A stretch of DNA of 64,000 nucleotides from Listeria grayi DSM 20601. GTDB taxonomy: Bacteria > Bacillota > Bacilli > Lactobacillales > Listeriaceae. The notes under the pieces were generated by a model. That model was not told the DNA's origin and ran no database searches. It saw nothing but the letters and a program-made list of their open reading frames with translations. Every line of letters starts with the position of its first letter. Within the stretch, counting starts at the first letter, position 1. The translations under genes were made by a program, and so were the position numbers. Location: contig NZ_GL538352.1 of NCBI RefSeq assembly GCF_000148995.1, forward strand, positions 186,001 through 250,000, written 5' to 3'. Of the stretch, positions 1 through 64,000 are shown in pieces.

Positions 1-27
1 TTTTCTTACCTTAAACTCCCTTTTTAA

Positions 28-64
28 ACCCTTAAACGGATTTTCGTTCGAGGGTCTTTTTTTA
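28..64 (+). terminator. Probable terminator of a gene left of the window
   Basis: Two 11-base arms (28-38 and 45-55) pair with one G-U pair and one A-C mismatch around a 6-base loop, and a run of seven T follows at 57-63. It would end a plus-strand transcript that starts outside the window. Confidence 0.5.
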
Positions 65-389
65 TGTAGAAATAAGCGTTGCGTTTAGAAATTAGTTTTA
101 TAAATGTTTGACAGACTTACAGGTTTTGTACGTATTAATGGTGGCAGGTTAGCAGCAAGTCTTTTTACATGCGCATTTCTAAATGCGGGAGCGGGATGTT
201 TTTCATGCTCTAGATAGAAGCCGACTTTAAGTAAATAGCTTGGATATAGAAGGGATAGACTATTTATTTAGTCTAATAAACTCTCATCATTGGTGTTTTT
301 TTAGAAAACGATTTATGCAATAAATCGTCACTTTGCCACTTCAAATCCTCACAAAATCTCCACAGACATTTATTAAAAGATAGTGTAAA
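65..389. other. Intergenic stretch with two small palindromes, no gene seen
   Basis: I find no convincing open frame here. A short inverted repeat AGACTA-N6-TAGTCT lies at 257-274. A perfect 9-bp inverted repeat with a 3-base loop (ACGATTTAT at 308-316, ATAAATCGT at 320-328) lies about 60 bases before the next gene. Either could be an operator or leader hairpin for that gene; nothing in the sequence decides it. Confidence 0.3.
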
Positions 390-680
390 ATGAGAATTCA
401 ACGAAGAAAAGAGCGCAAACAAATGCAATTAAAGCATCTTATGTACATACTAGCAGCTAGTTTAATGTTATTTTCTGTAAGTGTTCCGGCAACGGTGGCA
501 ATAGCAAAAGAACAAACTGCAAGCCCAGCAACAAATCAAACAGACGGTAGCGCACCTTCACCGGGTGGCGGGGTAGGACGGGCACCTGTATCGGGCGGAG
601 GAAATGCGAAACCAGCTCCGAAATCAAAGCCTAAACCTAAACCGGACAAAGGTAAAAGTAGATGGAAAACCATTTATTGA
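390..680 (+). CDS. Small secreted Pro/Gly/Lys-rich protein, function unknown
   Basis: The 96-residue product has a basic N-terminus (MRIQRRKERK) and a hydrophobic segment around residues 16-37 ending near AIAKEQ, as in a Sec signal peptide. The remainder is low-complexity, rich in Gly, Pro and Lys with KPKP repeats. An internal ATG at 423 would also give a good signal peptide, and neither start has a strong ribosome binding site. The C-terminus may be frame-shifted: one base out of phase, the last codons read into a more ordinary acidic tail ending FIERVSEFE at about 697. A strong terminator follows. I do not recognise the family. Confidence 0.5.
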   Translation: MRIQRRKERKQMQLKHLMYILAASLMLFSVSVPATVAIAKEQTASPATNQTDGSAPSPGGGVGRAPVSGGGNAKPAPKSKPKPKPDKGKSRWKTIY

Positions 681-705
681 ACGTGTTTCAGAATTTGAAT
701 AAAAT

Positions 706-735
706 AAACCTCGCTTCGGTGGGGTTTTTATTTTA
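706..735 (+). terminator. Rho-independent terminator with UUCG tetraloop
   Basis: A continuous stem (AAACC at its base, two G-U pairs) closes on a C(TTCG)G tetraloop and is followed by a T-rich tail. It ends the small secreted-protein gene upstream. Confidence 0.85.
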
Positions 736-868
736 AAAAGACCCCTACTTCGAAAAATAGTAGAGGTCTTAATTTTCATTTATGCCTAGTTTACCTTAAT
801 AATAGTATTCGGAAAGAAGCTTCATAAAATTGCGGATTTTACTGATAAAAATTTTTCATAATAATCAA

Positions 869-911
869 AACAACCAAATCCGTTCTTCAATTAAGAACGG
901 ATTTGGTTGTT
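869..911 (-). terminator. Terminator of the dehydrogenase operon
   Basis: A perfect 19-bp inverted repeat (869-887 and 893-911) has a 5-base loop. It lies just after the stop of the minus-strand dehydrogenase gene; the minus-strand tail reads TTTTGATT. It could also act on plus-strand transcripts. Confidence 0.75.
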
Positions 912-922
912 AAATCATAGCA

Positions 923-1663
923 TTACGCTAAAAATCCTCCATCAACTGCTAGACTGGCGCCGGTAATGTAGGAAGCTTCCTCGGAAAGAAGAAATGCCAC
1001 AGCTTTTGCGATTTCTTCGCCTTGGCTAATTCGTTTTAGGGGAATGCCGGTTTTTGCTACTGCTTCTGTTCCTTTTAGATCTGCTTGTGTCATTTCTGTA
1101 TCGATTACCCCGGGTTGCAGTTCATTGACACGTGATCCTTGTGCGCCGTAATCAATAGTAGCTGTTCGGGTAAGCCCTCTAATCGCATGTTTGGCACTAG
1201 AGTAATCTGGAGTGGGGCCGCCGCGATCTGCAAAAACACTAGAGATATTTACGATTGCGCCGCCAGCTTTAAGGATCTCTGGAATTTCATATTTCATACT
1301 GTAAAAAAGGCTGGAGAGATTGACGCGGATAACTTGGTCCCATTGTTCAATTGTCATATTGGCGATTTTTTCTTTGTATCCGCGCATGCCTGCATTATTT
1401 ACAGCGTAATGTAAGGTACCAAAGTTATCAACAACGGTCTTGATTGCCTTCTCTAAATCAGAGGGGATACTGACATCTCCTGGAATGGCAATCGCTATTC
1501 CGCCCGCTGCTTCGATTTCAAAAACGACTTGATCTAATTTTTCTTTGCGTCTTCCGAAAATGGCTACTTTAGCACCTCTTTCAGCTAACAGCTTTGCAGT
1601 AGCTGCGCCCATACCACTACCACCACCGGTAATAAACGCTATTTTATCTTTAAATGGTTGCAT
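923..1663 (-). CDS. Short-chain dehydrogenase/reductase (SDR family)
   Basis: This 246-residue classical SDR probably oxidises or reduces a small alcohol or carbonyl with NAD(P). The Rossmann motif TGGGSGMGAA is at residues 11-20, followed by NNAG, the catalytic Ser in VNISSV and YSSAKHA with catalytic Tyr and Lys. It ends in ASLAVDGGFLA, typical of the glucose-1-dehydrogenase/3-oxoacyl-reductase-like subgroup. The ATG at 1663 has a strong AAGGAGGA site. It lies 14 bases after a second SDR gene and is probably cotranscribed from the MerR-type promoter near 2570. The substrate cannot be told from sequence. Confidence 0.9.
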   Translation of the reverse strand: MQPFKDKIAFITGGGSGMGAATAKLLAERGAKVAIFGRRKEKLDQVVFEIEAAGGIAIAIPGDVSIPSDLEKAIKTVVDNFGTLHYAVNNAGMRGYKEKIANMTIEQWDQVIRVNLSSLFYSMKYEIPEILKAGGAIVNISSVFADRGGPTPDYSSAKHAIRGLTRTATIDYGAQGSRVNELQPGVIDTEMTQADLKGTEAVAKTGIPLKRISQGEEIAKAVAFLLSEEASYITGASLAVDGGFLA

Positions 1664-1677
1664 CTATATTCCTCCTT

Positions 1678-2529
1678 TTAATCAAAAGAAACTGATTCAC
1701 TGAAATTTTTCCATTTTTTCAATTCTTCAATGCGTCCCAAATCATTTTCTAATGCGATTGCGTAAGCATCTGTTCCTAAAGGAAGGCGAAGCGGTGGGGC
1801 TGTTGCTTTAGTGACTTCTACAATCACATCTGCCATTTTATCAGGGCTGCCGATCTCAGATCCGGTATGTGTTTCCAGATAATCTGATAATGCTCCGACG
1901 GTATTTTTATAATCATCGAGTACTTCATGTTTGACCATGGAAGAGCCTGCCCAATCAGTCCGGATTGCTCCCGGTTCGATAATGGTCACTTTCACACCGA
2001 AAGAACTTGCTTCTGTGTTTAAAACTTCTGAAAGGCCTTCGACGCCAAATTTGGATACTTGATAGGCTCCTAAACCCGGACCGCCTTTTCTTCCCCCGAT
2101 GGAGGAGATTTGAATAACATGACCAGAGCGCTGTTTTCGGAAAATAGGAATGATTTCTTTTGTCACGTTTATTGTGCCCCATAGATCTGTTTCAACTTGT
2201 GCACGAAAATCTTCATAGGTTGTTTCTTCTATCGATCCGATGTTGCCATATCCGGCATTGTTCACAACGACATCGATTCGACCGAATTTTTCCATTGTTT
2301 TGCTGATTGCTGCTTGTACCTGTTCGATTTTTGTCACATCTAGTGCAATAGGAAGCACATTTTCTCCGTATTTCTGAACAAGAGCTTCCAATGCCTCTGG
2401 ATTACGAGCGGTCGCAACTACAAGATTTCCGTCTTCTAAGGCTGAACGGGCAATACTATTGCCAAGTCCGCGTGAAGAACCAGTAATAAACCATACTTTT
2501 TTTCCATTTTCTATCACCTTTTCATTCAT
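1678..2529 (-). CDS. Short-chain dehydrogenase/reductase (SDR family)
   Basis: The 283-residue product is a classical SDR of the longer class often annotated as an oxidoreductase without known substrate. It shows TGSSRGLGN near residues 16-24, VVNNAGYG, the catalytic region QISSIGGRKG and YQVSKFG with the active Tyr and Lys. It is first in a two-gene minus-strand operon. Its promoter carries a MerR-type operator in a 19-bp spacer, and a merR gene is divergent, so induction by a reactive aldehyde, quinone or similar stress is plausible. That last point is inference from context. Confidence 0.9.
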   Translation of the reverse strand: MNEKVIENGKKVWFITGSSRGLGNSIARSALEDGNLVVATARNPEALEALVQKYGENVLPIALDVTKIEQVQAAISKTMEKFGRIDVVVNNAGYGNIGSIEETTYEDFRAQVETDLWGTINVTKEIIPIFRKQRSGHVIQISSIGGRKGGPGLGAYQVSKFGVEGLSEVLNTEASSFGVKVTIIEPGAIRTDWAGSSMVKHEVLDDYKNTVGALSDYLETHTGSEIGSPDKMADVIVEVTKATAPPLRLPLGTDAYAIALENDLGRIEELKKWKNFSESVSFD

Positions 2530-2556
2530 AGATTTGTAATCGTGATTACAAAACTA

Positions 2557-2587
2557 AGTGTAAATTGTTAGAGTTACTCTAAGTCAA
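2557..2587 (-). promoter_or_regulatory. MerR-type promoter and operator of the SDR operon
   Basis: On the minus strand the -35 TTGACT (2582-2587) and -10 TACACT (2557-2562) are separated by 19 bp. The spacer overlaps the palindrome TTAGAGTTACTCTAA (2568-2582). An over-long 19-bp spacer filled by a dyad is the hallmark of promoters activated by DNA distortion by MerR-family regulators, and the dyad resembles NmlR/AdhR-type sites. Confidence 0.8.
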
Positions 2588-2617
2588 GCGATGAATCTTT
2601 TCTGGATATGAGAACGA

Positions 2618-2655
2618 TTGACAAAAGAAATGAGGGTGGGTTAGACTAACTCTAA
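2618..2655 (+). promoter_or_regulatory. Promoter of the merR gene with overlapping operator
   Basis: TTGACA (2618-2623) is followed after 18 bp by TAGACT (2642-2647). The same 15-bp dyad as in the divergent promoter recurs here, slightly altered (TTAGACTAACTCTAA, 2641-2655), over the -10 region and the start of transcription. That placement suggests autorepression by the MerR protein. Confidence 0.6.
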
Positions 2656-2672
2656 GTGGAGGAGGGATATTT

Positions 2673-3041
2673 GTGTTAATGAAAGAAGTCGTGACAAAAA
2701 CGGGGATCAATGCTTATACAATAAGATACTATGAAAAGGCTGGTTTACTTCGCATTTCTCGAGAGGAAAATGGTATTCGCAATTTCAGCGATGAGGAAGT
2801 TTGGCAATTGCAACAATTATCTTATTTTCGGCAGGCTGGCGTTCCGATCAAGGATTTAAAGACAATGTTTAATGGCGAGATGGCGGAAGCAGATATTATC
2901 GATATTTTATATAATGCAAAGAAAAAAATCACAGCTGAGTTAGAGGAAATACAAGCAACGCAAAAATACTTGGATCACAAGATTGCTTGGCACGTGAATA
3001 AAGGGCCGGAAGTCACTGCCGAGTTGTGTGGCCGAGGCTGA
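2673..3041 (+). CDS. MerR-family transcriptional regulator
   Basis: This 122-residue regulator has the N-terminal winged-helix signature of MerR proteins (TGINAYTIRYYEKAGLL near residues 10-26), then the second helix pair and a coiled-coil dimerisation helix to residue ~112. The short C-terminus lacks the cysteine pattern of metal sensors; one Cys occurs near the C-terminus (AELCGRG). Length and lack of an effector domain fit the NmlR/AdhR-like group that senses reactive carbonyls. The start is GTG with a GGAGGAGGG site 7-8 bases away; an ATG two codons later is possible. It is divergent from two SDR genes and followed by an aldo/keto reductase, which it probably controls. Confidence 0.88.
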   Translation: MLMKEVVTKTGINAYTIRYYEKAGLLRISREENGIRNFSDEEVWQLQQLSYFRQAGVPIKDLKTMFNGEMAEADIIDILYNAKKKITAELEEIQATQKYLDHKIAWHVNKGPEVTAELCGRG

Positions 3042-3144
3042 TGTTAGGAAATGAAAATTCTCTTGTTTGTAACACCGGTTACCGACGCAGCACCGCTGAT
3101 GGGCTACAATTATATTTTAAAACTAATATTAAGGGGTGCAGAAA

Positions 3145-4104
3145 ATGAATCAATCAAGAGTGAAAATCGGCATCGGTTGTAGTGGGATGGGGCGAAAAGG
3201 GATGGATGATACTGAATCGATCGCGCTGATCCATGAAGCGATGGAGCGCGGGATTCCGCTGCTGGATACGGCAGATTTTTATAATAGTGGTGGGAGTGAG
3301 ATGACTCTTGGTAAGGCGTTGCATGGAATTGAGCGTAGTCGTTATGAAGTTGCTCTGAAATTTGGGGCATTGATGTCACCGGAAGGAGCGATATATGGTC
3401 TAGATGTGCACCCGGATCGAATCAAGAATTATTTGACGCATTCTTTACGGCGAATGAAATTGGATTATGTTGATGTGTTTATGCCAAGTCGTATTGATCT
3501 GGCTATCCCAGTGGAAGAAACGATCGGTGCGATCAGTGAACTTGTGGAGGGTGGATATGTTAAGAAGATCGGTTTGACACAAGTGGATGTAGAAACATTG
3601 AATCGCGCAGAAAAGATGCATCATATTTCGTATTTGGAGTCGAATTATTCATTATTCAACCGAGAAATCGAAGCAGAACTTATGCCGGCTGCGAGGGAAA
3701 ATCAGACAGAGATCATTGCGTTTGGGGTGCTGGCACAAGGTTTATTGACCGGTACATTTTCTAGCGAAGCCAACAATTATAATACGCATATCTCGCTTTT
3801 TAAATCAGAAAATATCAGAGGTAATCTAAAATTAGTAGAACGTCTTCGGATAATTGCGGATGAAAAGGGAGTAAGCGTTGCGAACCTTGCGATTGCCTGG
3901 GTAATGGCAAAAGGAGCAGCTATTCTACCAATTATTGGGATGACAAAACGAAGCCGTCTGCAAGCAGTTATGGATGCTAGTGAGTTATCATTGACGTCTA
4001 CAGATATAGAACGTATTGAAGCAGCGATCCCGCAAAATCAAATTTTAGGCACGGCTTTCCCAAAAATGCAGTTTGAGAACGGGAAAATTGTTGCGGTGGA
4101 TTAG
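3145..4104 (+). CDS. Aldo/keto reductase with a changed catalytic tetrad
   Basis: The 319-residue protein is an NADPH-dependent TIM-barrel aldo/keto reductase. LLDTADFYNSG gives the catalytic Asp and Tyr, VALKFG the Lys, and the C-terminal IPIIGMTKRSRL the cofactor-phosphate loop. The fourth tetrad residue, normally His in a DLYQ-x-H motif, is missing: the motif reads DVFMPSRID. Some natural AKR subgroups show this variation, so the enzyme need not be dead. The ATG at 3145 has AAGGGG at good spacing; a GTG at 3136 overlaps that site and is less likely. It lies 103 bases after merR and belongs to the same detoxification cluster. Confidence 0.87.
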   Translation: MNQSRVKIGIGCSGMGRKGMDDTESIALIHEAMERGIPLLDTADFYNSGGSEMTLGKALHGIERSRYEVALKFGALMSPEGAIYGLDVHPDRIKNYLTHSLRRMKLDYVDVFMPSRIDLAIPVEETIGAISELVEGGYVKKIGLTQVDVETLNRAEKMHHISYLESNYSLFNREIEAELMPAARENQTEIIAFGVLAQGLLTGTFSSEANNYNTHISLFKSENIRGNLKLVERLRIIADEKGVSVANLAIAWVMAKGAAILPIIGMTKRSRLQAVMDASELSLTSTDIERIEAAIPQNQILGTAFPKMQFENGKIVAVD

Positions 4105-4168
4105 TTGCTATTTGAAGAAGTCCAGTCTACTATTTAGGAAAAGCTATTTTTTCTAAGGAGCGAAGAAC

Positions 4169-4849
4169 ATGGACATTCTTCAAGCAGTGAAAGAGAGTGA
4201 GTTATGTCAAGATTTAACAGCAACACAGTTCGCTGAATTCATAGAAACAATTACGATACATGAATTGAACTATCAAAGTAATGAGATCTTATTTTATACA
4301 AGCGAACCTGCCAAACTGTTTCTTTTAATAAATGGAAATGTGACGATTGCCAAAGATACGCTAAATGGAAAACGGATCTTGGGAAAAAGTATTGTAGAAA
4401 AAGGAAAAATCATTGGTGATGTTTATTTTGCTTCCAATCGTAATCCATTTTGGGAGTATGGATTGGCGTTAAAACAGACCAAAGTGATCGAGATCGGTCA
4501 TTTTGATCCGGAGAGCATGAAAACGTTGGATGTCGAGCTGCAAAATCAATTATTAATAAATCTTTTAAAAAGTATTTCCGAAAAGTTTGAATATATCGGG
4601 GAAAAAGTGAAAATGGTTTCCGAAACCTCTGTTCGTGCTAAAATCGTGAATTATCTTGTGAACAGGCAGTTGTCAGATGTAAGTATCTTACTTACGGAGA
4701 CAAGGGAAGAGGTTGCAGACTATTTGGATATCACGCGCCCCTCGTTATCGCGGGAATTGAGCCGGATGCAGAAAGAAGGCATTATTGCGATACAGGGTAA
4801 AAAGATGTGGATCATGGATGAGGAAGTATTTGCAAGTTTTATTCAGTAA
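4169..4849 (+). CDS. Crp/Fnr-family transcriptional regulator
   Basis: The 226-residue protein has an N-terminal cyclic-nucleotide-binding-like beta barrel (about residues 15-120), a dimerisation helix and a C-terminal winged helix. The HTH segment reads EEVADYLDITRPSLSRELSR. There is no cysteine cluster as in Fnr and no obvious cAMP pocket signature, as in the many PrfA-related paralogues of Listeria. It has a TAAGGAG site and an ATG start. The target genes are unknown; the neighbouring reductase and the convergent motility-repressor operon are the only contextual hints. Confidence 0.85.
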   Translation: MDILQAVKESELCQDLTATQFAEFIETITIHELNYQSNEILFYTSEPAKLFLLINGNVTIAKDTLNGKRILGKSIVEKGKIIGDVYFASNRNPFWEYGLALKQTKVIEIGHFDPESMKTLDVELQNQLLINLLKSISEKFEYIGEKVKMVSETSVRAKIVNYLVNRQLSDVSILLTETREEVADYLDITRPSLSRELSRMQKEGIIAIQGKKMWIMDEEVFASFIQ

Positions 4850-4914
4850 AAGGAAAGGTCATCTTCAGTTGCTGGTAACGATATCGGAAGTAAAAGGATT
4901 TAAGATCAGTAGTT

Positions 4915-4961
4915 AAAAAAAGCGTAAACTCTATGAGGAAAATAGAGTTTACGCTTTTTTT
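4915..4961. terminator. Bidirectional terminator between convergent genes
   Basis: A 17-bp A/T-flanked stem (arms 4917-4933 and 4942-4958) is followed by T runs on both strands. It separates the Crp/Fnr gene from the converging mogR operon; its right edge touches the stop codon of the minus-strand gene. Confidence 0.85.
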
Positions 4962-5169
4962 AATGAATACCGTCGCCAATCAAATACCAAGTGATCAATG
5001 CGGTGTTGACCACATAGCTTAAATCAAATTTGGTAAGTTCGACTGCCTTGTCGTTGAAACTTTCTTTGAGTGCTTGTTTTGTCAGTTGCTGAATGGGGAC
5101 ACCATTGATTTTAGCGTCTTCGTCTAAGCGGATCGATTCTCCGCCAACGACATAGATTTCCACATACAT
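4960..5169 (-). CDS. Small conserved Listeria protein downstream of mogR
   Basis: The 69-residue product starts MYVEIYVVGGESIRLDED and has no membrane segment or signal peptide. It corresponds by position and size to the small gene next to mogR in L. monocytogenes (lmo0673). A GTG five codons upstream overlaps the ribosome binding site GAGGTG, so the ATG at 5169 is preferred. It lies 18 bases after mogR and probably shares its transcript. The function is unknown; a link to motility control is only suggested by the conserved pairing. Confidence 0.72.
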   Translation of the reverse strand: MYVEIYVVGGESIRLDEDAKINGVPIQQLTKQALKESFNDKAVELTKFDLSYVVNTALITWYLIGDGIH

Positions 5170-5187
5170 TTTCTTGCACCTCACTTC

Positions 5188-6105
5188 TTAAACGTGCTCT
5201 TGATTATTTCTCGAAAATCCTAACTGGTTGAGCTTGACGATCGTTTCTTGGGTAAATAATGGCAATGCTTGGATCTGTTCCAATTCGGTCGCATAAAGGA
5301 AAGAACCTAGATCTTGGAGCAATATTTGGTACGTTTCTGCATTGTTTTCATTTTCCTGTCGTAGCTGGAAGTTTTCTTGTTCTAGTTCTTTGTTTTTAGC
5401 AAGTAACTCTTGATATTTACGATCTAGTTCTTCTTTTTGAACGGCTAAGGAGGACAAGGAATAAATGCTCTTCAGTAAGTCATACACGTTGTTATCTTCG
5501 CCTTGTTGCTCGCTTAGAAGTTGCACATTGCTTTTCACGCCCGATAATAAGTCGAACAGATTCTTCTCTTTGTTTTTATTGAAGCTGATCTTTTCGCGCA
5601 TCGAGGTGGCAGGTTCTGTACTGACCGCACGGCCGAAGATGTTGGTTTTTCCTTGTGCATTGGAACTTGCTTTTGGTTTTCGCTTTCTTCCCGGCTTGCT
5701 TTTCACGATATCTTCGAAGGTAATGAGCTCTTTTTTTAATTTATAATAGGTGTTCTGTAGCTGACTTGGTGTTTTCGGAAAGATGTGTAGATCGTTTAGA
5801 CTCAGCATTTCAGAAACGTCCAGGACTTTCATGTCATGAGAGATTGCCAACTGATAGCAAGAGTAAAGCAGCTCTAATTCGATTTTCATCCAGCTCAAGT
5901 CAGAGTGGATATATTTTTCTATTCCACCTTTTTCTTCGACTTTTTTATAAAAATCAACGAGCTGTTCGTAGATTTCTACAGCACTATCAACATCTATGTT
6001 TTGTTTTTTAGCTTCATTTTTTATCGTTTTAATGGAATTTTCCGATTGAGAATCTGCTTGTTTTTTGATTTCAGCTAGTATATTTTTGATTTCTGTTTTA
6101 GGCAT
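5188..6105 (-). CDS. mogR: MogR-type transcriptional repressor of flagellar motility genes
   Basis: The 305-residue protein matches Listeria MogR in length, position and organisation. It has an N-terminal helical DNA-binding half, a KPGRKRKPK basic stretch near residue 137-146, and a C-terminal coiled coil (about 215-255, KELEQENFQLRQENEN) for dimerisation. In L. monocytogenes MogR binds TTTT-N5-AAAA boxes and silences all flagellar genes at host temperature; GmaR relieves this. Several exact boxes occur in this window. It is transcribed away from the flagellar operon and has two predicted promoters: a sigma-A one at 6158-6186 and a SigB-like one far upstream in fliQ. Confidence 0.93.
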   Translation of the reverse strand: MPKTEIKNILAEIKKQADSQSENSIKTIKNEAKKQNIDVDSAVEIYEQLVDFYKKVEEKGGIEKYIHSDLSWMKIELELLYSCYQLAISHDMKVLDVSEMLSLNDLHIFPKTPSQLQNTYYKLKKELITFEDIVKSKPGRKRKPKASSNAQGKTNIFGRAVSTEPATSMREKISFNKNKEKNLFDLLSGVKSNVQLLSEQQGEDNNVYDLLKSIYSLSSLAVQKEELDRKYQELLAKNKELEQENFQLRQENENNAETYQILLQDLGSFLYATELEQIQALPLFTQETIVKLNQLGFSRNNQEHV

Positions 6106-6157
6106 CTAATCACAAACCTCTCTTATGTTTTTATTAAACCCATTGCTGCTTGTCTAT

Positions 6158-6186
6158 ATAATAGCAATAACTGGCGTCAGTGTAAA
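6158..6186 (-). promoter_or_regulatory. Proximal sigma-A promoter of mogR
   Basis: The minus strand reads TTTACA (6181-6186), a 17-bp spacer and TATTAT (6158-6163), about 50 bases before the mogR start codon. This would be the housekeeping promoter, distinct from the distal SigB-like promoter at 7767-7792. Confidence 0.65.
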
Positions 6187-6386
6187 GTAATCACAATGTT
6201 TCTAACGGGGCGCATGGTAAAAAAGCATTAGGTCACAAGTATCATTTTTCCTTTACAAAAAAAATAAAAATGCGAAAGCGCTTCTTATGAGGCGATTTTA
6301 GGGAAACTCATTTTTTTATTTTTTAAAAAACTATAGATTTTTTTTGAAATTGGTGTAAAATTTTATATTGCAGGTATAAAAATCTA

Positions 6387-6399
6387 TTTTTTTGAAAAA
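6387..6399 (+). promoter_or_regulatory. MogR box at the head of the flagellar operon
   Basis: TTTTTTTGAAAAA is an exact TTTT-N5-AAAA match just before the first flagellar gene. Two near matches lie upstream, around 6316-6330 and at 6338-6350. Together they should recruit MogR to repress the export-gate operon. The box overlaps a TTG that could otherwise be read as the start codon of the next gene. Confidence 0.7.
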
Positions 6400-6412
6400 T
6401 GAAGGGGTGAAG

Positions 6413-6745
6413 GTGCGAAAACCAATACACATGGATGGATATATTTTTTCACTAATTAAAATTTTAGTCGTTTTAGGGGCGCTCGCAGGGATCTCCTACT
6501 TCTTGGTTAAAAAAAATAGGCAATCCGCTCGTTTACGCAAAAGCGAAAACGGCAAGATCTTGCTGCAAGACACGTTATATGTGTCGAATCAATTGAAAGT
6601 ACTTCTTCTCGAAGTCGAGGGACAAAAGGTGATGACAGTTATTTCCAATAATAACGTCCAAACAACACCGTTAACTAATAAAGCAAATACAGATGAAAAA
6701 TTTTCGGAAATGTTATCGAAAGAGGAGCGTAAGGTAAATGTCTAA
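6413..6745 (+). CDS. FliO-like flagellar export membrane protein
   Basis: The 110-residue product has one transmembrane helix (about residues 10-30, FSLIKILVVLGALAGISYFL), a basic stop-transfer KKNRQ, then a small domain with the FliO-type pattern KILLQDTLYVSNQLKVLLLEV. It occupies the position of lmo0675. FliO helps assemble the FliP ring of the flagellar type III export gate. The GTG at 6413 has AAGGGG six bases upstream; an in-frame TTG at 6392 lies inside the MogR box and is unlikely. The gene overlaps fliP by 8 bases. Confidence 0.75.
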   Translation: MRKPIHMDGYIFSLIKILVVLGALAGISYFLVKKNRQSARLRKSENGKILLQDTLYVSNQLKVLLLEVEGQKVMTVISNNNVQTTPLTNKANTDEKFSEMLSKEERKVNV

Positions 6746-7505
6746 AGTGAGTTCTGGGACTGTTTTTAAATTCTCCTTTGTTTTTTCATTTGTATTTTTA
6801 TTACTCGTTTGTTATCCGTTGCGTTATGCAGAAGCGGCTGGATTTCTAAATGATTTTTCAATAAACGGAACGAGTGGCGTCAACTCGAATGTCAGCTTGT
6901 TCTTGATTGTTACTTTGTTATCACTTTCGGCATCGATCGTTTTGATGTTTACTCATTTTACTTACTGCATCATCGTTTTAGGTTTGACGAGACAGGGGCT
7001 TGGCGCGACTAACTTGCCGCCTAATCAGGTTCTCGTGGGATTAGCACTTTTTTTAGCTATTTTTATGATGCAGCCTGTTGCGAATGAATGGTATCAAGAT
7101 GTGTGGAAGCCGGGGCAAAAGGAAGAGTGGAAGGCCTCGAAAGTATGGAAAGAGACGCAGCCGATCTTAACGACGTATATTGCTAAAAATACATATCGGC
7201 ATGACATAAACATGATGCTCAAGGCAGAGGGCAAAAAAGCGGTGGCGAAAAAAGAAGATGCTTCGCTAATGGCATTGATGCCGGCATTTATTCTGACGCA
7301 GATCACGCAAGGATTTTTGACCGGAATGTTTATCTATCTGGCCTTTGTCTTTATTGATCTGGTCGTAAGTACGCTCTTGATGTATTTAGGGATGATGATG
7401 GTGCCGCCAATGACGATCAGTTTGCCTTTTAAGATCCTCGTCTTTATTTTTATCGGCGGGTACGGCTTGATAACGAATATGATGTTTCAGACAATTCACT
7501 TTTAG
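6738..7505 (+). CDS. fliP: Flagellar export gate protein FliP
   Basis: The 255-residue membrane protein has a signal-like N-terminus, then paired hydrophobic segments and the FliP signatures FTYCIIVLGLTRQGLG and LMYLGMMMVPPMTISLPFK. FliP forms the pentameric core of the export gate in the basal body membrane, with FliQ and FliR. The internal soluble loop (about residues 110-175) is typical. It lies in a tight run, overlapping the FliO-like gene and 12 bases before fliQ. Confidence 0.96.
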   Translation: MSKVSSGTVFKFSFVFSFVFLLLVCYPLRYAEAAGFLNDFSINGTSGVNSNVSLFLIVTLLSLSASIVLMFTHFTYCIIVLGLTRQGLGATNLPPNQVLVGLALFLAIFMMQPVANEWYQDVWKPGQKEEWKASKVWKETQPILTTYIAKNTYRHDINMMLKAEGKKAVAKKEDASLMALMPAFILTQITQGFLTGMFIYLAFVFIDLVVSTLLMYLGMMMVPPMTISLPFKILVFIFIGGYGLITNMMFQTIHF

Positions 7506-7517
7506 AGGGAGAATGCA

Positions 7518-7790
7518 ATGAATTTAACGCCAGTCATGGAAGTGTTCCAAAAGTTCTTTTACAGCGGTTTGACGATCATCTTACCAGTTTCGATCGTCTG
7601 CCTTGTCGTCGTGATCTTAGTTGCGATCATTATGGCGATGATGCAGATTCAAGATCAATCGCTGACATTTTTACCGAAAATCATTGCGTTTGTGGTGGCG
7701 CTGTTTATTCTTGGCCCTTGGATGTTTGGACATATGACGGATCTCATCGTCAGTATCTTTGCTAAAATACCCACTATGATTCAGGTGTAA
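7518..7790 (+). CDS. fliQ: Flagellar export gate protein FliQ
   Basis: This 90-residue protein has two transmembrane hairpin helices (about 18-40 and 53-75), as expected for FliQ, which packs around FliP/FliR in the export gate. The ATG has an AGAGGGAGAA site. Its last codons also carry, on the other strand, a SigB-like promoter aimed at mogR, so this coding end has a regulatory role as well. fliR starts two bases after the stop. Confidence 0.95.
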   Translation: MNLTPVMEVFQKFFYSGLTIILPVSIVCLVVVILVAIIMAMMQIQDQSLTFLPKIIAFVVALFILGPWMFGHMTDLIVSIFAKIPTMIQV

Positions 7791-7792
7791 AC
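7767..7792 (-). promoter_or_regulatory. SigB-type promoter, antisense inside fliQ, directed at mogR
   Basis: On the minus strand GTTTAC (7787-7792) and GGGTAT (7767-7772) are separated by 14 bp, a close match to the SigB consensus GTTT-N13-15-GGGWAW. Nothing on the minus strand between here and mogR (start 6105) looks like a gene, so the transcript would be a roughly 1.65-kb mogR leader antisense to fliQ, fliP and the FliO-like gene. L. monocytogenes has such a SigB-dependent long mogR transcript (Anti0677, the excludon). Conservation here is inferred from the sequence alone. Confidence 0.72.
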
Positions 7793-8554
7793 ATGGAATT
7801 TCAGTTTTTATTGGCAACCGTTATTGCATTTAGCCGGATCGCAAGTTTTATTTATTTTTTTCCTTTATTAAAAAGTACCGCAATTCCTAACAGCGTGAAG
7901 GTTATTTTCGGATTGGCGCTTTCTTTTCCGGTAGCAGGAATGGTGAAAGTCGGCAATATCCACACGCTGACAGATTTATTGATCCGTGTTTCTGCGGAGG
8001 TCGTTTTCGGACTTGCTTTAGCGAAATTGATCGAAATGATCGCGCTGGTTCCTAAAATGGCGGGCTTTATGATCGATTATGATCTAGGATTTTCGCAAGT
8101 CAATTTGATTGATCCATCTTATGGCACACAAAACTCGATTACAGCTGCCATTTTAGATACATTTTTTGTGATTGTTTTTCTTTCTTTACAGGGGCTGGAT
8201 TACCTGATGTTTTACTTACTTAAATCCTTTCAGTTTACTGCCTCGATCCAGATATTGTTTGAGCAAGGCTTTATCCGCCTGCTGATCGCCACGCTTGCTT
8301 TTGCGCTTACTTCAGCGGTCTCGCTCGCGCTACCGATCATGGGAAGCATTTTTATCGTCAATATCATTTTAGCGTTTATTTCTAAAAGTGCACCGCAAAT
8401 CAATATTTTCATGAATGCGTTTATGGTCAAGATCACGCTGGGGATTTTTATTCTGGCATGTGCGGTTCCGGTCATCAGTACGGTGTTTCGACATCTGACA
8501 AATGATATGATCCAGCATTATATCTCATTTTTTGATAGTTTACTCAAGAACTAG
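7793..8554 (+). CDS. fliR: Flagellar export gate protein FliR
   Basis: The 253-residue integral membrane protein begins MEFQFLLATVIAFSRIASFI, with the conserved N-terminal helix of FliR, and has about six hydrophobic segments. DYDLGFSQVNLIDPSYG is the characteristic FliR plug-region motif. FliR completes the FliPQR gate and contacts FlhB, the next gene. The start is the ATG two bases after the fliQ stop. Confidence 0.95.
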   Translation: MEFQFLLATVIAFSRIASFIYFFPLLKSTAIPNSVKVIFGLALSFPVAGMVKVGNIHTLTDLLIRVSAEVVFGLALAKLIEMIALVPKMAGFMIDYDLGFSQVNLIDPSYGTQNSITAAILDTFFVIVFLSLQGLDYLMFYLLKSFQFTASIQILFEQGFIRLLIATLAFALTSAVSLALPIMGSIFIVNIILAFISKSAPQINIFMNAFMVKITLGIFILACAVPVISTVFRHLTNDMIQHYISFFDSLLKN

Positions 8555-8568
8555 GGGAGGCGTTGTAG

Positions 8569-9615
8569 ATGGCGAAGGATAATAAAACCGAAAAACCAAC
8601 GCCTCGCCGTATCAAAAAGGCCAGAGAGGAAGGCAATGTTGCGAAGAGCAAAGAGCTGAATAATGCGTTTTCGCTATTGATCGTTGCGGGGATGATTTTC
8701 TTTTTTGGCAAGTGGTGGATCGGCAACATGGTCACTGCATTCAAAGCGCTCTTGGAACAGCCGCCAACTCTCGGCAATGCTTCCAGCTATTCCTTATTTT
8801 TCATCTTGCAGTTTGGGAAAGTATTGCTGCCTGTGATGGTGATGGTCTTAGTGATCGGGATCTTGAATTACGCGGTCCAGGTTGGTTTCTTGTTTTCTGC
8901 GAAGTCGATCAAACCGCAGTTCAAACGACTCAATCCGGCTAATTACTTCAAGCGGGTCTTCAGCGTAAAAGGAATCGTGGAAGTGGTCAAGGCACTCCTC
9001 TTGATAACATTGCTTTCGGCGGTTGCCTATAAAGGTTTCCAAAGTCATTTGCAGACGTTGATCAGCTTTACCGGTCAAAATTGGCTTTACTCGCTTCGGC
9101 AGATTTTGCAGTTATTCAAAAATGAGTTTTTAGCACTTTTTCTAATTATTGTCGTGATCGGGCTGCTCGATTTTCTGTATCAGCGCTATGAATATAAAAA
9201 AGGGCTGCGGATGTCGAAGCAGGATATCAAAGAAGAAATGAAAGATTCAGAGGGTCGTCCGGAAGTGAAGCAGCGGCAGCGGAGTATTGCTAGAGGACTG
9301 CTACAGGGGGCGATCACCAAGAAAATGCTGGATGCGACTTTTGTCGTCAACAACCCGACACACATTTCCGTCGTGATGCGTTATGACAAAGGAAAGGATC
9401 ATGCGCCGAAGCTGCTTGCTAAGGGAGAAGATGAGCTGGCTTTGTTCATTCGGCAAATCGCAGAAACGGACGGGATCCCGATGATCACGAATAGACAAGT
9501 AGCGCGGATGATCTATTATTCGACGAACGAAGAAGAATACATCCAAGAAGATCTGTACGCTGCGGTGATCGAAATAATGAAAGAACTGATGGATAAAGAG
9601 CAACTCTCGTTTTGA
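8569..9615 (+). CDS. flhB: Flagellar export switch protein FlhB
   Basis: The 348-residue FlhB has the N-terminal signature KTEKPTPRRIKKAREEGNV, four membrane helices (about residues 28-210) and a cytoplasmic domain with the autocleavage motif NPTH at residues 262-265. Cleavage there switches export from hook to filament substrates, together with the hook-length protein. A GGGGAGGCG site precedes the ATG. Confidence 0.96.
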   Translation: MAKDNKTEKPTPRRIKKAREEGNVAKSKELNNAFSLLIVAGMIFFFGKWWIGNMVTAFKALLEQPPTLGNASSYSLFFILQFGKVLLPVMVMVLVIGILNYAVQVGFLFSAKSIKPQFKRLNPANYFKRVFSVKGIVEVVKALLLITLLSAVAYKGFQSHLQTLISFTGQNWLYSLRQILQLFKNEFLALFLIIVVIGLLDFLYQRYEYKKGLRMSKQDIKEEMKDSEGRPEVKQRQRSIARGLLQGAITKKMLDATFVVNNPTHISVVMRYDKGKDHAPKLLAKGEDELALFIRQIAETDGIPMITNRQVARMIYYSTNEEEYIQEDLYAAVIEIMKELMDKEQLSF

Positions 9616-9646
9616 GAAATAGGCTTGAGAGAAAGAGGATTACTGA

Positions 9647-11734
9647 ATGGGAAATTTAGGGACATTGAAGAAATATTTTGCCATATTAGTTGCGGTATCG
9701 TTTGTGATCGCGCTTATCCTACCATTGCCACCAATTGTGATCGACCTTGTTTTGGTCACGATTTTGGCAGTGGCTGTTTTGGTATATATGAGAGCTACAA
9801 CGATCAGAGACTGGGCGGAATTAAAATCTTTCCCGACATTACTGTTACTAATGGGGATATTTCGTGTTTCTATCAATATTTCAACAACAAGGGCGATCTT
9901 AACAACTGGCGATCCGGGACAAGTCATCAAGCAGTTTGGGAACTTTGTGATCGGTAATAATTTCGTAGTCGGAATCGTTATCTTTATCATTTTGATCGTT
10001 TTCCAATTTATCGTGGCGAATGGTTCCTCCCGTACTGCAGAAGTGGCGGCGCGTTTTACCTTAGATGCGCTTCCGGGGAAACAAATGGCGATCGATGCGG
10101 ATCTCAATCAGCGGCTGATCACAGAAGTGGAAGCAAGGCAGAAGCGTTCGGATCTCAATATGCAGACGGAATTTTACGGTGCGATGGATGGTGCCGGTAA
10201 ATTTGTAAAGGGCGATGTGCTATTTACAGTTTTGCTTGCGGTTGTCAATATCGTCTTCGGTCTGATTGTCGGTATGGTCCAAGGAAATCTCTCTTTCGGC
10301 GATGCGGTAGTGAAATATACAGAGCTTACGATCGGGGATGGAATCGTCAGCCAGATTGGTTCGCTTTTAATGGCGATGTCAACGGGTGTGATCGTAACGC
10401 GAGTATTTGACGGCGAAGAGGATAACGTTGCGGTCGGCATTTTCAAAGAATTGATGCAGAACGCGATCGTGGTTTACACGCTGGCGGCAATGTTTATTCT
10501 CATGGGGATATTCAGCCCGCTGCCGACATTCCCGTTCTTACTGATCGGTGGAGCGCTTGGCGTACTTGGCTTCCGTACACAATCAGCATTGAGCAAGAAA
10601 AAGCGGTTGGAAGCAGATATGGAAATGGCACAGCTAAAAGCCGAATCCAAAGCAGCCGAAGAAGAACAGAATCAAGCATTCGGTGCTGCGCAGGAAAAAT
10701 ATCCAGTCGTGGTAGAACTTGGATTGAATATTGCTGCATTGGTTAAACAAAAAATCAATGGCGAAACGGCGAAAGATAAGGTTATCCTGATGCGGAAGTC
10801 GATCATGCAGGATCTTGGAATCGGCGTCCCCGGCATCAATTTTAAAGATAATACCAGTTATCGGCCGCGCGGTAAATATGTGATCAAGATCAAAGGCGTG
10901 CCGATTGCGGAAGGGATTTTAAAAGCGGGACATTTACTTGCTCTTAAAACTCCGGGTGTGATGGTCGACCTCAACGCAGAACCGACGAAAGATCCGATTT
11001 TCGGTGAAGACGGTTACTGGATCTTGCCAGGGGAACTGGAAGATGCACAGCTCAAAAACTACCAAGTACTTGAGCCGCTCAGTATCCTTATCACTCATTT
11101 AGACGTTGCACTACGCAAAAATCTGCATGAACTCCTGATGCGTCAGCAAATCAAAGAGCTGATCGATGGTTTGGCAGATGATAATCAGATCCTCATTGAT
11201 GAGATCAAGAAAAAGGAAATCGATTATTCCCTTATCCAAGGCGTATTGAAACAATTATTAAAAGAAGGTATTTCCGTCCGCGATCTGCCGACTATCATCG
11301 AAGGGATTATCGACGGTCAGACCATTTATCCAAATGATTTAGATGGAATCACTTCTTTCGTTCGCGAACGGATCTCGAAAGTCATCTGCGAGCAGGCGAA
11401 GAATCAGGACGGCAAAATATACGCTTTGCTACTGCAAGACTCGATCGAACTCGATACCGAGATCGTCACCACTCCCTATTACGGTTACGCGCTCAATTGG
11501 GAGCTGGAAAAAGAGATCCCTGTTATGCAGAAAATCAAAGAAACGATCCAAAAAGCACAACTTACTGGCCGCGAACCAGTTGTTCTCACAAGACGAAAAG
11601 ACTTTCGCTTCGGCTTTGTCCGTGTTTTGGAAAGATATCAGATCGATATCCCGGTACTCGCGATCAGCGAGCTTTCCCCAGAAACGGAAGTAGAACAAAT
11701 TGCACTGATTGACGGTGCGCAAGGTGGTGGATAA
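9647..11734 (+). CDS. flhA: Flagellar export platform protein FlhA
   Basis: This 695-residue protein has about eight N-terminal membrane helices to residue ~310, with the FHIPEP-type cytoplasmic signature in PGKQMAIDADLNQRLITE. The large C-terminal export domain (about 345-690) forms the nonameric ring that docks chaperone-substrate complexes. It follows flhB by 31 bases and has a weak GAGAGAAAGAGGA site. The length is normal for the family. Confidence 0.96.
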   Translation: MGNLGTLKKYFAILVAVSFVIALILPLPPIVIDLVLVTILAVAVLVYMRATTIRDWAELKSFPTLLLLMGIFRVSINISTTRAILTTGDPGQVIKQFGNFVIGNNFVVGIVIFIILIVFQFIVANGSSRTAEVAARFTLDALPGKQMAIDADLNQRLITEVEARQKRSDLNMQTEFYGAMDGAGKFVKGDVLFTVLLAVVNIVFGLIVGMVQGNLSFGDAVVKYTELTIGDGIVSQIGSLLMAMSTGVIVTRVFDGEEDNVAVGIFKELMQNAIVVYTLAAMFILMGIFSPLPTFPFLLIGGALGVLGFRTQSALSKKKRLEADMEMAQLKAESKAAEEEQNQAFGAAQEKYPVVVELGLNIAALVKQKINGETAKDKVILMRKSIMQDLGIGVPGINFKDNTSYRPRGKYVIKIKGVPIAEGILKAGHLLALKTPGVMVDLNAEPTKDPIFGEDGYWILPGELEDAQLKNYQVLEPLSILITHLDVALRKNLHELLMRQQIKELIDGLADDNQILIDEIKKKEIDYSLIQGVLKQLLKEGISVRDLPTIIEGIIDGQTIYPNDLDGITSFVRERISKVICEQAKNQDGKIYALLLQDSIELDTEIVTTPYYGYALNWELEKEIPVMQKIKETIQKAQLTGREPVVLTRRKDFRFGFVRVLERYQIDIPVLAISELSPETEVEQIALIDGAQGGG

Positions 11735-11736
11735 AA

Positions 11737-12963
11737 ATGACAAATCAGCTGATCGAGAAAATCGAAGTATTTAAAGCAGAAACGAAAAAAGAACTGCATA
11801 AAAAAATTCGTGAAGCTTCTAGCGGACCTTATAAAATCACAGATGAACGTGTTCGCCGGCTTGGTATTTTCAAAAAGCAATACGAAGTGACAGCAGTCAT
11901 CACGAAGCAAGTCTCCATTGCGGACGGCAGACAGGATTTTGCCGAAAGGTTAGAAGAAAAGATCCTGCGGGAGCGGCCGAAAGATGCGATGTTGCTCAAA
12001 AAGGAAAAACTGTTGGAAATGCTGGCAGCAGGAGCAGAACTTGCTCAGTCAACGCCGCTTTTAGAAGAAAAAAAGATCACCCAGGCAGATTTCGAATCAC
12101 TACGGGCAGAACTGGCAGCAGCAAACAAACAACTGTCCGAAAAATTATATCAAGAACGCATAGCCAGCAGCGGTTTTGTCCGTTTCTTGAAAAAGATCGG
12201 AATCGATAGCAGTTATCATCCCCGCTTTATCAAACAAGTCCAAAAAGAATTAGGAGCAGTCGAAAGTCTGCACGAAGACGACTATCTGCCGTGGCTGAGA
12301 TTAGCGATCGGAAAATCGATCCCGCCTTATCGGCCCGTCATACTAAAGCAACAACGGATCATTTCGCTGATTGGACAGACAGGCGTAGGAAAAACGACGA
12401 CATTAGTCAAACTAGGCTGGCAGCTACTAGAACAAGGGGAAACGGTCGGCTTCATTACGACTGATACCTTCCGATCCGGTGCCGTCGAGCAGTTTCAAGG
12501 CTATGCCGATAAACTGGAAGCAGAGCTGATCGTGGCAAAGAGTCCGGAAGAGCTGAAAGAAGCAATCGATTATCTTACTTTTGTCAGCGGCGTCGACCAT
12601 ATTTTGATTGATACAGTTGGCAGAAATTATTTCGACGCAGAAACGATTGCAGAATTAGATGCTTATTATCAGATCATTCAACCTGACCTTACGTGCTTCG
12701 TATTTAACGCCAATAGTAGTACTGCTGACATTCAATTGATACTAGGCAAACTCGAAAATATTCCGATAGACGGTTTTATTGTTACTAAATTAGATGAAAC
12801 AGCGCTATTAGGAAATTACTACCGCTTTACGCAAGAATTAACGCAGCCGATTCTGTGGGTCACAGACGGACAAACTATTTCCGAGCATATCCATATGCCA
12901 AGTGAACGCTGGGTTACAGATCGCTTGTTGGAAACAGACCACAAGGGAGGTAATGAGGTATGA
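11737..12963 (+). CDS. flhF: Flagellar SRP-like GTPase FlhF
   Basis: The 408-residue protein has an N-terminal basic region, an N-domain helix bundle and the SRP-type GTPase domain with P-loop GQTGVGKT at residues 213-220, then DTFRSGAVEQF, DTVGRN and TKLDET. FlhF directs where flagella are placed and promotes early basal-body assembly. No flhG/ylxH partner is in this window. It starts two bases after flhA and overlaps flgG by 4 bases. Confidence 0.93.
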   Translation: MTNQLIEKIEVFKAETKKELHKKIREASSGPYKITDERVRRLGIFKKQYEVTAVITKQVSIADGRQDFAERLEEKILRERPKDAMLLKKEKLLEMLAAGAELAQSTPLLEEKKITQADFESLRAELAAANKQLSEKLYQERIASSGFVRFLKKIGIDSSYHPRFIKQVQKELGAVESLHEDDYLPWLRLAIGKSIPPYRPVILKQQRIISLIGQTGVGKTTTLVKLGWQLLEQGETVGFITTDTFRSGAVEQFQGYADKLEAELIVAKSPEELKEAIDYLTFVSGVDHILIDTVGRNYFDAETIAELDAYYQIIQPDLTCFVFNANSSTADIQLILGKLENIPIDGFIVTKLDETALLGNYYRFTQELTQPILWVTDGQTISEHIHMPSERWVTDRLLETDHKGGNEV

Positions 12964-13739
12964 AAGGACTTTATATCGGCGCAGCTGGAATGATGAACTA
13001 CATGAAGCACCTCGACGTGCATTCCAATAACATCGCCAATAGTGAAACGGCCGGCTTTAAATTCGACCAGCTGACGAGCCAAGCGATGTCGCGCAAGCAA
13101 GTACAGTTTAATCAGGCAGATAGTGCGAAAACGATCGGCAGTGTCGATTATGCCGTGCATCCGAATCAGACATTCGTCAACTTGAAACAGGGCTCCATGC
13201 AAGTTACTGGCCGCGATCTGGATTTCTTTCTCCATGATGCCGACTCGGAAGCCGGCAGTAGTTTCTTCGTTGCTGGTAAGGACGGCGAAACCTTTTTGAC
13301 ACGAGGCGGTTCTTTCTATTCCGACCAGAATGGTTTCTTGAAAACAAGCGACGGTGCTAATCTGCTGGCTGAAAACGGTACGGCGATTCAAGTGGGAGCA
13401 CAGACGAAGATCACTGTCGACACAGCCGGAAATATTCGCCGTGCGGACACTAATGAACTGCTTGGCAAACTACAAACTAAATTTATTGCAGCTGATCAGC
13501 GAGGTAATCTCGAAAAAAACGGATTAGGACAACTGACACTCAAGACAGGAACGATTCAAGGGCTTCCTGCTGGCAGGGCGCTGATCCAAAATGGTGTGCT
13601 AGAATCTTCTAATGTGGATATGAGCACGGAAATGGTGGAACTGATGGATAATCAGCGCATGGTCCAAGCATCGAGCAATATCATCAAGATGTTTGATACA
13701 GTTTACGATAAAGAATCAAGCGGACTACTTAGAAACTAA
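12960..13739 (+). CDS. flgG: Flagellar hook-basal body rod protein (FlgG type)
   Basis: The 259-residue protein has the rod/hook N-terminal motif NNIANSETAGFK and the C-terminal motif SSNVDMSTEMVELMDNQRMV, typical of distal rod proteins FlgF/FlgG. It is placed after flhF as in other Listeria and is the only FlgG/FlgF-like gene in the window. The start ATG overlaps the flhF stop. Confidence 0.88.
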   Translation: MKGLYIGAAGMMNYMKHLDVHSNNIANSETAGFKFDQLTSQAMSRKQVQFNQADSAKTIGSVDYAVHPNQTFVNLKQGSMQVTGRDLDFFLHDADSEAGSSFFVAGKDGETFLTRGGSFYSDQNGFLKTSDGANLLAENGTAIQVGAQTKITVDTAGNIRRADTNELLGKLQTKFIAADQRGNLEKNGLGQLTLKTGTIQGLPAGRALIQNGVLESSNVDMSTEMVELMDNQRMVQASSNIIKMFDTVYDKESSGLLRN

Positions 13740-13767
13740 TCTGAAATAAAAAAGGGAGGGGCTAAGC

Positions 13768-14559
13768 ATGATCCCCAATTTAGAAAAAGATTATTATTTT
13801 TTTATCCGCGCAATCAAAAAAGAGTTTGGACTTAGTTTGCATCTATATAAAGAAACACAGATGAAAAGAAGGATCTTGTCATTTTTGACAAAAAAAGGGT
13901 TTCAAACATTTGGGGAGTTTTTTAACCAGTTAAAACATAATTCGCAGCTGCTGGATGATTTTATTAGTCTGATCACGATCAATGTTTCCGCCTTTTTCCG
14001 CAATCGGCAGAAATGGCTGCAATTGGAAGAAGCAATCATTCCAAAGCTCGCGGAAGAGACGCGGGGGAGGATCAAGATCTGGAGTGCTGCTTGTTCTTCC
14101 GGGGAAGAGCCTTACACACTATCGATTTTGATGAACCGTTGCATGAATCGGCAGAACTATGAGATCGTCGCCACTGATATCGAACCGGCGATCTTGAAAC
14201 GAGCTGTGATCGGCAGGTATTCGCCGCGGCAGCTGGAAGAGCTGACACCGGAAGAGAAAGAGCAGTATTTCGATAAACATCCAGATGGTACTTATGAGAT
14301 ATTGAAACAATATCGGCAAGCGATTCGCTTCAAACGTCATGATCTTTTAAATGACGAGTATGAAAAACATGTGGATCTGATCGTCTGTCGAAATGTCTTG
14401 ATCTACTTTACCGCTGAAGGAAAAGATGCAATATACAGAGGGTTTGCAGCGTCGCTTCGCAAAGGCGGGATCTTATTTTTAGGTGGATCTGAACAAATAT
14501 TGAATCCGGCAAGTTATGGTTTTGCGCTACTAGAAAACTTTTTTTACATAAAACTATAA
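13768..14559 (+). CDS. cheR: Chemotaxis protein methyltransferase CheR
   Basis: The 263-residue protein methylates glutamates of chemoreceptors using S-adenosylmethionine. The N-terminal helical domain (1-75) ends at TINVSAFFRNRQKW. The SAM-binding core shows IWSAACSSGEEPYTL and IVCRNVLIYF. It has an AAGGGAGGGG site and ATG start. No cheB methylesterase gene lies in the window. Confidence 0.93.
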   Translation: MIPNLEKDYYFFIRAIKKEFGLSLHLYKETQMKRRILSFLTKKGFQTFGEFFNQLKHNSQLLDDFISLITINVSAFFRNRQKWLQLEEAIIPKLAEETRGRIKIWSAACSSGEEPYTLSILMNRCMNRQNYEIVATDIEPAILKRAVIGRYSPRQLEELTPEEKEQYFDKHPDGTYEILKQYRQAIRFKRHDLLNDEYEKHVDLIVCRNVLIYFTAEGKDAIYRGFAASLRKGGILFLGGSEQILNPASYGFALLENFFYIKL

Positions 14560-14571
14560 GGGGTGAATGAA

Positions 14572-14907
14572 ATGACGAGAGAAGAAAGTATCAAACGTTT
14601 AACTTTTTTTGAAGACAAACCGGGATTAGCTGAGCAGATCCTGCGGCTGGAAAAACAGGAACAGGTTTTTCTGCCGAATCAGTTTGAAATCAAACAGACG
14701 AGTGGGTATGAGATTGGGGAAAAAATCGTCCTGCTGGGAAGACTAGAAAATTTTTATTTCATCGGTATCAAAAAAACGGATGAGTCGCTTTACCAATGTC
14801 AGGCATTTGTCGGGGAAGCAAGTGCGAAAGCGTTTTTCGTGAACTTGCCGGACATCGAAAAAGAACTGATGGCATTTTGGCTGAACGAAGTGGAATTAGT
14901 CCGATAA
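14572..14907 (+). CDS. Uncharacterised Listeria motility-locus protein
   Basis: This small soluble protein of 111 residues has no signal peptide or membrane helix; its middle reads GYEIGEKIVLLGRLENFYFIG (two strands of a likely beta sandwich). It sits between cheR and motA, the position of lmo0684. The ATG at 14572 follows AAGGGGTG; a GTG nine bases upstream lies within that site. The function is not known, but its fixed place in the operon implies a role in chemotaxis or motor function. Confidence 0.75.
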   Translation: MTREESIKRLTFFEDKPGLAEQILRLEKQEQVFLPNQFEIKQTSGYEIGEKIVLLGRLENFYFIGIKKTDESLYQCQAFVGEASAKAFFVNLPDIEKELMAFWLNEVELVR

Positions 14908-14928
14908 AACAGAAAGAAGGGATAGAAT

Positions 14929-15765
14929 ATGGAAATAACAACGATTATTGGGTTGATTCTTGCGGTCATCGTCATTGCCGGATCATTTTTGATCCAGCAC
15001 ATCTCGCTGGCGATGCTGTTTAGTGCCGAAGCCTTGATTGTTATCATTTTAGGAACGATCACGAGTGTTTTGATGGCACATCCGTGGAATGATGTGAAAA
15101 GAGTTCCGCAGCTTTTCAAAGTGTTGTTCACGACCGAAAGCGGCCCAAGTAAAATCGAAGTCTTGCGAACATTCAAGGAATATGCGGATACGATCAGACG
15201 AAGCGGTGTACTTGCTTTGGAAGAAGAAGTCGACGAGATCCCGGATAAGTTTCTACGTCGCGGACTGCGTTTAGTTGTTGATGGCCAGTCTTCGCCGGAA
15301 TTTCTGCGTGAAACGATGGAAGAAGAAGTTTCCTCGATGGAAGAACGACATGAAAACTACGCGAAGATCTTTGCGTCAGCAGGATCTTATGCACCGACCC
15401 TTGGAGTGCTCGGGGCGGCGATGGGACTTATCCATGCGATGGGGCAGATGTCCAATCCGGATAAGCTGAGCGAGGCGATCGCGGCAGCATTCGTATGTAC
15501 GATTTTCGGTATCTTTACGGGTTACGTACTTTGGAATCCGTTTGCGAATAAATTACGGATAAAATCACGTCAGGAAGCGCATAAGCGTTATATGATCATT
15601 GAAGGCGTTGTCGCGCTGCAGGAAAGGAATGCACCGCGAATGATAGAAGAACGGTTATTGTCATTCTTAAGTCCACAAGAAAAGGATGCGCTGCTAAATG
15701 GAGACGGAGAAAAAACGAAACAAATGGAGGCGGTCAGCAGTGAGGCGTCGCAAGAAACACTCTGA
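14929..15765 (+). CDS. motA: Flagellar motor stator protein MotA
   Basis: The 278-residue proton-channel stator subunit has four membrane helices (about 3-22, 30-50, 150-170 and 185-205). The cytoplasmic loop between TM2 and TM3 contains the torque-generating charged residues (LRRGLRLVVDG region), and SAGSYAPTLGVLGAAMGLIH is the TM3 signature. It overlaps motB by 26 bases if motB begins at the GTG at 15740. Confidence 0.95.
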   Translation: MEITTIIGLILAVIVIAGSFLIQHISLAMLFSAEALIVIILGTITSVLMAHPWNDVKRVPQLFKVLFTTESGPSKIEVLRTFKEYADTIRRSGVLALEEEVDEIPDKFLRRGLRLVVDGQSSPEFLRETMEEEVSSMEERHENYAKIFASAGSYAPTLGVLGAAMGLIHAMGQMSNPDKLSEAIAAAFVCTIFGIFTGYVLWNPFANKLRIKSRQEAHKRYMIIEGVVALQERNAPRMIEERLLSFLSPQEKDALLNGDGEKTKQMEAVSSEASQETL

Positions 15766-16537
15766 GGAACATGTGGACGAATCATGGCTGCTCCCGTACA
15801 GTGATTTACTGACATTGCTTTTAGCTCTTTTTATTGTTTTATTTGCAACCAGCTCGATCGATGCGAAAAAATTCGAACAAATGGGAAATGCGTTTAAAAA
15901 AATCGTGGACGAAGGTGCTGCTGGAAATCAGGCACATGTCGCAAAAAGCAAAGACCCGACTAACATCAGTGCTGACGCGATCGAAAAAGCCATGGCAGCT
16001 CAAGATAAGCAGAAATCAGCAGCAGCTTCTAAAAAAGCATTGGAAAAACAGAATAAAATGCAACTCGAAGCTTTCAAGAAAAAGCTGGATAGCTACATTT
16101 CCACCGAACATTTAGAAGCGAAGTTGAGTACAAGATACGCAAACGATGGCCTGCTGATCACGATTCGTGATGATATCTTGTTTGACTCGGGAAGTGCTGA
16201 ACTGAGTGCTAGCAAACGGAAAATCGCCAAAGAGATCGGTATGCTTTTTAAACAAGGCGACAGCAAAATGGAGGGGATCATCTCTGGACACACAGATGAT
16301 GTTCCGATCCATACCGCAACTTACAAATCGAACTGGGAATTAAGTGCAGCTAGAGCTGTTAATTTCATGGAAGCGATCATTACTGAGAATACATCGCTTG
16401 ATCCGGGGCTTTTCAGCGCACGCGGTTATGGCGAATACAAGCCAGTCGCTAAAAATGATAATGCGGTAGATCGTGAAAAAAACAGACGGGTCGAGATTAT
16501 GGTCAGACCGCTGAACAACAAAGTGGAGGAAGAGTAG
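15740..16537 (+). CDS. motB: Flagellar motor stator protein MotB
   Basis: The 265-residue partner of MotA has a short cytoplasmic N-terminus, one membrane helix with the proton-carrying Asp at residue 22 (YSDLLTLLLALFIVLFA), a plug/linker rich in Ala, Lys and Gln, and a C-terminal OmpA-like peptidoglycan-binding domain (ISGHTDDVPI, NRRVEIMV). The GTG at 15740 has GGAGGCGG six bases before it; an in-frame ATG at 15698, inside motA, is less likely. Confidence 0.94.
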   Translation: MRRRKKHSEEHVDESWLLPYSDLLTLLLALFIVLFATSSIDAKKFEQMGNAFKKIVDEGAAGNQAHVAKSKDPTNISADAIEKAMAAQDKQKSAAASKKALEKQNKMQLEAFKKKLDSYISTEHLEAKLSTRYANDGLLITIRDDILFDSGSAELSASKRKIAKEIGMLFKQGDSKMEGIISGHTDDVPIHTATYKSNWELSAARAVNFMEAIITENTSLDPGLFSARGYGEYKPVAKNDNAVDREKNRRVEIMVRPLNNKVEEE

Positions 16538-17038
16538 ATGCAGATATATGTAGCCGGTTCCCACCGTTTAAGCGAGTGGGATAAAAAGGAAATCTATCAG
16601 TATTTAGAAAAATATGCGGCTGTGAATCATATCCATTTATTAGCGTTCAAATCGATCGAAAACGAAGTCCTGCGGTTTTTCTTAGAGAATGAAGCTCTGG
16701 CGCCGCGGCTTTCGGTCTACACGCTACCTTCGCTGGAATGTTTGCCTGAGCCGTTTTGCGGAGCAATCACATATCTGCAGGAACTTGGCGCTTCGCATCA
16801 GCATTTTTATTATTATGATACCCAGATCGCTAAAACGAAATTAGAATTATTTCAAGAAGCGATCATTGAAAAAATGGATTTAGTTTGTTGTTTTTATAAC
16901 GGCGATAAGCCGGCAGATATGATTCCAGTAGATGTGGCCAAACAGCTAGGCGTGCAAAGTGCGATCTATGACTTGCCCAAGCAGAAGAAGCATCTCATTT
17001 ACCGGAGCAATGGGGATAAGATAAGACTAGTAAATTAA
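16538..17038 (+). CDS. Uncharacterised protein between motB and gmaR
   Basis: The 166-residue soluble protein starts at an ATG directly after the motB stop, with a GGAGGAAG site. It has alternating strands and helices (MQIYVAGSHRLSEWDK at the start, EKMDLVCCFYNGDKPADMIP and VDVAKQLGVQSAIYDL later), suggesting a Rossmann-like nucleotide- or sugar-binding fold, but I do not recognise the family. It matches lmo0687 by position. Adjacency to the glycosyltransferase GmaR hints at flagellin modification or motor control; this is inference only. Confidence 0.75.
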   Translation: MQIYVAGSHRLSEWDKKEIYQYLEKYAAVNHIHLLAFKSIENEVLRFFLENEALAPRLSVYTLPSLECLPEPFCGAITYLQELGASHQHFYYYDTQIAKTKLELFQEAIIEKMDLVCCFYNGDKPADMIPVDVAKQLGVQSAIYDLPKQKKHLIYRSNGDKIRLVN

Positions 17039-17057
17039 TTGAGGAAGAGGGAGAATT

Positions 17058-18968
17058 ATGCGACCATTAATTTCAATTTGTATGATAGTAAAAAATGAAG
17101 AAGCCGTTTTAAGACAAAGTTTGGCTTCTTTCCATGAGTTTGTTTCTGAGATCGTGATTGTAGATACGGGGTCTACAGACGATACGAAGAAAATCGCCAG
17201 CGAATTTACCGATAAAGTTTATGACTTTGAATGGGTAGGCAATTTTTCGGAAGCACGTAATTTTGCTGCAAAATATGCGACGGGGAAATGGATCGTTGTA
17301 GTGGATGCAGATGAATGCTTAGAAAAAGAAAATTATTTAGCAGTAGAAAGCTTCTTGAAAAGATTGACTCAAAAAGAGGAGATCTTTACAGGTGAGATCA
17401 TCAGTTTCACTGGTGAAAAAGGAAGTGTTACTGTCACGAATAAAATGCCGCGTATTTACCGCAATAATGGGGATATCGCTTATCGCGGAGCTATTCATGA
17501 ACAGTTATTCAATCGTCGCACAGGAAATACAGCTATTTCCGATTCTCCTTTGAAAATCTATCATTACGGGTATATGTCCGAAGTAGTCGACAGACAAGAC
17601 AAAGTTGCCCGCAATCTAGAGATCTTGAAAAAAGAAATGAAGGAGGAGGAAAGTAGCGGCTTTGCAGAATTCAATTTGGGACAAGAACTATATCGCGAGC
17701 ACAAATTTGAAGAAGCATTGCAGGCCTTTTCCAGAGCATTCCAAAAGCGCACAAGCAACCGCCTTGTCTGGGCAAAAATAAGTGCCCTCAATATCGCTAA
17801 GATCTTAGAAGCAAAAAAAGAATATGCCGATGCTTTAGCTATTTTGGAAGAAGCACGCATTATTTGGCCGGATACACCGGAATTCTTCTTGAAGAAAGCC
17901 GATATCAAACGCGCGCTCCATCAGCTCCCGGATGCAAAGAAAATCTATCATTATCTGATCGAGCAAACGGCAGTGATCTTCCAGCCGATCGCTTATTATG
18001 AAGCAACTTCTTTTCTGCCGTATAAAGCGCTTGGCGACATCTATCAAGTCGAGAAGGACTATGTCAAAGCAATCAAACATTACTCACTTGCCTATCAGCA
18101 AAACAGCAGCGACTATGAAGTGAAGTACCAAATGATCCAGCTGCTCAGCAAATTCCATTCGCCAAGTGAAGTGTATGACTTTATTTCGCGCCACGGCTTC
18201 ATTGAAAATGAAGAAGACGGCACGAAGATACTTTCTTTCACGACGCAATTAGGATTGGGGAATCTGTCAGCAATCATATTGAACAGCATGCCGGACTTAA
18301 ATATCGTCTTGCAAGAGATCATGCAAGTGAAGATCCAAACCATTCAAAACATCTTCCCGGTGATCAGCAAGCAAGCTATTTTAGCTGGGATCCGAACCAA
18401 CCTGATCGACGTGGCAGATTTATGTATCTGGCATTTTGAAAATGGCACATTGCCTATCGAACAGATCATGAAGAATAGCAATGCCGGCGAACTTTACCAA
18501 TTCCTTTACGAAAACGGACCAGCTGTCGAGGAAGAAATCTACTTGTTCGTTATGGAACGCGGGATCGCGCTTGGCAAAGGCGAATTCATCGATCAATTAT
18601 TAGTACTGCGCAGTCATTATGAGGATAGCATCAATAGCAGGATCGCGGATCTATTTTTCCAATATGACTATAAAGATATCGCGCTTGATCTATATAACAC
18701 CGTAGATGCCAGTGCTGTTACTAAAGAAGGACATTTAAATTTGATCCAGTATTTAGTGGAAGAAAACATCACAGAGGAAGCATTATCGATCGTTGAACGT
18801 GGCCTTGATAATTTCGCCGCAGATTTCCGCTTTCATGAATGGGCGATCTTGCTGGATGAGACGAATCGAGAAATGCGTATCAGTGAGGCGATCGATGAAT
18901 TCCCTGACAGCACGTATTTAGCAGAACTGCAAGGGAACTTGATCGATCTGGAGTCTGTAAACAAATAA
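17058..18968 (+). CDS. gmaR: GmaR-type flagellin glycosyltransferase and MogR anti-repressor
   Basis: The 636-residue protein has an N-terminal GT-A glycosyltransferase domain (about 1-220) with DTGSTDDT at 36-43 and the metal-binding DADE at 83-86. A long TPR-like helical region follows (about 205-380), then a helical C-terminal half. In L. monocytogenes GmaR adds O-GlcNAc to flagellin and also binds MogR, freeing flagellar promoters below 37 degrees. Length, domain order and position between motB and cheV match. A GAGGAAGAGGGAG site precedes the ATG. Confidence 0.9.
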   Translation: MRPLISICMIVKNEEAVLRQSLASFHEFVSEIVIVDTGSTDDTKKIASEFTDKVYDFEWVGNFSEARNFAAKYATGKWIVVVDADECLEKENYLAVESFLKRLTQKEEIFTGEIISFTGEKGSVTVTNKMPRIYRNNGDIAYRGAIHEQLFNRRTGNTAISDSPLKIYHYGYMSEVVDRQDKVARNLEILKKEMKEEESSGFAEFNLGQELYREHKFEEALQAFSRAFQKRTSNRLVWAKISALNIAKILEAKKEYADALAILEEARIIWPDTPEFFLKKADIKRALHQLPDAKKIYHYLIEQTAVIFQPIAYYEATSFLPYKALGDIYQVEKDYVKAIKHYSLAYQQNSSDYEVKYQMIQLLSKFHSPSEVYDFISRHGFIENEEDGTKILSFTTQLGLGNLSAIILNSMPDLNIVLQEIMQVKIQTIQNIFPVISKQAILAGIRTNLIDVADLCIWHFENGTLPIEQIMKNSNAGELYQFLYENGPAVEEEIYLFVMERGIALGKGEFIDQLLVLRSHYEDSINSRIADLFFQYDYKDIALDLYNTVDASAVTKEGHLNLIQYLVEENITEEALSIVERGLDNFAADFRFHEWAILLDETNREMRISEAIDEFPDSTYLAELQGNLIDLESVNK

Positions 18969-18990
18969 CCGAATAAGGGAGGTCAGCGTA

Positions 18991-19899
18991 ATGGCTGAAG
19001 AAAAAGGTATTTTACTGCAAAGTGGAACAAATGAATTGGAGATCGTGACGTTTACGATCGGGCAAAACTTGTTTTGTATCAACGTATTGAAGGTAAAAGA
19101 AATCATCCAACCGTTAGAAGTTACCCCAGTGCCAGATTCGCATATGGCGATCGAGGGCGTTTCGCAGGTGCGCGGAGAGATCATGCCTGTCATCAATTTG
19201 GCACGCGTAATGAAATTACCGGAAGTAGATCCTGCTGATACGAAATTCATCATTACAGAGCTTAACCAAATGAAAATCGTCTTCCGCGTTGATGAAGTAC
19301 ACCGTATCCAACGTATTTCTTGGGAACAGATCGAAGAACCGGAAAAACTATCCATCGGTCTAGAAGATTTGGCAGTCGGAATCGTTAAATTAGATGGCAA
19401 CATCATCTTGCTGCTCGATTATGAAAAAATCATCTATGAGATCAGCGGTAATTCGGACTTTGCTATTTCCGGAGAAGATAAAGTCAGCCAAGTCGTCAAC
19501 CGTGAGGAAAAAACGATCTACATTGCGGAAGATTCCCCGATGCTTCGCCAGCTGCTTGAGAATACCCTTCACGAAGCCGGCTATAAGAACCTACACTTCT
19601 TTGTAAATGGGAAAGAAGCACAAGAACACATTTTCCGATTATTAAAAGAACAAAAAACGCAGGCTTTCGATAAATTGAATTTATTGATCACCGATATTGA
19701 GATGCCGCAAATGGACGGACATCATTTGACAAAAAGCATCAAAGAAGACGAGATCGGAAAAGAATTGCCGATCGTTATCTTCTCCTCTTTGATCACAGAT
19801 GATCTTCACCATAAAGGCGAGGGTGTCGGCGCGGATGCACAGGTCAGCAAGCCAGATATCCACCAGCTGATCCATATTATAGACGATCTTATTTTATAA
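18991..19899 (+). CDS. cheV: Chemotaxis coupling protein CheV (CheW domain plus receiver)
   Basis: The 302-residue fusion has an N-terminal CheW-like coupling domain (about 15-160; QVRGEIMPVINLARV) and a C-terminal receiver domain (about 175-300) with acceptor Asp235 in LLITDIEMPQMDG. It couples receptors to CheA and allows phosphorylation-dependent adaptation. No separate cheW is in the window, so CheV may be the main coupler. A terminator follows, separating it from flaA. Confidence 0.94.
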   Translation: MAEEKGILLQSGTNELEIVTFTIGQNLFCINVLKVKEIIQPLEVTPVPDSHMAIEGVSQVRGEIMPVINLARVMKLPEVDPADTKFIITELNQMKIVFRVDEVHRIQRISWEQIEEPEKLSIGLEDLAVGIVKLDGNIILLLDYEKIIYEISGNSDFAISGEDKVSQVVNREEKTIYIAEDSPMLRQLLENTLHEAGYKNLHFFVNGKEAQEHIFRLLKEQKTQAFDKLNLLITDIEMPQMDGHHLTKSIKEDEIGKELPIVIFSSLITDDLHHKGEGVGADAQVSKPDIHQLIHIIDDLIL

Positions 19900-19903
19900 T
19901 CAA

Positions 19904-19951
19904 TTAAAAAAATGGCGGGGAGCATATGGCTCTATAATGCCATTTTTTTAA
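19904..19951 (+). terminator. Terminator after cheV
   Basis: A 13-bp stem (arms 19904-19916 and 19939-19951) ends in seven T within the downstream arm, closing the export-gate-to-cheV transcript. The downstream arm is also part of an AT-rich stretch carrying a near-match MogR box. Confidence 0.8.
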
Positions 19952-19972
19952 TTATAAAAACATTTTTTTATA

Positions 19973-20017
19973 TTTTAAAACAAAAATGTTGATTTTTTAA
20001 AAAAACGGGTATATAAT
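19973..20017 (+). promoter_or_regulatory. flaA promoter with two MogR boxes
   Basis: TTGATT (19989-19994), a 17-bp spacer and TATAAT (20012-20017) form a strong sigma-A promoter 53 bases before the flaA start. Two exact TTTT-N5-AAAA boxes are present: 19973-19985, just upstream, and 19993-20005, inside the spacer overlapping the -35. Their placement would block polymerase when MogR is bound. Confidence 0.85.
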
Positions 20018-20070
20018 AAAAATATAGAAGAGCACAGCACTTCTTACATATCGAACTAGGAGGGAAAAAC

Positions 20071-20946
20071 ATGCAAGTAAATACAAATATTATCAGTTTA
20101 AAAACGCAAGAATACCTTCGTAAAAATAATGAAGGAATGAACCAAGCGCAAGAACGTTTAGCTTCTGGTAAACGTATCAATAGTTCCGTAGATGACGCAG
20201 CTGGACTTGCAGTAGTTACGCGTATGAACGCGAAATCTACTGGTCTCGACACAGCAAGCAAAAACTCTTCTCAAGGGGTTGACTTGCTTCAAACTGCTGA
20301 CTCCGCACTTAGCTCCATGACTTCTATCTTGCAACGTATGCGTCAATTGTCTGTACAAGCTTCCAACGGTACATTCAGCACTGAAGACCGTGGTCAATAC
20401 AGCAAAGAATTCGGTAGCTTGATCAAAGAATTGTCTCACGTAGCAGACAGCACAAACTACAACAACATCAACCTACTTGACGGAAGTGCTGCAACTGTTG
20501 CAGTTCAAGCTTCTGACAAAGCTAACGACACAATCAGCATCGACCTATTTGATGCAAGTGCACTTAAAGATACTGACATCGCTGTAACAGCTGTTGATGC
20601 TGCTGGTGCTGAAACTGCTGCTACTGTAGCTGGTTATGAAGGTCTATCTGTTGGTACTGCTTCTGATGCACAACAAGCAACGCAAGCGATCGACAGCTTG
20701 ATCAACTCTATCTCTGACGGACGTGCTGTACTTGGTGCAGGTATGAGCCGCTTGAACTACAACATTTCTAACGTAAACAGCCAATCGATCGCTACCAAGC
20801 AATCTGCTTCTTCTATCCAAGATGCTGACATGGCTGCTGAAATGTCCGAACAAACAAAATACAAAATCTTAACACAAACTTCTATCAGCATGCTTTCTCA
20901 AGCTAACCAAACTCCTCAAATGCTTACGCAATTGATCAACGGTTAA
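20071..20946 (+). CDS. flaA: Flagellin FlaA
   Basis: The 291-residue flagellin has conserved N-terminal (MQVNTNIISLKTQEYLRKN, ERLASGKRINS) and C-terminal helices (DMAAEMSEQTKYKILTQTS, SMLSQANQTPQ) flanking a short variable Ala/Thr/Asp-rich centre (about 145-200). It polymerises into the filament and is the expected GmaR glycosylation target. A CTAGGAGGGAAAAAC site precedes the ATG. Codon use is strongly biased to presumed optimal codons, unlike its neighbours, fitting very high expression. It is monocistronic between a terminator and its own terminator. Confidence 0.97.
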   Translation: MQVNTNIISLKTQEYLRKNNEGMNQAQERLASGKRINSSVDDAAGLAVVTRMNAKSTGLDTASKNSSQGVDLLQTADSALSSMTSILQRMRQLSVQASNGTFSTEDRGQYSKEFGSLIKELSHVADSTNYNNINLLDGSAATVAVQASDKANDTISIDLFDASALKDTDIAVTAVDAAGAETAATVAGYEGLSVGTASDAQQATQAIDSLINSISDGRAVLGAGMSRLNYNISNVNSQSIATKQSASSIQDADMAAEMSEQTKYKILTQTSISMLSQANQTPQMLTQLING

Positions 20947-20993
20947 TTTTTGAAATAAATAGCTAGATTTTATCGAACATTGTTATCCCCTTG

Positions 20994-21025
20994 ACCCTTC
21001 GTCACCCCGGACGAAGGGTTTTTTA
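20994..21025 (+). terminator. flaA terminator
   Basis: A perfect GC-rich 10-bp stem (ACCCTTCGTC at 20994, GACGAAGGGT ending at 21020), 6-base loop and T run; it ends the flagellin mRNA. Confidence 0.93.
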
Positions 21026-21058
21026 TAATAAATTGTAAAATTTTTTAAAAATATTTGT

Positions 21059-21129
21059 TTTTATAATAAAAAAGGTAGAAATAACTTATTTTTTATTATA
21101 AAATGTTATTATGTAGTTTTTTTAAAAAA
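21059..21129 (+). promoter_or_regulatory. Three MogR boxes upstream of cheY
   Basis: Exact TTTT-N5-AAAA matches occur at 21059-21071 (TTTTATAATAAAA), 21091-21103 (TTTTATTATAAAA) and 21117-21129 (TTTTTTTAAAAAA). They lie 26-32 bases apart in the 144-base gap between the flaA terminator and cheY, marking the control region of the 24-kb downstream operon. Possible -10 elements (TATAAT at 21062, TATTAT at 21107) overlap or neighbour the boxes, but no good -35 is evident. Confidence 0.75.
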
Positions 21130-21164
21130 CAAAATGAACGGAAGAATAGAGGGAGTTGTGTTTG

Positions 21165-21521
21165 GTGAAATTATTGATTGTCGACGATGCGATGTTTATG
21201 CGCACTATGATTAAAAACATTGTAAAAGATAGTGACTTCGAAGTGGTGGCAGAGGCAGAAAACGGTCTGGAAGCTGTTAAAAAATATGAGGAGTTCAAAC
21301 CAGATCTCGTAACGCTGGATATCACAATGCCGGAAATGGACGGTCTGGAAGCCCTTGCCCAAATCATGGCGAAAGATCCAAATGCGAAAGTTATCATGTG
21401 TTCCGCAATGGGGCAACAGGGAATGGTCGTAGATGCAATCAAAAAAGGAGCAAAAGATTTCATCGTGAAACCGTTTCAAGCTGACCGTGTATTAGAGGCT
21501 TTAGAAAAAGCATCACAATGA
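21165..21521 (+). CDS. cheY: Chemotaxis response regulator CheY
   Basis: This 118-residue single receiver domain has acidic residues D7/D8, phospho-acceptor D52 in TLDITMPEMDG, the Thr/Ser switch position in IMCSAMGQ and Lys in FIVKPFQ. Phosphorylated by CheA, it binds the motor switch. The GTG at 21165 lies nine bases after AGAGGGAG; TTG codons at 21156 and 21162 are alternatives. It is first in the long MogR-boxed operon. Confidence 0.95.
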   Translation: MKLLIVDDAMFMRTMIKNIVKDSDFEVVAEAENGLEAVKKYEEFKPDLVTLDITMPEMDGLEALAQIMAKDPNAKVIMCSAMGQQGMVVDAIKKGAKDFIVKPFQADRVLEALEKASQ

Positions 21522-21555
21522 TAGATGCCAAAGGGAAATGAGGTTGGAATAAGGC

Positions 21556-23412
21556 ATGAGTACAGATATGATGGAATTGTTCATTGAAGAAGCGACGGAA
21601 CACTTGCAAGCATTGAATGACAACGTTCTGGAGCTGGAGAAAGATCCGCATAACAAGCAGCTTATCAGCGAGATTTTTAGATCCGCACATACTTTCAAAG
21701 GGATGTCAGCAACCATGGGATTTACAAATGTTGCTGATTTGACGCATGCCATGGAGAACGTTCTCGACGCTGTGCGCAAAGATGAGTTAGTCGTAACGGA
21801 ACATTTAGTAGATATCATTTTTTCTTGTACTTCTCATTTAGAAACAATGGTAGCCGACATTTCCGAAGGTGGTCAGGGTGCAGCCGATATTTCCGCGACC
21901 GTGAAAGATTTAGAAAGCCTGCTTAGCGGCGAAGAAGTAATCGAAACAGAGACAGAAAAAAGCTATGAACTTAGCATTGAGATCGATCAAAATGCGATCC
22001 TCAAAGCAGTTCGTGCGGTCATGTGTCTGGAACGACTCGGTGAATTGGGCACAATCACCAAAACGATCCCGGAAGCAGAAGCGATCGAACAGGAGCAGTT
22101 TGAGCAATCTTTCCAAGTATTCTTGGATACTACCGAAAAAGAAGCGCTGATCAAACAGACGATCCTCAATATTTCGGAAGTGAAAGCGATCGAGATAAAA
22201 GAAGTCGCAACCTTAGAAACACCAATTCAGACAACTGCAGCAGCACCGCAGAAAAAGGTCCAAAAAGTAGAAAGCAAAAGCATCCGTGTTCAATTAGAGA
22301 AAATCGAAAAACTAATGAATATTTTTGAAGAGAGTGTCATCGAGCGAGCGAAAATCGATGAGATCGCTGAAAAAACACATAATAAAGAACTAATGGAGCA
22401 TTTAAAACGGTTTGGTACGATCTCAAAAGAGATCCAAAACGGTCTACTTGAAATGCGGATGGTTCCGATCGACAGCGTGTTTAACCGGTTTCCCAAAATG
22501 GTACGGACACTCGCAAAAGATCTTGGCAAAAAAATCGATTTGATCATTGAAGGCGCAGATACCGAAGTCGATAAGATCGTTATCGATGAAATCGGCGATC
22601 CGCTTGTTCATTTGATTCGCAATTCCGTCGATCATGGTGCTGAGACTATTGAAGTAAGACGAGCAAAAGGGAAGCAAGAAACGGCGACGATCCGCTTAGA
22701 AGCATTCCACAGCGGCAACAATGTCGTGATCCAGATCAAAGACGACGGCGCAGGGATCAACAAGCAGAAAGTCACTGAAAAAGCGATCAGCAATAATATC
22801 ATCACCCAAGCAGAATCGACTAAAATGACAGATACAGAGATTTTTGAATTGTTATTCGCAAGTGGTTTTAGTACAGCTGATAAGGTTTCCGACCTATCCG
22901 GCAGAGGCGTGGGGCTTGATGTCGTGCGGAATACGATTTTAAAGATCGGTGGTAAGATAACTGTTGATTCTGTAGAAAATCAAGGTTCAACATTCCGGAT
23001 CGAGATTCCACTAACATTGTCGATCATTCAGTCGATGTTGGTAGAAACGAATGAACGGCGTTATGCATTGCCGCTATCCGGTGTAGCAGAAGCCATTACG
23101 ATCGAAGCAAAAGAAATCCAGCTGATCAATGGCAAAAATCTTATCAACTATCGCGACAGTATCATCGAGGTGATCGATCTGGGCGAGAAATTTTATGAAG
23201 ACAAGCTAGCAGAAAACGATGAATGCTTGCTACTAGTCGTTAAAAATGAAAAACGGACATTTGGCCTGGCAATCAAAGATATCATCGGTCAACGCGAGAT
23301 CGTTTTGAAAACACTCGGCGGATTCTTCAGCGAGACGATGATCAACTTCTCAGGTGCCACGATCCTTGGAGATGGGAAAGTCGTTCTCGTCATTGATCTA
23401 GATAAGTTTTAA
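21556..23412 (+). CDS. cheA: Chemotaxis histidine kinase CheA
   Basis: The 618-residue kinase shows the P1 phosphotransfer domain with His45 (RSAHTFKGMSATMG), a P2-like region, the P3 dimerisation helices, the P4 ATP-binding domain (HLIRNSVDHGAE, DDGAGIN, GRGVGLDVV) and the C-terminal P5 CheW-like domain. It receives signals from receptors through CheV and phosphorylates CheY. Start ATG with AATGAGGTTGGAATAAGGC upstream. Confidence 0.96.
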   Translation: MSTDMMELFIEEATEHLQALNDNVLELEKDPHNKQLISEIFRSAHTFKGMSATMGFTNVADLTHAMENVLDAVRKDELVVTEHLVDIIFSCTSHLETMVADISEGGQGAADISATVKDLESLLSGEEVIETETEKSYELSIEIDQNAILKAVRAVMCLERLGELGTITKTIPEAEAIEQEQFEQSFQVFLDTTEKEALIKQTILNISEVKAIEIKEVATLETPIQTTAAAPQKKVQKVESKSIRVQLEKIEKLMNIFEESVIERAKIDEIAEKTHNKELMEHLKRFGTISKEIQNGLLEMRMVPIDSVFNRFPKMVRTLAKDLGKKIDLIIEGADTEVDKIVIDEIGDPLVHLIRNSVDHGAETIEVRRAKGKQETATIRLEAFHSGNNVVIQIKDDGAGINKQKVTEKAISNNIITQAESTKMTDTEIFELLFASGFSTADKVSDLSGRGVGLDVVRNTILKIGGKITVDSVENQGSTFRIEIPLTLSIIQSMLVETNERRYALPLSGVAEAITIEAKEIQLINGKNLINYRDSIIEVIDLGEKFYEDKLAENDECLLLVVKNEKRTFGLAIKDIIGQREIVLKTLGGFFSETMINFSGATILGDGKVVLVIDLDKF

Positions 23413-23427
23413 AAGGAGTTGACCAAC

Positions 23428-23724
23428 ATGGCGGAACAAGTTTATCAGGTAGAACTTCCTGAATGGGAACCAGTACCTAAAGGGAACCGTGATACTGGCG
23501 ACCTGAAGCAAGTGGAGAATATCGGCGTCAATCTGATTGTCCGTCTCGGTAAAAAGCAAATGCCCGTGAAAGATATCGCGCGGCTTAATGTAGGCGACAT
23601 ATTAGAAGTCGAAAAGAAACCGGGTCATAAAGTAGAGATTTTTTTAGATGAAAAAAAAGTAGGAATAGGGGAGGCGATCTTGATGGATGAGAATTTCGGG
23701 ATCGTTATTTCAGAAATAGATTAG
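23428..23724 (+). CDS. FliN-like SpoA-domain protein
   Basis: The 98-residue protein has a C-terminal SpoA (FliN/YscQ) domain: VNLIVRLGKKQMPVKDIA, LNVGDILEVEK, VGIGEAILMDENFGIVI. Such domains form the bottom of the rotor switch ring. It follows cheA as does lmo0693, away from fliM/fliY. The ATG at 23428 is about 11 bases after AAAGGAG; an in-frame TTG at 23419 is too close to that site. It is one of three SpoA-domain genes in this locus. Confidence 0.85.
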   Translation: MAEQVYQVELPEWEPVPKGNRDTGDLKQVENIGVNLIVRLGKKQMPVKDIARLNVGDILEVEKKPGHKVEIFLDEKKVGIGEAILMDENFGIVISEID

Positions 23725-23734
23725 AGTGGGGATA

Positions 23735-24139
23735 ATGGAATTAAAAGCATTTTCAGCAATAAAAATGAAAATCGACCAAGAAAAAAATGAGGTAAGAAAA
23801 GAACTTGCCCAGCTGCTAAGAAAAAAAGAAAGCCTCGAGGAAAAACTATTGCACGAACGGAATGTTTTTCTATCCAGGGGAAAAGCGGCGCAAGGGACAT
23901 TTAAAGCAGGGAGCATCCAAAGTACGAGTTTTTCGCCAGCGCGAATGCAGCAGTTGACGAAAGAGATCGACATCGTCCACACGTATGTGGAACAGACAGA
24001 AAAAAGGGTAGAAATACTGAACGAAAAAGAAAAACAAACGACCAAAATGAAAACAGCTTTCCAAACACAGGAGCAGCAAAAAATAGAGAGAAAAGAAGAG
24101 CAGCTACTCAGAGAATTAAAAATGCTATTGACGAAATAG
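23735..24139 (+). CDS. FliJ-like coiled-coil protein
   Basis: The 134-residue, highly charged, almost wholly helical protein has long heptad stretches (residues ~8-50 and 75-130). Size, coiled-coil form and position just before the hook-length gene suggest a FliJ-type export ATPase stalk/chaperone, although fliJ usually follows fliI. It matches lmo0694 by position. The ATG at 23735 is chosen over a GTG three codons earlier, where AGAGTGGGG serves as the binding site. Confidence 0.6.
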   Translation: MELKAFSAIKMKIDQEKNEVRKELAQLLRKKESLEEKLLHERNVFLSRGKAAQGTFKAGSIQSTSFSPARMQQLTKEIDIVHTYVEQTEKRVEILNEKEKQTTKMKTAFQTQEQQKIERKEEQLLRELKMLLTK

Positions 24140-24153
24140 AGAGGGAGATAGGT

Positions 24154-25305
24154 GTGCAGCTTCTTAAAATTTTAGTGGGAAATGATTTAAAGAACAGTTC
24201 GGCGGCACAGAAAAACAATGAGCATAATGAAAATAAGCCTTTCTTGAAAGGTTTATTTCCATTTCTCCTGGAAAAAAGTGGGGAAAAACTACCGAAAGAA
24301 ACTACAGACCAGCAAGATCCGAAAGCAGGAACATGGATACCGCCACTGCCGGTCATGCTAGTCCCAGTGAAAGAACCACCGGACGAAAGTTTGAATGACC
24401 ATAAACTAGCTGATAAAAAGGAAGAAAAACCAGCAGAAGTTTCAGATAAACCGCAGCCAACGCCACCACCTGCATCGGCTCTTACGGCAGAACCACCACC
24501 GACGATCGTTGAACAGCTTCAGGCACTAGCTAGCTTTTCTTTACCAGCCAAGCAGAATACACCAGAACGAAATGTAAAAGGACAGCTTCAAGCAGAACCC
24601 ACGCAAGCGATCCGCATACCGACCAAGGAAGGCGCATCAGAGTTGCCGGTTTCAATGGAACAAAAAGCAGATTCGCAAAAAGCTGCTCTCAAAGAGTTCT
24701 TAGAAACGATACCATTGCCGAAAGATTTCTCGAAATTATTGAAAAAGGAAGTTACTGTCACAAAAGTCAACCTTGCAGAGATGCAGAAAGAAGCTGTTCA
24801 TGAAAAAGAAAACCAAACATCTGTAGTTTGGCTTGACAAAGCGGTGAAAGAAGCTGCCCGAAATGAGCCAACTTCGGAAGCGATCCCGCTCAAAAAGCTC
24901 GACAAAGAACTCGCGGCTCAGATCGAACAATTGCAGAAATGGCAAGTCAAACAAAGTCATGCCTATTTGACACTAACACCGGCAGCACTAGGAAAAGTCG
25001 ATGTTTTAGTTAAAAAAACACCAGAACAGATCCTCTTACATATCGAATATGAAAAACAGCAAGTGAAGCCGAAGATCGAGCAAATGATGCACGATATGCA
25101 GCAACGAATGAAGGAACGTGGCATTGACGTTCTTGTTTCATTGTCAGAAAAGCAAGTGCCGAAAGAAGAGGTCGCCCAGCCGAATTTATTTGACAAACGT
25201 GATTCCGGCCAAGGGAAAAAAGACGAGCAGCGTGAACAACAGAAACAGAAGCAAGACGAGGAACAGGTAGAAAAGGCATTAGAAGATTACGAGGAGGCGA
25301 CATAG
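24154..25305 (+). CDS. FliK-like hook-length control protein
   Basis: The 383-residue protein has a long Pro/Glu/Lys/Gln-rich, low-complexity N-terminal part (about 30-240). A compact C-terminal domain (about 245-345) carries the FliK pattern TLTPAALGKVDVLVKK and a helix ending KERGIDVLVSLSE, then a charged tail rich in Gln, Lys and Glu. FliK measures the hook and triggers the FlhB switch. It stands directly before flgD and flgE, as expected. The GTG start has GAGGGAG seven bases upstream. Confidence 0.8.
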   Translation: MQLLKILVGNDLKNSSAAQKNNEHNENKPFLKGLFPFLLEKSGEKLPKETTDQQDPKAGTWIPPLPVMLVPVKEPPDESLNDHKLADKKEEKPAEVSDKPQPTPPPASALTAEPPPTIVEQLQALASFSLPAKQNTPERNVKGQLQAEPTQAIRIPTKEGASELPVSMEQKADSQKAALKEFLETIPLPKDFSKLLKKEVTVTKVNLAEMQKEAVHEKENQTSVVWLDKAVKEAARNEPTSEAIPLKKLDKELAAQIEQLQKWQVKQSHAYLTLTPAALGKVDVLVKKTPEQILLHIEYEKQQVKPKIEQMMHDMQQRMKERGIDVLVSLSEKQVPKEEVAQPNLFDKRDSGQGKKDEQREQQKQKQDEEQVEKALEDYEEAT

Positions 25306-25306
25306 G

Positions 25307-25744
25307 ATGGACGGAGTAAACGGAGTAGCCAGCAGTGCAGCAGGTGCAGCAAATAATGACAGCAATGCACTGACAAATGCAGCAACCAATTCACTGAATA
25401 AAGATGATTTCATGAAACTGTTCTTGACCAGTTTGCAATATCAAGATCCTTCCAGTCCGCTGGATACAAACCAAATGATGTCGCAGATGTCGCAACTTGC
25501 GATGATGGAGCAGGTATCCAACATGAGTTCAGCAGTCAATAAACTGTCTGACCAAGCACAAAGTTCAGCCATGCAGTCTGCGGTCGGATTCATCGGCAAA
25601 TCGATCAAAGGTGTCAATTTGAATGGCGACGTCGTAAGTGGACTTGTAGAAAGTATTCAGCAGACAACAAATGGGGTTATGTTGAAGTTGAAAGATAATG
25701 ATACTGTCGTGCCACTCACTTATATAACAGAAGTAAATAATTAA
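25307..25744 (+). CDS. flgD: Flagellar hook assembly scaffold FlgD
   Basis: The 145-residue protein carries the FlgD N-terminal signature LNKDDFMKLFLTSLQYQDP, followed by PLDTNQMMSQMSQLAMMEQ and a short C-terminal beta region. It caps the growing hook. It lacks the long Ig-like C-terminal domain of enterobacterial FlgD, as is usual in Firmicutes. The start lies one base after the preceding stop. Confidence 0.94.
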   Translation: MDGVNGVASSAAGAANNDSNALTNAATNSLNKDDFMKLFLTSLQYQDPSSPLDTNQMMSQMSQLAMMEQVSNMSSAVNKLSDQAQSSAMQSAVGFIGKSIKGVNLNGDVVSGLVESIQQTTNGVMLKLKDNDTVVPLTYITEVNN

Positions 25745-25777
25745 AAATACGTTTAGAAGAAGAGGGGATAATCAAAA

Positions 25778-27013
25778 ATGAATCAAACTATGTATACTGC
25801 AATTTCGGGAATGAACGCTTTTCAACAAGCATTATCAGTCACATCTAATAATATTGCCAACGCCAACACGACTGGCTATAAAAGACAATCAGTTGTGTTC
25901 AACGACCTTTTATACCAAAACACATTGGGCTCTGTAACGAGCGGCCTTTATGCAGGAACAAATCCGATGAGCTTTGGTTCCGGTACCAAGATCGGTGCTG
26001 TGATCACGGATTACACAGCAGGTTCGCCAACAGCTACTGGCCGTAATAAAGACGCTGCACTTCAAGGCAACGGCTTCTTTATTGCCGGCGACCGTTCTGG
26101 CGGGAATGCAGTTTATACACGTGATGGTAGTTTCGCTGTTTCAAGTGATAATTTCCTAACTACACAGTCCGGAAAATATGTCATGGGTTATGCAACTGAT
26201 AAAAACGGTAACGTGATCGATGGCAATTTGCGTCCGATCCAAATACCACTTAACAGCGCGATTCCGGGAGAAGCGACTAAAAATGCGAAACTAAGCGGGA
26301 ATATTCCGACAGACTGGAAAGGCAAAGACACATTGACGTCGGAAATCTCCGTCTATGATGATGCTGGCGGTAGTCATAAGCTACAAGTCGAACTAAAAGA
26401 CGGTACACGTGCAGCAGACGGAAGTATTTCTTACAGTTACGAATTGAAAATCGACGGCAATGCACTTACTCCTGCTAGAACCGGCACGTTGAACTACAAC
26501 GCACAAGGCGAACTGACAAACGCAGCCGCTTTAGAAAATATCAATGTTAACCAAACGATCCAAGGGAAAAATGTTTCTTTTGATTTCGATCTTAGCAAAA
26601 TGACAAACTATGAAACGGAGCAAGTATTCTCTCCTTCTTCAGACGGTAAAGGCGCAGCAACAGTAAAAGATTTCGCTGTAACGGACGCTGGTTATATCGC
26701 AGTCAGCTATTCAGACGGAACCATCATTCCAGTTGCTCAGCTTGGCGTAGCAACTTTCTCGAACGTGGATGGTCTTGTGAAAAATGGTAATGGGGAATAC
26801 ACACCAGGGTTATCTTCTGGCGATCCAGTATTCGGCGTAGCAGGACAAAACGGTGCCGGCGGTATTAGCGGCGCGTCCTTAGAAGGCTCCAACGTTGATC
26901 TTTCGCAAGAGTTTGTCAACCTGATGACCTACCAAAGCGGATTCCAAGGAAATACAAAAGTAATTCGAGTTGCCGATGATGTAATGAAACAAATCGTCAA
27001 CTTAATCCAATAG
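25778..27013 (+). CDS. flgE: Flagellar hook protein FlgE
   Basis: The 411-residue hook subunit has the N-terminal rod/hook motif (SNNIANANTTGYKRQ), a central beta-rich domain and the C-terminal motif NVDLSQEFVNLMTYQSGFQ. It polymerises under the FlgD cap. Codons are biased as in flaA, fitting high expression. A GAGGGGA site precedes the ATG. Confidence 0.95.
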   Translation: MNQTMYTAISGMNAFQQALSVTSNNIANANTTGYKRQSVVFNDLLYQNTLGSVTSGLYAGTNPMSFGSGTKIGAVITDYTAGSPTATGRNKDAALQGNGFFIAGDRSGGNAVYTRDGSFAVSSDNFLTTQSGKYVMGYATDKNGNVIDGNLRPIQIPLNSAIPGEATKNAKLSGNIPTDWKGKDTLTSEISVYDDAGGSHKLQVELKDGTRAADGSISYSYELKIDGNALTPARTGTLNYNAQGELTNAAALENINVNQTIQGKNVSFDFDLSKMTNYETEQVFSPSSDGKGAATVKDFAVTDAGYIAVSYSDGTIIPVAQLGVATFSNVDGLVKNGNGEYTPGLSSGDPVFGVAGQNGAGGISGASLEGSNVDLSQEFVNLMTYQSGFQGNTKVIRVADDVMKQIVNLIQ

Positions 27014-27023
27014 GAGTTTATCC

Positions 27024-27272
27024 ATGGAAATAAAAAACGAGATCCCGCTTCAAATCGATTTTGAACTCGGTAGAACCAATCAACAAGTAGGAAATTTACT
27101 CGATTTAAAAAAAGGGACGATCTTCCGACTGGAATGTTCCACAGCTAACGTCGTGAAGATCGTGATTGCCGGGACCTGCATCGGGTATGGCGAAATTTTG
27201 ACCAAAGATGGAAAACTGTTCGTCAAAATAGTAAAACTTGGCGATGCTGCTGAGTCTGACGACAGGGAGTGA
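27024..27272 (+). CDS. Small FliN-like SpoA-domain protein
   Basis: The 82-residue protein is little more than a single SpoA domain (IPLQIDFELGRTNQQVGNLL, KGTIFRLE, CIGYGEILTKDGKLFVKIV). It precedes fliM as does lmo0698 and probably contributes to the C-ring. It ends just before fliM, 7 bases away. Start ATG with TAGGAG upstream. Confidence 0.85.
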   Translation: MEIKNEIPLQIDFELGRTNQQVGNLLDLKKGTIFRLECSTANVVKIVIAGTCIGYGEILTKDGKLFVKIVKLGDAAESDDRE

Positions 27273-27279
27273 AGGGAAA

Positions 27280-28272
27280 ATGAGTGATAAGTTAAGTCAA
27301 GAACAGATCGACGCGCTCTTAAACCAAATGAGCGAAGGGAAAGTCGTTGATGAAACCACAGAGATCGGCGAATATGGCAAGTTTCATCCGTATGATTTTC
27401 ACAAACCGGAAAAATTCGGTCCGGAACATTTAGAAAGCTTGAAAACATTGAGTTCTGCTTTTGCGAAAAAGACGATCGAATATGTTTCCCAGCGGATCCG
27501 TCTGCCGATCCATACTGAAGCAATGCTGGCAGATCAAGTATCCTTTGCAAGTGAATACGTGGACACAATGCCGAACGACAGCTATTTGTTCTGCATTATC
27601 GACCTCGGCGATCCCGAACTTGGACAAGTTATTGTGGAATACGATCTCGCCTTTTTGATCTATATCCACGAATGTCTGACGGGTGGCAACGCAAAGCGGA
27701 AGTTTAGCGAACGTCGTCTGCTGTCTTCTTTTGAAGAACTTGCCTTAAAAAGCTTAGTGGATCTATCCTGTCAGGCACTTCAAGAAAGCTTTAAGAGTAT
27801 CCATCCGATCGAACCGCAGCTAGTAGCCGTGGAAACCAATCCAGCACTACTGCGTGTCACATCATCCAATGACATGATGGCGCTCATCAATATCGATGTC
27901 AAATCCGATTATTGGATCAGCACGATCCGCGTCGGCGTCCCGTTCTTCTCCGTAGAATATATTATGGAAAAACTGGAAAATGTGGTGGAATATACCTTTG
28001 ACAAGAGCCGTAATTTCGATGAAGAAGTGGAACAAGAGATTCATCAAGTCGAAAAAGATGCGATCATCAAAGTGGGCGATATCAAAATGACACTAGCAGA
28101 ATTGGATGAGCTCGAAGTCGGGGATTGCTTGCTGACAGAAACGCATGTCAATCAGCCACTAAAAGGATATTTATCGAACAAATGGAAATTTGAAAGTTAT
28201 ATGGGAAAAAGCGGAACACAAAAAGCAATCAAATTTTTGCGCCATACGGAGAAAGCGCAGCAGGAGAGATAA
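27280..28272 (+). CDS. fliM: Flagellar motor switch protein FliM
   Basis: The 330-residue switch protein has the N-terminal CheY-binding peptide (LSQEQIDALLNQMSEG), a central CheC-like domain and a C-terminal SpoA domain (about 265-325). Phospho-CheY binding here reverses the motor. The ATG at 27280 follows GAAGGG; a longer in-frame start inside the preceding gene is unlikely because the CheY-binding peptide begins at this ATG. Confidence 0.95.
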   Translation: MSDKLSQEQIDALLNQMSEGKVVDETTEIGEYGKFHPYDFHKPEKFGPEHLESLKTLSSAFAKKTIEYVSQRIRLPIHTEAMLADQVSFASEYVDTMPNDSYLFCIIDLGDPELGQVIVEYDLAFLIYIHECLTGGNAKRKFSERRLLSSFEELALKSLVDLSCQALQESFKSIHPIEPQLVAVETNPALLRVTSSNDMMALINIDVKSDYWISTIRVGVPFFSVEYIMEKLENVVEYTFDKSRNFDEEVEQEIHQVEKDAIIKVGDIKMTLAELDELEVGDCLLTETHVNQPLKGYLSNKWKFESYMGKSGTQKAIKFLRHTEKAQQER

Positions 28273-28275
28273 GGA

Positions 28276-29832
28276 GTGGAGAAAGCGTTGTTAAACCAAG
28301 AGCCAACACAAATGGAGCTAGACGTGATCGGAGAAATAGCCAATATTTCGTTTGGCTCGGCATCCACCGTTTTATCTAGTTTATTAAATCAGCCCGTTAC
28401 CATATCGACACCAAAAGTGGAAATCGTGGATCTTTACAATACCAAAGATGTTGAGATCCCGCACGTTGTGTTAGAAGTGAATTTCCATGAAGGTATCGAG
28501 ATGAGCAATATCTTTATCTTGAAATCGGAAGTAGCCGCTTCTATGGCAGATCTGATGATGATGGGCGATGGAAAAGTAGACAAAGATGTGGAACTAAGTG
28601 AACTTCATTTAAGTGCTGTCCAAGAAGCAATGAACCAGATGATGGGACATTCTGCTACAGCGATGAGTAATCTATTTGATCGGATGATCGATATCACGAC
28701 ACCAAATATAAAAATTATTACTATCAAAGATCAATTAAAAGATTTCAAACAGCAAGATCTGATCAAAGTTTCCTTCGATCTCATTATCGGCGATTTAATC
28801 AGCTCAACACTTGTGCAGCTGATCCCTGTCGAAAAGGGGATCGAACTAGCGCATATTCTGCTCGGTGATGCTGCTCCGGTGGAAGAAGTCGAAGCAGAAA
28901 CACAGCAAGAAACCAACGAGATCTCGCTGACACCAGAAGAACTCGATGTTTTTTTAGAAGTATGTAACATTGGGACAGGCTCGGCTTCAACGGTATTGTC
29001 TAAACTGCTGAACCGTAAAGTGACCCTCGCGATCCCTACCGCTCAAGTTATTGACAGCAAAGAATTTGATTATCCGGAGCGACCGTGCATCGTAACGACA
29101 GTGGAGTTTGTAGAAGGTCTGAAATCCAGCAATACTTTTATTATCAGTAAACAAGCTGCCTTAGTCATGGCGAATTTGATGCTTGGCGGAACTGGTGAGG
29201 TCGATGAAGATGCGGAACTGACGGAATTAGAGTTAAGTGCGATGCAGGAAGTCATGAACCAGATGATGGGTTACTCGGCTACCGCCATGTCGGAAATGCT
29301 TGGCAAAAAAATCGATATCAGCCCGCCAATCGTCGAAGTATGCAATGTCGGAGATGCCATGATCCAAAAAGATATCGACGGTGGAAAAACAGTCGAAGTG
29401 ATTTTCCCGCTAGAAGTCGAATCACTTATTAAAACACCAATGTACCAGATCTTCAATCCAGAACTTGCAAAAGAAATAGCCCACATGATGCTTTCCGTTC
29501 AGGAAGAAGTGCAAGCGGAAACGCCGGTGGAAGAAGTTGTGGAAACCCCACCAGCAGAACCGATCCAAGTGGAGAAAGCTACGCCGCAAATCAGCACTAC
29601 CGAGACAGAAGCTGTGATCGACAGCATCCCCATTACACTGGAAGTGATCTTTGGGACTGCCAAAGTGAAACTAGCAGATTTTATCACGTGGTGCGAAAAA
29701 GACATCGTGATCTTGAAAGAAAGCTACGAACAGCCTTTATCACTGCTTGCCAACGGTATCCACATTGGTTCCGGCACATTAGTACGCGTAAACGATCACT
29801 TTGGTATCAAGATAACGGAGCTGGAAAAGTAA
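28276..29832 (+). CDS. fliY: Flagellar switch phosphatase FliY
   Basis: The 518-residue protein has two tandem CheC/CheX-type units (about 10-195 and 215-405), each with the ELDVIGEIANIS/ELDVFLEVCNIG and LSAVQEAMNQMMG/LSAMQEVMNQMMG pattern whose Glu and Asn dephosphorylate CheY-P. A Glu/Pro-rich linker and a C-terminal SpoA domain (about 445-518) follow. It combines the jobs of FliN and CheC in Firmicutes. The GTG start at 28276 is served by AGGAG inside the end of fliM; a TTG four codons on is possible. Confidence 0.92.
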   Translation: MEKALLNQEPTQMELDVIGEIANISFGSASTVLSSLLNQPVTISTPKVEIVDLYNTKDVEIPHVVLEVNFHEGIEMSNIFILKSEVAASMADLMMMGDGKVDKDVELSELHLSAVQEAMNQMMGHSATAMSNLFDRMIDITTPNIKIITIKDQLKDFKQQDLIKVSFDLIIGDLISSTLVQLIPVEKGIELAHILLGDAAPVEEVEAETQQETNEISLTPEELDVFLEVCNIGTGSASTVLSKLLNRKVTLAIPTAQVIDSKEFDYPERPCIVTTVEFVEGLKSSNTFIISKQAALVMANLMLGGTGEVDEDAELTELELSAMQEVMNQMMGYSATAMSEMLGKKIDISPPIVEVCNVGDAMIQKDIDGGKTVEVIFPLEVESLIKTPMYQIFNPELAKEIAHMMLSVQEEVQAETPVEEVVETPPAEPIQVEKATPQISTTETEAVIDSIPITLEVIFGTAKVKLADFITWCEKDIVILKESYEQPLSLLANGIHIGSGTLVRVNDHFGIKITELEK

Positions 29833-31335
29833 ATGAAGCAGCTGATTTTTCTTTCAGTAATCTTCGCTTTGTTCAGTAGCTATGCTTTGCACACCCATGC
29901 CGCAGAATACAGCATGCAATTAGCAGAGTCCCCGGAAACAGGTTTTCAAGTTGGTGACACCATTAGCGTGGAAGCCACACCGGGTCTAGTAGTCCTTAGC
30001 CATACTTCTGGGAAGCAGATTTTTATTCCTATCAATGCGGACGGAAAAGGGAGCTATACGGTCCAGTCTCAGGATATGTCTGGTAATTATCAAGCAACGC
30101 TTTATACAGATACCGACCAATCTGCCCCCGTTATGGAACAGTCTGATTTTCTAAGTATTCAAGAACATGATACAGAAGCGGCTGAGCCAAAACTACAAAT
30201 AGTCAAAACCGAAGCACAAATAACCGACAAATTGCGGAACCAACTAACTTCTGCGGATAGTCTTGCTGTCGTGATCGCTTCTTCCGAACAAAGTCTCAAG
30301 CAAGTGACATTGATCGGTAAGCAAGGCGAAAAAACCGTACAGCAGCCGCTGAAGCAAAACATGTGGACACAAGACTACGAAGGAACGATGCCCTTCCGCG
30401 AATTCAGTCCAGATCAACCGATCCAGCTGACTGTCGAAGCATTAACATATGCAGATGAAAAAGGGAATATCGCATTGGAAGAGCAGCAATTGACCGCAGC
30501 ACTGCCAGTCGAAACGGCACTGCAAGTCCAATTAGACAAGCATACTGTAACGAAACCCAAAACGATACTCTATACGGGCCAAAAGCTAACGCTACGTGTC
30601 CAAGCACCATATGATCCAACAGCATTCCCACTTATGAGCGGTGAGGATGACCAAACAACGATCCCGCTGGATTGGCAGATAAAAGCAGGAACAAGTCAAG
30701 CAGTTGTCACCGTTCCAGCTGATTGGTCAGGAAAAGAGCTGCAATGGGGAGATTATCACTTTTTAGCAAGAATACACCAAGATCCCTTTGAAAGCTTACT
30801 ACTCATAAAAAACGGTAATTCCCAGCAAAACGGGACGATTTTCTATCAAGACACAGATACGTGGCGTTTGACCGGACAGCTTTGGCCGGAATATCAAATG
30901 ATCACTATCCAGCAGAATGCGCCGCTAGTATGGAATGGGCGAAAATTTCAAATGGATTGGAACCCGCTCGGGAATACAATCAAATGGCAAGATTGGGATG
31001 GCTCCGTACAAGAAACGGTTTTACCCTGGGATTTCAGTAAAACGGAAATAGTGGAGCCACCGAAAGTGCCAGCCAAGAAGCCGGATCTGCCAACAATGCC
31101 GCTGTCTAGCTCGAAACCGCTTGGACCTGCTGCAAAAGTACCGCTTAAAACACCAACATCGCAAAAAGCAAGGCCACTTTCCAAACATGCTCCGACATCG
31201 GCATCTGCTGTACGCCCAAGCAGCCAAACGACAGTGAAATATCAAAAGAGATCCTCCACGATCCCTTATTGGCTCGGCGGAGCAGTTCTTATCGGTTTTG
31301 TTATTGTTTCAGGAAATCGGGCGATGAAATTATAA
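29833..31335 (+). CDS. Secreted or membrane-anchored motility-locus protein, unknown
   Basis: The 500-residue protein has an N-terminal signal peptide (MKQLIFLSVIFALFSSYALH, cut probably after HAA at 23-24), a long extracytoplasmic beta-rich region, a Pro/Lys/Ser-rich stretch (about 400-465) and a C-terminal membrane helix (about 474-492) with a basic tail. The Pro-rich region suggests a cell-wall-spanning stalk. It starts directly at the fliY stop, so it is part of the operon, in the position of lmo0701. Its role in the flagellum is unknown. Confidence 0.8.
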   Translation: MKQLIFLSVIFALFSSYALHTHAAEYSMQLAESPETGFQVGDTISVEATPGLVVLSHTSGKQIFIPINADGKGSYTVQSQDMSGNYQATLYTDTDQSAPVMEQSDFLSIQEHDTEAAEPKLQIVKTEAQITDKLRNQLTSADSLAVVIASSEQSLKQVTLIGKQGEKTVQQPLKQNMWTQDYEGTMPFREFSPDQPIQLTVEALTYADEKGNIALEEQQLTAALPVETALQVQLDKHTVTKPKTILYTGQKLTLRVQAPYDPTAFPLMSGEDDQTTIPLDWQIKAGTSQAVVTVPADWSGKELQWGDYHFLARIHQDPFESLLLIKNGNSQQNGTIFYQDTDTWRLTGQLWPEYQMITIQQNAPLVWNGRKFQMDWNPLGNTIKWQDWDGSVQETVLPWDFSKTEIVEPPKVPAKKPDLPTMPLSSSKPLGPAAKVPLKTPTSQKARPLSKHAPTSASAVRPSSQTTVKYQKRSSTIPYWLGGAVLIGFVIVSGNRAMKL

Positions 31336-31351
31336 AAAGGGAGGAATCAGG

Positions 31352-32509
31352 ATGCGAGTAGATGGTATTCAAGAGAGCGAGACCCCTAAAACCAGTGTAG
31401 AAGCCGGGCTTACAAAATCACCCTATTCTGAAGCACAAACAGCACTGAAGCCAGCCATGCTACCGGAAGCGGATCAAAAAGAAGATGCGCCCCCGCTCGT
31501 TTCCTTTTCTTTCAAAGAATTAGCGGCTCTTCAGACGAATTTGCAGAGTGATGAGCTCCAGCTCTACATGAAACTCATCAGCAATAATCAAGACAAAGTA
31601 CAAGACCTGCTCTATCTGCTTACTCGTTCCGGAATCATTTATTCGACCGACAGCGAAAAATGGCGGCAAATAACGAGAGAAATCACCAGACAATTAGAAT
31701 CATTAGCGGGCAAACAAGAAAGACTGCTTGCTTATTTTAATAACCAGCCGGCCTATCAAAGCTTTGTTGAGATCAACCAGACGATTTTGAAAGAATGGCA
31801 GCAGCTGATTGAGCGCATCCCGCTACTTCGCTTTGGTCTTGCAGATAAAGTCGATTTTATCCAAAACATGCAGGATACTTTTCATACAATCAATCGTCAT
31901 GCCCGCATGTGGAGCGACCTTCAAGGCGTCACCGAACCTTCTCCACGATTGGAAGTCTTTGTCGCTGCTAAAGAAGAAGCTAATTGGATGACGAGGATCA
32001 TTCAAGAATTCAATCACATTTTCCATGCGCGTCACTTAATGGCATACGAACTTCAGACCGAGAACGTCAATATTTGGAAACTCGGTACCGCTTTTTTGAA
32101 AAAAATGAACGCTTATCTGCCGACAATGGAACATTTTCCTAATCCAATCGTCCATAAACATTACATAGAGGCGACCAAATTACTGAACGAACTTTATCAA
32201 AATCTTGATCAGCTAGCACAAGGAGAGATCACGCAGGGAGATATTGCCAGACTGCTGGAAAAAATGTATCTCCAATTTCACCGTTTGGTCGGCTGTTTTC
32301 AAAAAATGGAACTAGCAGCTGGCTATCCAGAAAAAATCGAAACCGTAGATCCTAATGAAAAAGATATCACGGATCTTATGCAGATCGCCGAACATGAGAT
32401 GACATTACTTGATTTACTGCGTAAAGATTTTGGCCAAGCTGTAACAAGTCCGATTTTTTATGCCGCAATAATTATTTTTATAATAATTATCTTGTACAGT
32501 ATTTTTTGA
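31352..32509 (+). CDS. Tail-anchored helical motility-locus protein, unknown
   Basis: The 385-residue, mainly helical cytoplasmic protein ends in a strongly hydrophobic segment (about 367-384, FYAAIIIFIIIILYSIF) that would anchor it by its tail. There is no signal peptide and no family I recognise; it sits where lmo0702 does. Together with the preceding gene it may form a membrane-linked accessory structure of the Listeria flagellum, which is inference from operon structure. A MogR box overlaps its last codons and belongs to the next unit. Confidence 0.78.
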   Translation: MRVDGIQESETPKTSVEAGLTKSPYSEAQTALKPAMLPEADQKEDAPPLVSFSFKELAALQTNLQSDELQLYMKLISNNQDKVQDLLYLLTRSGIIYSTDSEKWRQITREITRQLESLAGKQERLLAYFNNQPAYQSFVEINQTILKEWQQLIERIPLLRFGLADKVDFIQNMQDTFHTINRHARMWSDLQGVTEPSPRLEVFVAAKEEANWMTRIIQEFNHIFHARHLMAYELQTENVNIWKLGTAFLKKMNAYLPTMEHFPNPIVHKHYIEATKLLNELYQNLDQLAQGEITQGDIARLLEKMYLQFHRLVGCFQKMELAAGYPEKIETVDPNEKDITDLMQIAEHEMTLLDLLRKDFGQAVTSPIFYAAIIIFIIIILYSIF

Positions 32510-32545
32510 AAAAACATATACATTTTAAAAATAGTTAAGTATAAT
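32502..32545 (+). promoter_or_regulatory. Internal MogR box and sigma-A promoter in the flagellar operon
   Basis: TTTTTTGAAAAAA (32502-32514) is an exact MogR box. TATACA (32517-32522), a 17-bp spacer and TATAAT (32540-32545) follow. This suggests that the hook-filament junction and basal-body genes have their own MogR-controlled start in addition to read-through from cheY. Confidence 0.65.
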
Positions 32546-32593
32546 TAAATAATAGAAAAATAAAACGAAAATATGGGTTTTGGGGGATAAAAA

Positions 32594-33061
32594 ATGAACC
32601 ACATCTCCGCGATGCAGCTTTCGAGTGCAAACGCATTTCATCCAACCTCACAAGAAAAAGTCGGAGCGGTAAAGCCGAATGATTTATATGCGCGGCAACT
32701 TGATCAAAAATCTGCAAAAAAAGACAGCACGACAATCGAGATCCAAAAATTATTAGACCACATCAATGATAAAAAGACGGCGGTAGAAATCGATACGACC
32801 GTCGATAATGTCATGGCTTATAAAGACGCAGTCAAAGGATTTTTGAATTATTACGTCGATAATGTGATGCACTATGACAGCACCACAAACCGGCACCCTA
32901 AATATGGCTACCAGCAAAAGATGACAGTAATCAATGGAGCGACGGATAAAGCCGACGCTTTGAATGATGTCATGAATTTGATCGATACAAAATCAGGACA
33001 TTTGGATATGTTGAACCGAATCGGAGAAATCTCGGGAATGATCTTGAATATTGTTTTATAG
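32594..33061 (+). CDS. YaaR-like (DUF327) protein
   Basis: The 155-residue helical protein matches the YaaR/DUF327 pattern: a short variable N-terminus, then LLDHINDKKTAVEIDTTVDN, VKGFLNYYVDNVM and a C-terminal helix ending SGMILNIVL. Such proteins are found alone or in flagellar loci; function unknown. It corresponds to lmo0703. It is the first gene after the internal promoter, with a TTGGGGGATAA leader. Confidence 0.78.
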   Translation: MNHISAMQLSSANAFHPTSQEKVGAVKPNDLYARQLDQKSAKKDSTTIEIQKLLDHINDKKTAVEIDTTVDNVMAYKDAVKGFLNYYVDNVMHYDSTTNRHPKYGYQQKMTVINGATDKADALNDVMNLIDTKSGHLDMLNRIGEISGMILNIVL

Positions 33062-33073
33062 GTGGGGAAGAAA

Positions 33074-33514
33074 ATGCAGGAAAAATTGATCCAGTCATTA
33101 GAAACATTGATCGCACAGACAGAAGAAGCGTGCAGACAAGCAAAATCAGTCGGCAGTGCTCAAGCAGAAGAAGCGTGGGAAACCGGAGCAGCAAAACAAG
33201 CAGAGCTCGATGACCAGTTAGAGAAAACGAAACAAGGCTATGAGGAACTTGTCGAATTGCTAAAGGCAATGGAATTAGAAAAACCCACATTGAGCGAGGC
33301 GCAAAAACAATTCAGCCAAGCTGTCAGTGATGAAATAACGGTTTTGAAAAACGCACTATTCGCTAAAGAACAAACACTCAAAGAAATCGTGCTGACTGTC
33401 CAAACAAATAATGAAATGAAATTAGCTTTTGCCGAAAAAATAATCGATATGCTGACAGATTTTCATGAAACAGCTAATAACGAACAATCTATCATGATCA
33501 ATGAGACTTTTTAA
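33074..33514 (+). CDS. FlgN-like chaperone
   Basis: The 146-residue helical protein, rich in Glu, Gln and Ala, lies directly before flgK and flgL. Size, helical character and position fit FlgN, the export chaperone of the hook-filament junction proteins. Sequence similarity is too weak for certainty by eye. The ATG at 33074 follows AGGTGGGG; a GTG four codons earlier lies in that site. It matches lmo0704. Confidence 0.68.
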   Translation: MQEKLIQSLETLIAQTEEACRQAKSVGSAQAEEAWETGAAKQAELDDQLEKTKQGYEELVELLKAMELEKPTLSEAQKQFSQAVSDEITVLKNALFAKEQTLKEIVLTVQTNNEMKLAFAEKIIDMLTDFHETANNEQSIMINETF

Positions 33515-33534
33515 AGAAGAGGAGGCGAGTAGCA

Positions 33535-35064
33535 TTGCGGTTAAGTGATTATAACGTGTCTTTATCAGGAATGAACGCTGCCCAAATAGCAACGATGGTA
33601 GCACAGCAAAATATCAGCAACATCAATACAGCTGGATATGTCAGACAAAATGTCAACCAACAGGCGCTATATGGTGACGGTGGTCTATTGCAAGGCAAAC
33701 AAACAGGTTACGGTGTCAAAGTGACCGACATCGCCCGAGTAACAAGCGGTGCCCTGAATTTGCAGTACAACCAGCAGATCGCGAAACAATCTGCCGCGGC
33801 ATATGGAAGCAGCGCGCTGGGGCAAGCGATGAATCTGTTTGGAACGCTCGGCACGAATACACCAAGTGATTATCTCGATAATTTCTTCACATCTTGGGGA
33901 GCGCTTGCCAAAAATCCCGACCAACAGACGAACGCTACTGCACTTTTGTCGGATATGAATTTATTTGAAGGGCAGCTGAACCAGCTTAAACTTGGACTGG
34001 ATGACTTGCAGCATACGATCAGTACAGACATCCGAGCTTCGGTAACAGGATTAAACGATTTGATCTCAAAATTCGGCAAATTAAATCAAGCGATCGGCAA
34101 TGCGGGTTCTAATCCTCCGAACGATCTGTTGAATGAACGGGATTCCTTACTTGCTCAAATGTCTGCCTATGCCAAAGTTTCGACCACCACACATCCGAAT
34201 AATCCGGAAGTATACGATATTACGATTGGTGGAAGACTGGTGGTTCAGGGAAGCAAGACCAATCAGATCCAAATGACGGCGCAAAATGGCAGCTATCAAT
34301 TTTCTGTAGATGGCAATCAGCTAGATCTTCCTGAAGGGCAACTTCGAGCTGCTGTTGATGTAGGCGGTAAGGAGATCAAGGATTATCAAACGAAACTGAA
34401 TACCTTTATGGACGGTTTAGTTGATGGCACGAATCAAGCACAGCTGAACAGTTTCAATAATCAGATCGACCAGATCGCGAAAATAAATCTGCAGCTACAA
34501 GCGGATCCAGCAAACGAAACACTGATCAAAAACCGGGACGAAGCGGTACGACAGTTGGCGAAATTCCCGGGCGTGACTGTAGACAGCACTAACGGAACTC
34601 TTTCCTACGATGGGAATACCTTTACGATCGCTGCAATCGATACGAACGCAAAAGCATCTGATATCAGCCAATTCTCGATCCCGATCTTTTCCAAAAATCC
34701 GGATGGTAGCTTGCAGCTGAATCCAATATTGACAAAAGATAATTCTAGCCAAGGGTTTTTAGGCGCGATCGCGGATCAGATGAGTGCTTTGAAAAACACA
34801 ACGACTATTGGTAATGCGACGCTAAGCGATTTTATGGATGGATTGATCACAACAGTTGCAACGGACAGTAGCGGCGCAAATGCGATCGCCAAAGCAGAAA
34901 ATCAGACACTTGATAATCTAAGTAACGCAAAATCTTCTGTCGAAGGTGTTAATATCGATGAAGAAATGACAAATATCATGCAATATCAAAGTTATTATGT
35001 CGCTAATACCAAAGCAATGAATATCGTCAACGACATGTTCCAATCACTGCTAAATATCATGTAA
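33535..35064 (+). CDS. flgK: Flagellar hook-filament junction protein FlgK
   Basis: The 509-residue HAP1 protein has the N-terminal rod/hook-type helix (SGMNAAQIATMVAQQNISNI), the motif NTAGYVRQ and the C-terminal EGVNIDEEMTNIMQYQSYYV. It joins hook and filament with FlgL. The start is TTG with a strong AGGAGG site eight bases upstream; no in-frame ATG precedes the conserved N-terminus. Confidence 0.95.
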   Translation: MRLSDYNVSLSGMNAAQIATMVAQQNISNINTAGYVRQNVNQQALYGDGGLLQGKQTGYGVKVTDIARVTSGALNLQYNQQIAKQSAAAYGSSALGQAMNLFGTLGTNTPSDYLDNFFTSWGALAKNPDQQTNATALLSDMNLFEGQLNQLKLGLDDLQHTISTDIRASVTGLNDLISKFGKLNQAIGNAGSNPPNDLLNERDSLLAQMSAYAKVSTTTHPNNPEVYDITIGGRLVVQGSKTNQIQMTAQNGSYQFSVDGNQLDLPEGQLRAAVDVGGKEIKDYQTKLNTFMDGLVDGTNQAQLNSFNNQIDQIAKINLQLQADPANETLIKNRDEAVRQLAKFPGVTVDSTNGTLSYDGNTFTIAAIDTNAKASDISQFSIPIFSKNPDGSLQLNPILTKDNSSQGFLGAIADQMSALKNTTTIGNATLSDFMDGLITTVATDSSGANAIAKAENQTLDNLSNAKSSVEGVNIDEEMTNIMQYQSYYVANTKAMNIVNDMFQSLLNIM

Positions 35065-35076
35065 GGAGGATGACCG

Positions 35077-35952
35077 ATGCGAATCGCCACCAACCAACAA
35101 ACAAATACGATCATCAATCAAATCAACAATGCGAATGTACTTATGGGAAAATATCAAACCCAGGTATCGACCGGAAAACGCTATGAAACGATGAGTGAAA
35201 ACCCGGCAGCAACGACGCAGGTGCTTTCTTATAATCATATTTTAAATCAATTGAACCGTGAGCAAAAAGACGTTAGTGATGCGAAGAGCTTGCTTACAAG
35301 CGCAGATACTTCGCTATCCTCTATGAATGACGCAATGTCCCGTATCAATGCGATCGTTTTGCAGTCACTGAATGGAACGACTGACGAGAAAAATATGAAC
35401 CAAGCAGCAGAAGAAGTAAAAGGCCTGCTACAGTCGCTCGTTTCCCTAGGAAATACAGATGACGACGGCCGCTACATTTTCAGCGGTTCCAGCACCAATA
35501 CCAAGCCGTTTACGATCAATAGTCAAACTGGTGTGATCGCATATAACGGAACCACCGACAACAAAAATTTCAAAGTTTCTGACAGCCATGAAGTGGAAGT
35601 TTACCACGACGGCAGCCAGCTGACGCAGATTTTTAACACGATCAACCAAATCGTTCAGGCAATGCAATCCGGCGATAAAGATAGTTTACGAGGATTCCAA
35701 GAACAAAATGAAGCAAATCTGGATATTCTTTCTAATAAAATGACGAGCGTAGGCGGACAAAAAAACAGCGTACTGGCTTACGATAATATTCTTTCGTCAA
35801 AAATCATCGACTATAAAGACCGCAAATCAAAAGTCGATGAAGTGGATGGTCCAGAAGCGATCAGCAACTTGAACCAAGCATCGATCGCGTATCAAGCTTC
35901 CCTGAAATCGAGCGTTATTATCCAGCAGTTAAGTATCTTGAATTATATGTGA
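35077..35952 (+). CDS. flgL: Flagellar hook-filament junction protein FlgL
   Basis: This 291-residue flagellin-like HAP3 protein has N-terminal MRIATNQQTNTIINQINNA with STGKRYETMSENPAA and a C-terminal flagellin-type helix (NLNQASIAYQASLKSSV). It follows flgK by 12 bases with a strong AAGGAGG site. Confidence 0.94.
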   Translation: MRIATNQQTNTIINQINNANVLMGKYQTQVSTGKRYETMSENPAATTQVLSYNHILNQLNREQKDVSDAKSLLTSADTSLSSMNDAMSRINAIVLQSLNGTTDEKNMNQAAEEVKGLLQSLVSLGNTDDDGRYIFSGSSTNTKPFTINSQTGVIAYNGTTDNKNFKVSDSHEVEVYHDGSQLTQIFNTINQIVQAMQSGDKDSLRGFQEQNEANLDILSNKMTSVGGQKNSVLAYDNILSSKIIDYKDRKSKVDEVDGPEAISNLNQASIAYQASLKSSVIIQQLSILNYM

Positions 35953-35962
35953 GGTGAGAAAA

Positions 35963-37255
35963 ATGAGCAGTTCCATTATTGACAGTTTGCTTGACCCGAA
36001 TCAGTATTACACACAGTTTATCCAGCTTTCTCAATCAACGCTGGAGAGTGCGAAAACACCATTTCAAAATCAAATCACTACGTATCAGTCGACAATATCG
36101 ACATACAACAACTTAAAAGCAGCATTGGCGAATTCTTTGAAAGTATTTAACGGCTTTACCACGTATGCCAGCCAAACCAAATTGGCAAGTTCCACTAACG
36201 AAAGTGCTTTTAGCGCAACTTCTTCTTCCAGTGGTGTAAACGGCTCTTATTCCGTGGAAGTCACTAGACTGGCAACGTCTGATACTTACAACAAAAGCGT
36301 TCAGAATATAGGCGCGGAGATTGGTTTAGGAGGAACGATCACACTAAATGGCAAAGCTATCACGATCGATGAAAAGGATACGTATAAAGACGTTCTTAAT
36401 AAAATCAACAGTAGCAATGCTAAAGTAAATGCCTATACACTTGGCGGCAACATGGTGATCACAGCAAATAATACCGGGAAAGCAAATGCTATCAGCTTCG
36501 GTGGCGATCAAGATCTGCTAGCTGCATTAGGACTGGAAACAGACTCACCCAACCATCTTGCAGCGGAAGATGCTTTACTCAAGATCAATGGCGCGGATAT
36601 TACCAGCACAACAAATAAAGTAAGCGACATTATCCCCGGCGTCACCCTGACACTTAAAAAACCGACAACTCAAATCGAAACATTGACAGTTCAAGAACAA
36701 AAAGACACCCAGGCAAGTGCGATGATCACAAACTTTGTGAATGCCTATAATCAAGTATTGACTGTCATGAACACATATGCAGGGGATGGAACCTCGTTAC
36801 AAGCGTCCACCGTTGACCTTGCTACAGACCGCGCACTAAATAGTATTTTCAAATTTACAAAGAACGGCAGCGGCATTTTTGACTTTGGTATCAGCGTAGA
36901 CAAAACGGGTGTCTTATCAATCGACAGCGCAAAACTAGAAGCCAAACTTGCAGAAGACCCAACTTCAGCGGAGAAATTCTTCTTCGGCATCGGCGGATTC
37001 GGCGATACTTTATCCCAGTCTTTCGACAAGATATACGGAGCAACTGGAATTGTCAGCGATGAAACGGGCTCACTAAACAGTGAGATCGCTAAACTAAACA
37101 CAAAGATCAACAGCATCACCGATCGTAACACGACGATGCTCGACCAAATCACACAGCAATACACCAAATGGCTAACACAAATGAATAACTTGCGATCAAG
37201 CGCTACAGTAATGGACGCATTGATCGACGGCATGAACGCAGGAAGTAAAAATTGA
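35963..37255 (+). CDS. fliD: Flagellar filament cap protein FliD
   Basis: The 430-residue HAP2 cap has the FliD N-terminal domain (IDSLLDPNQYYTQFIQ, TYQSTISTYNNLKAAL), central beta domains and a C-terminal coiled coil (about 375-425) with YTKWLTQMNNLRSS. The ATG at 35963 follows GTGAGGTGAG. FliS and a FliT-like gene follow, as usual. Confidence 0.94.
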   Translation: MSSSIIDSLLDPNQYYTQFIQLSQSTLESAKTPFQNQITTYQSTISTYNNLKAALANSLKVFNGFTTYASQTKLASSTNESAFSATSSSSGVNGSYSVEVTRLATSDTYNKSVQNIGAEIGLGGTITLNGKAITIDEKDTYKDVLNKINSSNAKVNAYTLGGNMVITANNTGKANAISFGGDQDLLAALGLETDSPNHLAAEDALLKINGADITSTTNKVSDIIPGVTLTLKKPTTQIETLTVQEQKDTQASAMITNFVNAYNQVLTVMNTYAGDGTSLQASTVDLATDRALNSIFKFTKNGSGIFDFGISVDKTGVLSIDSAKLEAKLAEDPTSAEKFFFGIGGFGDTLSQSFDKIYGATGIVSDETGSLNSEIAKLNTKINSITDRNTTMLDQITQQYTKWLTQMNNLRSSATVMDALIDGMNAGSKN

Positions 37256-37270
37256 TAGTAGGTGACGAAA

Positions 37271-37666
37271 ATGCAAGCATGGAAAAAATATTCGGCAAGT
37301 GAGATCTTAACAAGCAATCCCATCAAAAATACGATCTATATTTACGAACGCTGCATCATTGAATTCAAAAAACTGGAACAGAATTTCGCCGATTTTAAAT
37401 TCAGTGAAGCAGACTTGATACTGGATAAAATGGAAAAAGTATTTGAAGAGTTGAAACTGCAATTGAGTCCGGAAGCGGACAAAGAACTATTCGATAATAT
37501 TTATGGCTTATATGAATGGATCACTGAACAGATCAAACAAATGCAAATGTTTCGCAAAGCGGTAAATGTCGATACGATCATCCACATTATTACCCAACTC
37601 AAGGAAGGTTACGAAGGAGCGCTTGCCAGTGAATCCAGAGAGCATACAGATACTGAATCGATTTAA
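37271..37666 (+). CDS. fliS: Flagellin export chaperone FliS
   Basis: The 131-residue four-helix protein has the FliS pattern: AWKKYSASEILTSNPIKNTIYIYERCI, then a C-terminal LYEWITEQIKQ segment. It binds flagellin before export. The ATG at 37271 is preferred over a GTG three codons earlier. The end overlaps the next gene by 38 bases, indicating translational coupling. Confidence 0.92.
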   Translation: MQAWKKYSASEILTSNPIKNTIYIYERCIIEFKKLEQNFADFKFSEADLILDKMEKVFEELKLQLSPEADKELFDNIYGLYEWITEQIKQMQMFRKAVNVDTIIHIITQLKEGYEGALASESREHTDTESI

Positions 37667-37913
37667 AGGGCAATTTTTGGAAAGCGGCCAATTACGCGTG
37701 TCTGATTCTGAGTACCAAATGTCTATAGAAGAAGTCACGACATATCTAGCTTCCTTACAGTTAGAAGAAAAACGTGAATTAGCACTAGAAATCAAAAAAA
37801 CGATCGAAAAAGCAATGATCTTTACCGACAATCAAATCAGACAAGTAAAAGAAACTCTGGAAACAGGCAAAAAACGCGATCGAGCGAACCGCAATTATGC
37901 GAAGTTTTTCTAA
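37629..37913 (+). CDS. FliT-like chaperone overlapping fliS
   Basis: The 94-residue helical protein starts at a GTG inside fliS, nine bases after GAAGGAG. Position after fliD-fliS, size and helix content suggest FliT, the FliD chaperone; it corresponds to lmo0709. The longer open frame running back into fliS to 37566 has no ribosome binding site and is a shadow. Confidence 0.72.
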   Translation: MNPESIQILNRFKGQFLESGQLRVSDSEYQMSIEEVTTYLASLQLEEKRELALEIKKTIEKAMIFTDNQIRQVKETLETGKKRDRANRNYAKFF

Positions 37914-37930
37914 AGAAAGAAGGTTTTGAC

Positions 37931-38296
37931 GTGGACAACTATGTGGCTAGTTTAGGAAGCTATATCAGTTACCTACAAAGTTCCAACACACTTATTTCCG
38001 ATAATATCGCCAACGCCCAAACAGCCGGCTATAAAGCAAAAGAATCAAGCTTTGAACAAAATCTGCAGCAAGCAGGCAGCCTGCGGGAGACAAATCCCAA
38101 ACATATGGCTGGCGAAAGTGCCGGAAGCGCCAACGTCCGCATCACAGAAAAAGCAGGCAGCGTCAATGAAGACGGCAATAATGTCAACGTGACCGATGAA
38201 ATGATCGGCTTGACGAAAAATAATCAAATGTATGCCATTGCGATCAATGCACTCAATTATGACACAGCCATCGGCATCGCAGCACGCGGAAAGTAG
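37931..38296 (+). CDS. flgB: Flagellar rod protein FlgB
   Basis: The 121-residue proximal rod protein has the rod motif SDNIANAQTAGYKAKE and a C-terminal helix with NNVNVTDEMIGLTKNNQMY. The start is GTG with AAGAAGG upstream. It begins the flgB-flgC-fliE-fliF-fliG-fliH-fliI order common to Firmicutes. Confidence 0.94.
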   Translation: MDNYVASLGSYISYLQSSNTLISDNIANAQTAGYKAKESSFEQNLQQAGSLRETNPKHMAGESAGSANVRITEKAGSVNEDGNNVNVTDEMIGLTKNNQMYAIAINALNYDTAIGIAARGK

Positions 38297-38305
38297 GGAA
38301 ATGAA

Positions 38306-38716
38306 ATGTTTGAATCAATCAATACAAACGGCTCGGCTTTAAACGCAGCCAAAACTTGGATGGAAATCAGTTCCGACAATATCGCGAATGCCAATTCCTC
38401 CGCTGCACCGGGAGAAGCCCCTTACGCCAGAAAAAGTGTCGTCCTTCAGGAAATCAGCCCCTTTGAAGCAAAATTAAATGGCGTAAATGGTGTAAAAGTA
38501 GAAAATATCGTCAGTGATACAAAAAATGTAAAAACAGTTTATGACCCGACGCATCCTAATAGCGACCAAGACGGTTACGTGCGTTATGCCAATATTGACC
38601 TGACAGCTGAAATGACGAACATCATGGTCGGCCAAAAAATGTACGCCGCTAACACCTCTGCTTTGCAAGCCAATGAAAAAATGCTCGATAAAGAACTAGA
38701 AATCGGAAAGATCTAA
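38306..38716 (+). CDS. flgC: Flagellar rod protein FlgC
   Basis: The 136-residue rod protein has an N-terminal SSDNIANANSSAAPGEAPYARK and a C-terminal YVRYANIDLTAEMTNIMVGQ motif. It follows flgB by 9 bases and forms the proximal rod with FlgB, FlgF/G and FliE. Confidence 0.95.
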   Translation: MFESINTNGSALNAAKTWMEISSDNIANANSSAAPGEAPYARKSVVLQEISPFEAKLNGVNGVKVENIVSDTKNVKTVYDPTHPNSDQDGYVRYANIDLTAEMTNIMVGQKMYAANTSALQANEKMLDKELEIGKI

Positions 38717-38728
38717 GGAGGTAATCGC

Positions 38729-39025
38729 ATGGCAATCGAAGGAATAGCAAGTAGTGCCGTAAGTTCCTTACCGCTGCAGTCACCTAAAGGCGGAACGGAA
38801 CAAGTAACCGAATCCGCGGACACATTTGCCAGCATGTTTGACAAGATGAGTGATGTCCAAAATAACGCAGAAAACTCCGCATACAAAATGGTTACCACAG
38901 GCGAAGGGAATACCAGCGATGTGCTGATCCAAATGAAAAAAGCAGAATCACAGATGAAAACAGCCGCCGTGATAAGAGATAATTTAGTAGAAAGTTATAA
39001 ACAGCTTTTAAATACGCAAGTGTAA
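38729..39025 (+). CDS. fliE: Flagellar hook-basal body complex protein FliE
   Basis: The 98-residue protein has the FliE C-terminal helix pair (DVLIQMKKAESQMKTAAVIRD, then NLVESYKQLLNTQV). It joins the MS ring to the rod. A strong AAGGAGG site precedes the ATG. Confidence 0.94.
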   Translation: MAIEGIASSAVSSLPLQSPKGGTEQVTESADTFASMFDKMSDVQNNAENSAYKMVTTGEGNTSDVLIQMKKAESQMKTAAVIRDNLVESYKQLLNTQV

Positions 39026-39086
39026 AGCAATAGTTCCGGGGAGTGAACACTGCTAGGCACAGAGAAAATGGAGCGAAGTTTCTGTT

Positions 39087-40751
39087 ATGACAAGAATTAA
39101 AACAATGTATTCGAAGTTAAAGAACTGGCACAAGGTCGCCATTTTAGTCGGCTTTTTTGTCATTGTCACAGTAGCGCTACTTTATATGAATCAGCCAAGT
39201 ACCAAAGTCACTTTATTCAAAAATTTGTCAGAAACCTCTCAGACACAAGTGACCGACGAATTAGGCAAAATCGGAGTAGACTATACGATTGATAAAAATG
39301 GGGATATTTTAGTCGATAAAAGCGTGGAAAAATTAGTAAGAGATAAAATGGAAGAAGATGGCATTCCTTATACAGGAACCGACGGGAACGATATTTTACT
39401 AAACAGCTCACTTGGAGCAAGTGAAGAAGACAAAAAAATGCAAGAACAAGTAGGGACGAAAGCGAACTTAGAGAAAGAGATCTTGCAAAGCTACAGCAAT
39501 GTAGTAGACAGTGCGACCGTTCAAATGACCATGCCAGAGTCCGATTCGATCTTTGAAGAAGCGAGTCAAAAAGGTTCCGCGGCAGTAACGATCAAGACCA
39601 AAGGACAAATGTCGCTCAGCACTGCTCAAGTCCAAGGCATCCAAAGAACCGTCAGCGCAGCGATCCCGAACATCAATGCAGAAGAAGTAGCCGTGATCGA
39701 TTCCAAACGCGGTGTTGTTTCTGATTCTGCAACCACAGCCAAAGACGAAGGAAGTTCCGCTTATAAAAACGAAGTGGATATTCAAGACGCGATCGGAAAA
39801 GATATCAAAACCGACATTGAAGACACACTTTCGAGTATATTTGCACTGAAAAACTTCCGTGTAAATACGAATGTTACCGTAAATTTTGACGAGATCAAAC
39901 AAAAAACGGAAAAATATCCGCGAGACGGAAAAGTCCGCAGTGAACAAAAAGACAGCACTACCGATAAATCGACAGGCTCAGCAGGACAGGCATCCGGAAC
40001 AGAATCAAACGCTGATGTTCCGAATTATACAGAAAACGGCGGAAACAGTGATTCTACCTATACGAGCGAAAAAAACAGCGAGACTACTAATTATGAACTT
40101 GACTCGACGATGCAGGAAATCAAAAAACACCCAGCACTTGCGAAAACCAACGTTGTCGTTTGGGTAGATCAAAACACATTAGACGCCAACCGCGTTGATA
40201 TGAATGAATTTACAAAAGCAGTCGGCGTAGCAGCAGGATTAACACCTAACATGACTGACCCTAATGGTGATGGCGGTGGCAATGCAAATGCAAACGCCGA
40301 CGGAAACGGAACTAACCAAGAAGTTTTTGACGGCACTTTCAAAAACGGTGAAGTTACGATCATGCCGATCACATTCTTGAAAGATGACACAGCCGCACCA
40401 ACCGCAAAACCAGCTGCGAAACCAGCAAGCCACGCGTGGGTATGGTGGATCCTTGGCAGCACATTACTGCTACTTATTGCTGGCGGAATAGTTTTCTATA
40501 TTATTTGGCTGAAACGAAAAGAACAGATCGAAGAAGCGATCGCAGAAGACTATATTTCACCAGAAGAAGCATTAGTCGAAAAAGAACTAAGCGAACAACC
40601 TGATTTCCAAATCGATCCTGACGCAATGACAGAGCCTTCCATCTTGACCAGAAGAGAGAACTTAAAAGAAAAAATCAGCGATCTTGCAAAAGAAGACCCA
40701 GGCAGAGCAGCTGCAATCATCCAAAAATGGCTCAATGAAAGGCAGGCCTGA
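39087..40751 (+). CDS. fliF: Flagellar MS-ring protein FliF
   Basis: The 554-residue protein has two membrane helices (about 18-36 and 450-472). Between them are the ring-building motifs (DKNGDILVDKSVEKLVRDKM, and LEKEILQSYSNVVDSATVQM) and a long Asn/Ser/Thr-rich loop (about 280-345). The cytoplasmic tail ends in the FliG-binding helix (DPGRAAAIIQKWLNERQA). The binding site before the ATG is weak. Confidence 0.95.
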   Translation: MTRIKTMYSKLKNWHKVAILVGFFVIVTVALLYMNQPSTKVTLFKNLSETSQTQVTDELGKIGVDYTIDKNGDILVDKSVEKLVRDKMEEDGIPYTGTDGNDILLNSSLGASEEDKKMQEQVGTKANLEKEILQSYSNVVDSATVQMTMPESDSIFEEASQKGSAAVTIKTKGQMSLSTAQVQGIQRTVSAAIPNINAEEVAVIDSKRGVVSDSATTAKDEGSSAYKNEVDIQDAIGKDIKTDIEDTLSSIFALKNFRVNTNVTVNFDEIKQKTEKYPRDGKVRSEQKDSTTDKSTGSAGQASGTESNADVPNYTENGGNSDSTYTSEKNSETTNYELDSTMQEIKKHPALAKTNVVVWVDQNTLDANRVDMNEFTKAVGVAAGLTPNMTDPNGDGGGNANANADGNGTNQEVFDGTFKNGEVTIMPITFLKDDTAAPTAKPAAKPASHAWVWWILGSTLLLLIAGGIVFYIIWLKRKEQIEEAIAEDYISPEEALVEKELSEQPDFQIDPDAMTEPSILTRRENLKEKISDLAKEDPGRAAAIIQKWLNERQA

Positions 40752-40757
40752 TAGCTT

Positions 40758-41873
40758 ATGGCAGATACATTAAAAGAAACGCTAGAACAATTAGAAATAA
40801 ACGAAAAAGCAGAACAAGAAACAGCACAACAAGAAAAAACGGCAGAAAGTGAAGCAGTTGATCTCGCTTCCTCTTCCAAGCGTGAAAAAGCAGCACTCAT
40901 TATTTGGAACCTGGACGAAGATGTGGCGACCGAAGTTGTCGACCTGCTGCCGGATGCATCGAAACAGCGTCTGGCACGCGAAATGGCAAAGCTGAAAGAA
41001 ATGGACGGCAATGTCGTGGAAGAAGCATCGCGCGAATTTATGACAGAAATGGACTTGCTGAATACAGGAATCGCCAAACTTGACCGCGAACACTTGCGTC
41101 GCTTGTTCCCGAACATGTCAGCAGAAGAATTGAATCAGCTGATCTATGGCTTAGAAACCGAAGCACGGGTCGGCGAAACAGCGATCGACATCCTGCAAGA
41201 AATCGATGATGTCGATTCATTATTCACTATCATCAGCGATGAATCCCCGCAAACCATTGCAATGATCGCTTCTTATATGAAACCGGAAGAAGCTTCCAAA
41301 TTGCTTGGCTTGCTTCCAGAAGAAAAAATGATCCGTACTGTGATCGGTGTGGCAAGTTTGGAACAGTTTGACAGTGAAGTGATGCAGAATATCTCTAATT
41401 TACTACGGATCAAGCTAGATACCATGGCCAGCAGTTCGATCAACAAAACAGATGGTATCAAAAACGTGGCGAATATACTTAACAACGTATCCCGCGGCTT
41501 AGAACGCACGATCTTTGAATACTTGGACGAGGAAGAACAAGACCTCTCCGAACGCATCAAAGAAAAAATGTTTATGTTCGAAGATCTGCTTATTTTGGAC
41601 AATATGACCTTACAGCTCGTACTCGCAGAAATTCAAGACAACAACAAGATCGCCCGTGCGCTTAAAAACGAAAAAGAAGAGCTTAAAGAAAAGATTCTTT
41701 CCTGTGTATCGAAAAACCGTCGCGATATGATCGTCGAAGAAATCGATGTATTAGGACCAGTTCGCCTTTCTGAAGTAGAACAAGCACAACAAGATATTTC
41801 CGGTGTTGTCCGCAACATGGAACGCGAAGGGAGAATCATGATCGTTCGAGGTGACCAAGATGTCATTATCTAA
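40758..41873 (+). CDS. fliG: Flagellar motor switch protein FliG
   Basis: The 371-residue protein carries the three FliG domains: N (about 40-130, binding FliF), middle with the EHPQ-like stretch DESPQTIAMIASYM near residue 155-170, and C-terminal with the charged torque helix (DNNKIARALKNEKEELKEKI). It lies after fliF and overlaps fliH by 14 bases. A short Glu/Gln-rich N-terminal extension (about 1-38) precedes the usual start of homology. Confidence 0.94.
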   Translation: MADTLKETLEQLEINEKAEQETAQQEKTAESEAVDLASSSKREKAALIIWNLDEDVATEVVDLLPDASKQRLAREMAKLKEMDGNVVEEASREFMTEMDLLNTGIAKLDREHLRRLFPNMSAEELNQLIYGLETEARVGETAIDILQEIDDVDSLFTIISDESPQTIAMIASYMKPEEASKLLGLLPEEKMIRTVIGVASLEQFDSEVMQNISNLLRIKLDTMASSSINKTDGIKNVANILNNVSRGLERTIFEYLDEEEQDLSERIKEKMFMFEDLLILDNMTLQLVLAEIQDNNKIARALKNEKEELKEKILSCVSKNRRDMIVEEIDVLGPVRLSEVEQAQQDISGVVRNMEREGRIMIVRGDQDVII

Positions 41874-42546
41874 CAGTCGAATCCCCAAAACTGCCGTAGA
41901 AATCTCCGAAACGCCAGTAGAATTGGTATACTTGGAAGAAATCACAGAAAGCGCAGAAACAGATTCCGACAACCAAGAATTAATACAAGCACAAGCTGCC
42001 TTGGAGCAAGAAGCACAACAATTAGCAGTAAGTAGACAGCAACTCGAGCAGCGATTGGAAGCATTAGAAGCCGAAAAAGCCGACTTGCTGAACAAACAAG
42101 CGGAATGGGAACAAACCAAACAAACCGAACGCCAAGAATGGGAAAAAGAAAAGCAGCAGGTCTACCAAACGGTCACCCGCTTTTTATATGAAGAAAGTAT
42201 CCAACTGGCCGAACAAGTCGTCCAGCAAACGATCGATGAACGGCAATTGAAAATGACTCCACTACTTGTAGAAGTCATCCAAAAACTGCCGATCTCCTTT
42301 GAGAAACTATGCGTCACGATTCACCCGGAAACATTGGAAGCTCTAAAAGCCGAACACGCAGACGACAAAGAAGCATGGCTGATGCAGAACATCGACTGGC
42401 GTTTTGATATGCGGCTTGGCTACGGAGAATTCAGTGTAGAAGAAGAAAAAGAATACTTTGAATACCGCTTTCCGGAAATCTTCGCTGCAATCAAAGTACA
42501 AAGTGAACGCCTACTTGCAGCTAAAGGTGGCACAGCAGATGTTTGA
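41860..42546 (+). CDS. fliH: Flagellar export ATPase regulator FliH
   Basis: The 228-residue protein has a long coiled coil (about 35-105) and the C-terminal FliH/V-ATPase-E-like domain (about 110-215; FLYEESIQLAEQVVQQTI, DWRFDMRLGYGEFSVEEE). It binds and restrains FliI. The ATG at 41860 follows GAGGTGACC; it overlaps fliG and fliI at its two ends. Confidence 0.88.
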   Translation: MSLSNSRIPKTAVEISETPVELVYLEEITESAETDSDNQELIQAQAALEQEAQQLAVSRQQLEQRLEALEAEKADLLNKQAEWEQTKQTERQEWEKEKQQVYQTVTRFLYEESIQLAEQVVQQTIDERQLKMTPLLVEVIQKLPISFEKLCVTIHPETLEALKAEHADDKEAWLMQNIDWRFDMRLGYGEFSVEEEKEYFEYRFPEIFAAIKVQSERLLAAKGGTADV

Positions 42547-43849
42547 ACCGAAAACAGCAGCATGGCAAACGATCAAACGTGCTATTCCTTACATTAGAAA
42601 AGGAAAGATCCATACCGTACAAGAACAGCTCTATATCTCAAAAGGCCCGCAAATGCAGATCGGTGACACTGTGACCGTCGGCGAGAAAAAGGTCTTGTGC
42701 GAAGTGATCTCGATTGAAAAAGAAAATAATATGCTCTTACCCTTTAATCAAACGGATAAAGTTTCAGCAGGAGATTGGGTCTATCCAAACGATGCCGAGG
42801 TCACGATCCCGGCAAGCGGCGAATTGCTCGGCAAAGTCTTAAGCGCAACAGGCGAAGTTATCAATGGCGATCCAGCTGGAAACACGCAGAAAATCGCTTT
42901 AGAAGCACCGCCGATCAACGCCTTTGCCCGCCAAGAAATCACCGATAGCCTAGAAACAGGTATCAAAGCAATCGACGGCATGCTCACGATCGGCATCGGT
43001 CAGAAAATCGGTATTTTCGCCGGTTCAGGTGTCGGAAAATCCACCCTACTCGGCATGATCGCGCGAAATGCTAAAGTCGATGTCAATGTGATCGCCCTAG
43101 TCGGCGAGCGTGGACGGGAAGTAAAAGACTTTATCCGCAAAGATCTTGGCGAAGAAGGCATGAAAAAAAGTATTATCGTAGCCGCTACTTCCGATGAGAG
43201 TCATTTAATGCAGCTCCGCGCTGCCAAATTAGCTACTTCGATCGCAGAACACTTCCGTGATCAAGGGAAAAACGTCTTATTGATGATGGACTCGATCACT
43301 CGCTTTGCGGATGCTAGAAGAAGCGTTGACATTGCAACGAAAGATTTACCCATTGGCGGAAAGACATTGCTGATGGAATCATATATGAAAAAATTACTCG
43401 AACGCTCTGGAAAAACAGAAACCGGCTCGATAACTGGTATCTATACAGTTTTAGTTGACGGCGACGACATGAATGGTCCGATCCCGGATCTGGCGCGTGG
43501 GATTTTAGATGGACATATTATCCTCAAGCGGGAACTTGCCATTATGAACCAATATCCCGCGATCTCCGTTCTGGACTCGATCAGCCGTGTTATGGAAGAA
43601 ATCACGACAAAAGAACACTTTGCCGCTTCCAATAAACTGCGCGAATGGCTCAGTACGTTTCAAGAAAACGAACTGTACTTCAAATTAGGAACCATCGAAC
43701 AAACAAAAGACAATACCGCGATCTTCCTCAGCCAGAAAAAAGCGATCCAAATCAATACAATGCTGAAACAGCCGCGAGACGAACACGTTACATTCGCGGA
43801 AACACTTCAACAAATGAAACAAATCTGTGAAGGAGATGGACTAGCGTGA
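42539..43849 (+). CDS. fliI: Flagellar export ATPase FliI
   Basis: The 436-residue F1-like ATPase has Walker A GSGVGKST at 162-169, the Walker B LLMMDSITRFADARR and the conserved LVGERGREV loop. It powers unfolding and delivery of export substrates. The ATG at 42539 has AAAGGTGG eight bases before it; the in-frame extension upstream lies in fliH and is not needed. Confidence 0.96.
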   Translation: MFEPKTAAWQTIKRAIPYIRKGKIHTVQEQLYISKGPQMQIGDTVTVGEKKVLCEVISIEKENNMLLPFNQTDKVSAGDWVYPNDAEVTIPASGELLGKVLSATGEVINGDPAGNTQKIALEAPPINAFARQEITDSLETGIKAIDGMLTIGIGQKIGIFAGSGVGKSTLLGMIARNAKVDVNVIALVGERGREVKDFIRKDLGEEGMKKSIIVAATSDESHLMQLRAAKLATSIAEHFRDQGKNVLLMMDSITRFADARRSVDIATKDLPIGGKTLLMESYMKKLLERSGKTETGSITGIYTVLVDGDDMNGPIPDLARGILDGHIILKRELAIMNQYPAISVLDSISRVMEEITTKEHFAASNKLREWLSTFQENELYFKLGTIEQTKDNTAIFLSQKKAIQINTMLKQPRDEHVTFAETLQQMKQICEGDGLA

Positions 43850-44511
43850 ACCCTGTCGAACAAGTAATCACCGCCCGCAAAGCGGAATTCAATCAAGCCA
43901 TGACAGCCAATCAGACCGCACAAAATCCGAAAGCATTTCAAAGTGCTTTAGAGCAACAATCGATGGAAACCGCTGAAAAAGCAAGTCCGTCTTCTAACAA
44001 GGCTACTTCTTTAGACCAGCAGATGGCTTACGCACAATCCGTTTATGAAGCGATTTTAGCACAAGGGACCACAGCAGCTCCCGCAGTTAGCCAGCCTGTA
44101 AAAACGACCGCAGCAAATATTTCAAGCAGCCCGCAATCCGTATCTTCCGCACATGACGGGAAATACGCGACTGAGATCGCAGCCGCTTCTAAGAAATACG
44201 ACGTACCAGAAAGCTTGATCCGCAAAGTGATCGAAGTAGAATCGAATTTCAATCCGAATGCCGTTTCCAGTGCTGGTGCGACCGGCTTGATGCAGCTGAT
44301 GTATGGGGAAAATCGCTTAGACCCAGCAGCCAATATCGATGCTGGCGTCAAACAGCTATCCGGCTATATCAAAAATTACAAAGGCGATCTGTCACTTGCG
44401 CTTGCCGCCTATAATGCAGGACCAGGCAATGTACGCAAATACGGCGGAATCCCGCCATTTACCGAAACCCAAAATTATATCAAAAAAATCCTCGGAAAGG
44501 ACGTGGGTTGA
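43846..44511 (+). CDS. Lytic transglycosylase (SLT domain)
   Basis: The 221-residue protein has a Gln/Ala/Ser-rich N-terminus without a signal peptide and a C-terminal lytic transglycosylase domain (about 105-221). The catalytic Glu lies in RKVIEVESNFNPNAVSSAGA, followed by TGLMQLMYGENRLDPAANI and AYNAGPGNVRKYGG. It probably opens the peptidoglycan for the rod and may itself be exported by the flagellar system, as it lacks a Sec signal. It starts at a GTG overlapping the fliI stop and corresponds to lmo0717. Confidence 0.9.
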   Translation: MNPVEQVITARKAEFNQAMTANQTAQNPKAFQSALEQQSMETAEKASPSSNKATSLDQQMAYAQSVYEAILAQGTTAAPAVSQPVKTTAANISSSPQSVSSAHDGKYATEIAAASKKYDVPESLIRKVIEVESNFNPNAVSSAGATGLMQLMYGENRLDPAANIDAGVKQLSGYIKNYKGDLSLALAAYNAGPGNVRKYGGIPPFTETQNYIKKILGKDVG

Positions 44512-44514
44512 TCC

Positions 44515-45168
44515 ATGAGCGAATGGCAACAAAAATGGCAAGCATGGCGCGATATGACTGTGGCAATGCAGACCGAGATCAAAACCGAAGCAGCAGAAAA
44601 AGTGAAAAGTCATTTACTAGCCTCAGAATTTGAACAAGCGATCCAAGTCATCCACGAAACCGAAGCCTTAGTAGCAGAACTTGATCTAACAGAAAAATGG
44701 GCACACTTAGAACGAAAACTCGCTGATTTCTCCAGCACGATGAAGGCAGAAAGCAAACCCTTCCAAGCCGGACAATTAAGCCAAATCGAAGAACAGCGCA
44801 AAGAAGCACCAAAAGGATTTGCAGCAGAAACCGTAAAAGAAGAAGCAAAACAACTGCTAGCAGCCCGCGATTTCAGCTTTGTCGGCGAAACAGACACCTA
44901 CATCCATTTCGTCAAAGCCAGCCGAAACTACTACTTGAACCTCTTCCACCCCGCCAAAGAAAAAGACGAACTGCGACAAGAATTAGAAGCAATGCGCCAA
45001 TATAAAAATATCGGTTGGATCTGCCGCAACCAGAACGAATCCGCCGAAGCAAAGAAAATCATCGACGAATGGTTGGAAGAATTAGAACCAGCCAAGAAAA
45101 AATTCCTAACAATGAATCTAGCGGTCATGACGGAGATGAAAGCAAATCCGGCTATGACGTTTCAGTGA
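44515..45168 (+). CDS. Uncharacterised last gene of the flagellar operon
   Basis: The 217-residue, charged, mostly helical protein is rich in Glu, Lys and Ala, with no membrane helix or signal peptide. It sits three bases after the transglycosylase, in the position of lmo0718. No domain is recognisable. Sequence just after the stop changes character: it is AT-richer and full of stops, marking the left edge of the accessory island. Confidence 0.72.
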   Translation: MSEWQQKWQAWRDMTVAMQTEIKTEAAEKVKSHLLASEFEQAIQVIHETEALVAELDLTEKWAHLERKLADFSSTMKAESKPFQAGQLSQIEEQRKEAPKGFAAETVKEEAKQLLAARDFSFVGETDTYIHFVKASRNYYLNLFHPAKEKDELRQELEAMRQYKNIGWICRNQNESAEAKKIIDEWLEELEPAKKKFLTMNLAVMTEMKANPAMTFQ

Positions 45169-45265
45169 ATGAACAGTTAGCAGAAGCAGAAAAAAGCTTG
45201 AAGCATTTGATTGAGTTTGATTTTTATGACTAGGATTGGGTAAACGAGCTTAAACTAGAGAATTA

Positions 45266-45414
45266 AACGACAATCACACGTATTTAGGGTATTATTGTTT
45301 AGAGAAAGGTCCGCCTACCAAATAAAGGCAAATGAAAAAAGCTATATATTGCAAGGGCCCTCATATAACCGAGAAATCAAAGACTACTTTGATTTGCTAG
45401 GAGGAAATAAATAG
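45266..45414 (+). pseudogene. Remnant of an unidentified protein, frame-shifted
   Basis: Two frames each hold a protein-like piece. One reads NDNHTYLGYYCLEKGPPTK (from 45266) and stops. The other continues in a shifted frame with KANEKSYILQGPSYNREIKD and on to a stop at 45412-45414. Joined, they resemble the C-terminal part of a small soluble protein broken by a frameshift. I cannot name the family; a former immunity or accessory gene of the neighbouring toxin island is plausible. Confidence 0.35.
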
Positions 45415-45416
45415 AA

Positions 45417-45551
45417 ATGAAGCTTATCAAGTATAAATCATTATTACTTTTTTTATTTGTTTTTTATTTTTGTATGGGAGCTTCTAAGTTTGCACAAGTT
45501 TTATGGTTTGATAAAACTGGAAACCTTGTAAACTATTCACTTTCCTATTAA
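45417..45551 (+). CDS. 44-residue membrane peptide
   Basis: The ATG at 45417 follows GGAGG at 45400-45404. The product has a basic N-terminus (MKLIKYKS), one strongly hydrophobic segment (about 9-23, LLLFLFVFYFCMGAS) and a short polar tail. It could be a small membrane protein of the island or the start of a truncated larger gene. Just after it (45572-45664) lies another short hydrophobic frame broken by a shift. No family is recognised. Confidence 0.4.
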   Translation: MKLIKYKSLLLFLFVFYFCMGASKFAQVLWFDKTGNLVNYSLSY

Positions 45552-45797
45552 AGGAAATCGTGGAATATGAAATGCTAACAAAAAAAATTTAGCTATATAT
45601 AGGATTGCTGCAATCTGCGTTTTTATTTAGCGTCTTTGGCATAGCAAGCTGTCTAGGGGGATAATATATGTTTGGATGAGCAGAAAGTTAGAGAGAAGTA
45701 GACTTAACTTATAGATCTTAATCGAACTTAAAGGGTATAGTTTGTTAACTCTAGCAGTTTCATTTAGTAAGATAGAAAATAAAATTATAAAAAACAC

Positions 45798-45832
45798 TAA
45801 AAGCCTAGAAAGTATAATTTCTAGGCTTTTTT
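45798..45832 (+). terminator. Terminator before the WXG100 gene
   Basis: A 13-bp stem (AAAAGCCTAGAAA and its complement), 6-base loop and a run of T at 45827-45832. It insulates the toxin module from upstream transcription. Confidence 0.88.
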
Positions 45833-45882
45833 ATCTAATTATGGCAACTCTCTCGTTTTTTGTCACAGAAAGTTCAGAAAAC

Positions 45883-45917
45883 GTTCGCCTTTCGTTCGCC
45901 TCAGGCTGTGCTAAAAT
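45883..45917 (+). promoter_or_regulatory. Direct repeat and promoter of the WXG100 gene
   Basis: GTTCGCCT occurs twice, at 45883-45890 and 45894-45901, an 11-base period (one helical turn). An extended -10, TGCTAAAAT, follows with TAAAAT at 45912-45917. No good -35 is present where the second repeat lies, so a regulator bound to the repeats may recruit polymerase. Confidence 0.45.
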
Positions 45918-45958
45918 ACAAGAGTACAGTAAAAATAGACATCAAAGGAGAGAATGAA

Positions 45959-46255
45959 ATGGCAGGACAAATCAGAATGAGCCCGGCAGAATTACGGGAC
46001 CGCGCCAAGAAATACGGGACGAGCGCACGAGAAATCGATCAGATCTTGAATAACTTGAAAAATCTACAAGAACAATTACGAGGAGAATGGGAAGGGCAAG
46101 CCTTCGCACGTTTTGATGAGCAATTCAACCAACTAAAACCCAAAGTCGTCCAATTCTCCGATCTACTCGACCAGATCCAAGGCCAATTAGAGAAAACAGC
46201 GACTTCTGTGGAGAACCATGACCGCGAGTTATCGCAGAATTTTGGTCTCAATTAA
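45959..46255 (+). CDS. WXG100-family type VII secretion protein (EsxA-like)
   Basis: The 98-residue two-helix protein has WEG at residues 44-46 between the helices (LRGEWEGQAFARFDEQF) and the YukE/EsxA-type N-terminus (MAGQIRMSPAELRDRAKKYG). Such proteins are secreted as helical-hairpin dimers by ESX/Yuk systems. It is an orphan here: no yukD, essC or other machinery is nearby. It has AAAGGAG eight bases before the ATG; a preceding ATG is out of frame. It may guide or accompany the LXG toxin encoded just downstream. Confidence 0.9.
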   Translation: MAGQIRMSPAELRDRAKKYGTSAREIDQILNNLKNLQEQLRGEWEGQAFARFDEQFNQLKPKVVQFSDLLDQIQGQLEKTATSVENHDRELSQNFGLN

Positions 46256-46323
46256 GGTTTCCAAAACTGGAAAAGTCATGCACGAAGGTGTATGGCTTTT
46301 TCTACATCAAGGAGGGATCGTAA

Positions 46324-46611
46324 ATGGCAGATGGAATCGTAAGCAATCTGGGCATTGCTCAGGGACACGCGACAAGCCTACAAAACGCACTGACCGCGTT
46401 ATCTGGAAACTGGACACCAGATACGGATAAAAAAACGACCTTGCAAGGAAACACGAAGCTGCAAACGGTCAGCACGCAGGAACTAGCTGTACTAGCCTCC
46501 CTTCGTAGTGTCTTAGAACAAGATATTGCGAATATCCACAGTGTGGCAACAGATTTCGAGGCACTCGATCAACAACTACAACAAAACTTTACATTGCCAT
46601 CATTACCATAG
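46324..46611 (+). CDS. Small LXG-toxin partner (TIGR04197/DUF3130-like)
   Basis: The 95-residue helical protein (MADGIVSNLGIAQGHATSLQ at the start, ELAVLASLRSVLEQDIANIH later) resembles the SACOL2603/TIGR04197 group, related to DUF3130 LapD1-type proteins. These bind the LXG domain together with a second partner and carry the toxin to the type VII machinery. AAGGAGGG precedes the ATG. It stands between the WXG100 gene and the second partner. Confidence 0.78.
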   Translation: MADGIVSNLGIAQGHATSLQNALTALSGNWTPDTDKKTTLQGNTKLQTVSTQELAVLASLRSVLEQDIANIHSVATDFEALDQQLQQNFTLPSLP

Positions 46612-46626
46612 GAAGGAATGGGGACA

Positions 46627-46980
46627 TTGGAAACAGCTACAGCGGAAGAATTAACGCAACGACTATACCGGATAGGCGAAGAAAAACAGGAAGTAGAAGG
46701 GCAACAACGGGAGCTACGTCGGTTGGAAGAAGAATTCCAAACCCATCTTCAACAAAAAAACCGGCTTTTGGATGAAATAAGCCATACGTGGCAAAAAGGA
46801 CAGATGGCGCACCGGACAACAGACCGAATGTTACAAATACGAAAAGAAGAACAAGGGTTGATGGAACGATTTTGGGAAGAAAGGGAAACGACCAAAAAAG
46901 CGCACCAACAATTGGAAGCGAAAGAAGAAGCCGTCTACTATCAGCGAAAAGCAGCTTATGAGAAGGAGGCAACATCATGA
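46627..46980 (+). CDS. Small coiled-coil LXG-toxin partner (DUF3958-like)
   Basis: This roughly 117-residue, highly charged helical hairpin protein (RLYRIGEEKQEVEGQQRELR, EEFQTHLQQKNRLLDEISHT) fits the DUF3958/LapD2 type that heterodimerises with the preceding protein and the LXG domain. An ATG at 46618 lies one base after GGAAGG and is badly spaced; the TTG at 46627 is ten bases from that site and preferred. The gene overlaps the toxin start by four bases. Confidence 0.72.
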   Translation: METATAEELTQRLYRIGEEKQEVEGQQRELRRLEEEFQTHLQQKNRLLDEISHTWQKGQMAHRTTDRMLQIRKEEQGLMERFWEERETTKKAHQQLEAKEEAVYYQRKAAYEKEATS

Positions 46981-48461
46981 GTGTCGATATGTTTCTAGAC
47001 GACGCAGACAGTCAAGTCACCGCGATCAGGAATATGTGCCAAGCTCATGTTCAAGGACTAAACAGCTTGAAAACGGCTATCTCCCAGTTTATTTTCGAGC
47101 CGGTATTAATAGGGAAAACCTATGATTCCGCCAAGATCTATTTTCAAATGACGTATATCCCTGTCATCACTGGTCTGATTTTAGTGGCAGAAACCTTAGA
47201 GACGGCAGCAAAGAAACTTCCGGATCGCTATCGATCGGATGTGGATGACAATTCCCTTCAAGAAGCTGTTTTACGCCGACATATCGAGCAGCTGAATAAG
47301 CTCATGGCTTTCGCGGACCACTTAGCAGCAGGCGCATCAAAAAACAGTTTTTTGAAAACCGGATTGACAAAATTAGGGGAACATTACCAAGGTCAACAGA
47401 AGGATGAACAAGCAAAGTTGGCAAAACTGATGGCATTTGATCCCGTATCCGCAACGCTTTTTGGTGAAGTAGAAACATTACTGGATGCGGTGGAACAAGG
47501 GCTAAAAGAGATGCGTAGTGGAAAGGGTTTTAGCGGACTAACAGGGACCTTCAGCACGATGGGATTGAATATGGATTGGGTGAAACCGATCAATGATAAA
47601 TGGACGGAATACGATCGCAGGCAAAAAGGGATCGATTCTAAGAAAGAGAAAGAGTTAGAAGCTTATGATGTTTATGCCATTGTTTATGAAGATACGGATG
47701 GAAATGCGAAAATCTTATGGCATTTAGAAAAAGACGGAAAAGGCGTAGACGCCCCGGAATTATATCAGTATTTAAGTAAGGCCGGCCAATATTTACCGGA
47801 TCAGCAATACCGGATATGGTCGATGGAAGATTATCAGAAACATTTAGAAGATGGTTGGCGCCATGGGATCAATTATCAAAATGGGGATGCATATAACGCG
47901 TTTATCAAAGGCACACTCGCAACCTCTCAGTATGTAGCGGATGGTTATAATTGGGTACAAGAGACCGGCATGTACGATTTGATTTTGATGGCTGGGTTGA
48001 GTTATGCTTCTTATAAGGTGACGACGGAGACGGGGGTTCCAGAGAAAGTTAGTGGGGCTAAGGCTCCAAAGACAGATTTTGGTGCAGAAAATCCTGTATC
48101 AGGAAAAGATTGGAACAATTATTTTAAAGAAAAATATGGTGCTGGTAATGTTCAGTGGAAACCTAACTCTATTGAAGACATTATCTCCAGTCCTAAAAGA
48201 CTGTATGGAAGTACCAAAAATGAAATAAAATCAATATTAGGTGAAGGTTGGACAGAGTCCACATATGGGTCAGCAGGGAATGGTTGGAAATTTACTAATG
48301 ACGGAGATGGAATGGTGTTTTATCATCCAGGAGACGGTATACATGGAGGTCCCTATTATGGATTTTCTACAGGTGATACAGGTAAAGTGAAAATTGTTGG
48401 GGAAGATTATATAGACTTTTCGAATGATAAAGCAACAATTATAAAGTTGGGTGGTGAATAA
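46977..48461 (+). CDS. LXG-domain polymorphic toxin, type VII secretion effector
   Basis: The 494-residue protein has an N-terminal LXG domain (about 1-200) starting MSVDMFLDDADSQVTAIRNM, with the L-x-G motif at 44-46. A middle region (about 200-375) follows. The C-terminal toxin domain begins after the linker PVSGKDWNNYFKEKYGAGNV (about residue 378) and holds KSILGEGWTESTYGS, GNGWKFTND and YHPGDGIHGGPYYGFSTG with two conspicuous His residues. I cannot assign that domain; its Gly/His-rich beta pattern is reminiscent of small RNase folds (BECR type), which is inference. The 3' third is more AT-rich than the 5' part, as in toxins whose C-terminus is exchanged. The start overlaps the preceding stop. 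Confidence 0.85.
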   Translation: MSVDMFLDDADSQVTAIRNMCQAHVQGLNSLKTAISQFIFEPVLIGKTYDSAKIYFQMTYIPVITGLILVAETLETAAKKLPDRYRSDVDDNSLQEAVLRRHIEQLNKLMAFADHLAAGASKNSFLKTGLTKLGEHYQGQQKDEQAKLAKLMAFDPVSATLFGEVETLLDAVEQGLKEMRSGKGFSGLTGTFSTMGLNMDWVKPINDKWTEYDRRQKGIDSKKEKELEAYDVYAIVYEDTDGNAKILWHLEKDGKGVDAPELYQYLSKAGQYLPDQQYRIWSMEDYQKHLEDGWRHGINYQNGDAYNAFIKGTLATSQYVADGYNWVQETGMYDLILMAGLSYASYKVTTETGVPEKVSGAKAPKTDFGAENPVSGKDWNNYFKEKYGAGNVQWKPNSIEDIISSPKRLYGSTKNEIKSILGEGWTESTYGSAGNGWKFTNDGDGMVFYHPGDGIHGGPYYGFSTGDTGKVKIVGEDYIDFSNDKATIIKLGGE

Positions 48462-48464
48462 CAT

Positions 48465-48845
48465 TTGGAAAAATTAACTTTAGGCGGAAAATTTGATTGG
48501 TTCATGGATACTCTTGAGAAAAGTGGTATGTTTATTTTGAAATTATCTAATGAAGAAATAGAGACATTTATTTTTGAAGATTTAATAGTAGGCGTTACCT
48601 CTTTTTTCAGTAAAAATAATTTAATCGAATTGAAAGAGAATGGATTAATTGATGAAAATATTGAAGAACAAGCTGCTCTTTTTAGAGAAAAAGTGCTAAA
48701 TCTTGATAATACGAGTTTATGGAATATTAGTAGTGTAAGGCAAAGTTCCGAATGGTTAGATGTTTTCAAATTATCTGATGATATGAAAAATGAACTTCAT
48801 GAAAGATGGTCTGATGAAGAAATAGAATACTTGAAAACAATATAA
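48465..48845 (+). CDS. Probable immunity protein of the LXG toxin
   Basis: The 126-residue acidic cytoplasmic protein is encoded three bases after the toxin, with a TTG start after GGGTGGTGAATAACA. It has no signal peptide or membrane helix, so it should act inside the cell, consistent with a cytoplasmic target such as nucleic acid. The sequence (GGKFDWFMDTLEKSGMFILK at the start, ending EEIEYLKTI) matches no immunity family I know. Its low GC content equals that of the toxin C-terminus, suggesting the two moved together. Confidence 0.7.
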   Translation: MEKLTLGGKFDWFMDTLEKSGMFILKLSNEEIETFIFEDLIVGVTSFFSKNNLIELKENGLIDENIEEQAALFREKVLNLDNTSLWNISSVRQSSEWLDVFKLSDDMKNELHERWSDEEIEYLKTI

Positions 48846-49017
48846 AAAAGGCACTTTGCTTTTTGATGGCTTTTTTCCTATATTTTAATACAACAAATAG
48901 AGAAAACAAGAATCTATTTGTATCAAGCACTATTTATAACAGTAGAAATAGGAGAGTATTCTGTAAAATTAATTCCCTAGAAATTTTATAACCACTTATA
49001 AAGAAGTCAACTAAACC

Positions 49018-49071
49018 TGTAGTACGCCCTTAAATTTAGACCAAAAAGTCTAAATTAAGGGGAGCGCTACA
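49018..49071. mobile_element. Two abutted IS3-like inverted-repeat ends
   Basis: TGTAG...TTTAGAC (49018-49041) and GTCTAAAT...CTACA (49048-49071) form an imperfect inverted repeat separated by only six bases. The ends start TGTAG and finish CTACA, like terminal repeats of IS3-family (IS150 group) elements, but no transposase lies between. It looks like a collapsed element or a minimal non-autonomous derivative. There is no obvious target duplication. A plain hairpin is the alternative. Confidence 0.4.
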
Positions 49072-49130
49072 ATCAGATGGCTTTTTATTTTCCGAAATGT
49101 GTTTATTTATTAGTAAAGTTATTCTCTTAA

Positions 49131-49498
49131 GATGAGTTTTTTCTGTTTGGAACTGGTGATTTCTTTCATTCTTTTTCTCAACAATATGTGTAAACCTAGA
49201 AAACATAAATTGGGGGAGTGAATTTCCTATCGTGATGAAAGATATGTACGCAAGATATTTATCAAAAGAAAAAATTGAAATTGCTAAACATGAGTTACAA
49301 AAAATTAAAATAGGTTGAGTGAAATTCCCCCCAAAAGAAATTATTTGGGATGTAGAGGATTTAGAGAAAAATCCACCTTGTGGCACACATATAAGTAAAG
49401 ATATTACTAGTTTAGCCCAATATTTTGTAATAGCTGATGGAAAGAATCTAATAAGTGTTTTAGAAGAAGACGTAGATATAGAAATAAAAGTTTTATAG
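49131..49498 (+). pseudogene. Broken Imm70-like immunity gene
   Basis: Conceptual translation gives FLFGTGDFFHSF, then after a shift of frame STICVNLENINWGSEFPIVM and on. An in-frame TGA at 49317 interrupts the frame. It continues with KEIIWDVEDLEKNPPCGTHI and SKDITSLAQYFVIADGKNL to a stop at 49496-49498. The IWDVEDLEKNPP...ITSL..YFV..DGK pattern is that of Imm70-type immunity proteins. With at least one frameshift and one nonsense codon it is probably dead. Its own toxin is absent, so it is an orphan remnant of a past toxin cassette. Confidence 0.65.
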
Positions 49499-49544
49499 AA
49501 AAAGTTATTGAACCAATTAGATGGAAATATATGTAACAAAGTCT

Positions 49545-49581
49545 AAAACAAGCTGGACTAATTACTTTTCCAGCTTGTTTT
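49545..49581 (+). terminator. Terminator after the broken immunity gene
   Basis: A perfect 13-bp stem (AAAACAAGCTGGA at 49545, complement ending at 49581) with a T-rich end; it can act on both strands. Confidence 0.8.
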
Positions 49582-49678
49582 ATTGTATATCAGTTGCTCT
49601 TCCATATGAAGAGCGTTCTAAAATCAAATTTCGTTCAAATTCGGCGAAAGCAGCGAACAAATAAAAGAGATATTTCTC
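49580..49678 (-). pseudogene. Serine-recombinase (resolvase) remnant
   Basis: The minus-strand frame encodes YLFYLFAAFAEFERNLILER followed by SSYGRATDIQ and a stop. AFAEFER-x-LI-x-ER is the hallmark of the long helix after the catalytic domain in resolvase/invertase serine recombinases. Both the catalytic N-terminus (Ser region) and the DNA-binding C-terminus are missing; upstream in-frame codons are unrelated. It marks past mobile-element activity at this spot. Confidence 0.65.
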
Positions 49679-49787
49679 AAATCGGAGAAAAAGTATAAGT
49701 TGTTTATTAGAAAGCCATAAATTTGACATAAAATAGAGATTTTTTTTAAGCAAATCCCTGAGGTTACTCGTTTTATTATAGGGATAG

Positions 49788-49796
49788 TGATATAAT
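49788..49796 (+). promoter_or_regulatory. Extended -10 promoter of the M60 peptidase gene
   Basis: TGATATAAT (49788-49796) is an extended -10 element with no good -35. Transcription would begin near 49803, leaving a very short leader containing GAAAGGGG. Confidence 0.5.
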
Positions 49797-49838
49797 TCAC
49801 TTGAATTTAGAGTGAAAGGGGAATGTATCATAGAAGCA

Positions 49839-52800
49839 ATGAAAGTACATATTCAGAACAAGACAATCATTTGGGGAGCAGTCAGTTTATTCGCTTTATT
49901 TATACTTTCGTGTATTTGTTTTCAAAGCAGCGTTTCCGCAGCAGAGGAAAGTAGAGATGGCGTGCGCAATGAGAGTCTGCAAATGAAAGTAATCCCTAGA
50001 GGAAATCCGGCGACTAGTAGGGCAAGAGAACAGAGAGGGAACGAACATACATCATTTGAGTCGACCGGTTTATTTTTATATAAGGGAGATGAGATCACCG
50101 TTGAAGTAGAAGGTGAACCGGAAAATTTGGAATTGCGGGTAGGACAATGGGGTGGTTATACGAATACTCCTTATATCGCTACTGGTTCGCAAAGTTATGC
50201 TTTTAAAGAGGGCGTGGTAAAACTTCACGGAGGAACGAATACCTTTACGAGAAACTTTTCAGGAGGAATGGTTTATCTCGTCAATTATTCCACTACGAAA
50301 GCAGAAAATGTTGCGATTAAAGGTGGCGTAAAAGTTCCTTATTACGTTCAAGGAAAGACTTCGATTGATTCCTTTAAAAATGAATTGGAACAGTATAAAG
50401 ATGTCCCATTTATGGAGTTTGTAAATAATGATGCAATCGCAACCATTCGAATAGATCGAGCAAAAGATATTTTTGAAAAAGGCAATCAAGTGGATGTATT
50501 TATGTCTTCGTTAGCTAAAATCGTTAAACTTCAAAACGGGGCTGCCGGTCTTTCTTATGATGGACAGGGTGCAGAAAGAAAAGATCTGCAACGCATTCAT
50601 GTCATGAATCCGGAATGGGGAGCAGGACAACTGTTTGCAACGAATAACTTTATTGGCATTCATAGTGCAACGACTAAAGACCGGGAGATTTTCAGCAAAG
50701 GACTTGATAGTACAGATTGGGGAATGCTTCATGAATCTGGGCATACCTATCAAAATAAAATGTATCAATGGCGTAATATGACAGAAGTAACGGTTAATAT
50801 TTATGCTGACTATGCGCAAAAAATGTGGTCTGCAGATGGAACAGGGAGATACGATGCAGTAAATGTGAAGAACGGAAGCAGAGCAAGTGTACAAAAGTAT
50901 TTTAAGAAATTAGAAACAGATCCGACATGGAATTTTGATCGTGAGTCCACGGAGACAAACGACTATCATTTTGCTTTACTAGGCATGTTTTTAACATTAC
51001 CAAGAACATTCGGTTATGATTTTTATCCTGTATTGAATCAATCTTATCGCTCCTTACCGGAGGAAGAGCTACCGAAAACAGAGGAAGAGCAGAAGCAACT
51101 ATTTATTCTGATGACAAGTAAAGTGGCACATCGTGATTTAACGCCGTTCTTTGAACATTGGCGTTTCACAATAACAGATGAAACAAAAGAGAAGTTGAAA
51201 GCATTAAAACTTCCAACGTTGGAGAAAGAGATTTGGAAAGATGTACTAGCAACCGAACAAGAAGAAAAAGCTGGGACATATCGTATTTCAAAGGCAGTTG
51301 GGCCATACTCTGTTCCACAAGTTGAATGGAAATCAGGTATCCCGCAATTTCCTTTTGAGAATTTAAGAAATGCTTTGAATGCCAACGATTTAGTTGCAAA
51401 TATGTATTCAACACCAATTGCATCAAATACAAGTTTAGTAACCACTGGAACAGTCTCGGACGGAACGAGCTTTGATATTCAGAACGCGTATGCATACTTT
51501 ACGAATGATTTGGGAATCCCGAATAAAATCCCTTTCTCCGTAAAAGTCACGCCGGGAGACAGTATCGTCATGACGGGACAGCGTGGTCGCTACGCAGTTT
51601 TAAGTTACGATCCGAAAGCGAAAACGCTCCTGGCACGTGGGAATTCCAAGAAAATATTGGAGAATCTGCCAAATAATCTTTATCCACGAGTAAAAGTTTA
51701 TGATAAAAATATGCAGACAGTCAAAAAAGTAGCAGAAGGTTACGGAAAAACGTATGGCTATGAATTTGCGGGCAAATTAGACAATGTGCCTGTTAATATT
51801 GGAGACATCGTTGAAATTTATCACCGTGAGTCAGCTAAACGGGTACAGCGTTATAAAGACAACAAACCTTTGACAACAAATAAAGATACTTACTATTATC
51901 AAATCACTAAGACCGGCTGGCAAGAAATTGATTTTAATCCGAAAAGTATCGAAGGCTCTGCGATTGCTGCCAAAGTCGGTGACAGCGGCGAAATGGATTT
52001 ACAAATAAATCCGGCAAACAGTATTTTACCAAGTGACTATGAATATACTGTTTCGGATCCTTCTATTATCAAGGTTGACAGCAAAGGCAAGTGGCAAGCA
52101 CTTAAAAAAGGTAAAACAACTATTGCCGTCACGGCAAAACTTCCTGATGTAGGGGAATTAGCTGGGGCAGATTATCCGGCCGAATTGAAAACAACTATTG
52201 AAGTAGAAATCACTAATAGCGGCGCCCCGATTAAAATCCACTATGTTGATTTACAAGGAAATCCGCTGACAGATGTATCAGAACAAGTGATTGCCGGTGA
52301 TGCTGGTGACGTTATTAATTTAGAGCAGTATGCGATAAAAGTTCCAGGCTACACACTACTTACTGAAACAGCAAATAAAACAGCGATAGTTTCTACTAAA
52401 GAACAAGATATTTCATTTATTTACGGTGGGAACATTATCAGCGTTACAGGTGATAACATCGGAACCACAGTCGGAAAGACCGGGAAAATACAAATCAAAT
52501 TGGTTCCTGAAATAACAGAAATGCCCGCAGAAAAGCTTATAAAAGCAAAAAAGATCACTTATAATGTAGCTGATCCAAGTATTATTCAATTAGAGACGGA
52601 TGGCGAGTGGAAAGCACTTAAAAACGGCTCAACGACCATTACCGCTTTAGTAACACTGGAAAGCGGTAAGCAGCTAGAACTGACTAAGCCACTTGAAGTA
52701 ATGGTTGGTTATAATGCAGAACCAATTCACATCAGGTATCAAACGACAGCTGGAAAGCACTTAGACGAAGAAACGATCTATGGAAATGTGGGAGAAAGCT

Positions 52801-53465
52801 ATCAAGCTGAGCCGAAGAGAATTAACGGCTACACAGCTGTCTCCGATAAAAATCAGATGTTGACTTTTACTGACAAAACGCAAGAAATCGTTTTCGAATA
52901 TGAGCCAAATCAGCTTAAAATCCAAGATGTCAGTGCCAAAGTTGGTGACAAGGGAAGATTCCAAATAACTGTTCTCCCTCAGAACAATAACGAAAAATAT
53001 ATATTTGAATATGTAGTAGAGAATTCGGACATCGTAAGTGTTACAAGTGATGGTAAATGGACGGCAAAGCAAACAGGAGAGACAACCATTGAAGTCCACG
53101 CGATTTCTGACGATTTAATAAGAAAAGCAGGCGTAGAACCAATGCTTTCCACTAAAATAACCTTTAAAGTAGCGCAAGAACCATCCAAAGAGAATGGAGA
53201 TAAGCAAACAACACCCGACGAAAAAGATGTAATTAATAATAAGAAAAATCCCAAAGAAGATTTGAGTGTTATCGAAAAACCAATAATTAAAAAGCAAAGT
53301 CGAACCATAGAAGACCCTAAGCAGTCGAAGAAAATGGTTGTCAAAGATAAAAAGCTACCTCATACAGGAGATAGTAATCAAAAAAATGTAGTGCCGCAAT
53401 TTATAGGTCTACTACTATGCTTGCAAGGTCTATATATTTGGAAAAGACGAAAAGTGGATAGCTAG
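49839..53465 (+). CDS. Cell-wall-anchored M60 (enhancin/mucinase-like) metallopeptidase
   Basis: The 1208-residue surface protein has a signal peptide (about 1-36, ending SVSAAEE) and an M60-type zinc peptidase domain (about 65-480) with HESGH at 298-302 and a candidate third ligand Glu316. Ig-like modules alternate with MucBP-like modules (IKIHYVDLQGNPLTD; IHIRYQTTAGKHLDEETI). The Lys/Pro-rich C-terminus ends in sorting signal LPHTG, a hydrophobic stretch and KRRK. M60 enzymes degrade mucins, so this may serve gut colonisation. The start is unclear: the ATG at 49839 is 18 bases from AAGGGG, and a GTG at 49812 lacks a site. Confidence 0.88.
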   Translation: MKVHIQNKTIIWGAVSLFALFILSCICFQSSVSAAEESRDGVRNESLQMKVIPRGNPATSRAREQRGNEHTSFESTGLFLYKGDEITVEVEGEPENLELRVGQWGGYTNTPYIATGSQSYAFKEGVVKLHGGTNTFTRNFSGGMVYLVNYSTTKAENVAIKGGVKVPYYVQGKTSIDSFKNELEQYKDVPFMEFVNNDAIATIRIDRAKDIFEKGNQVDVFMSSLAKIVKLQNGAAGLSYDGQGAERKDLQRIHVMNPEWGAGQLFATNNFIGIHSATTKDREIFSKGLDSTDWGMLHESGHTYQNKMYQWRNMTEVTVNIYADYAQKMWSADGTGRYDAVNVKNGSRASVQKYFKKLETDPTWNFDRESTETNDYHFALLGMFLTLPRTFGYDFYPVLNQSYRSLPEEELPKTEEEQKQLFILMTSKVAHRDLTPFFEHWRFTITDETKEKLKALKLPTLEKEIWKDVLATEQEEKAGTYRISKAVGPYSVPQVEWKSGIPQFPFENLRNALNANDLVANMYSTPIASNTSLVTTGTVSDGTSFDIQNAYAYFTNDLGIPNKIPFSVKVTPGDSIVMTGQRGRYAVLSYDPKAKTLLARGNSKKILENLPNNLYPRVKVYDKNMQTVKKVAEGYGKTYGYEFAGKLDNVPVNIGDIVEIYHRESAKRVQRYKDNKPLTTNKDTYYYQITKTGWQEIDFNPKSIEGSAIAAKVGDSGEMDLQINPANSILPSDYEYTVSDPSIIKVDSKGKWQALKKGKTTIAVTAKLPDVGELAGADYPAELKTTIEVEITNSGAPIKIHYVDLQGNPLTDVSEQVIAGDAGDVINLEQYAIKVPGYTLLTETANKTAIVSTKEQDISFIYGGNIISVTGDNIGTTVGKTGKIQIKLVPEITEMPAEKLIKAKKITYNVADPSIIQLETDGEWKALKNGSTTITALVTLESGKQLELTKPLEVMVGYNAEPIHIRYQTTAGKHLDEETIYGNVGESYQAEPKRINGYTAVSDKNQMLTFTDKTQEIVFEYEPNQLKIQDVSAKVGDKGRFQITVLPQNNNEKYIFEYVVENSDIVSVTSDGKWTAKQTGETTIEVHAISDDLIRKAGVEPMLSTKITFKVAQEPSKENGDKQTTPDEKDVINNKKNPKEDLSVIEKPIIKKQSRTIEDPKQSKKMVVKDKKLPHTGDSNQKNVVPQFIGLLLCLQGLYIWKRRKVDS

Positions 53466-53723
53466 GAATAAAATAAATGGAAAAGTGATAAAAGTTATCC
53501 TTCTTTTAATGGATCTTTTGTCATTTGGAGAGAATAATGACGATAAAATTAGTATTGAGCGTATTAAACCAACCAGTTTATCAGTATGAGGCTAGTAAAT
53601 GATTAATCTAGCGTATTGATTGCGGTTCTCTGTTTATTTTCCTCCCCCACCTTAGTTTCATTCCTCACAAATAAGGGAAAACGATGATAATGGAAACATG
53701 CAAACTTGAGGAGGAATAGACAG

Positions 53724-55454
53724 ATGAAAAAAGTGAAAGCAAGTACAGCAATGGTTCAAATCATGAAAAATTGGGGGATCGACCACGTTTATGGATTGCC
53801 GGGCGATTCTATCGATACAGTAGTCGACGCCCTACGTACGGAAAGTGAGGCAATCGAGTTTATCCATGTCCGTCATGAAGAGGTGGCTACTTTATCTGCA
53901 GCAGCCTATGCAAAACTGACCGGTAAGATCGGTGTTGCTTTATCGATCGGTGGTCCCGGTGCGATTCACATGCTGAATGGGATGTATGATGCGAAAATGG
54001 ATCATGTCCCGATGCTTGTGTTGGCCGGGCAAGTAACTAGCGATGTAAAGGGGACAGGTTTCTTTCAAGAAGTAGATTTGCCAGCTTTATTTGAAGATGT
54101 CGCTGTTTATAATCGTAGTTTGGAGAGTGCCGCTAGCATTCCGGAAATCTTGAACGAAGCGATTCGTACTGCTTATGAACAAAAAGGTGTTGCTGTCTTG
54201 ACTGTTCCGAATGACGTGCCACTTGGTGAGATCGAATTTGCACTTAAAGATGAGCCCGTTATTTTTGAACCTTCTTATCCGACCATACCAGAACATGATA
54301 TTCTTGAGGCTAGCAAACTGATCAATGAAGCGAAAAAACCAGTTATCCTTGCCGGCGTGGGGACCAAACATGCCAAAGCTGAATTAGTCACTTTTTCTGA
54401 ACATGCTGAAATTCCTGTCGTGATTACACTGCCAGCAAAAGGTGTGATTCCCGACAAACATCCGAATTATTTAGGGAATCTCGGTAAGATCGGTACCAAA
54501 CCAGCATATGAAGCTATGCAGGAAACCGATTTGCTGATCATGATCGGCACAGATTACCCTTATGCAGACTATTTACCGAAAGACGTAACTTGCATCCAGC
54601 TCGAGGCCAATCCAGCCCGCATTGGCAAACGCTATGAAACGACCATTAGCCTGATTGGTGATGCCAAAGAAGCGCTGATCCAGCTGACGGCTAATACGGA
54701 ACGTGTAACTGATCGCAAGTTTTTAAAAGCCTGTCAGGAAAATATGCAGACTTGGGAAAAATGGCTAAAAGAAGATAAGGCGAAGACGACCAATCCAATT
54801 GCACCCGAGGCATTGATGGCAAAAATCAACGAAATCGCGGAAGAGGACACGATCTTTTCTATCGACGTCGGTACTGCCACTGTTTGGGGCACCCGCTACT
54901 TAGAATTAGGGCACAAAAACGACTTTCTTGTCTCCGCTTGGCTTGGCACAATGGGTTGTGGCTTACCGGGAGCGATCGCCGCTAAAAAAACATATCCTGA
55001 ACGCCAAGTGATCAGCATTATCGGCGACGGCGGCTTTTCCATGGTCATGCAGGATTTCGCTACTGCAGTCGGTGAAAAATTGCCAATGATCCTCGTGATC
55101 CTAAACAACCGCCAGTTATCTTTCATCAAATACGAACAACAAGCAGCCGGCGAATTAAACTATGCGATCGACTTGCCAAACATTGACTATGCGATGTTTG
55201 CCGAAGCATGCGGCGGAAAAGGAATCAAAGTCGATAAATACGAAGACCTTGATCAAGCTATGCAAACCGCTAAAACAGCGGATGTCCCAGTGATCTTAGA
55301 CGTTGCTGTAGATACCGATGCTGCTCCGCTACCTGGGAAGATCATTATGGACGAAGCGCTAGGTTATTCAAAATTCGAAGTGCGCTCTGTTCTAGAAGAC
55401 AAGAAGTTCGCGAAAATGCCACCGCTAAAAACGATTATTAGACGATTTTTATAA
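53724..55454 (+). CDS. Pyruvate oxidase (thiamine-diphosphate enzyme)
   Basis: The 576-residue protein belongs to the ThDP-dependent pyruvate oxidase/acetolactate synthase family. It has the N-terminal ThDP domain with catalytic-type Glu in HVRHEEVATLSAAAYAKL, a central FAD-type domain and the C-terminal ThDP motif GDG (434-436) followed by NN. It should convert pyruvate and oxygen to acetyl phosphate, CO2 and hydrogen peroxide (SpxB/Pox type), or feed electrons to quinone (PoxB type). It occupies the position of lmo0722 next to the chemoreceptor. The ATG at 53724 follows GAGGAGGA; a TTG 18 bases earlier lies before that site. Confidence 0.9.
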   Translation: MKKVKASTAMVQIMKNWGIDHVYGLPGDSIDTVVDALRTESEAIEFIHVRHEEVATLSAAAYAKLTGKIGVALSIGGPGAIHMLNGMYDAKMDHVPMLVLAGQVTSDVKGTGFFQEVDLPALFEDVAVYNRSLESAASIPEILNEAIRTAYEQKGVAVLTVPNDVPLGEIEFALKDEPVIFEPSYPTIPEHDILEASKLINEAKKPVILAGVGTKHAKAELVTFSEHAEIPVVITLPAKGVIPDKHPNYLGNLGKIGTKPAYEAMQETDLLIMIGTDYPYADYLPKDVTCIQLEANPARIGKRYETTISLIGDAKEALIQLTANTERVTDRKFLKACQENMQTWEKWLKEDKAKTTNPIAPEALMAKINEIAEEDTIFSIDVGTATVWGTRYLELGHKNDFLVSAWLGTMGCGLPGAIAAKKTYPERQVISIIGDGGFSMVMQDFATAVGEKLPMILVILNNRQLSFIKYEQQAAGELNYAIDLPNIDYAMFAEACGGKGIKVDKYEDLDQAMQTAKTADVPVILDVAVDTDAAPLPGKIIMDEALGYSKFEVRSVLEDKKFAKMPPLKTIIRRFL

Positions 55455-55466
55455 TGAAAATATAGG

Positions 55467-55511
55467 AAAAGCCGTATCGTTTGACATATACTTAAACGAT
55501 ATGGCTTTTTT
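55467..55511 (+). terminator. Terminator of the pyruvate oxidase gene
   Basis: A 16-bp A/T-flanked stem (AAAAGCCGTATCGTTT and its complement with one G-U pair), 11-base loop and T run. Confidence 0.88.
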
Positions 55512-55622
55512 ATGGATGACTAACATCGGTATCACTCCCATCACATCAAGTACTAGCACTACACATCCCGCCCCGATCATTCCGCAAAATAAGTTAGTAT
55601 TCGATAAAAAATAAATAGGATC

Positions 55623-55660
55623 AAAAAAACTTCAAAAATAATAAAATTTGAAGTTTTTTT
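55623..55660. terminator. Second perfect hairpin in the oxidase-chemoreceptor gap
   Basis: A perfect 14-bp stem (55623-55636 and 55647-55660), flanked by seven A and seven T, with a 10-base loop. It can terminate on either strand. No gene is seen between this and the oxidase terminator, so it may end a small antisense or small RNA, or act as back-up insulation. Confidence 0.6.
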
Positions 55661-55706
55661 AAATAAAAGTAAATTTTAATATAAAATATAGCATTTTTTT
55701 AAAAAA
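55656..55706 (+). promoter_or_regulatory. Two MogR boxes before the chemoreceptor gene
   Basis: Exact TTTT-N5-AAAA matches lie at 55656-55668 and 55694-55706. A possible -10 (GATAAT, 55712-55717) follows without a clear -35. The boxes imply that this receptor is in the MogR regulon although it lies beyond the toxin island. Confidence 0.7.
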
Positions 55707-55751
55707 CATGAGATAATGAGGGGGTGAAAAGCAGAAAGGGAGTGCAAATCA

Positions 55752-57554
55752 ATGAATATAATCAAAAATCGCAAATTAAAGACAAAACTAGGCTTGAATA
55801 TTGTGATAAATGCCATTATTTTAATTGCATTAGGCGTAACCGTTTATTTTGGTTTCAACCATGTTTCTTCGCTATCTAAACAAACTGTCGAAGATAACGT
55901 AAAACCAATGCGTGAGATATCGACTGTCAAAGCAAATATGGCACAAATTAATATTGATATTTTAAGTATGTTTGACTCCACAAATGAAATCCCTAATTTT
56001 GTCAAAGACATCGATGACCGCTACGCAGAGAACGACAAAGCCTTAGTAGTTATTCAAAAAGCCGGTTTAGTTGCTGATGAAAAGAAACAACTGCAACTAT
56101 TTAAAAATAATTTAGCTGAAATGAAAGATGCCGCATCTTCTGTTATTCGCGACACGACAAGTGCGCAAACAGATTCAGAATTATTGAATGCCCAAAATAA
56201 TTACTATTTGCATGTCAAAACAAAATTTGATGATGCAGTTGGTGCACTCAACGGGTTGGAAAGCATGAATTTTAATCAAGTAAATGATTCTACAAATGCC
56301 ATCTCAGCATTCGGTAATATGCTAAGTATTTCGTTAGCTGGAGCGATCATCTTAATAGTGATCGTGGCTGTTTTGTTCAATCTTTATATGAATAAAACGA
56401 TACTAAGTGGGATCCGTCACCTGCGTGAGTCTGTACGAAAAATCGCAGCGGGAGATCTTTCTTATCAAAGTGAGAATCTTGTCAAAGATGAACTCGGCGA
56501 AATTGGTCATGAATTGAATGAGATGGCGGAAAATCTTCGCTTGATGATCATTGATATGAAGGAAACTTCGGCGCAAGTGAAAAATTCTAGCGATAACGTC
56601 ATCATCAGCTCGGAGATCATTTCGCAAATGACAGGCGAAATGGGTACGGAAATGCGGATGATGGGTGAAAAAATCGAAACGCAGATCGGCAGCATGACAG
56701 AAAGTACGGAAGCAATGGATCAAATGACCGGGGGCGTTCAAAACGTTGCCGAATATTCCTTGAAAGTCTCGGATCTGACGAAAGAGTCGGTTATCAAGAC
56801 GAACGAAGGAATCTCCGTTATCAATAATCTTGTTTCACAAATGGATCGGATCAGCATGGTGATGCGCTCTAGTACAGAGGTCGTTTCTAAACTTGTCAAT
56901 CGGGTCGGCGAAGTAGAAGTAGCGTTGAATACGGTAACCAATATTGCAGATCAAACGAACCTACTTGCCTTAAATGCAGCGATCGAATCAGCGCGAGCTG
57001 GAGAACACGGCCGCGGATTTGCAGTAGTCGCGGAAGAAGTTCGGAAATTAGCAGAGCAGTCACGCCTTGCCGTTGTTGATATCAATGCGGTCTTGAAAAA
57101 GATCCAATCAGAATCGCAAACGACGGTAGAGGTAATGAACGAAGGCCTATCCGAATCGGAAGCAGGTCAAAAAATCATCGGCGAAACAGAAGTGACTTTC
57201 AAAGACTTACTTAGCCGTGTCAATGATATCGCAACGCAGATGCAGAGCGTATCGCAAGAAACAGAAGAAATGGCAGCTGGTATCGAAGAGGTCAACACAT
57301 CGATCGCTGACGTGACTGAGATTTCCAAACAAATCGGTGAACAATCGAAGACGTCATTAGAATTTGCGGAGATCAATACATTCAAAATCAATGAATTGGT
57401 CGGCGTTTCAGAAGAAATGCAACATATTTCCAGTTCGTTGGAAGGCTATGTGAATCGATTCGTTACAGATAAATTGAGCGAGGATATCGAAACAGAAGAG
57501 CAGCAGTTAGCTGATCCTGCTGCAGAAGAACAATTAGTGGCAGAGAATATCTAA
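55752..57554 (+). CDS. Methyl-accepting chemotaxis protein
   Basis: The 600-residue receptor has TM1 (about 15-38), a four-helix-bundle sensor domain (about 40-190), TM2 (about 193-213) and a HAMP region ([13 protein letters not shown]). The helical signalling domain has its hairpin tip [15 protein letters not shown] near residues 403-417. A Glu/Gln-rich tail closes it. The ligand is not predictable. It is the only chemoreceptor in the window and has MogR boxes upstream. The ATG follows AGAAAGGGAG. The C39-like gene starts one base after its stop. Confidence 0.94.
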
Positions 57555-57555
57555 T

Positions 57556-58281
57556 ATGCAGCGTTTGTTAAAAATAGTGACCATTTGCTTGCTGACATAC
57601 CTGGCAGTTTCTGTTCAAGAAGACCATTTCTATGTCCAAGCATCGCGAACGGCTTTAGGAAAAGCGGAAAAAATCACTCGCTCCCCGCAGAATAAAGTTA
57701 TTGACGTTTCACTGGTCAACCAGCTCACGACCCCAGCTCTATATAACGGCTGTGAAGTAGCAGCTCTTTCTATGCTACTTCAGTTTCAAGGGAAGAAAGT
57801 CACTAAAAACGAGCTGGCGAAACAATTAGCCTATACACCGATGCATGAAGGTAAATGGGACGGCAATCCAAATCAGGCTTTCGTCGGGGATATTACCGGA
57901 AAAAAACCTGGCTTAGGCGTCTATCATGGCCCAATCTACAAACTAGCGACTAAATATCTTCCGAAAAAGCATGTGCATGATATCAGCGGCAGCGACTTTT
58001 CGAAAGTTGCCGGACTGATCGAACAAGGCAAGCCAGTCTGGGTCATCACGACGACTAACTTTGAAGCTCCGAAAACATGGCAGAAATTTCATACCAAACA
58101 AGGTGATCTGAAAGTGACATTCGCAATGCACAGCGTCGTGATTACAGGCGTGGATGCGCGATATATCTACTTGAATGATCCTTATGGTCACAAGAACCGT
58201 CAAGTGGATAAAAAAGCGTTCATTCGTAGTTATAAGGCAATGGGCAAGCAAGCTATCTACGTAGATGGAATGGGTAAATAA
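57556..58281 (+). CDS. C39-like cysteine peptidase family protein, exported
   Basis: The 241-residue protein has a signal peptide or anchor (about 4-30) and a papain-like Peptidase_C39_2 domain with Cys66 (NGCEVAALSMLLQF), His192 (MHSVVITG) and Asp208 (LNDPYG) forming the likely catalytic triad. It is translationally linked to the chemoreceptor, as in L. monocytogenes (lmo0724). The substrate is unknown; a periplasmic-side peptide ligand for the receptor is one idea. The ATG lies one base after the receptor stop and shares its transcript. Confidence 0.85.
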   Translation: MQRLLKIVTICLLTYLAVSVQEDHFYVQASRTALGKAEKITRSPQNKVIDVSLVNQLTTPALYNGCEVAALSMLLQFQGKKVTKNELAKQLAYTPMHEGKWDGNPNQAFVGDITGKKPGLGVYHGPIYKLATKYLPKKHVHDISGSDFSKVAGLIEQGKPVWVITTTNFEAPKTWQKFHTKQGDLKVTFAMHSVVITGVDARYIYLNDPYGHKNRQVDKKAFIRSYKAMGKQAIYVDGMGK

Positions 58282-58320
58282 AGAGAAAACATATAATAAA
58301 GGGCAAGTGTTGTGAAATAA

Positions 58321-58360
58321 TAGATAAAAATCCTGTTCGAGTGAGCAGGTTTTTTATCTA
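58321..58360 (+). terminator. Terminator of the chemoreceptor operon
   Basis: A 15-bp stem with one mismatch (TAGATAAAAATCCTG and its complement), 10-base loop and six T in the downstream arm. Confidence 0.85.
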
Positions 58361-58441
58361 TATTAAAAAAATTGAAAATTCTTTTAACTTATGTTAGGCT
58401 TATATACGTACCTATTACTCATACAACGAAGGAGAAAAGAC

Positions 58442-58969
58442 ATGAAGAAAAAACATTTTCAAGTTGGCGTGATAATTTTATCTGGAATACAATTTTTTAG
58501 CATTCCAACTAATTCTGTTAGCGCAGATAAAGTTCAGAAAGAAAAATTTTCAGCAAAATATTTAGATTTTAGTGGGAAACAATATGAATATTATACAAAG
58601 AAAAAGGCAAAAGAAGCTACATGGCAACATACTGCTTATAACAAAAAGTCCTCTACTAAAAGATCAGTGACCTATAATGTATCTCGAAAAAAATATGTTC
58701 GAGGAAGTGTTAAAACATCAGGAGATTTTAAGTTAATGCGTTCGGGCGTTAGTGTTTCAGCAGAAGTTGGAGTGGGTGTAGAGAAAACAGATTCTACAAC
58801 AGTGAAATTCATTATTCCTGCTAAAAAGAATGCTAAGTTAGAGTATGGATCTCAAAAAGTCTTAACAGCTGGACACATTGTTACGTATTCAAGAGGAAAC
58901 GTGCAAAGTAAAAAAGCAATTGATGGTAAATGGACATATGGATCTTACTCTTCATCAAAAGAGTTTTAA
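58442..58969 (+). CDS. Secreted basic protein, function unknown
   Basis: The 175-residue precursor has a clear signal peptide (about 1-28, ending SVSADK). The mature protein is rich in Lys, Tyr, Ser and Thr and predicted mostly beta: SVTYNVSRKKYVRGSVKTSG, then SVSAEVGVGVEKTDSTTVKF. Alternating strands with few charged faces could be a small beta barrel or a bacteriocin- or toxin-like fold. I do not recognise a family. The ATG at 58442 follows GAAGGAG. A lipoprotein gene starts four bases after the stop and may be its partner. Confidence 0.7.
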   Translation: MKKKHFQVGVIILSGIQFFSIPTNSVSADKVQKEKFSAKYLDFSGKQYEYYTKKKAKEATWQHTAYNKKSSTKRSVTYNVSRKKYVRGSVKTSGDFKLMRSGVSVSAEVGVGVEKTDSTTVKFIIPAKKNAKLEYGSQKVLTAGHIVTYSRGNVQSKKAIDGKWTYGSYSSSKEF

Positions 58970-58973
58970 GACG

Positions 58974-59546
58974 ATGAAAAAAATAATACATATCGTTTTT
59001 TTTCTAATGCTAGCTCTAATCGCCTCAGGCTGCCAAGAAAAAAACAAATCACCGAAACCAACGCCAAAACATCAAGAAAAGAAACAAAGCCAGAAATATA
59101 CAATCGATACTTTACAAAAACAAGCAGACGCAGAGCATATGCTGCCAGTCGTATTTAAAGTAGAACCAATATGTAAAAATAAGCAGCAAGTGACCGTAAT
59201 ACTTGCAGTAGAAAAAACAATCTATCAAAAAATGAAGAAAATCGATTTACCATATTTTTACACATTCTCCGCTTATAAAGAAGAAAAGGGGCTCGATTTC
59301 GAGCCAGTAAGTAGCAATAAAATACGTGTTTTAACAGATTCGGAAATAAGCAATAGCCATATCGATCAGGAGAATCCGCTTATTGCTGATGAAACGTATG
59401 TATTTTTACAAATGACACAAGTGGGAAAGGGCGTATTCCATAAAGAGGATACATTAAGTTTTGCCTTTCTCTCGGGAAAGCATGAAGATGTTTTTTATTT
59501 TGCTGACTTGAAACAACAAGTAGCCTACTTTAAAGAAGCGGAATAA
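58974..59546 (+). CDS. Lipoprotein, function unknown
   Basis: The 190-residue precursor has a type II signal peptide with lipobox LIASGC (Cys near residue 20). A Lys/Pro-rich linker (about 22-40) and a compact alpha/beta domain (about 45-190) follow. It starts four bases after the stop of a secreted protein, within reach for translational coupling, and has no separate binding site. The arrangement, secreted protein followed by surface lipoprotein, resembles a secreted effector with its own protector or receptor, but this is inference. Confidence 0.72.
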   Translation: MKKIIHIVFFLMLALIASGCQEKNKSPKPTPKHQEKKQSQKYTIDTLQKQADAEHMLPVVFKVEPICKNKQQVTVILAVEKTIYQKMKKIDLPYFYTFSAYKEEKGLDFEPVSSNKIRVLTDSEISNSHIDQENPLIADETYVFLQMTQVGKGVFHKEDTLSFAFLSGKHEDVFYFADLKQQVAYFKEAE

Positions 59547-59595
59547 ATATTTTCGCTTGTCCTGTCTGAAAAACGCTTATCTTCGTCGTTAAATT

Positions 59596-59652
59596 CTGCG
59601 TTCCGATTCACGCATCACAATTACGCTTCGTTTCGGTACGCAGGCTTTGCCT
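59596..59652. repeat. Inverted repeat and hairpin in an intergenic region
   Basis: CTGCGTTCCGA (59596-59606) pairs with TCGGTACGCAG (59633-59643) with one mismatch across 26 bases. A small AGGC-TTT-GCCT hairpin (59642-59652) follows at once. The stretch is GC-richer than its surroundings and has no open frame. It could be a dispersed repeat or a structured RNA. Confidence 0.4.
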
Positions 59653-59711
59653 AGAATCTAATCATCTTGCGGAGAAACTGAGAATAGCAGAAGCAATTTT
59701 AAATGTACGAT

Positions 59712-59736
59712 GTTTTACCTTCCATTAACAGGGTAT
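59712..59736 (+). promoter_or_regulatory. SigB-type promoter of the small stress membrane protein
   Basis: GTTTTA (59712-59717), a 13-bp spacer and GGGTAT (59731-59736) match the SigB consensus closely, 43 bases before the start codon of the next gene. Confidence 0.8.
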
Positions 59737-59779
59737 TGATAGAAAGAGCACAATGAGAGATTGGAAGGAGGAAATAAAT

Positions 59780-60037
59780 ATGTTACATGTTTTATGGGTT
59801 CTTATTATTGGTGCAATTATTGGTATTATAGCCGGGATGATTACAAACCGTAGTTTACCATTCGGTTGGATCGGCAATATCATTGCTGGTTTAGTCGGTT
59901 CATGGCTTGGGGAAAGCTTACTAGGTCATTGGGGACCGAGCGTCGCTGGAATGGCGATCTTCCCATCTATAATCGGAGCGATCATCCTTGTATTGATTGT
60001 ATCCCTTATTATGGGCGCAGTCGCGAAAAGGAAATAA
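59780..60037 (+). CDS. GlsB/YeaQ/YmgE-family stress membrane protein
   Basis: The 85-residue protein consists of three membrane helices separated by Gly-rich turns (IIGAIIGIIAGMITNR, WIGNIIAGLVGSWLGESLLG, IIGAIILVLIVSLIMGAV), typical of the transglycosylase-associated/GlsB family, often part of general stress responses. The SigB-like promoter just upstream supports that. The ATG at 59780 follows AAGGAGGAA; a longer in-frame start at 59753 would lie before this site. Confidence 0.9.
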   Translation: MLHVLWVLIIGAIIGIIAGMITNRSLPFGWIGNIIAGLVGSWLGESLLGHWGPSVAGMAIFPSIIGAIILVLIVSLIMGAVAKRK

Positions 60038-60039
60038 CG

Positions 60040-60077
60040 AAAAAAGCGTTACTGGTTTAAACCAGTAACGCTTTTTT
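60040..60077. terminator. Bidirectional terminator between convergent genes
   Basis: A perfect 19-bp palindrome (AAAAAAGCGTTACTGGTTT and its complement) with A and T runs at its ends serves both the small stress gene and hemQ. Confidence 0.88.
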
Positions 60078-60832
60078 TATAGTTCAAAATAAGTCTCTAA
60101 CTGTTCCACAGGCAGTAGGTTCCCGACCAAGAAAGAACCAAATTCCGCATAACGAGCGCTGGATTCATCAAAACGCATTTCTGTAACGATACGTTTGAAA
60201 TCAAGTGCGTCATCTCCAAATAGCGTAACACCCCATTCAAAATCATCCAGACCGATCGATCCGCCGATGATCTGCTGCAATTTGCCAGCATAGCTACGAC
60301 CGATCTTGCCGTGATCACGAATAAGTGCTTGTCTATCTTCCATTGGGAGCATATACCAATTATCAGCGCCATCACGTTTTTTCGTCATCGGATAGAAGCA
60401 AATATGCTTGGCAGCCGGGAGTTTCGGATATAATCTAGCACGGACATGTTTGTTTTGGTAAGGATCTTCACCGCCAGCCATATGATTGGCAAGGTAGTTA
60501 CTTAATTCCACCACGGAAATATAGCTGTATGTCGGGATCAAAAAGTCTGCGATCTGCAGTTTATTAAAGCGATTTTCCGCTTCGTTCAGTTCTTCTAATG
60601 ATTCTCGCAAGATGAAGAATAGGAAGTCTGCTTTTTGACCAAGGATACTATATAAAGTATGTTCGCCGCCGCCAATATTTTTCACAAGTTCCATATCAGC
60701 AAGGAAATGGCTGAATTCGGTAAGTAATTCTTTGCGTTTGCTACTCTCAAGTTCGCGCCAAGCGGACCAATCGATCGAACGGAAGTCATGTAAACAAAAC
60801 CAACCGTCTAGTGTTTTTACTGCTTCATTCAT
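60077..60832 (-). CDS. hemQ: Coproheme decarboxylase HemQ
   Basis: The 251-residue protein starts [20 protein letters not shown], the Firmicute HemQ (formerly chlorite-dismutase-like, YwfI) N-terminus. It contains the active-site stretch [16 protein letters not shown] with the decarboxylating Tyr, the conserved His in [14 protein letters not shown], and [13 protein letters not shown]. It makes heme b from coproheme at the end of the coproporphyrin-dependent pathway. The ATG at 60832 follows AAGAGGTG; a GTG nine bases earlier overlaps that site. Its last codons touch the bidirectional terminator. Confidence 0.94.
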
Positions 60833-60906
60833 TTTTTTCACCTCTTCATATGTCTAATGATTCACTTATTGGAGCAAGCACGCGAAAAAACGTGCTGAAG
60901 ATCCAT

Positions 60907-61863
60907 TTATTTTGTTGGTGGATTAGAAACGATCGCCGTCAATTCACCGCTGATCTTCCAATCTTTGACAGGGGCAGGAATCAAGAAATGGTCCCCTTTT
61001 TGGATGGCAGTTTCTGTACCGCCAATTTCTAATCGTCCGCTACCGGCAATGATACTCACCAGGGTGTAAGGCGCTTCCGCTTCAAAAGAAGCTGTTCCGT
61101 TTACTTCCCATTTATGCACGCTGAAAAACGAGTTGGATACAAATGTCGTGACGCTTACGCCGTCACGATCGCTAGTTGTGATCGCTAGTTTTGCATCGTG
61201 ATGGGGCGCCGTAGTGACCGCAATAGCTTTATCGAGATGCAACTCGCGTTTGTTACCATTGTCGTCTGTACGGTCGTAATCGTAAACACGGTATGTGGTA
61301 TCAGAGCTTTGCTGTGTTTCTAAGATCAAAGTGCCTGTTCCGATGGCATGGATCGTTCCGCTCGGCACGTAATAAAAATCGCCCGGTTTGATCGCTACTT
61401 TGCGCAGTAATTTGTCCCATTGTCCACTTTTTGCCCAGTCAGCAAATTCTTCTTGAGAAGCAGCATGATGCCCATAAACAAGTTCCGCACCTGGTTCGCA
61501 GTCGATCACATACCAGCACTCGGTTTTGCCTAACTCCCCATTTTCATGCGTTTTTGCATAAGCATCATTCGGATGGACTTGCACCGATAGATCGTCATTG
61601 GCATCTAAGATCTTTGTTAAAAGTGGGAAAACTTCTTCCTTCGGGTTACCGAATAATTCGGGATTCGATTGCCAGACTTCTGCTAATGTCTTGCCGGAAA
61701 ATTCCCCGTTTTTGATCACAGAAGGACCATTCGGATGAGCGGATATTGCCCAATCCTCGCCTGTTTTATCAGAAGGGATGTCGTAACCAAAATAAGTATG
61801 TAGTTTCGAGCCTCCCCAAATACGTTCTTGGAACACGGGTTTGAAAAAGAATGCTTCTGCCAT
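60907..61863 (-). CDS. manA: Mannose-6-phosphate isomerase, class I
   Basis: The 318-residue cupin enzyme interconverts mannose-6-P and fructose-6-P. Zinc ligands are visible in QVHPND, GKTECWYVI and VPSGTIHAIG, and ERIWGGSKL is the family's N-terminal motif. The length is that of the short Firmicute form. It has an AGGAGGAT site. It lies between hemQ and the feo genes, with gaps too large for tight coupling. Confidence 0.94.
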   Translation of the reverse strand: MAEAFFFKPVFQERIWGGSKLHTYFGYDIPSDKTGEDWAISAHPNGPSVIKNGEFSGKTLAEVWQSNPELFGNPKEEVFPLLTKILDANDDLSVQVHPNDAYAKTHENGELGKTECWYVIDCEPGAELVYGHHAASQEEFADWAKSGQWDKLLRKVAIKPGDFYYVPSGTIHAIGTGTLILETQQSSDTTYRVYDYDRTDDNGNKRELHLDKAIAVTTAPHHDAKLAITTSDRDGVSVTTFVSNSFFSVHKWEVNGTASFEAEAPYTLVSIIAGSGRLEIGGTETAIQKGDHFLIPAPVKDWKISGELTAIVSNPPTK

Positions 61864-61951
61864 TGATAATCCTCCTAATCCTAATATCTACTCATTTAGT
61901 ATATAGCAGTTATCACCCAATTGCTAGAGGAAAACCTAGGGCTTCGCTGTC

Positions 61952-62104
61952 TTATTTTTCTTTGGAAGGGGAGGCGCAGTGCTGATTGATCTCGCAGCTG
62001 CTGCATTTTCCTTTCTTTACCTTTTTGAAAAAACGGATAAAAATATAGAGCGTGTAACCGAAAATCAATAACCCTAAAATGAGATTGATAAAGAGTGTGA
62101 TCAT
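61952..62104 (-). CDS. FeoB-associated Cys-rich membrane peptide
   Basis: The 50-residue product begins MITLFINLILGLLIFGYTLY, one membrane helix followed by basic residues. A Cys cluster follows: KCSSC with a third Cys six residues on (INQHC). This is the standard FeoB-associated small protein found directly after feoB in Firmicutes, thought to help ferrous iron transport. It starts 12 bases after the feoB stop with AAGGAGG before the ATG. Confidence 0.85.
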   Translation of the reverse strand: MITLFINLILGLLIFGYTLYIFIRFFKKVKKGKCSSCEINQHCASPSKEK

Positions 62105-62116
62105 TTTGGTTCCTCC

Positions 62117-64000
62117 TTAAAATAAACGTCCGATCTGATAAACTAGCAATACGATCAAGTAAGCCGTCATGAGTGGATAGACGGTCGCGAAAACGGTCCA
62201 TTTCCATGAAGTCGTTTCTTTCCGGATCGCGGCGACTGTTGCAAGGCAAGGAATATAAAGTAAAATAAACAACATGAAACAATAAGCAGACAGCGACGTG
62301 TAATGACTGGTGATGATCGTTGCCAGCGAAGCATCATTTGTTGCATAAATAATTGACATGGTAGAAATAATAACTTCTTTTGCAAGAAAGCCGGGGATCA
62401 ATGTAGCCCCCGCTTGCCAGAAGCCAAATCCTAGTGGTGCTAGTAGCGGAGCGATCGCTTTTCCGATCATGGCTAGGAAACTTTCTCCCATCGGAACATC
62501 TACACCATTTGGACCGCAATAATTGAGCAGCCAGATGACAACGGAACCGGCAAAGATAAACGTTCCTGCCTTCTTGATAAATCCTTTTCCCTTTTCTGCC
62601 GTACTGCGCCAAATCGTTTTGGCAGATGGCAGGCGATAAGGCGGTAGTTCCACGACAAAAATCGAGGAATCGTTTTTCAAGATCGTTTTAGATAGAATCT
62701 TGGTAACCACTAGCGCCAGCACGATGCCGATCACATATAGGGAAAGCACTACAAGTGCCTGATATTGCTTGAAAAAGACACCGACGAATAAAGCATAAAC
62801 CGGCAAACGCGCGGAACACGACATAAATGGTGAAACCAAGATCGTAAGCAGCCGTTCTTTTTTCTCCTCGATTGACCGGGCTGCCATAATACCAGGGACA
62901 TTACAACCAAAGCCAATGATCATCGGGATGAAGGCTTTCCCGTTCAATCCAAACATCTCCATCAGCCGATCCATTACAACAGCGATCCTGGCCATATAGC
63001 CGGAGTCTTCCAGTAGCGAAATAAAGAAAAAAATAACTAAAATCTGCGGAACAAAAACAAGTACGCTGCCGACTCCGGCAACAACGCCTTCCACTAATAG
63101 ATCTGTTAAAAAACCAGAAGCACCGATCATATGCAAGAACTGTGTGATCCAGTCGGTCAGCGGCCCGCTAATAAAGCCGTCCAGCAGATCTGACAGCGGC
63201 GACCCGACCCATGTAAAGGTGATTTGGAAAATCAGCCACATGATCGCAAGAAAAAGCGGGATTCCAAAAATCTTATGAGTAAAGATCCTATCCAATTTGT
63301 CAGAAAGCGGCGTGGAAGCTGTGTTCGCTGGCATCCAGACTTCTTCTGTAATGGTTTTCACATAAAGGTGCCTGACTTCGTAGACATGATCCTCGATGGG
63401 TTGCTTTAATTCAGATTGCAGTGCTGTTCGAATTGCACGGATTTTTTCTAAAGCAGAGGAAGAAATCAAAGATTCAGCAGTATGATTATGTAAAAGCAGC
63501 TGAATCGCGATGAAGCGCGCTTTCTTTTTCGTGATCGTTTCCGCTGCAATTGTTTCCACTGAGCGGATCGCCCGTTCCATGTGCTCTCCATAATCGATTT
63601 TGAGCGGACGGCGGGGGAATGCCTCTTCTCCAAGCGCGACTAAGATCTCATCGACGCCTTTTCCTTTCCGAGCGATAACTGGAAATACGGGAGCTTTCAA
63701 TTTTAGCGTTAATAAAGGGATGTCGATCTTTGCCCCACGTCCGAGCGCGACATCGATCATGTTGAGACCAATCAATAGAGGCGCGCCAAGCTCTAATAAC
63801 TGGATCGTGAGTAGTAGATTACGCTCCAGGTTCGCTGCGTCAATGATATTAACGATGTCGTCAAATTTTTCTTCTAATAAAAAGTGCGTCACGATCCGCT
63901 CGTCTTCGGAGACCGGGCTAAGATCATAAATGCCGGGAAGATCAATCAGCGTACCGCGTTTTGTTTTTAAGTTTCCTAGTTTCTTTTCAACCGTTACACC
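62117..64000 (-). CDS. feoB: Ferrous iron transporter FeoB, 5' end outside the window
   Basis: The visible 627 residues are in frame to the window edge. The G-domain motif DLPGIYDLSP and NMIDVA (G4 type) show the N-terminal GTPase; the P-loop lies outside. A helical spacer domain follows, then the membrane part with the two FeoB gate motifs, including GFGCNVPGIMAARSI, and SPFMSCSARLPVYALF. It imports Fe(II) across the cytoplasmic membrane. The apparent internal ATG at 63892 is not the start. A small Cys-rich partner gene follows. Confidence 0.95.
   Translation of the reverse strand, partial: GVTVEKKLGNLKTKRGTLIDLPGIYDLSPVSEDERIVTHFLLEEKFDDIVNIIDAANLERNLLLTIQLLELGAPLLIGLNMIDVALGRGAKIDIPLLTLKLKAPVFPVIARKGKGVDEILVALGEEAFPRRPLKIDYGEHMERAIRSVETIAAETITKKKARFIAIQLLLHNHTAESLISSSALEKIRAIRTALQSELKQPIEDHVYEVRHLYVKTITEEVWMPANTASTPLSDKLDRIFTHKIFGIPLFLAIMWLIFQITFTWVGSPLSDLLDGFISGPLTDWITQFLHMIGASGFLTDLLVEGVVAGVGSVLVFVPQILVIFFFISLLEDSGYMARIAVVMDRLMEMFGLNGKAFIPMIIGFGCNVPGIMAARSIEEKKERLLTILVSPFMSCSARLPVYALFVGVFFKQYQALVVLSLYVIGIVLALVVTKILSKTILKNDSSIFVVELPPYRLPSAKTIWRSTAEKGKGFIKKAGTFIFAGSVVIWLLNYCGPNGVDVPMGESFLAMIGKAIAPLLAPLGFGFWQAGATLIPGFLAKEVIISTMSIIYATNDASLATIITSHYTSLSAYCFMLFILLYIPCLATVAAIRKETTSWKWTVFATVYPLMTAYLIVLLVYQIGRLF

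What the first reader, a model, noticed from the sequence alone, without database searches (positions are those of the whole stretch)
45959..48845. Orphan type VII toxin module inserted beside the flagellar operon, with an unassigned toxin domain
WXG100, TIGR04197-like, DUF3958-like, LXG toxin and a likely immunity gene form a complete effector cassette with no secretion machinery. The C-terminal ~110 residues of the toxin (with KSILGEGW and YHPGDGIHGG) fit no family I can name with certainty. His residues and the Gly-rich beta pattern suggest a small ribonuclease, and the cytoplasmic immunity protein agrees.
Basis: partly seen in the sequence, partly recalled or inferred. Interest (0 to 1): 0.75.

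Follow-up and report, generated by a model that had tools for sequence, protein, structure and literature searches.

The report
Orphan type VII toxin-immunity cassette
A Listeria chromosome carries a self-contained weapon cassette (toxin, two escort proteins, an export-system protein and an antidote) whose killing tip belongs to a toxin family absent from the family libraries searched and shared with phage head proteins, probably an RNA-cutting enzyme.

Summary
45959-48845 encodes WXG100, DUF3130/TIGR04197 (Lap1, with an FxxxD motif), DUF3958 (Lap2), an LXG toxin and a small acidic immunity protein, just after fliF-fliG-fliH-fliI. 'No secretion machinery' is true only locally: the same chromosome carries a T7SSb about 0.96 Mb away, and the cassette's WXG100 is 94% identical to that system's EsxA. 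Dispersed LXG operons served in trans are known (PMC8321402). The toxin tip is unassigned: no credible Pfam, NCBIfam or PDB-sequence match for it and 12 relatives. It belongs to a wider family that also ends phage head or portal proteins (hhalign E 6e-9). In 395 genomes, all 15 window-type tips seen with their C-terminal end are followed by this immunity family. A confident model of the phage version (pTM 0.83) has no significant PDB match; its weak top hit is the rRNase CdiA-CT of Enterobacter cloacae, and the conserved motif falls near that toxin's active site. An RNase acting in the target cytoplasm is the best reading, unproven. Ordinary delivery cassette, unnamed toxin family.

The parts
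45959..46255 (+). WXG100 protein, paralogue of the core EsxA
   Evidence: PF06013 7.4e-24; 92 of 98 residues identical to EsxA of the T7SSb cluster; DNA 79.5% identical over 312 columns
46324..46611 (+). Lap1 (DUF3130/TIGR04197) targeting factor with FxxxD motif (FEALD, residue 78)
   Evidence: TIGR04197 1.6e-27; motif; role from PMC9600955
46618..46980 (+). Lap2 (DUF3958) targeting factor
   Evidence: PF13125 6.3e-13; role from PMC9600955
46977..48461 (+). LXG effector, 494 aa; LXG domain at residues 11-181
   Evidence: PF04740 6.1e-7
48108..48461 (+). C-terminal toxin region (residues 378-494): connector WNNYFKEKYG and toxin tip; core about 48180-48425
   Evidence: family alignments A1, A6, A7; model pTM 0.71
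48321..48359 (+). Conserved motif YHPGDGIHGGPYY with the candidate catalytic residues His450 and His456
48465..48845 (+). Cognate immunity protein, 126 aa, pI 4.4, TTG start
   Evidence: follows 15 of 15 window-type tips seen with their C-terminal end; no sister-type tip is paired
49235..49498 (+). Broken orphan immunity gene (Imm70 family), two pieces split by a stop
   Evidence: piece 49319-49498 matches PF15601 at 4.5e-17; piece 49235-49315 (27 aa) matches nothing
49580..49831 (-). Fragment resembling a serine recombinase (resolvase)
   Evidence: PF00239 0.0024, 18.4 bits, below the cut-off of 23.3

Best explanation
An antibacterial effector cassette of the T7SSb. Lap1 and Lap2 bind the LXG domain and present it to the T7SSb encoded 0.96 Mb away; the extra WXG100 is a diverged EsxA copy that may serve the same machine. 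The C-terminal tip then acts in a competitor's cytoplasm, most likely as a small endoribonuclease on translation RNA (rRNA or tRNA), with the two histidines of YHPxxxxH as catalytic residues. The acidic 126-aa protein from the next gene binds the tip and protects the producer. Shown here by computation: gene identities, presence of the machinery, the toxin family, its pairing with the immunity family. Inferred from published relatives: export through Lap1/Lap2 and antibacterial use. Inference only: RNase chemistry and target.
For: Gene families; FxxxD in Lap1; T7SSb cluster; WXG100 94% identical to EsxA; toxin-immunity pairing and the same pair at 7 of 7 window-type loci of genome contigs; tip and immunity gene of lower GC than the LXG part, 0.356 and 0.273 against 0.432, as for a swapped module; homologous tips on phage head and portal proteins; retained His pair; RNase toxin as top, though not significant, fold hit; motif match with Ntox21; LXG tRNase precedent YxiD (PMC12700104, passages).
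Against: No fold match at E 0.001; the window's tip is acidic (pI 5.1), while the phage rows range from pI 6.0 to 9.8; the Lys conserved in most relatives is Gly in the window type; L040 lacks the second His. Nothing here shows toxicity or secretion.
Confidence: 0.58

Rival explanations
1. Same cassette and delivery, but the tip is a cytoplasmic enzyme of another class (acting on nucleotides, NAD or proteins); the histidines bind metal or substrate.
For: No significant RNase fold match; acidic tip; a Listeria LXG toxin with similarity to an NADase is reported (PMC10327511, passage).
Against: Weak fold and motif similarities point to RNase toxins.
Confidence: 0.3
2. The cassette is a relic that is no longer exported or expressed; the broken Imm70 gene and the recombinase fragment mark a decaying island.
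For: Broken Imm70 gene and recombinase fragment downstream; low-GC stretches without clear genes on both sides.
Against: All five genes are open; EsxA and its copy stay 94% identical in protein at 79.5% in DNA, a sign of selection; machinery present.
Confidence: 0.1
3. The effector acts on eukaryotic hosts or predators, not on bacteria.
For: Some T7SSb effectors have reported host effects (PMC8675928, abstract start in a listing).
Against: A dedicated immunity gene follows the tip; related tips sit on phage proteins.
Confidence: 0.02

Closest known systems
LXG effector operons with Lap1 (DUF3130) and Lap2 (DUF3958), TelC and TelD of Streptococcus intermedius (PMC9600955, abstract and passages)
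   Same: Lap1, Lap2, LXG, immunity order and the FxxxD motif
   Different: Different toxin tip; an EsxA copy heads the window's cassette
Dispersed LXG operons of Bacillus subtilis (PMC8321402, passages)
   Same: LXG operons away from the T7SS cluster, delivered by the one T7SS
   Different: Most of those toxins are reported as DNases; one WXG100 (YukE) was thought to serve all six
YxiD of B. subtilis 6633, an LXG tRNase of BECR fold, Ntox50 (PMC12700104, passages)
   Same: LXG delivery, catalytic histidines, acidic immunity protein
   Different: The window's tip does not match any Pfam toxin model above E 10
CdiA-CT ECL / Ntox21, 16S rRNase, PDB 4ntq (PMC9086364, passages)
   Same: Weak top Foldseek hit of the phage relative; motif with His near the catalytic His
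   Different: Asp pair of the active site absent; Lys absent in the window type; no Ntox21 profile match
Toxin-tipped phage head proteins: MuF toxins (PMC5576092) and PBECR domains on MuF or portal proteins (PMC5512222), passages of both
   Same: Homologous tips end VG15-like head proteins and a portal-NUDIX protein, often followed by a small acidic gene
   Different: Phage delivery; the phage immunity family shows no similarity to the window's (hhalign E 0.15)

Membership tests
LXG polymorphic toxin operon of T7SSb (Lap type) | N-terminal LXG domain | tested here: met
   PF04740 6.1e-7, above cut-off
LXG polymorphic toxin operon of T7SSb (Lap type) | Adjacent Lap1 with FxxxD and Lap2 | tested here: met
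LXG polymorphic toxin operon of T7SSb (Lap type) | Variable C-terminal toxin with cognate immunity gene | tested here: met
   pairing by tip type
LXG polymorphic toxin operon of T7SSb (Lap type) | EssC-dependent export and toxicity relieved by immunity | not testable with these tools
   needs experiment; machinery genes are present
BECR-fold RNases (Barnase, EndoU, colicin E5/D, RelE) | BECR fold | tested here: inconclusive
   helices followed by antiparallel strands in both models; only weak hits, none at E 0.001
Ntox21 / colicin E3-like rRNases | Profile match to PF15526 | tested here: not met
   no match of the tip or 12 relatives at E up to 10; none in the window's genome while 3 of 295 genomes match
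Ntox21 / colicin E3-like rRNases | Asp-x-Asp-x-His and Lys active site (D203, D205, H207, K214 in CdiA-CT ECL) | tested here: not met
   His aligned; Asp positions are Gly and Lys is Gly in the window type
Ntox24 (Y, H, H toxins) | Profile match to PF15529 | tested here: not met
   no match of the tip or 12 relatives at E up to 10; 0 of 198 genomes, a weak test since nothing rang anywhere

The most novel reading that the evidence does not exclude
The tip founds an unnamed two-histidine toxin family, shared by T7SS LXG effectors and phage head or portal proteins (and perhaps Rhs proteins), built on a colicin E3/Ntox21-like scaffold whose Asp-Asp-His site has been replaced by a His-His site, and cutting ribosomal RNA or tRNA. 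Phage heads and type VII effectors would then draw on one pool of RNase tips with independent immunity families.
Probability: 0.25. Interest if true: 0.62.

Novelty: new variant of a known kind. Interest (0 to 1): 0.45.

Why it matters
LXG effectors are prominent antibacterial weapons of Gram-positive T7SSb and their tips are a source of new enzymes. This tip has no model in the Pfam, NCBIfam or PHROGs copies searched although it recurs in Listeria, Enterococcus, Vagococcus and in viral contigs. Naming it would annotate hypothetical C-termini, give some phage head proteins a testable effector function and add an immunity family. The EsxA copy beside the cassette makes it testable whether a cassette can bring its own WXG100 partner to a distant machine.

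Tried and rejected
Direct naming of the tip. Window and 12 relatives: Pfam best EVE 0.046 in 2 of 13, NCBIfam best 0.41 in 1 of 13, PDB sequences nothing up to E 10. Fourteen phage relatives: PHROGs best 0.062, Pfam best PepSY_2 0.0011 in 1 of 14 and SBDS_domain_II 0.05 in 3 of 14. Wider profiles against PDB: best 0.66 and 0.29. PADLOC: nothing. I take these as chance since the members do not agree. The immunity protein's PDB hit to a histidine-biosynthesis regulator (E 0.45) was rejected likewise. Foldseek against viral models, window tip: 0 of 308 listed at E 0.001.

The two records named Listeria phage are not used as phage evidence: both are unannotated, and the one opened is an unverified contig. 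A recent duplication of esxA is not supported (DNA 79.5%). Homology of the phage immunity family with the window's is not supported. No Ntox21 relative was found in viral contigs. The Ntox21 comparison was made after the Foldseek hit and with four profiles, of which one clearly exceeds its shuffles. Viral-contig scans with the window's tip alone and with its immunity protein found no relative, nor did a search of phage records with the L057 tip.

Print. Bowran and Palmer 2021 (recalled) is not held, so whether this tip is one of their lettered L. monocytogenes toxins is open. The listings show no title or abstract start that describes this tip; I opened seven of the listed papers for passages (searches cover eight papers in all) and read none in full.

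Full report
What is there. Positions 45959-48845 hold five open + strand genes: WXG100, TIGR04197/DUF3130, DUF3958, a 494-residue LXG protein and a 126-residue protein with a TTG start; scores are. DUF3130 and DUF3958 are the Lap1 and Lap2 targeting factors of LXG effectors (PMC9600955, abstract and passages), and this Lap1 keeps an FxxxD motif. The genes follow FliF, FliG, FliH, a FliI-type ATPase and a transglycosylase and one unassigned gene. The organism is a Listeria: same-genus genome G017 has the same toxin tip, in the stretch printed, as a named L. marthii record. L. grayi would fit the 2.6 Mb genome and 41.9% GC of the window, but that name is recalled and untested.

Orphan or not. 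Locally yes, in the genome no. EssB lies at C1:1196896; the region C1:1186000-1205900 carries EsxA, EsaA, EssA, a YukD/EsaB-like protein (below its model's cut-off), EssB and EssC in a row. The genome has three LXG genes at three places. The cassette's WXG100 is 92/98 identical to the core EsxA while the DNA is 79.5% identical: a copy diverged in DNA but held constant in protein. In B. subtilis six chromosomal LXG operons, three on phage-derived elements, are delivered by one T7SS (PMC8321402, passages), so the arrangement is ordinary.

Neighbourhood. Of 37 genomes searched, 16 have the gene that ends the flagellar cluster, the window's among them; in 15 of the 15 others no cassette protein and no M60 protein is found in the 1.5 kb beyond it. 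Downstream lie a broken Imm70 gene (later piece 4.5e-17) and a weak recombinase fragment, then an M60 peptidase-like surface protein. GC falls from 0.432 in the LXG part to 0.356 in the tip and 0.273 in the immunity gene, as for a swapped module.

The tip. No library searched names it. Six of eight genome-contig loci, in Enterococcus and Vagococcus, are 70-89% identical in the best segment over most of the tip; a Listeria seeligeri plasmid has it at 82% in an LXG gene behind a DUF3130 gene. In 395 genomes of the order, 21 have the family, in 33 places. Two types exist: the window's and a sister type with YHPGGGHHG or similar (L009, L038 and others). One Enterococcus locus (L006) has the connector and start of the tip behind Rhs-like sequence; that label is recalled from the look of the sequence, and its tip is frameshifted.

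Wider family. A profile of five sister-type and two phage rows (A5), without window-type rows, finds the window's tip in its own genome at E 0.00136; 2 of 398 genomes matched at 0.01, the other at 0.0063 with two stops. Scans of viral contigs with A5 and A8 gave 23 and 29 loci, many on the same contigs. Window-type and phage-type profiles match with hhalign probability 95.9%, E 6.3e-9. Of six phage carriers tested, VG15 passes its cut-off in two and is below it in two, one is a portal-NUDIX protein and one has no match. A small downstream gene was found at 15 of 25 distinct phage tips; at 10 none met the rule, at least one because its contig ends. Fourteen of the 15 were compared (L115, close to L118, left out): pI 4.1-5.4, and no similarity to the window's immunity protein.

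Immunity. Of 33 toxin places and 21 immunity places in the same 395 genomes, 17 and 17 are adjacent, 10-26 nt apart. The 17 are 15 window-type tips seen as sequence with their C-terminal end (14 full, one C-terminal half) and two pieces not seen as sequence (in G218 and G354). All window-type tips so seen are paired. Of the 16 unpaired toxin places, 10 are sister-type by sequence, two were not seen as sequence, and four are pieces lacking the C-terminal end. Four immunity places have no toxin beside them. In genome contigs the pair occurs at 7 of 7 window-type loci and not at the sister-type L009. The protein has pI 4.36 and no strongly hydrophobic stretch, so a cytoplasmic site is likely.

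Mechanism. The pattern [YF]H...H...Y[YW] is in 62 of 62 aligned rows, a descriptive number since rows repeat loci and some were found by that motif; L040 has lost the second His. AlphaFold2 gave pTM 0.71 for the window's tip with 10 rows and pTM 0.83, mean pLDDT 91.5, for a phage relative with 31 rows. Neither has a PDB match at E 0.001 (0 of 205 and 0 of 58 matches up to E 10). The phage model's first hit is CdiA-CT of Enterobacter cloacae (4ntq, E 0.98, probability 0.33, TM 0.39/0.46, rmsd 6.1), the second HP0892 (RelE-like by recall), HigB at ranks 26 and 46; the window model has HigB at 8, 9 and 23 and YoeB/ParE at 28. Many unrelated proteins stand between them. CdiA-CT ECL cuts 16S rRNA with D203, D205, H207 and K214 (PMC9086364, passages).

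Ntox21 comparison. Three Ntox21 relatives against four of my profiles: 31-row profile E 0.0012, score 22.2, above all of 200 column shuffles (maximum 16.8); 14-row phage profile E 0.02, 4 of 200 shuffles as good; window-type profile E 0.18, with a gapless match of FYHPGDGIHGGPYY to YISPDKDIHSGGYW; sister-type profile E 0.25 over 7 columns, Lys but not His in register. Only 7 to 14 columns match. I read it as a lead to a distant Ntox21/colicin E3-like scaffold with a changed active site, not as membership: the Asp pair is missing, and Lys is Gly in the window type.

Verdict. A standard T7SSb effector set whose toxin tip is a family that these libraries lack, with phage relatives. RNase is the most likely activity (about 0.6), another cytoplasmic enzyme the main rival. 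The delivery kind is known; the tip makes it a new variant.

Noticed in passing
49235-49498 (+) and 49580-49831 (-): Behind the cassette: an Imm70-family immunity gene broken by a stop, and a short serine-recombinase-like fragment on the other strand.
   Followed up: partly
45168-45850 (+): Low-GC stretch (0.31-0.35) between the flagellar-end gene and the cassette with short open pieces but no clear gene; two attempts to scan pieces failed on stops.
   Followed up: partly
49812-53465 (+): 1217-aa surface protein with M60 peptidase, mucin-binding and Big_2 domains; the LPXTG anchor model scores 17.1 bits, above its cut-off of 15.9.
   Followed up: no
L080:2342-4758 (G000:C1, about 1.477 Mb): A second orphan-looking LXG set in the same genome: small helical genes, an LXG protein 43% identical over the first 236 residues to the window's, another tip, another downstream gene.
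   Followed up: partly
L055:1766-4153: A phage portal protein fused to a NUDIX domain and to the toxin tip, followed by an 85-aa gene.
   Followed up: partly
L023:4226-6738 (plasmid pLIS51, NZ_MZ151536.1): A like set on a mobilizable Listeria seeligeri plasmid near recombinase, cadmium-resistance and Tn3 genes; the gene in the DUF3958 position is annotated 'ribonuclease P', probably a naming error.
   Followed up: no
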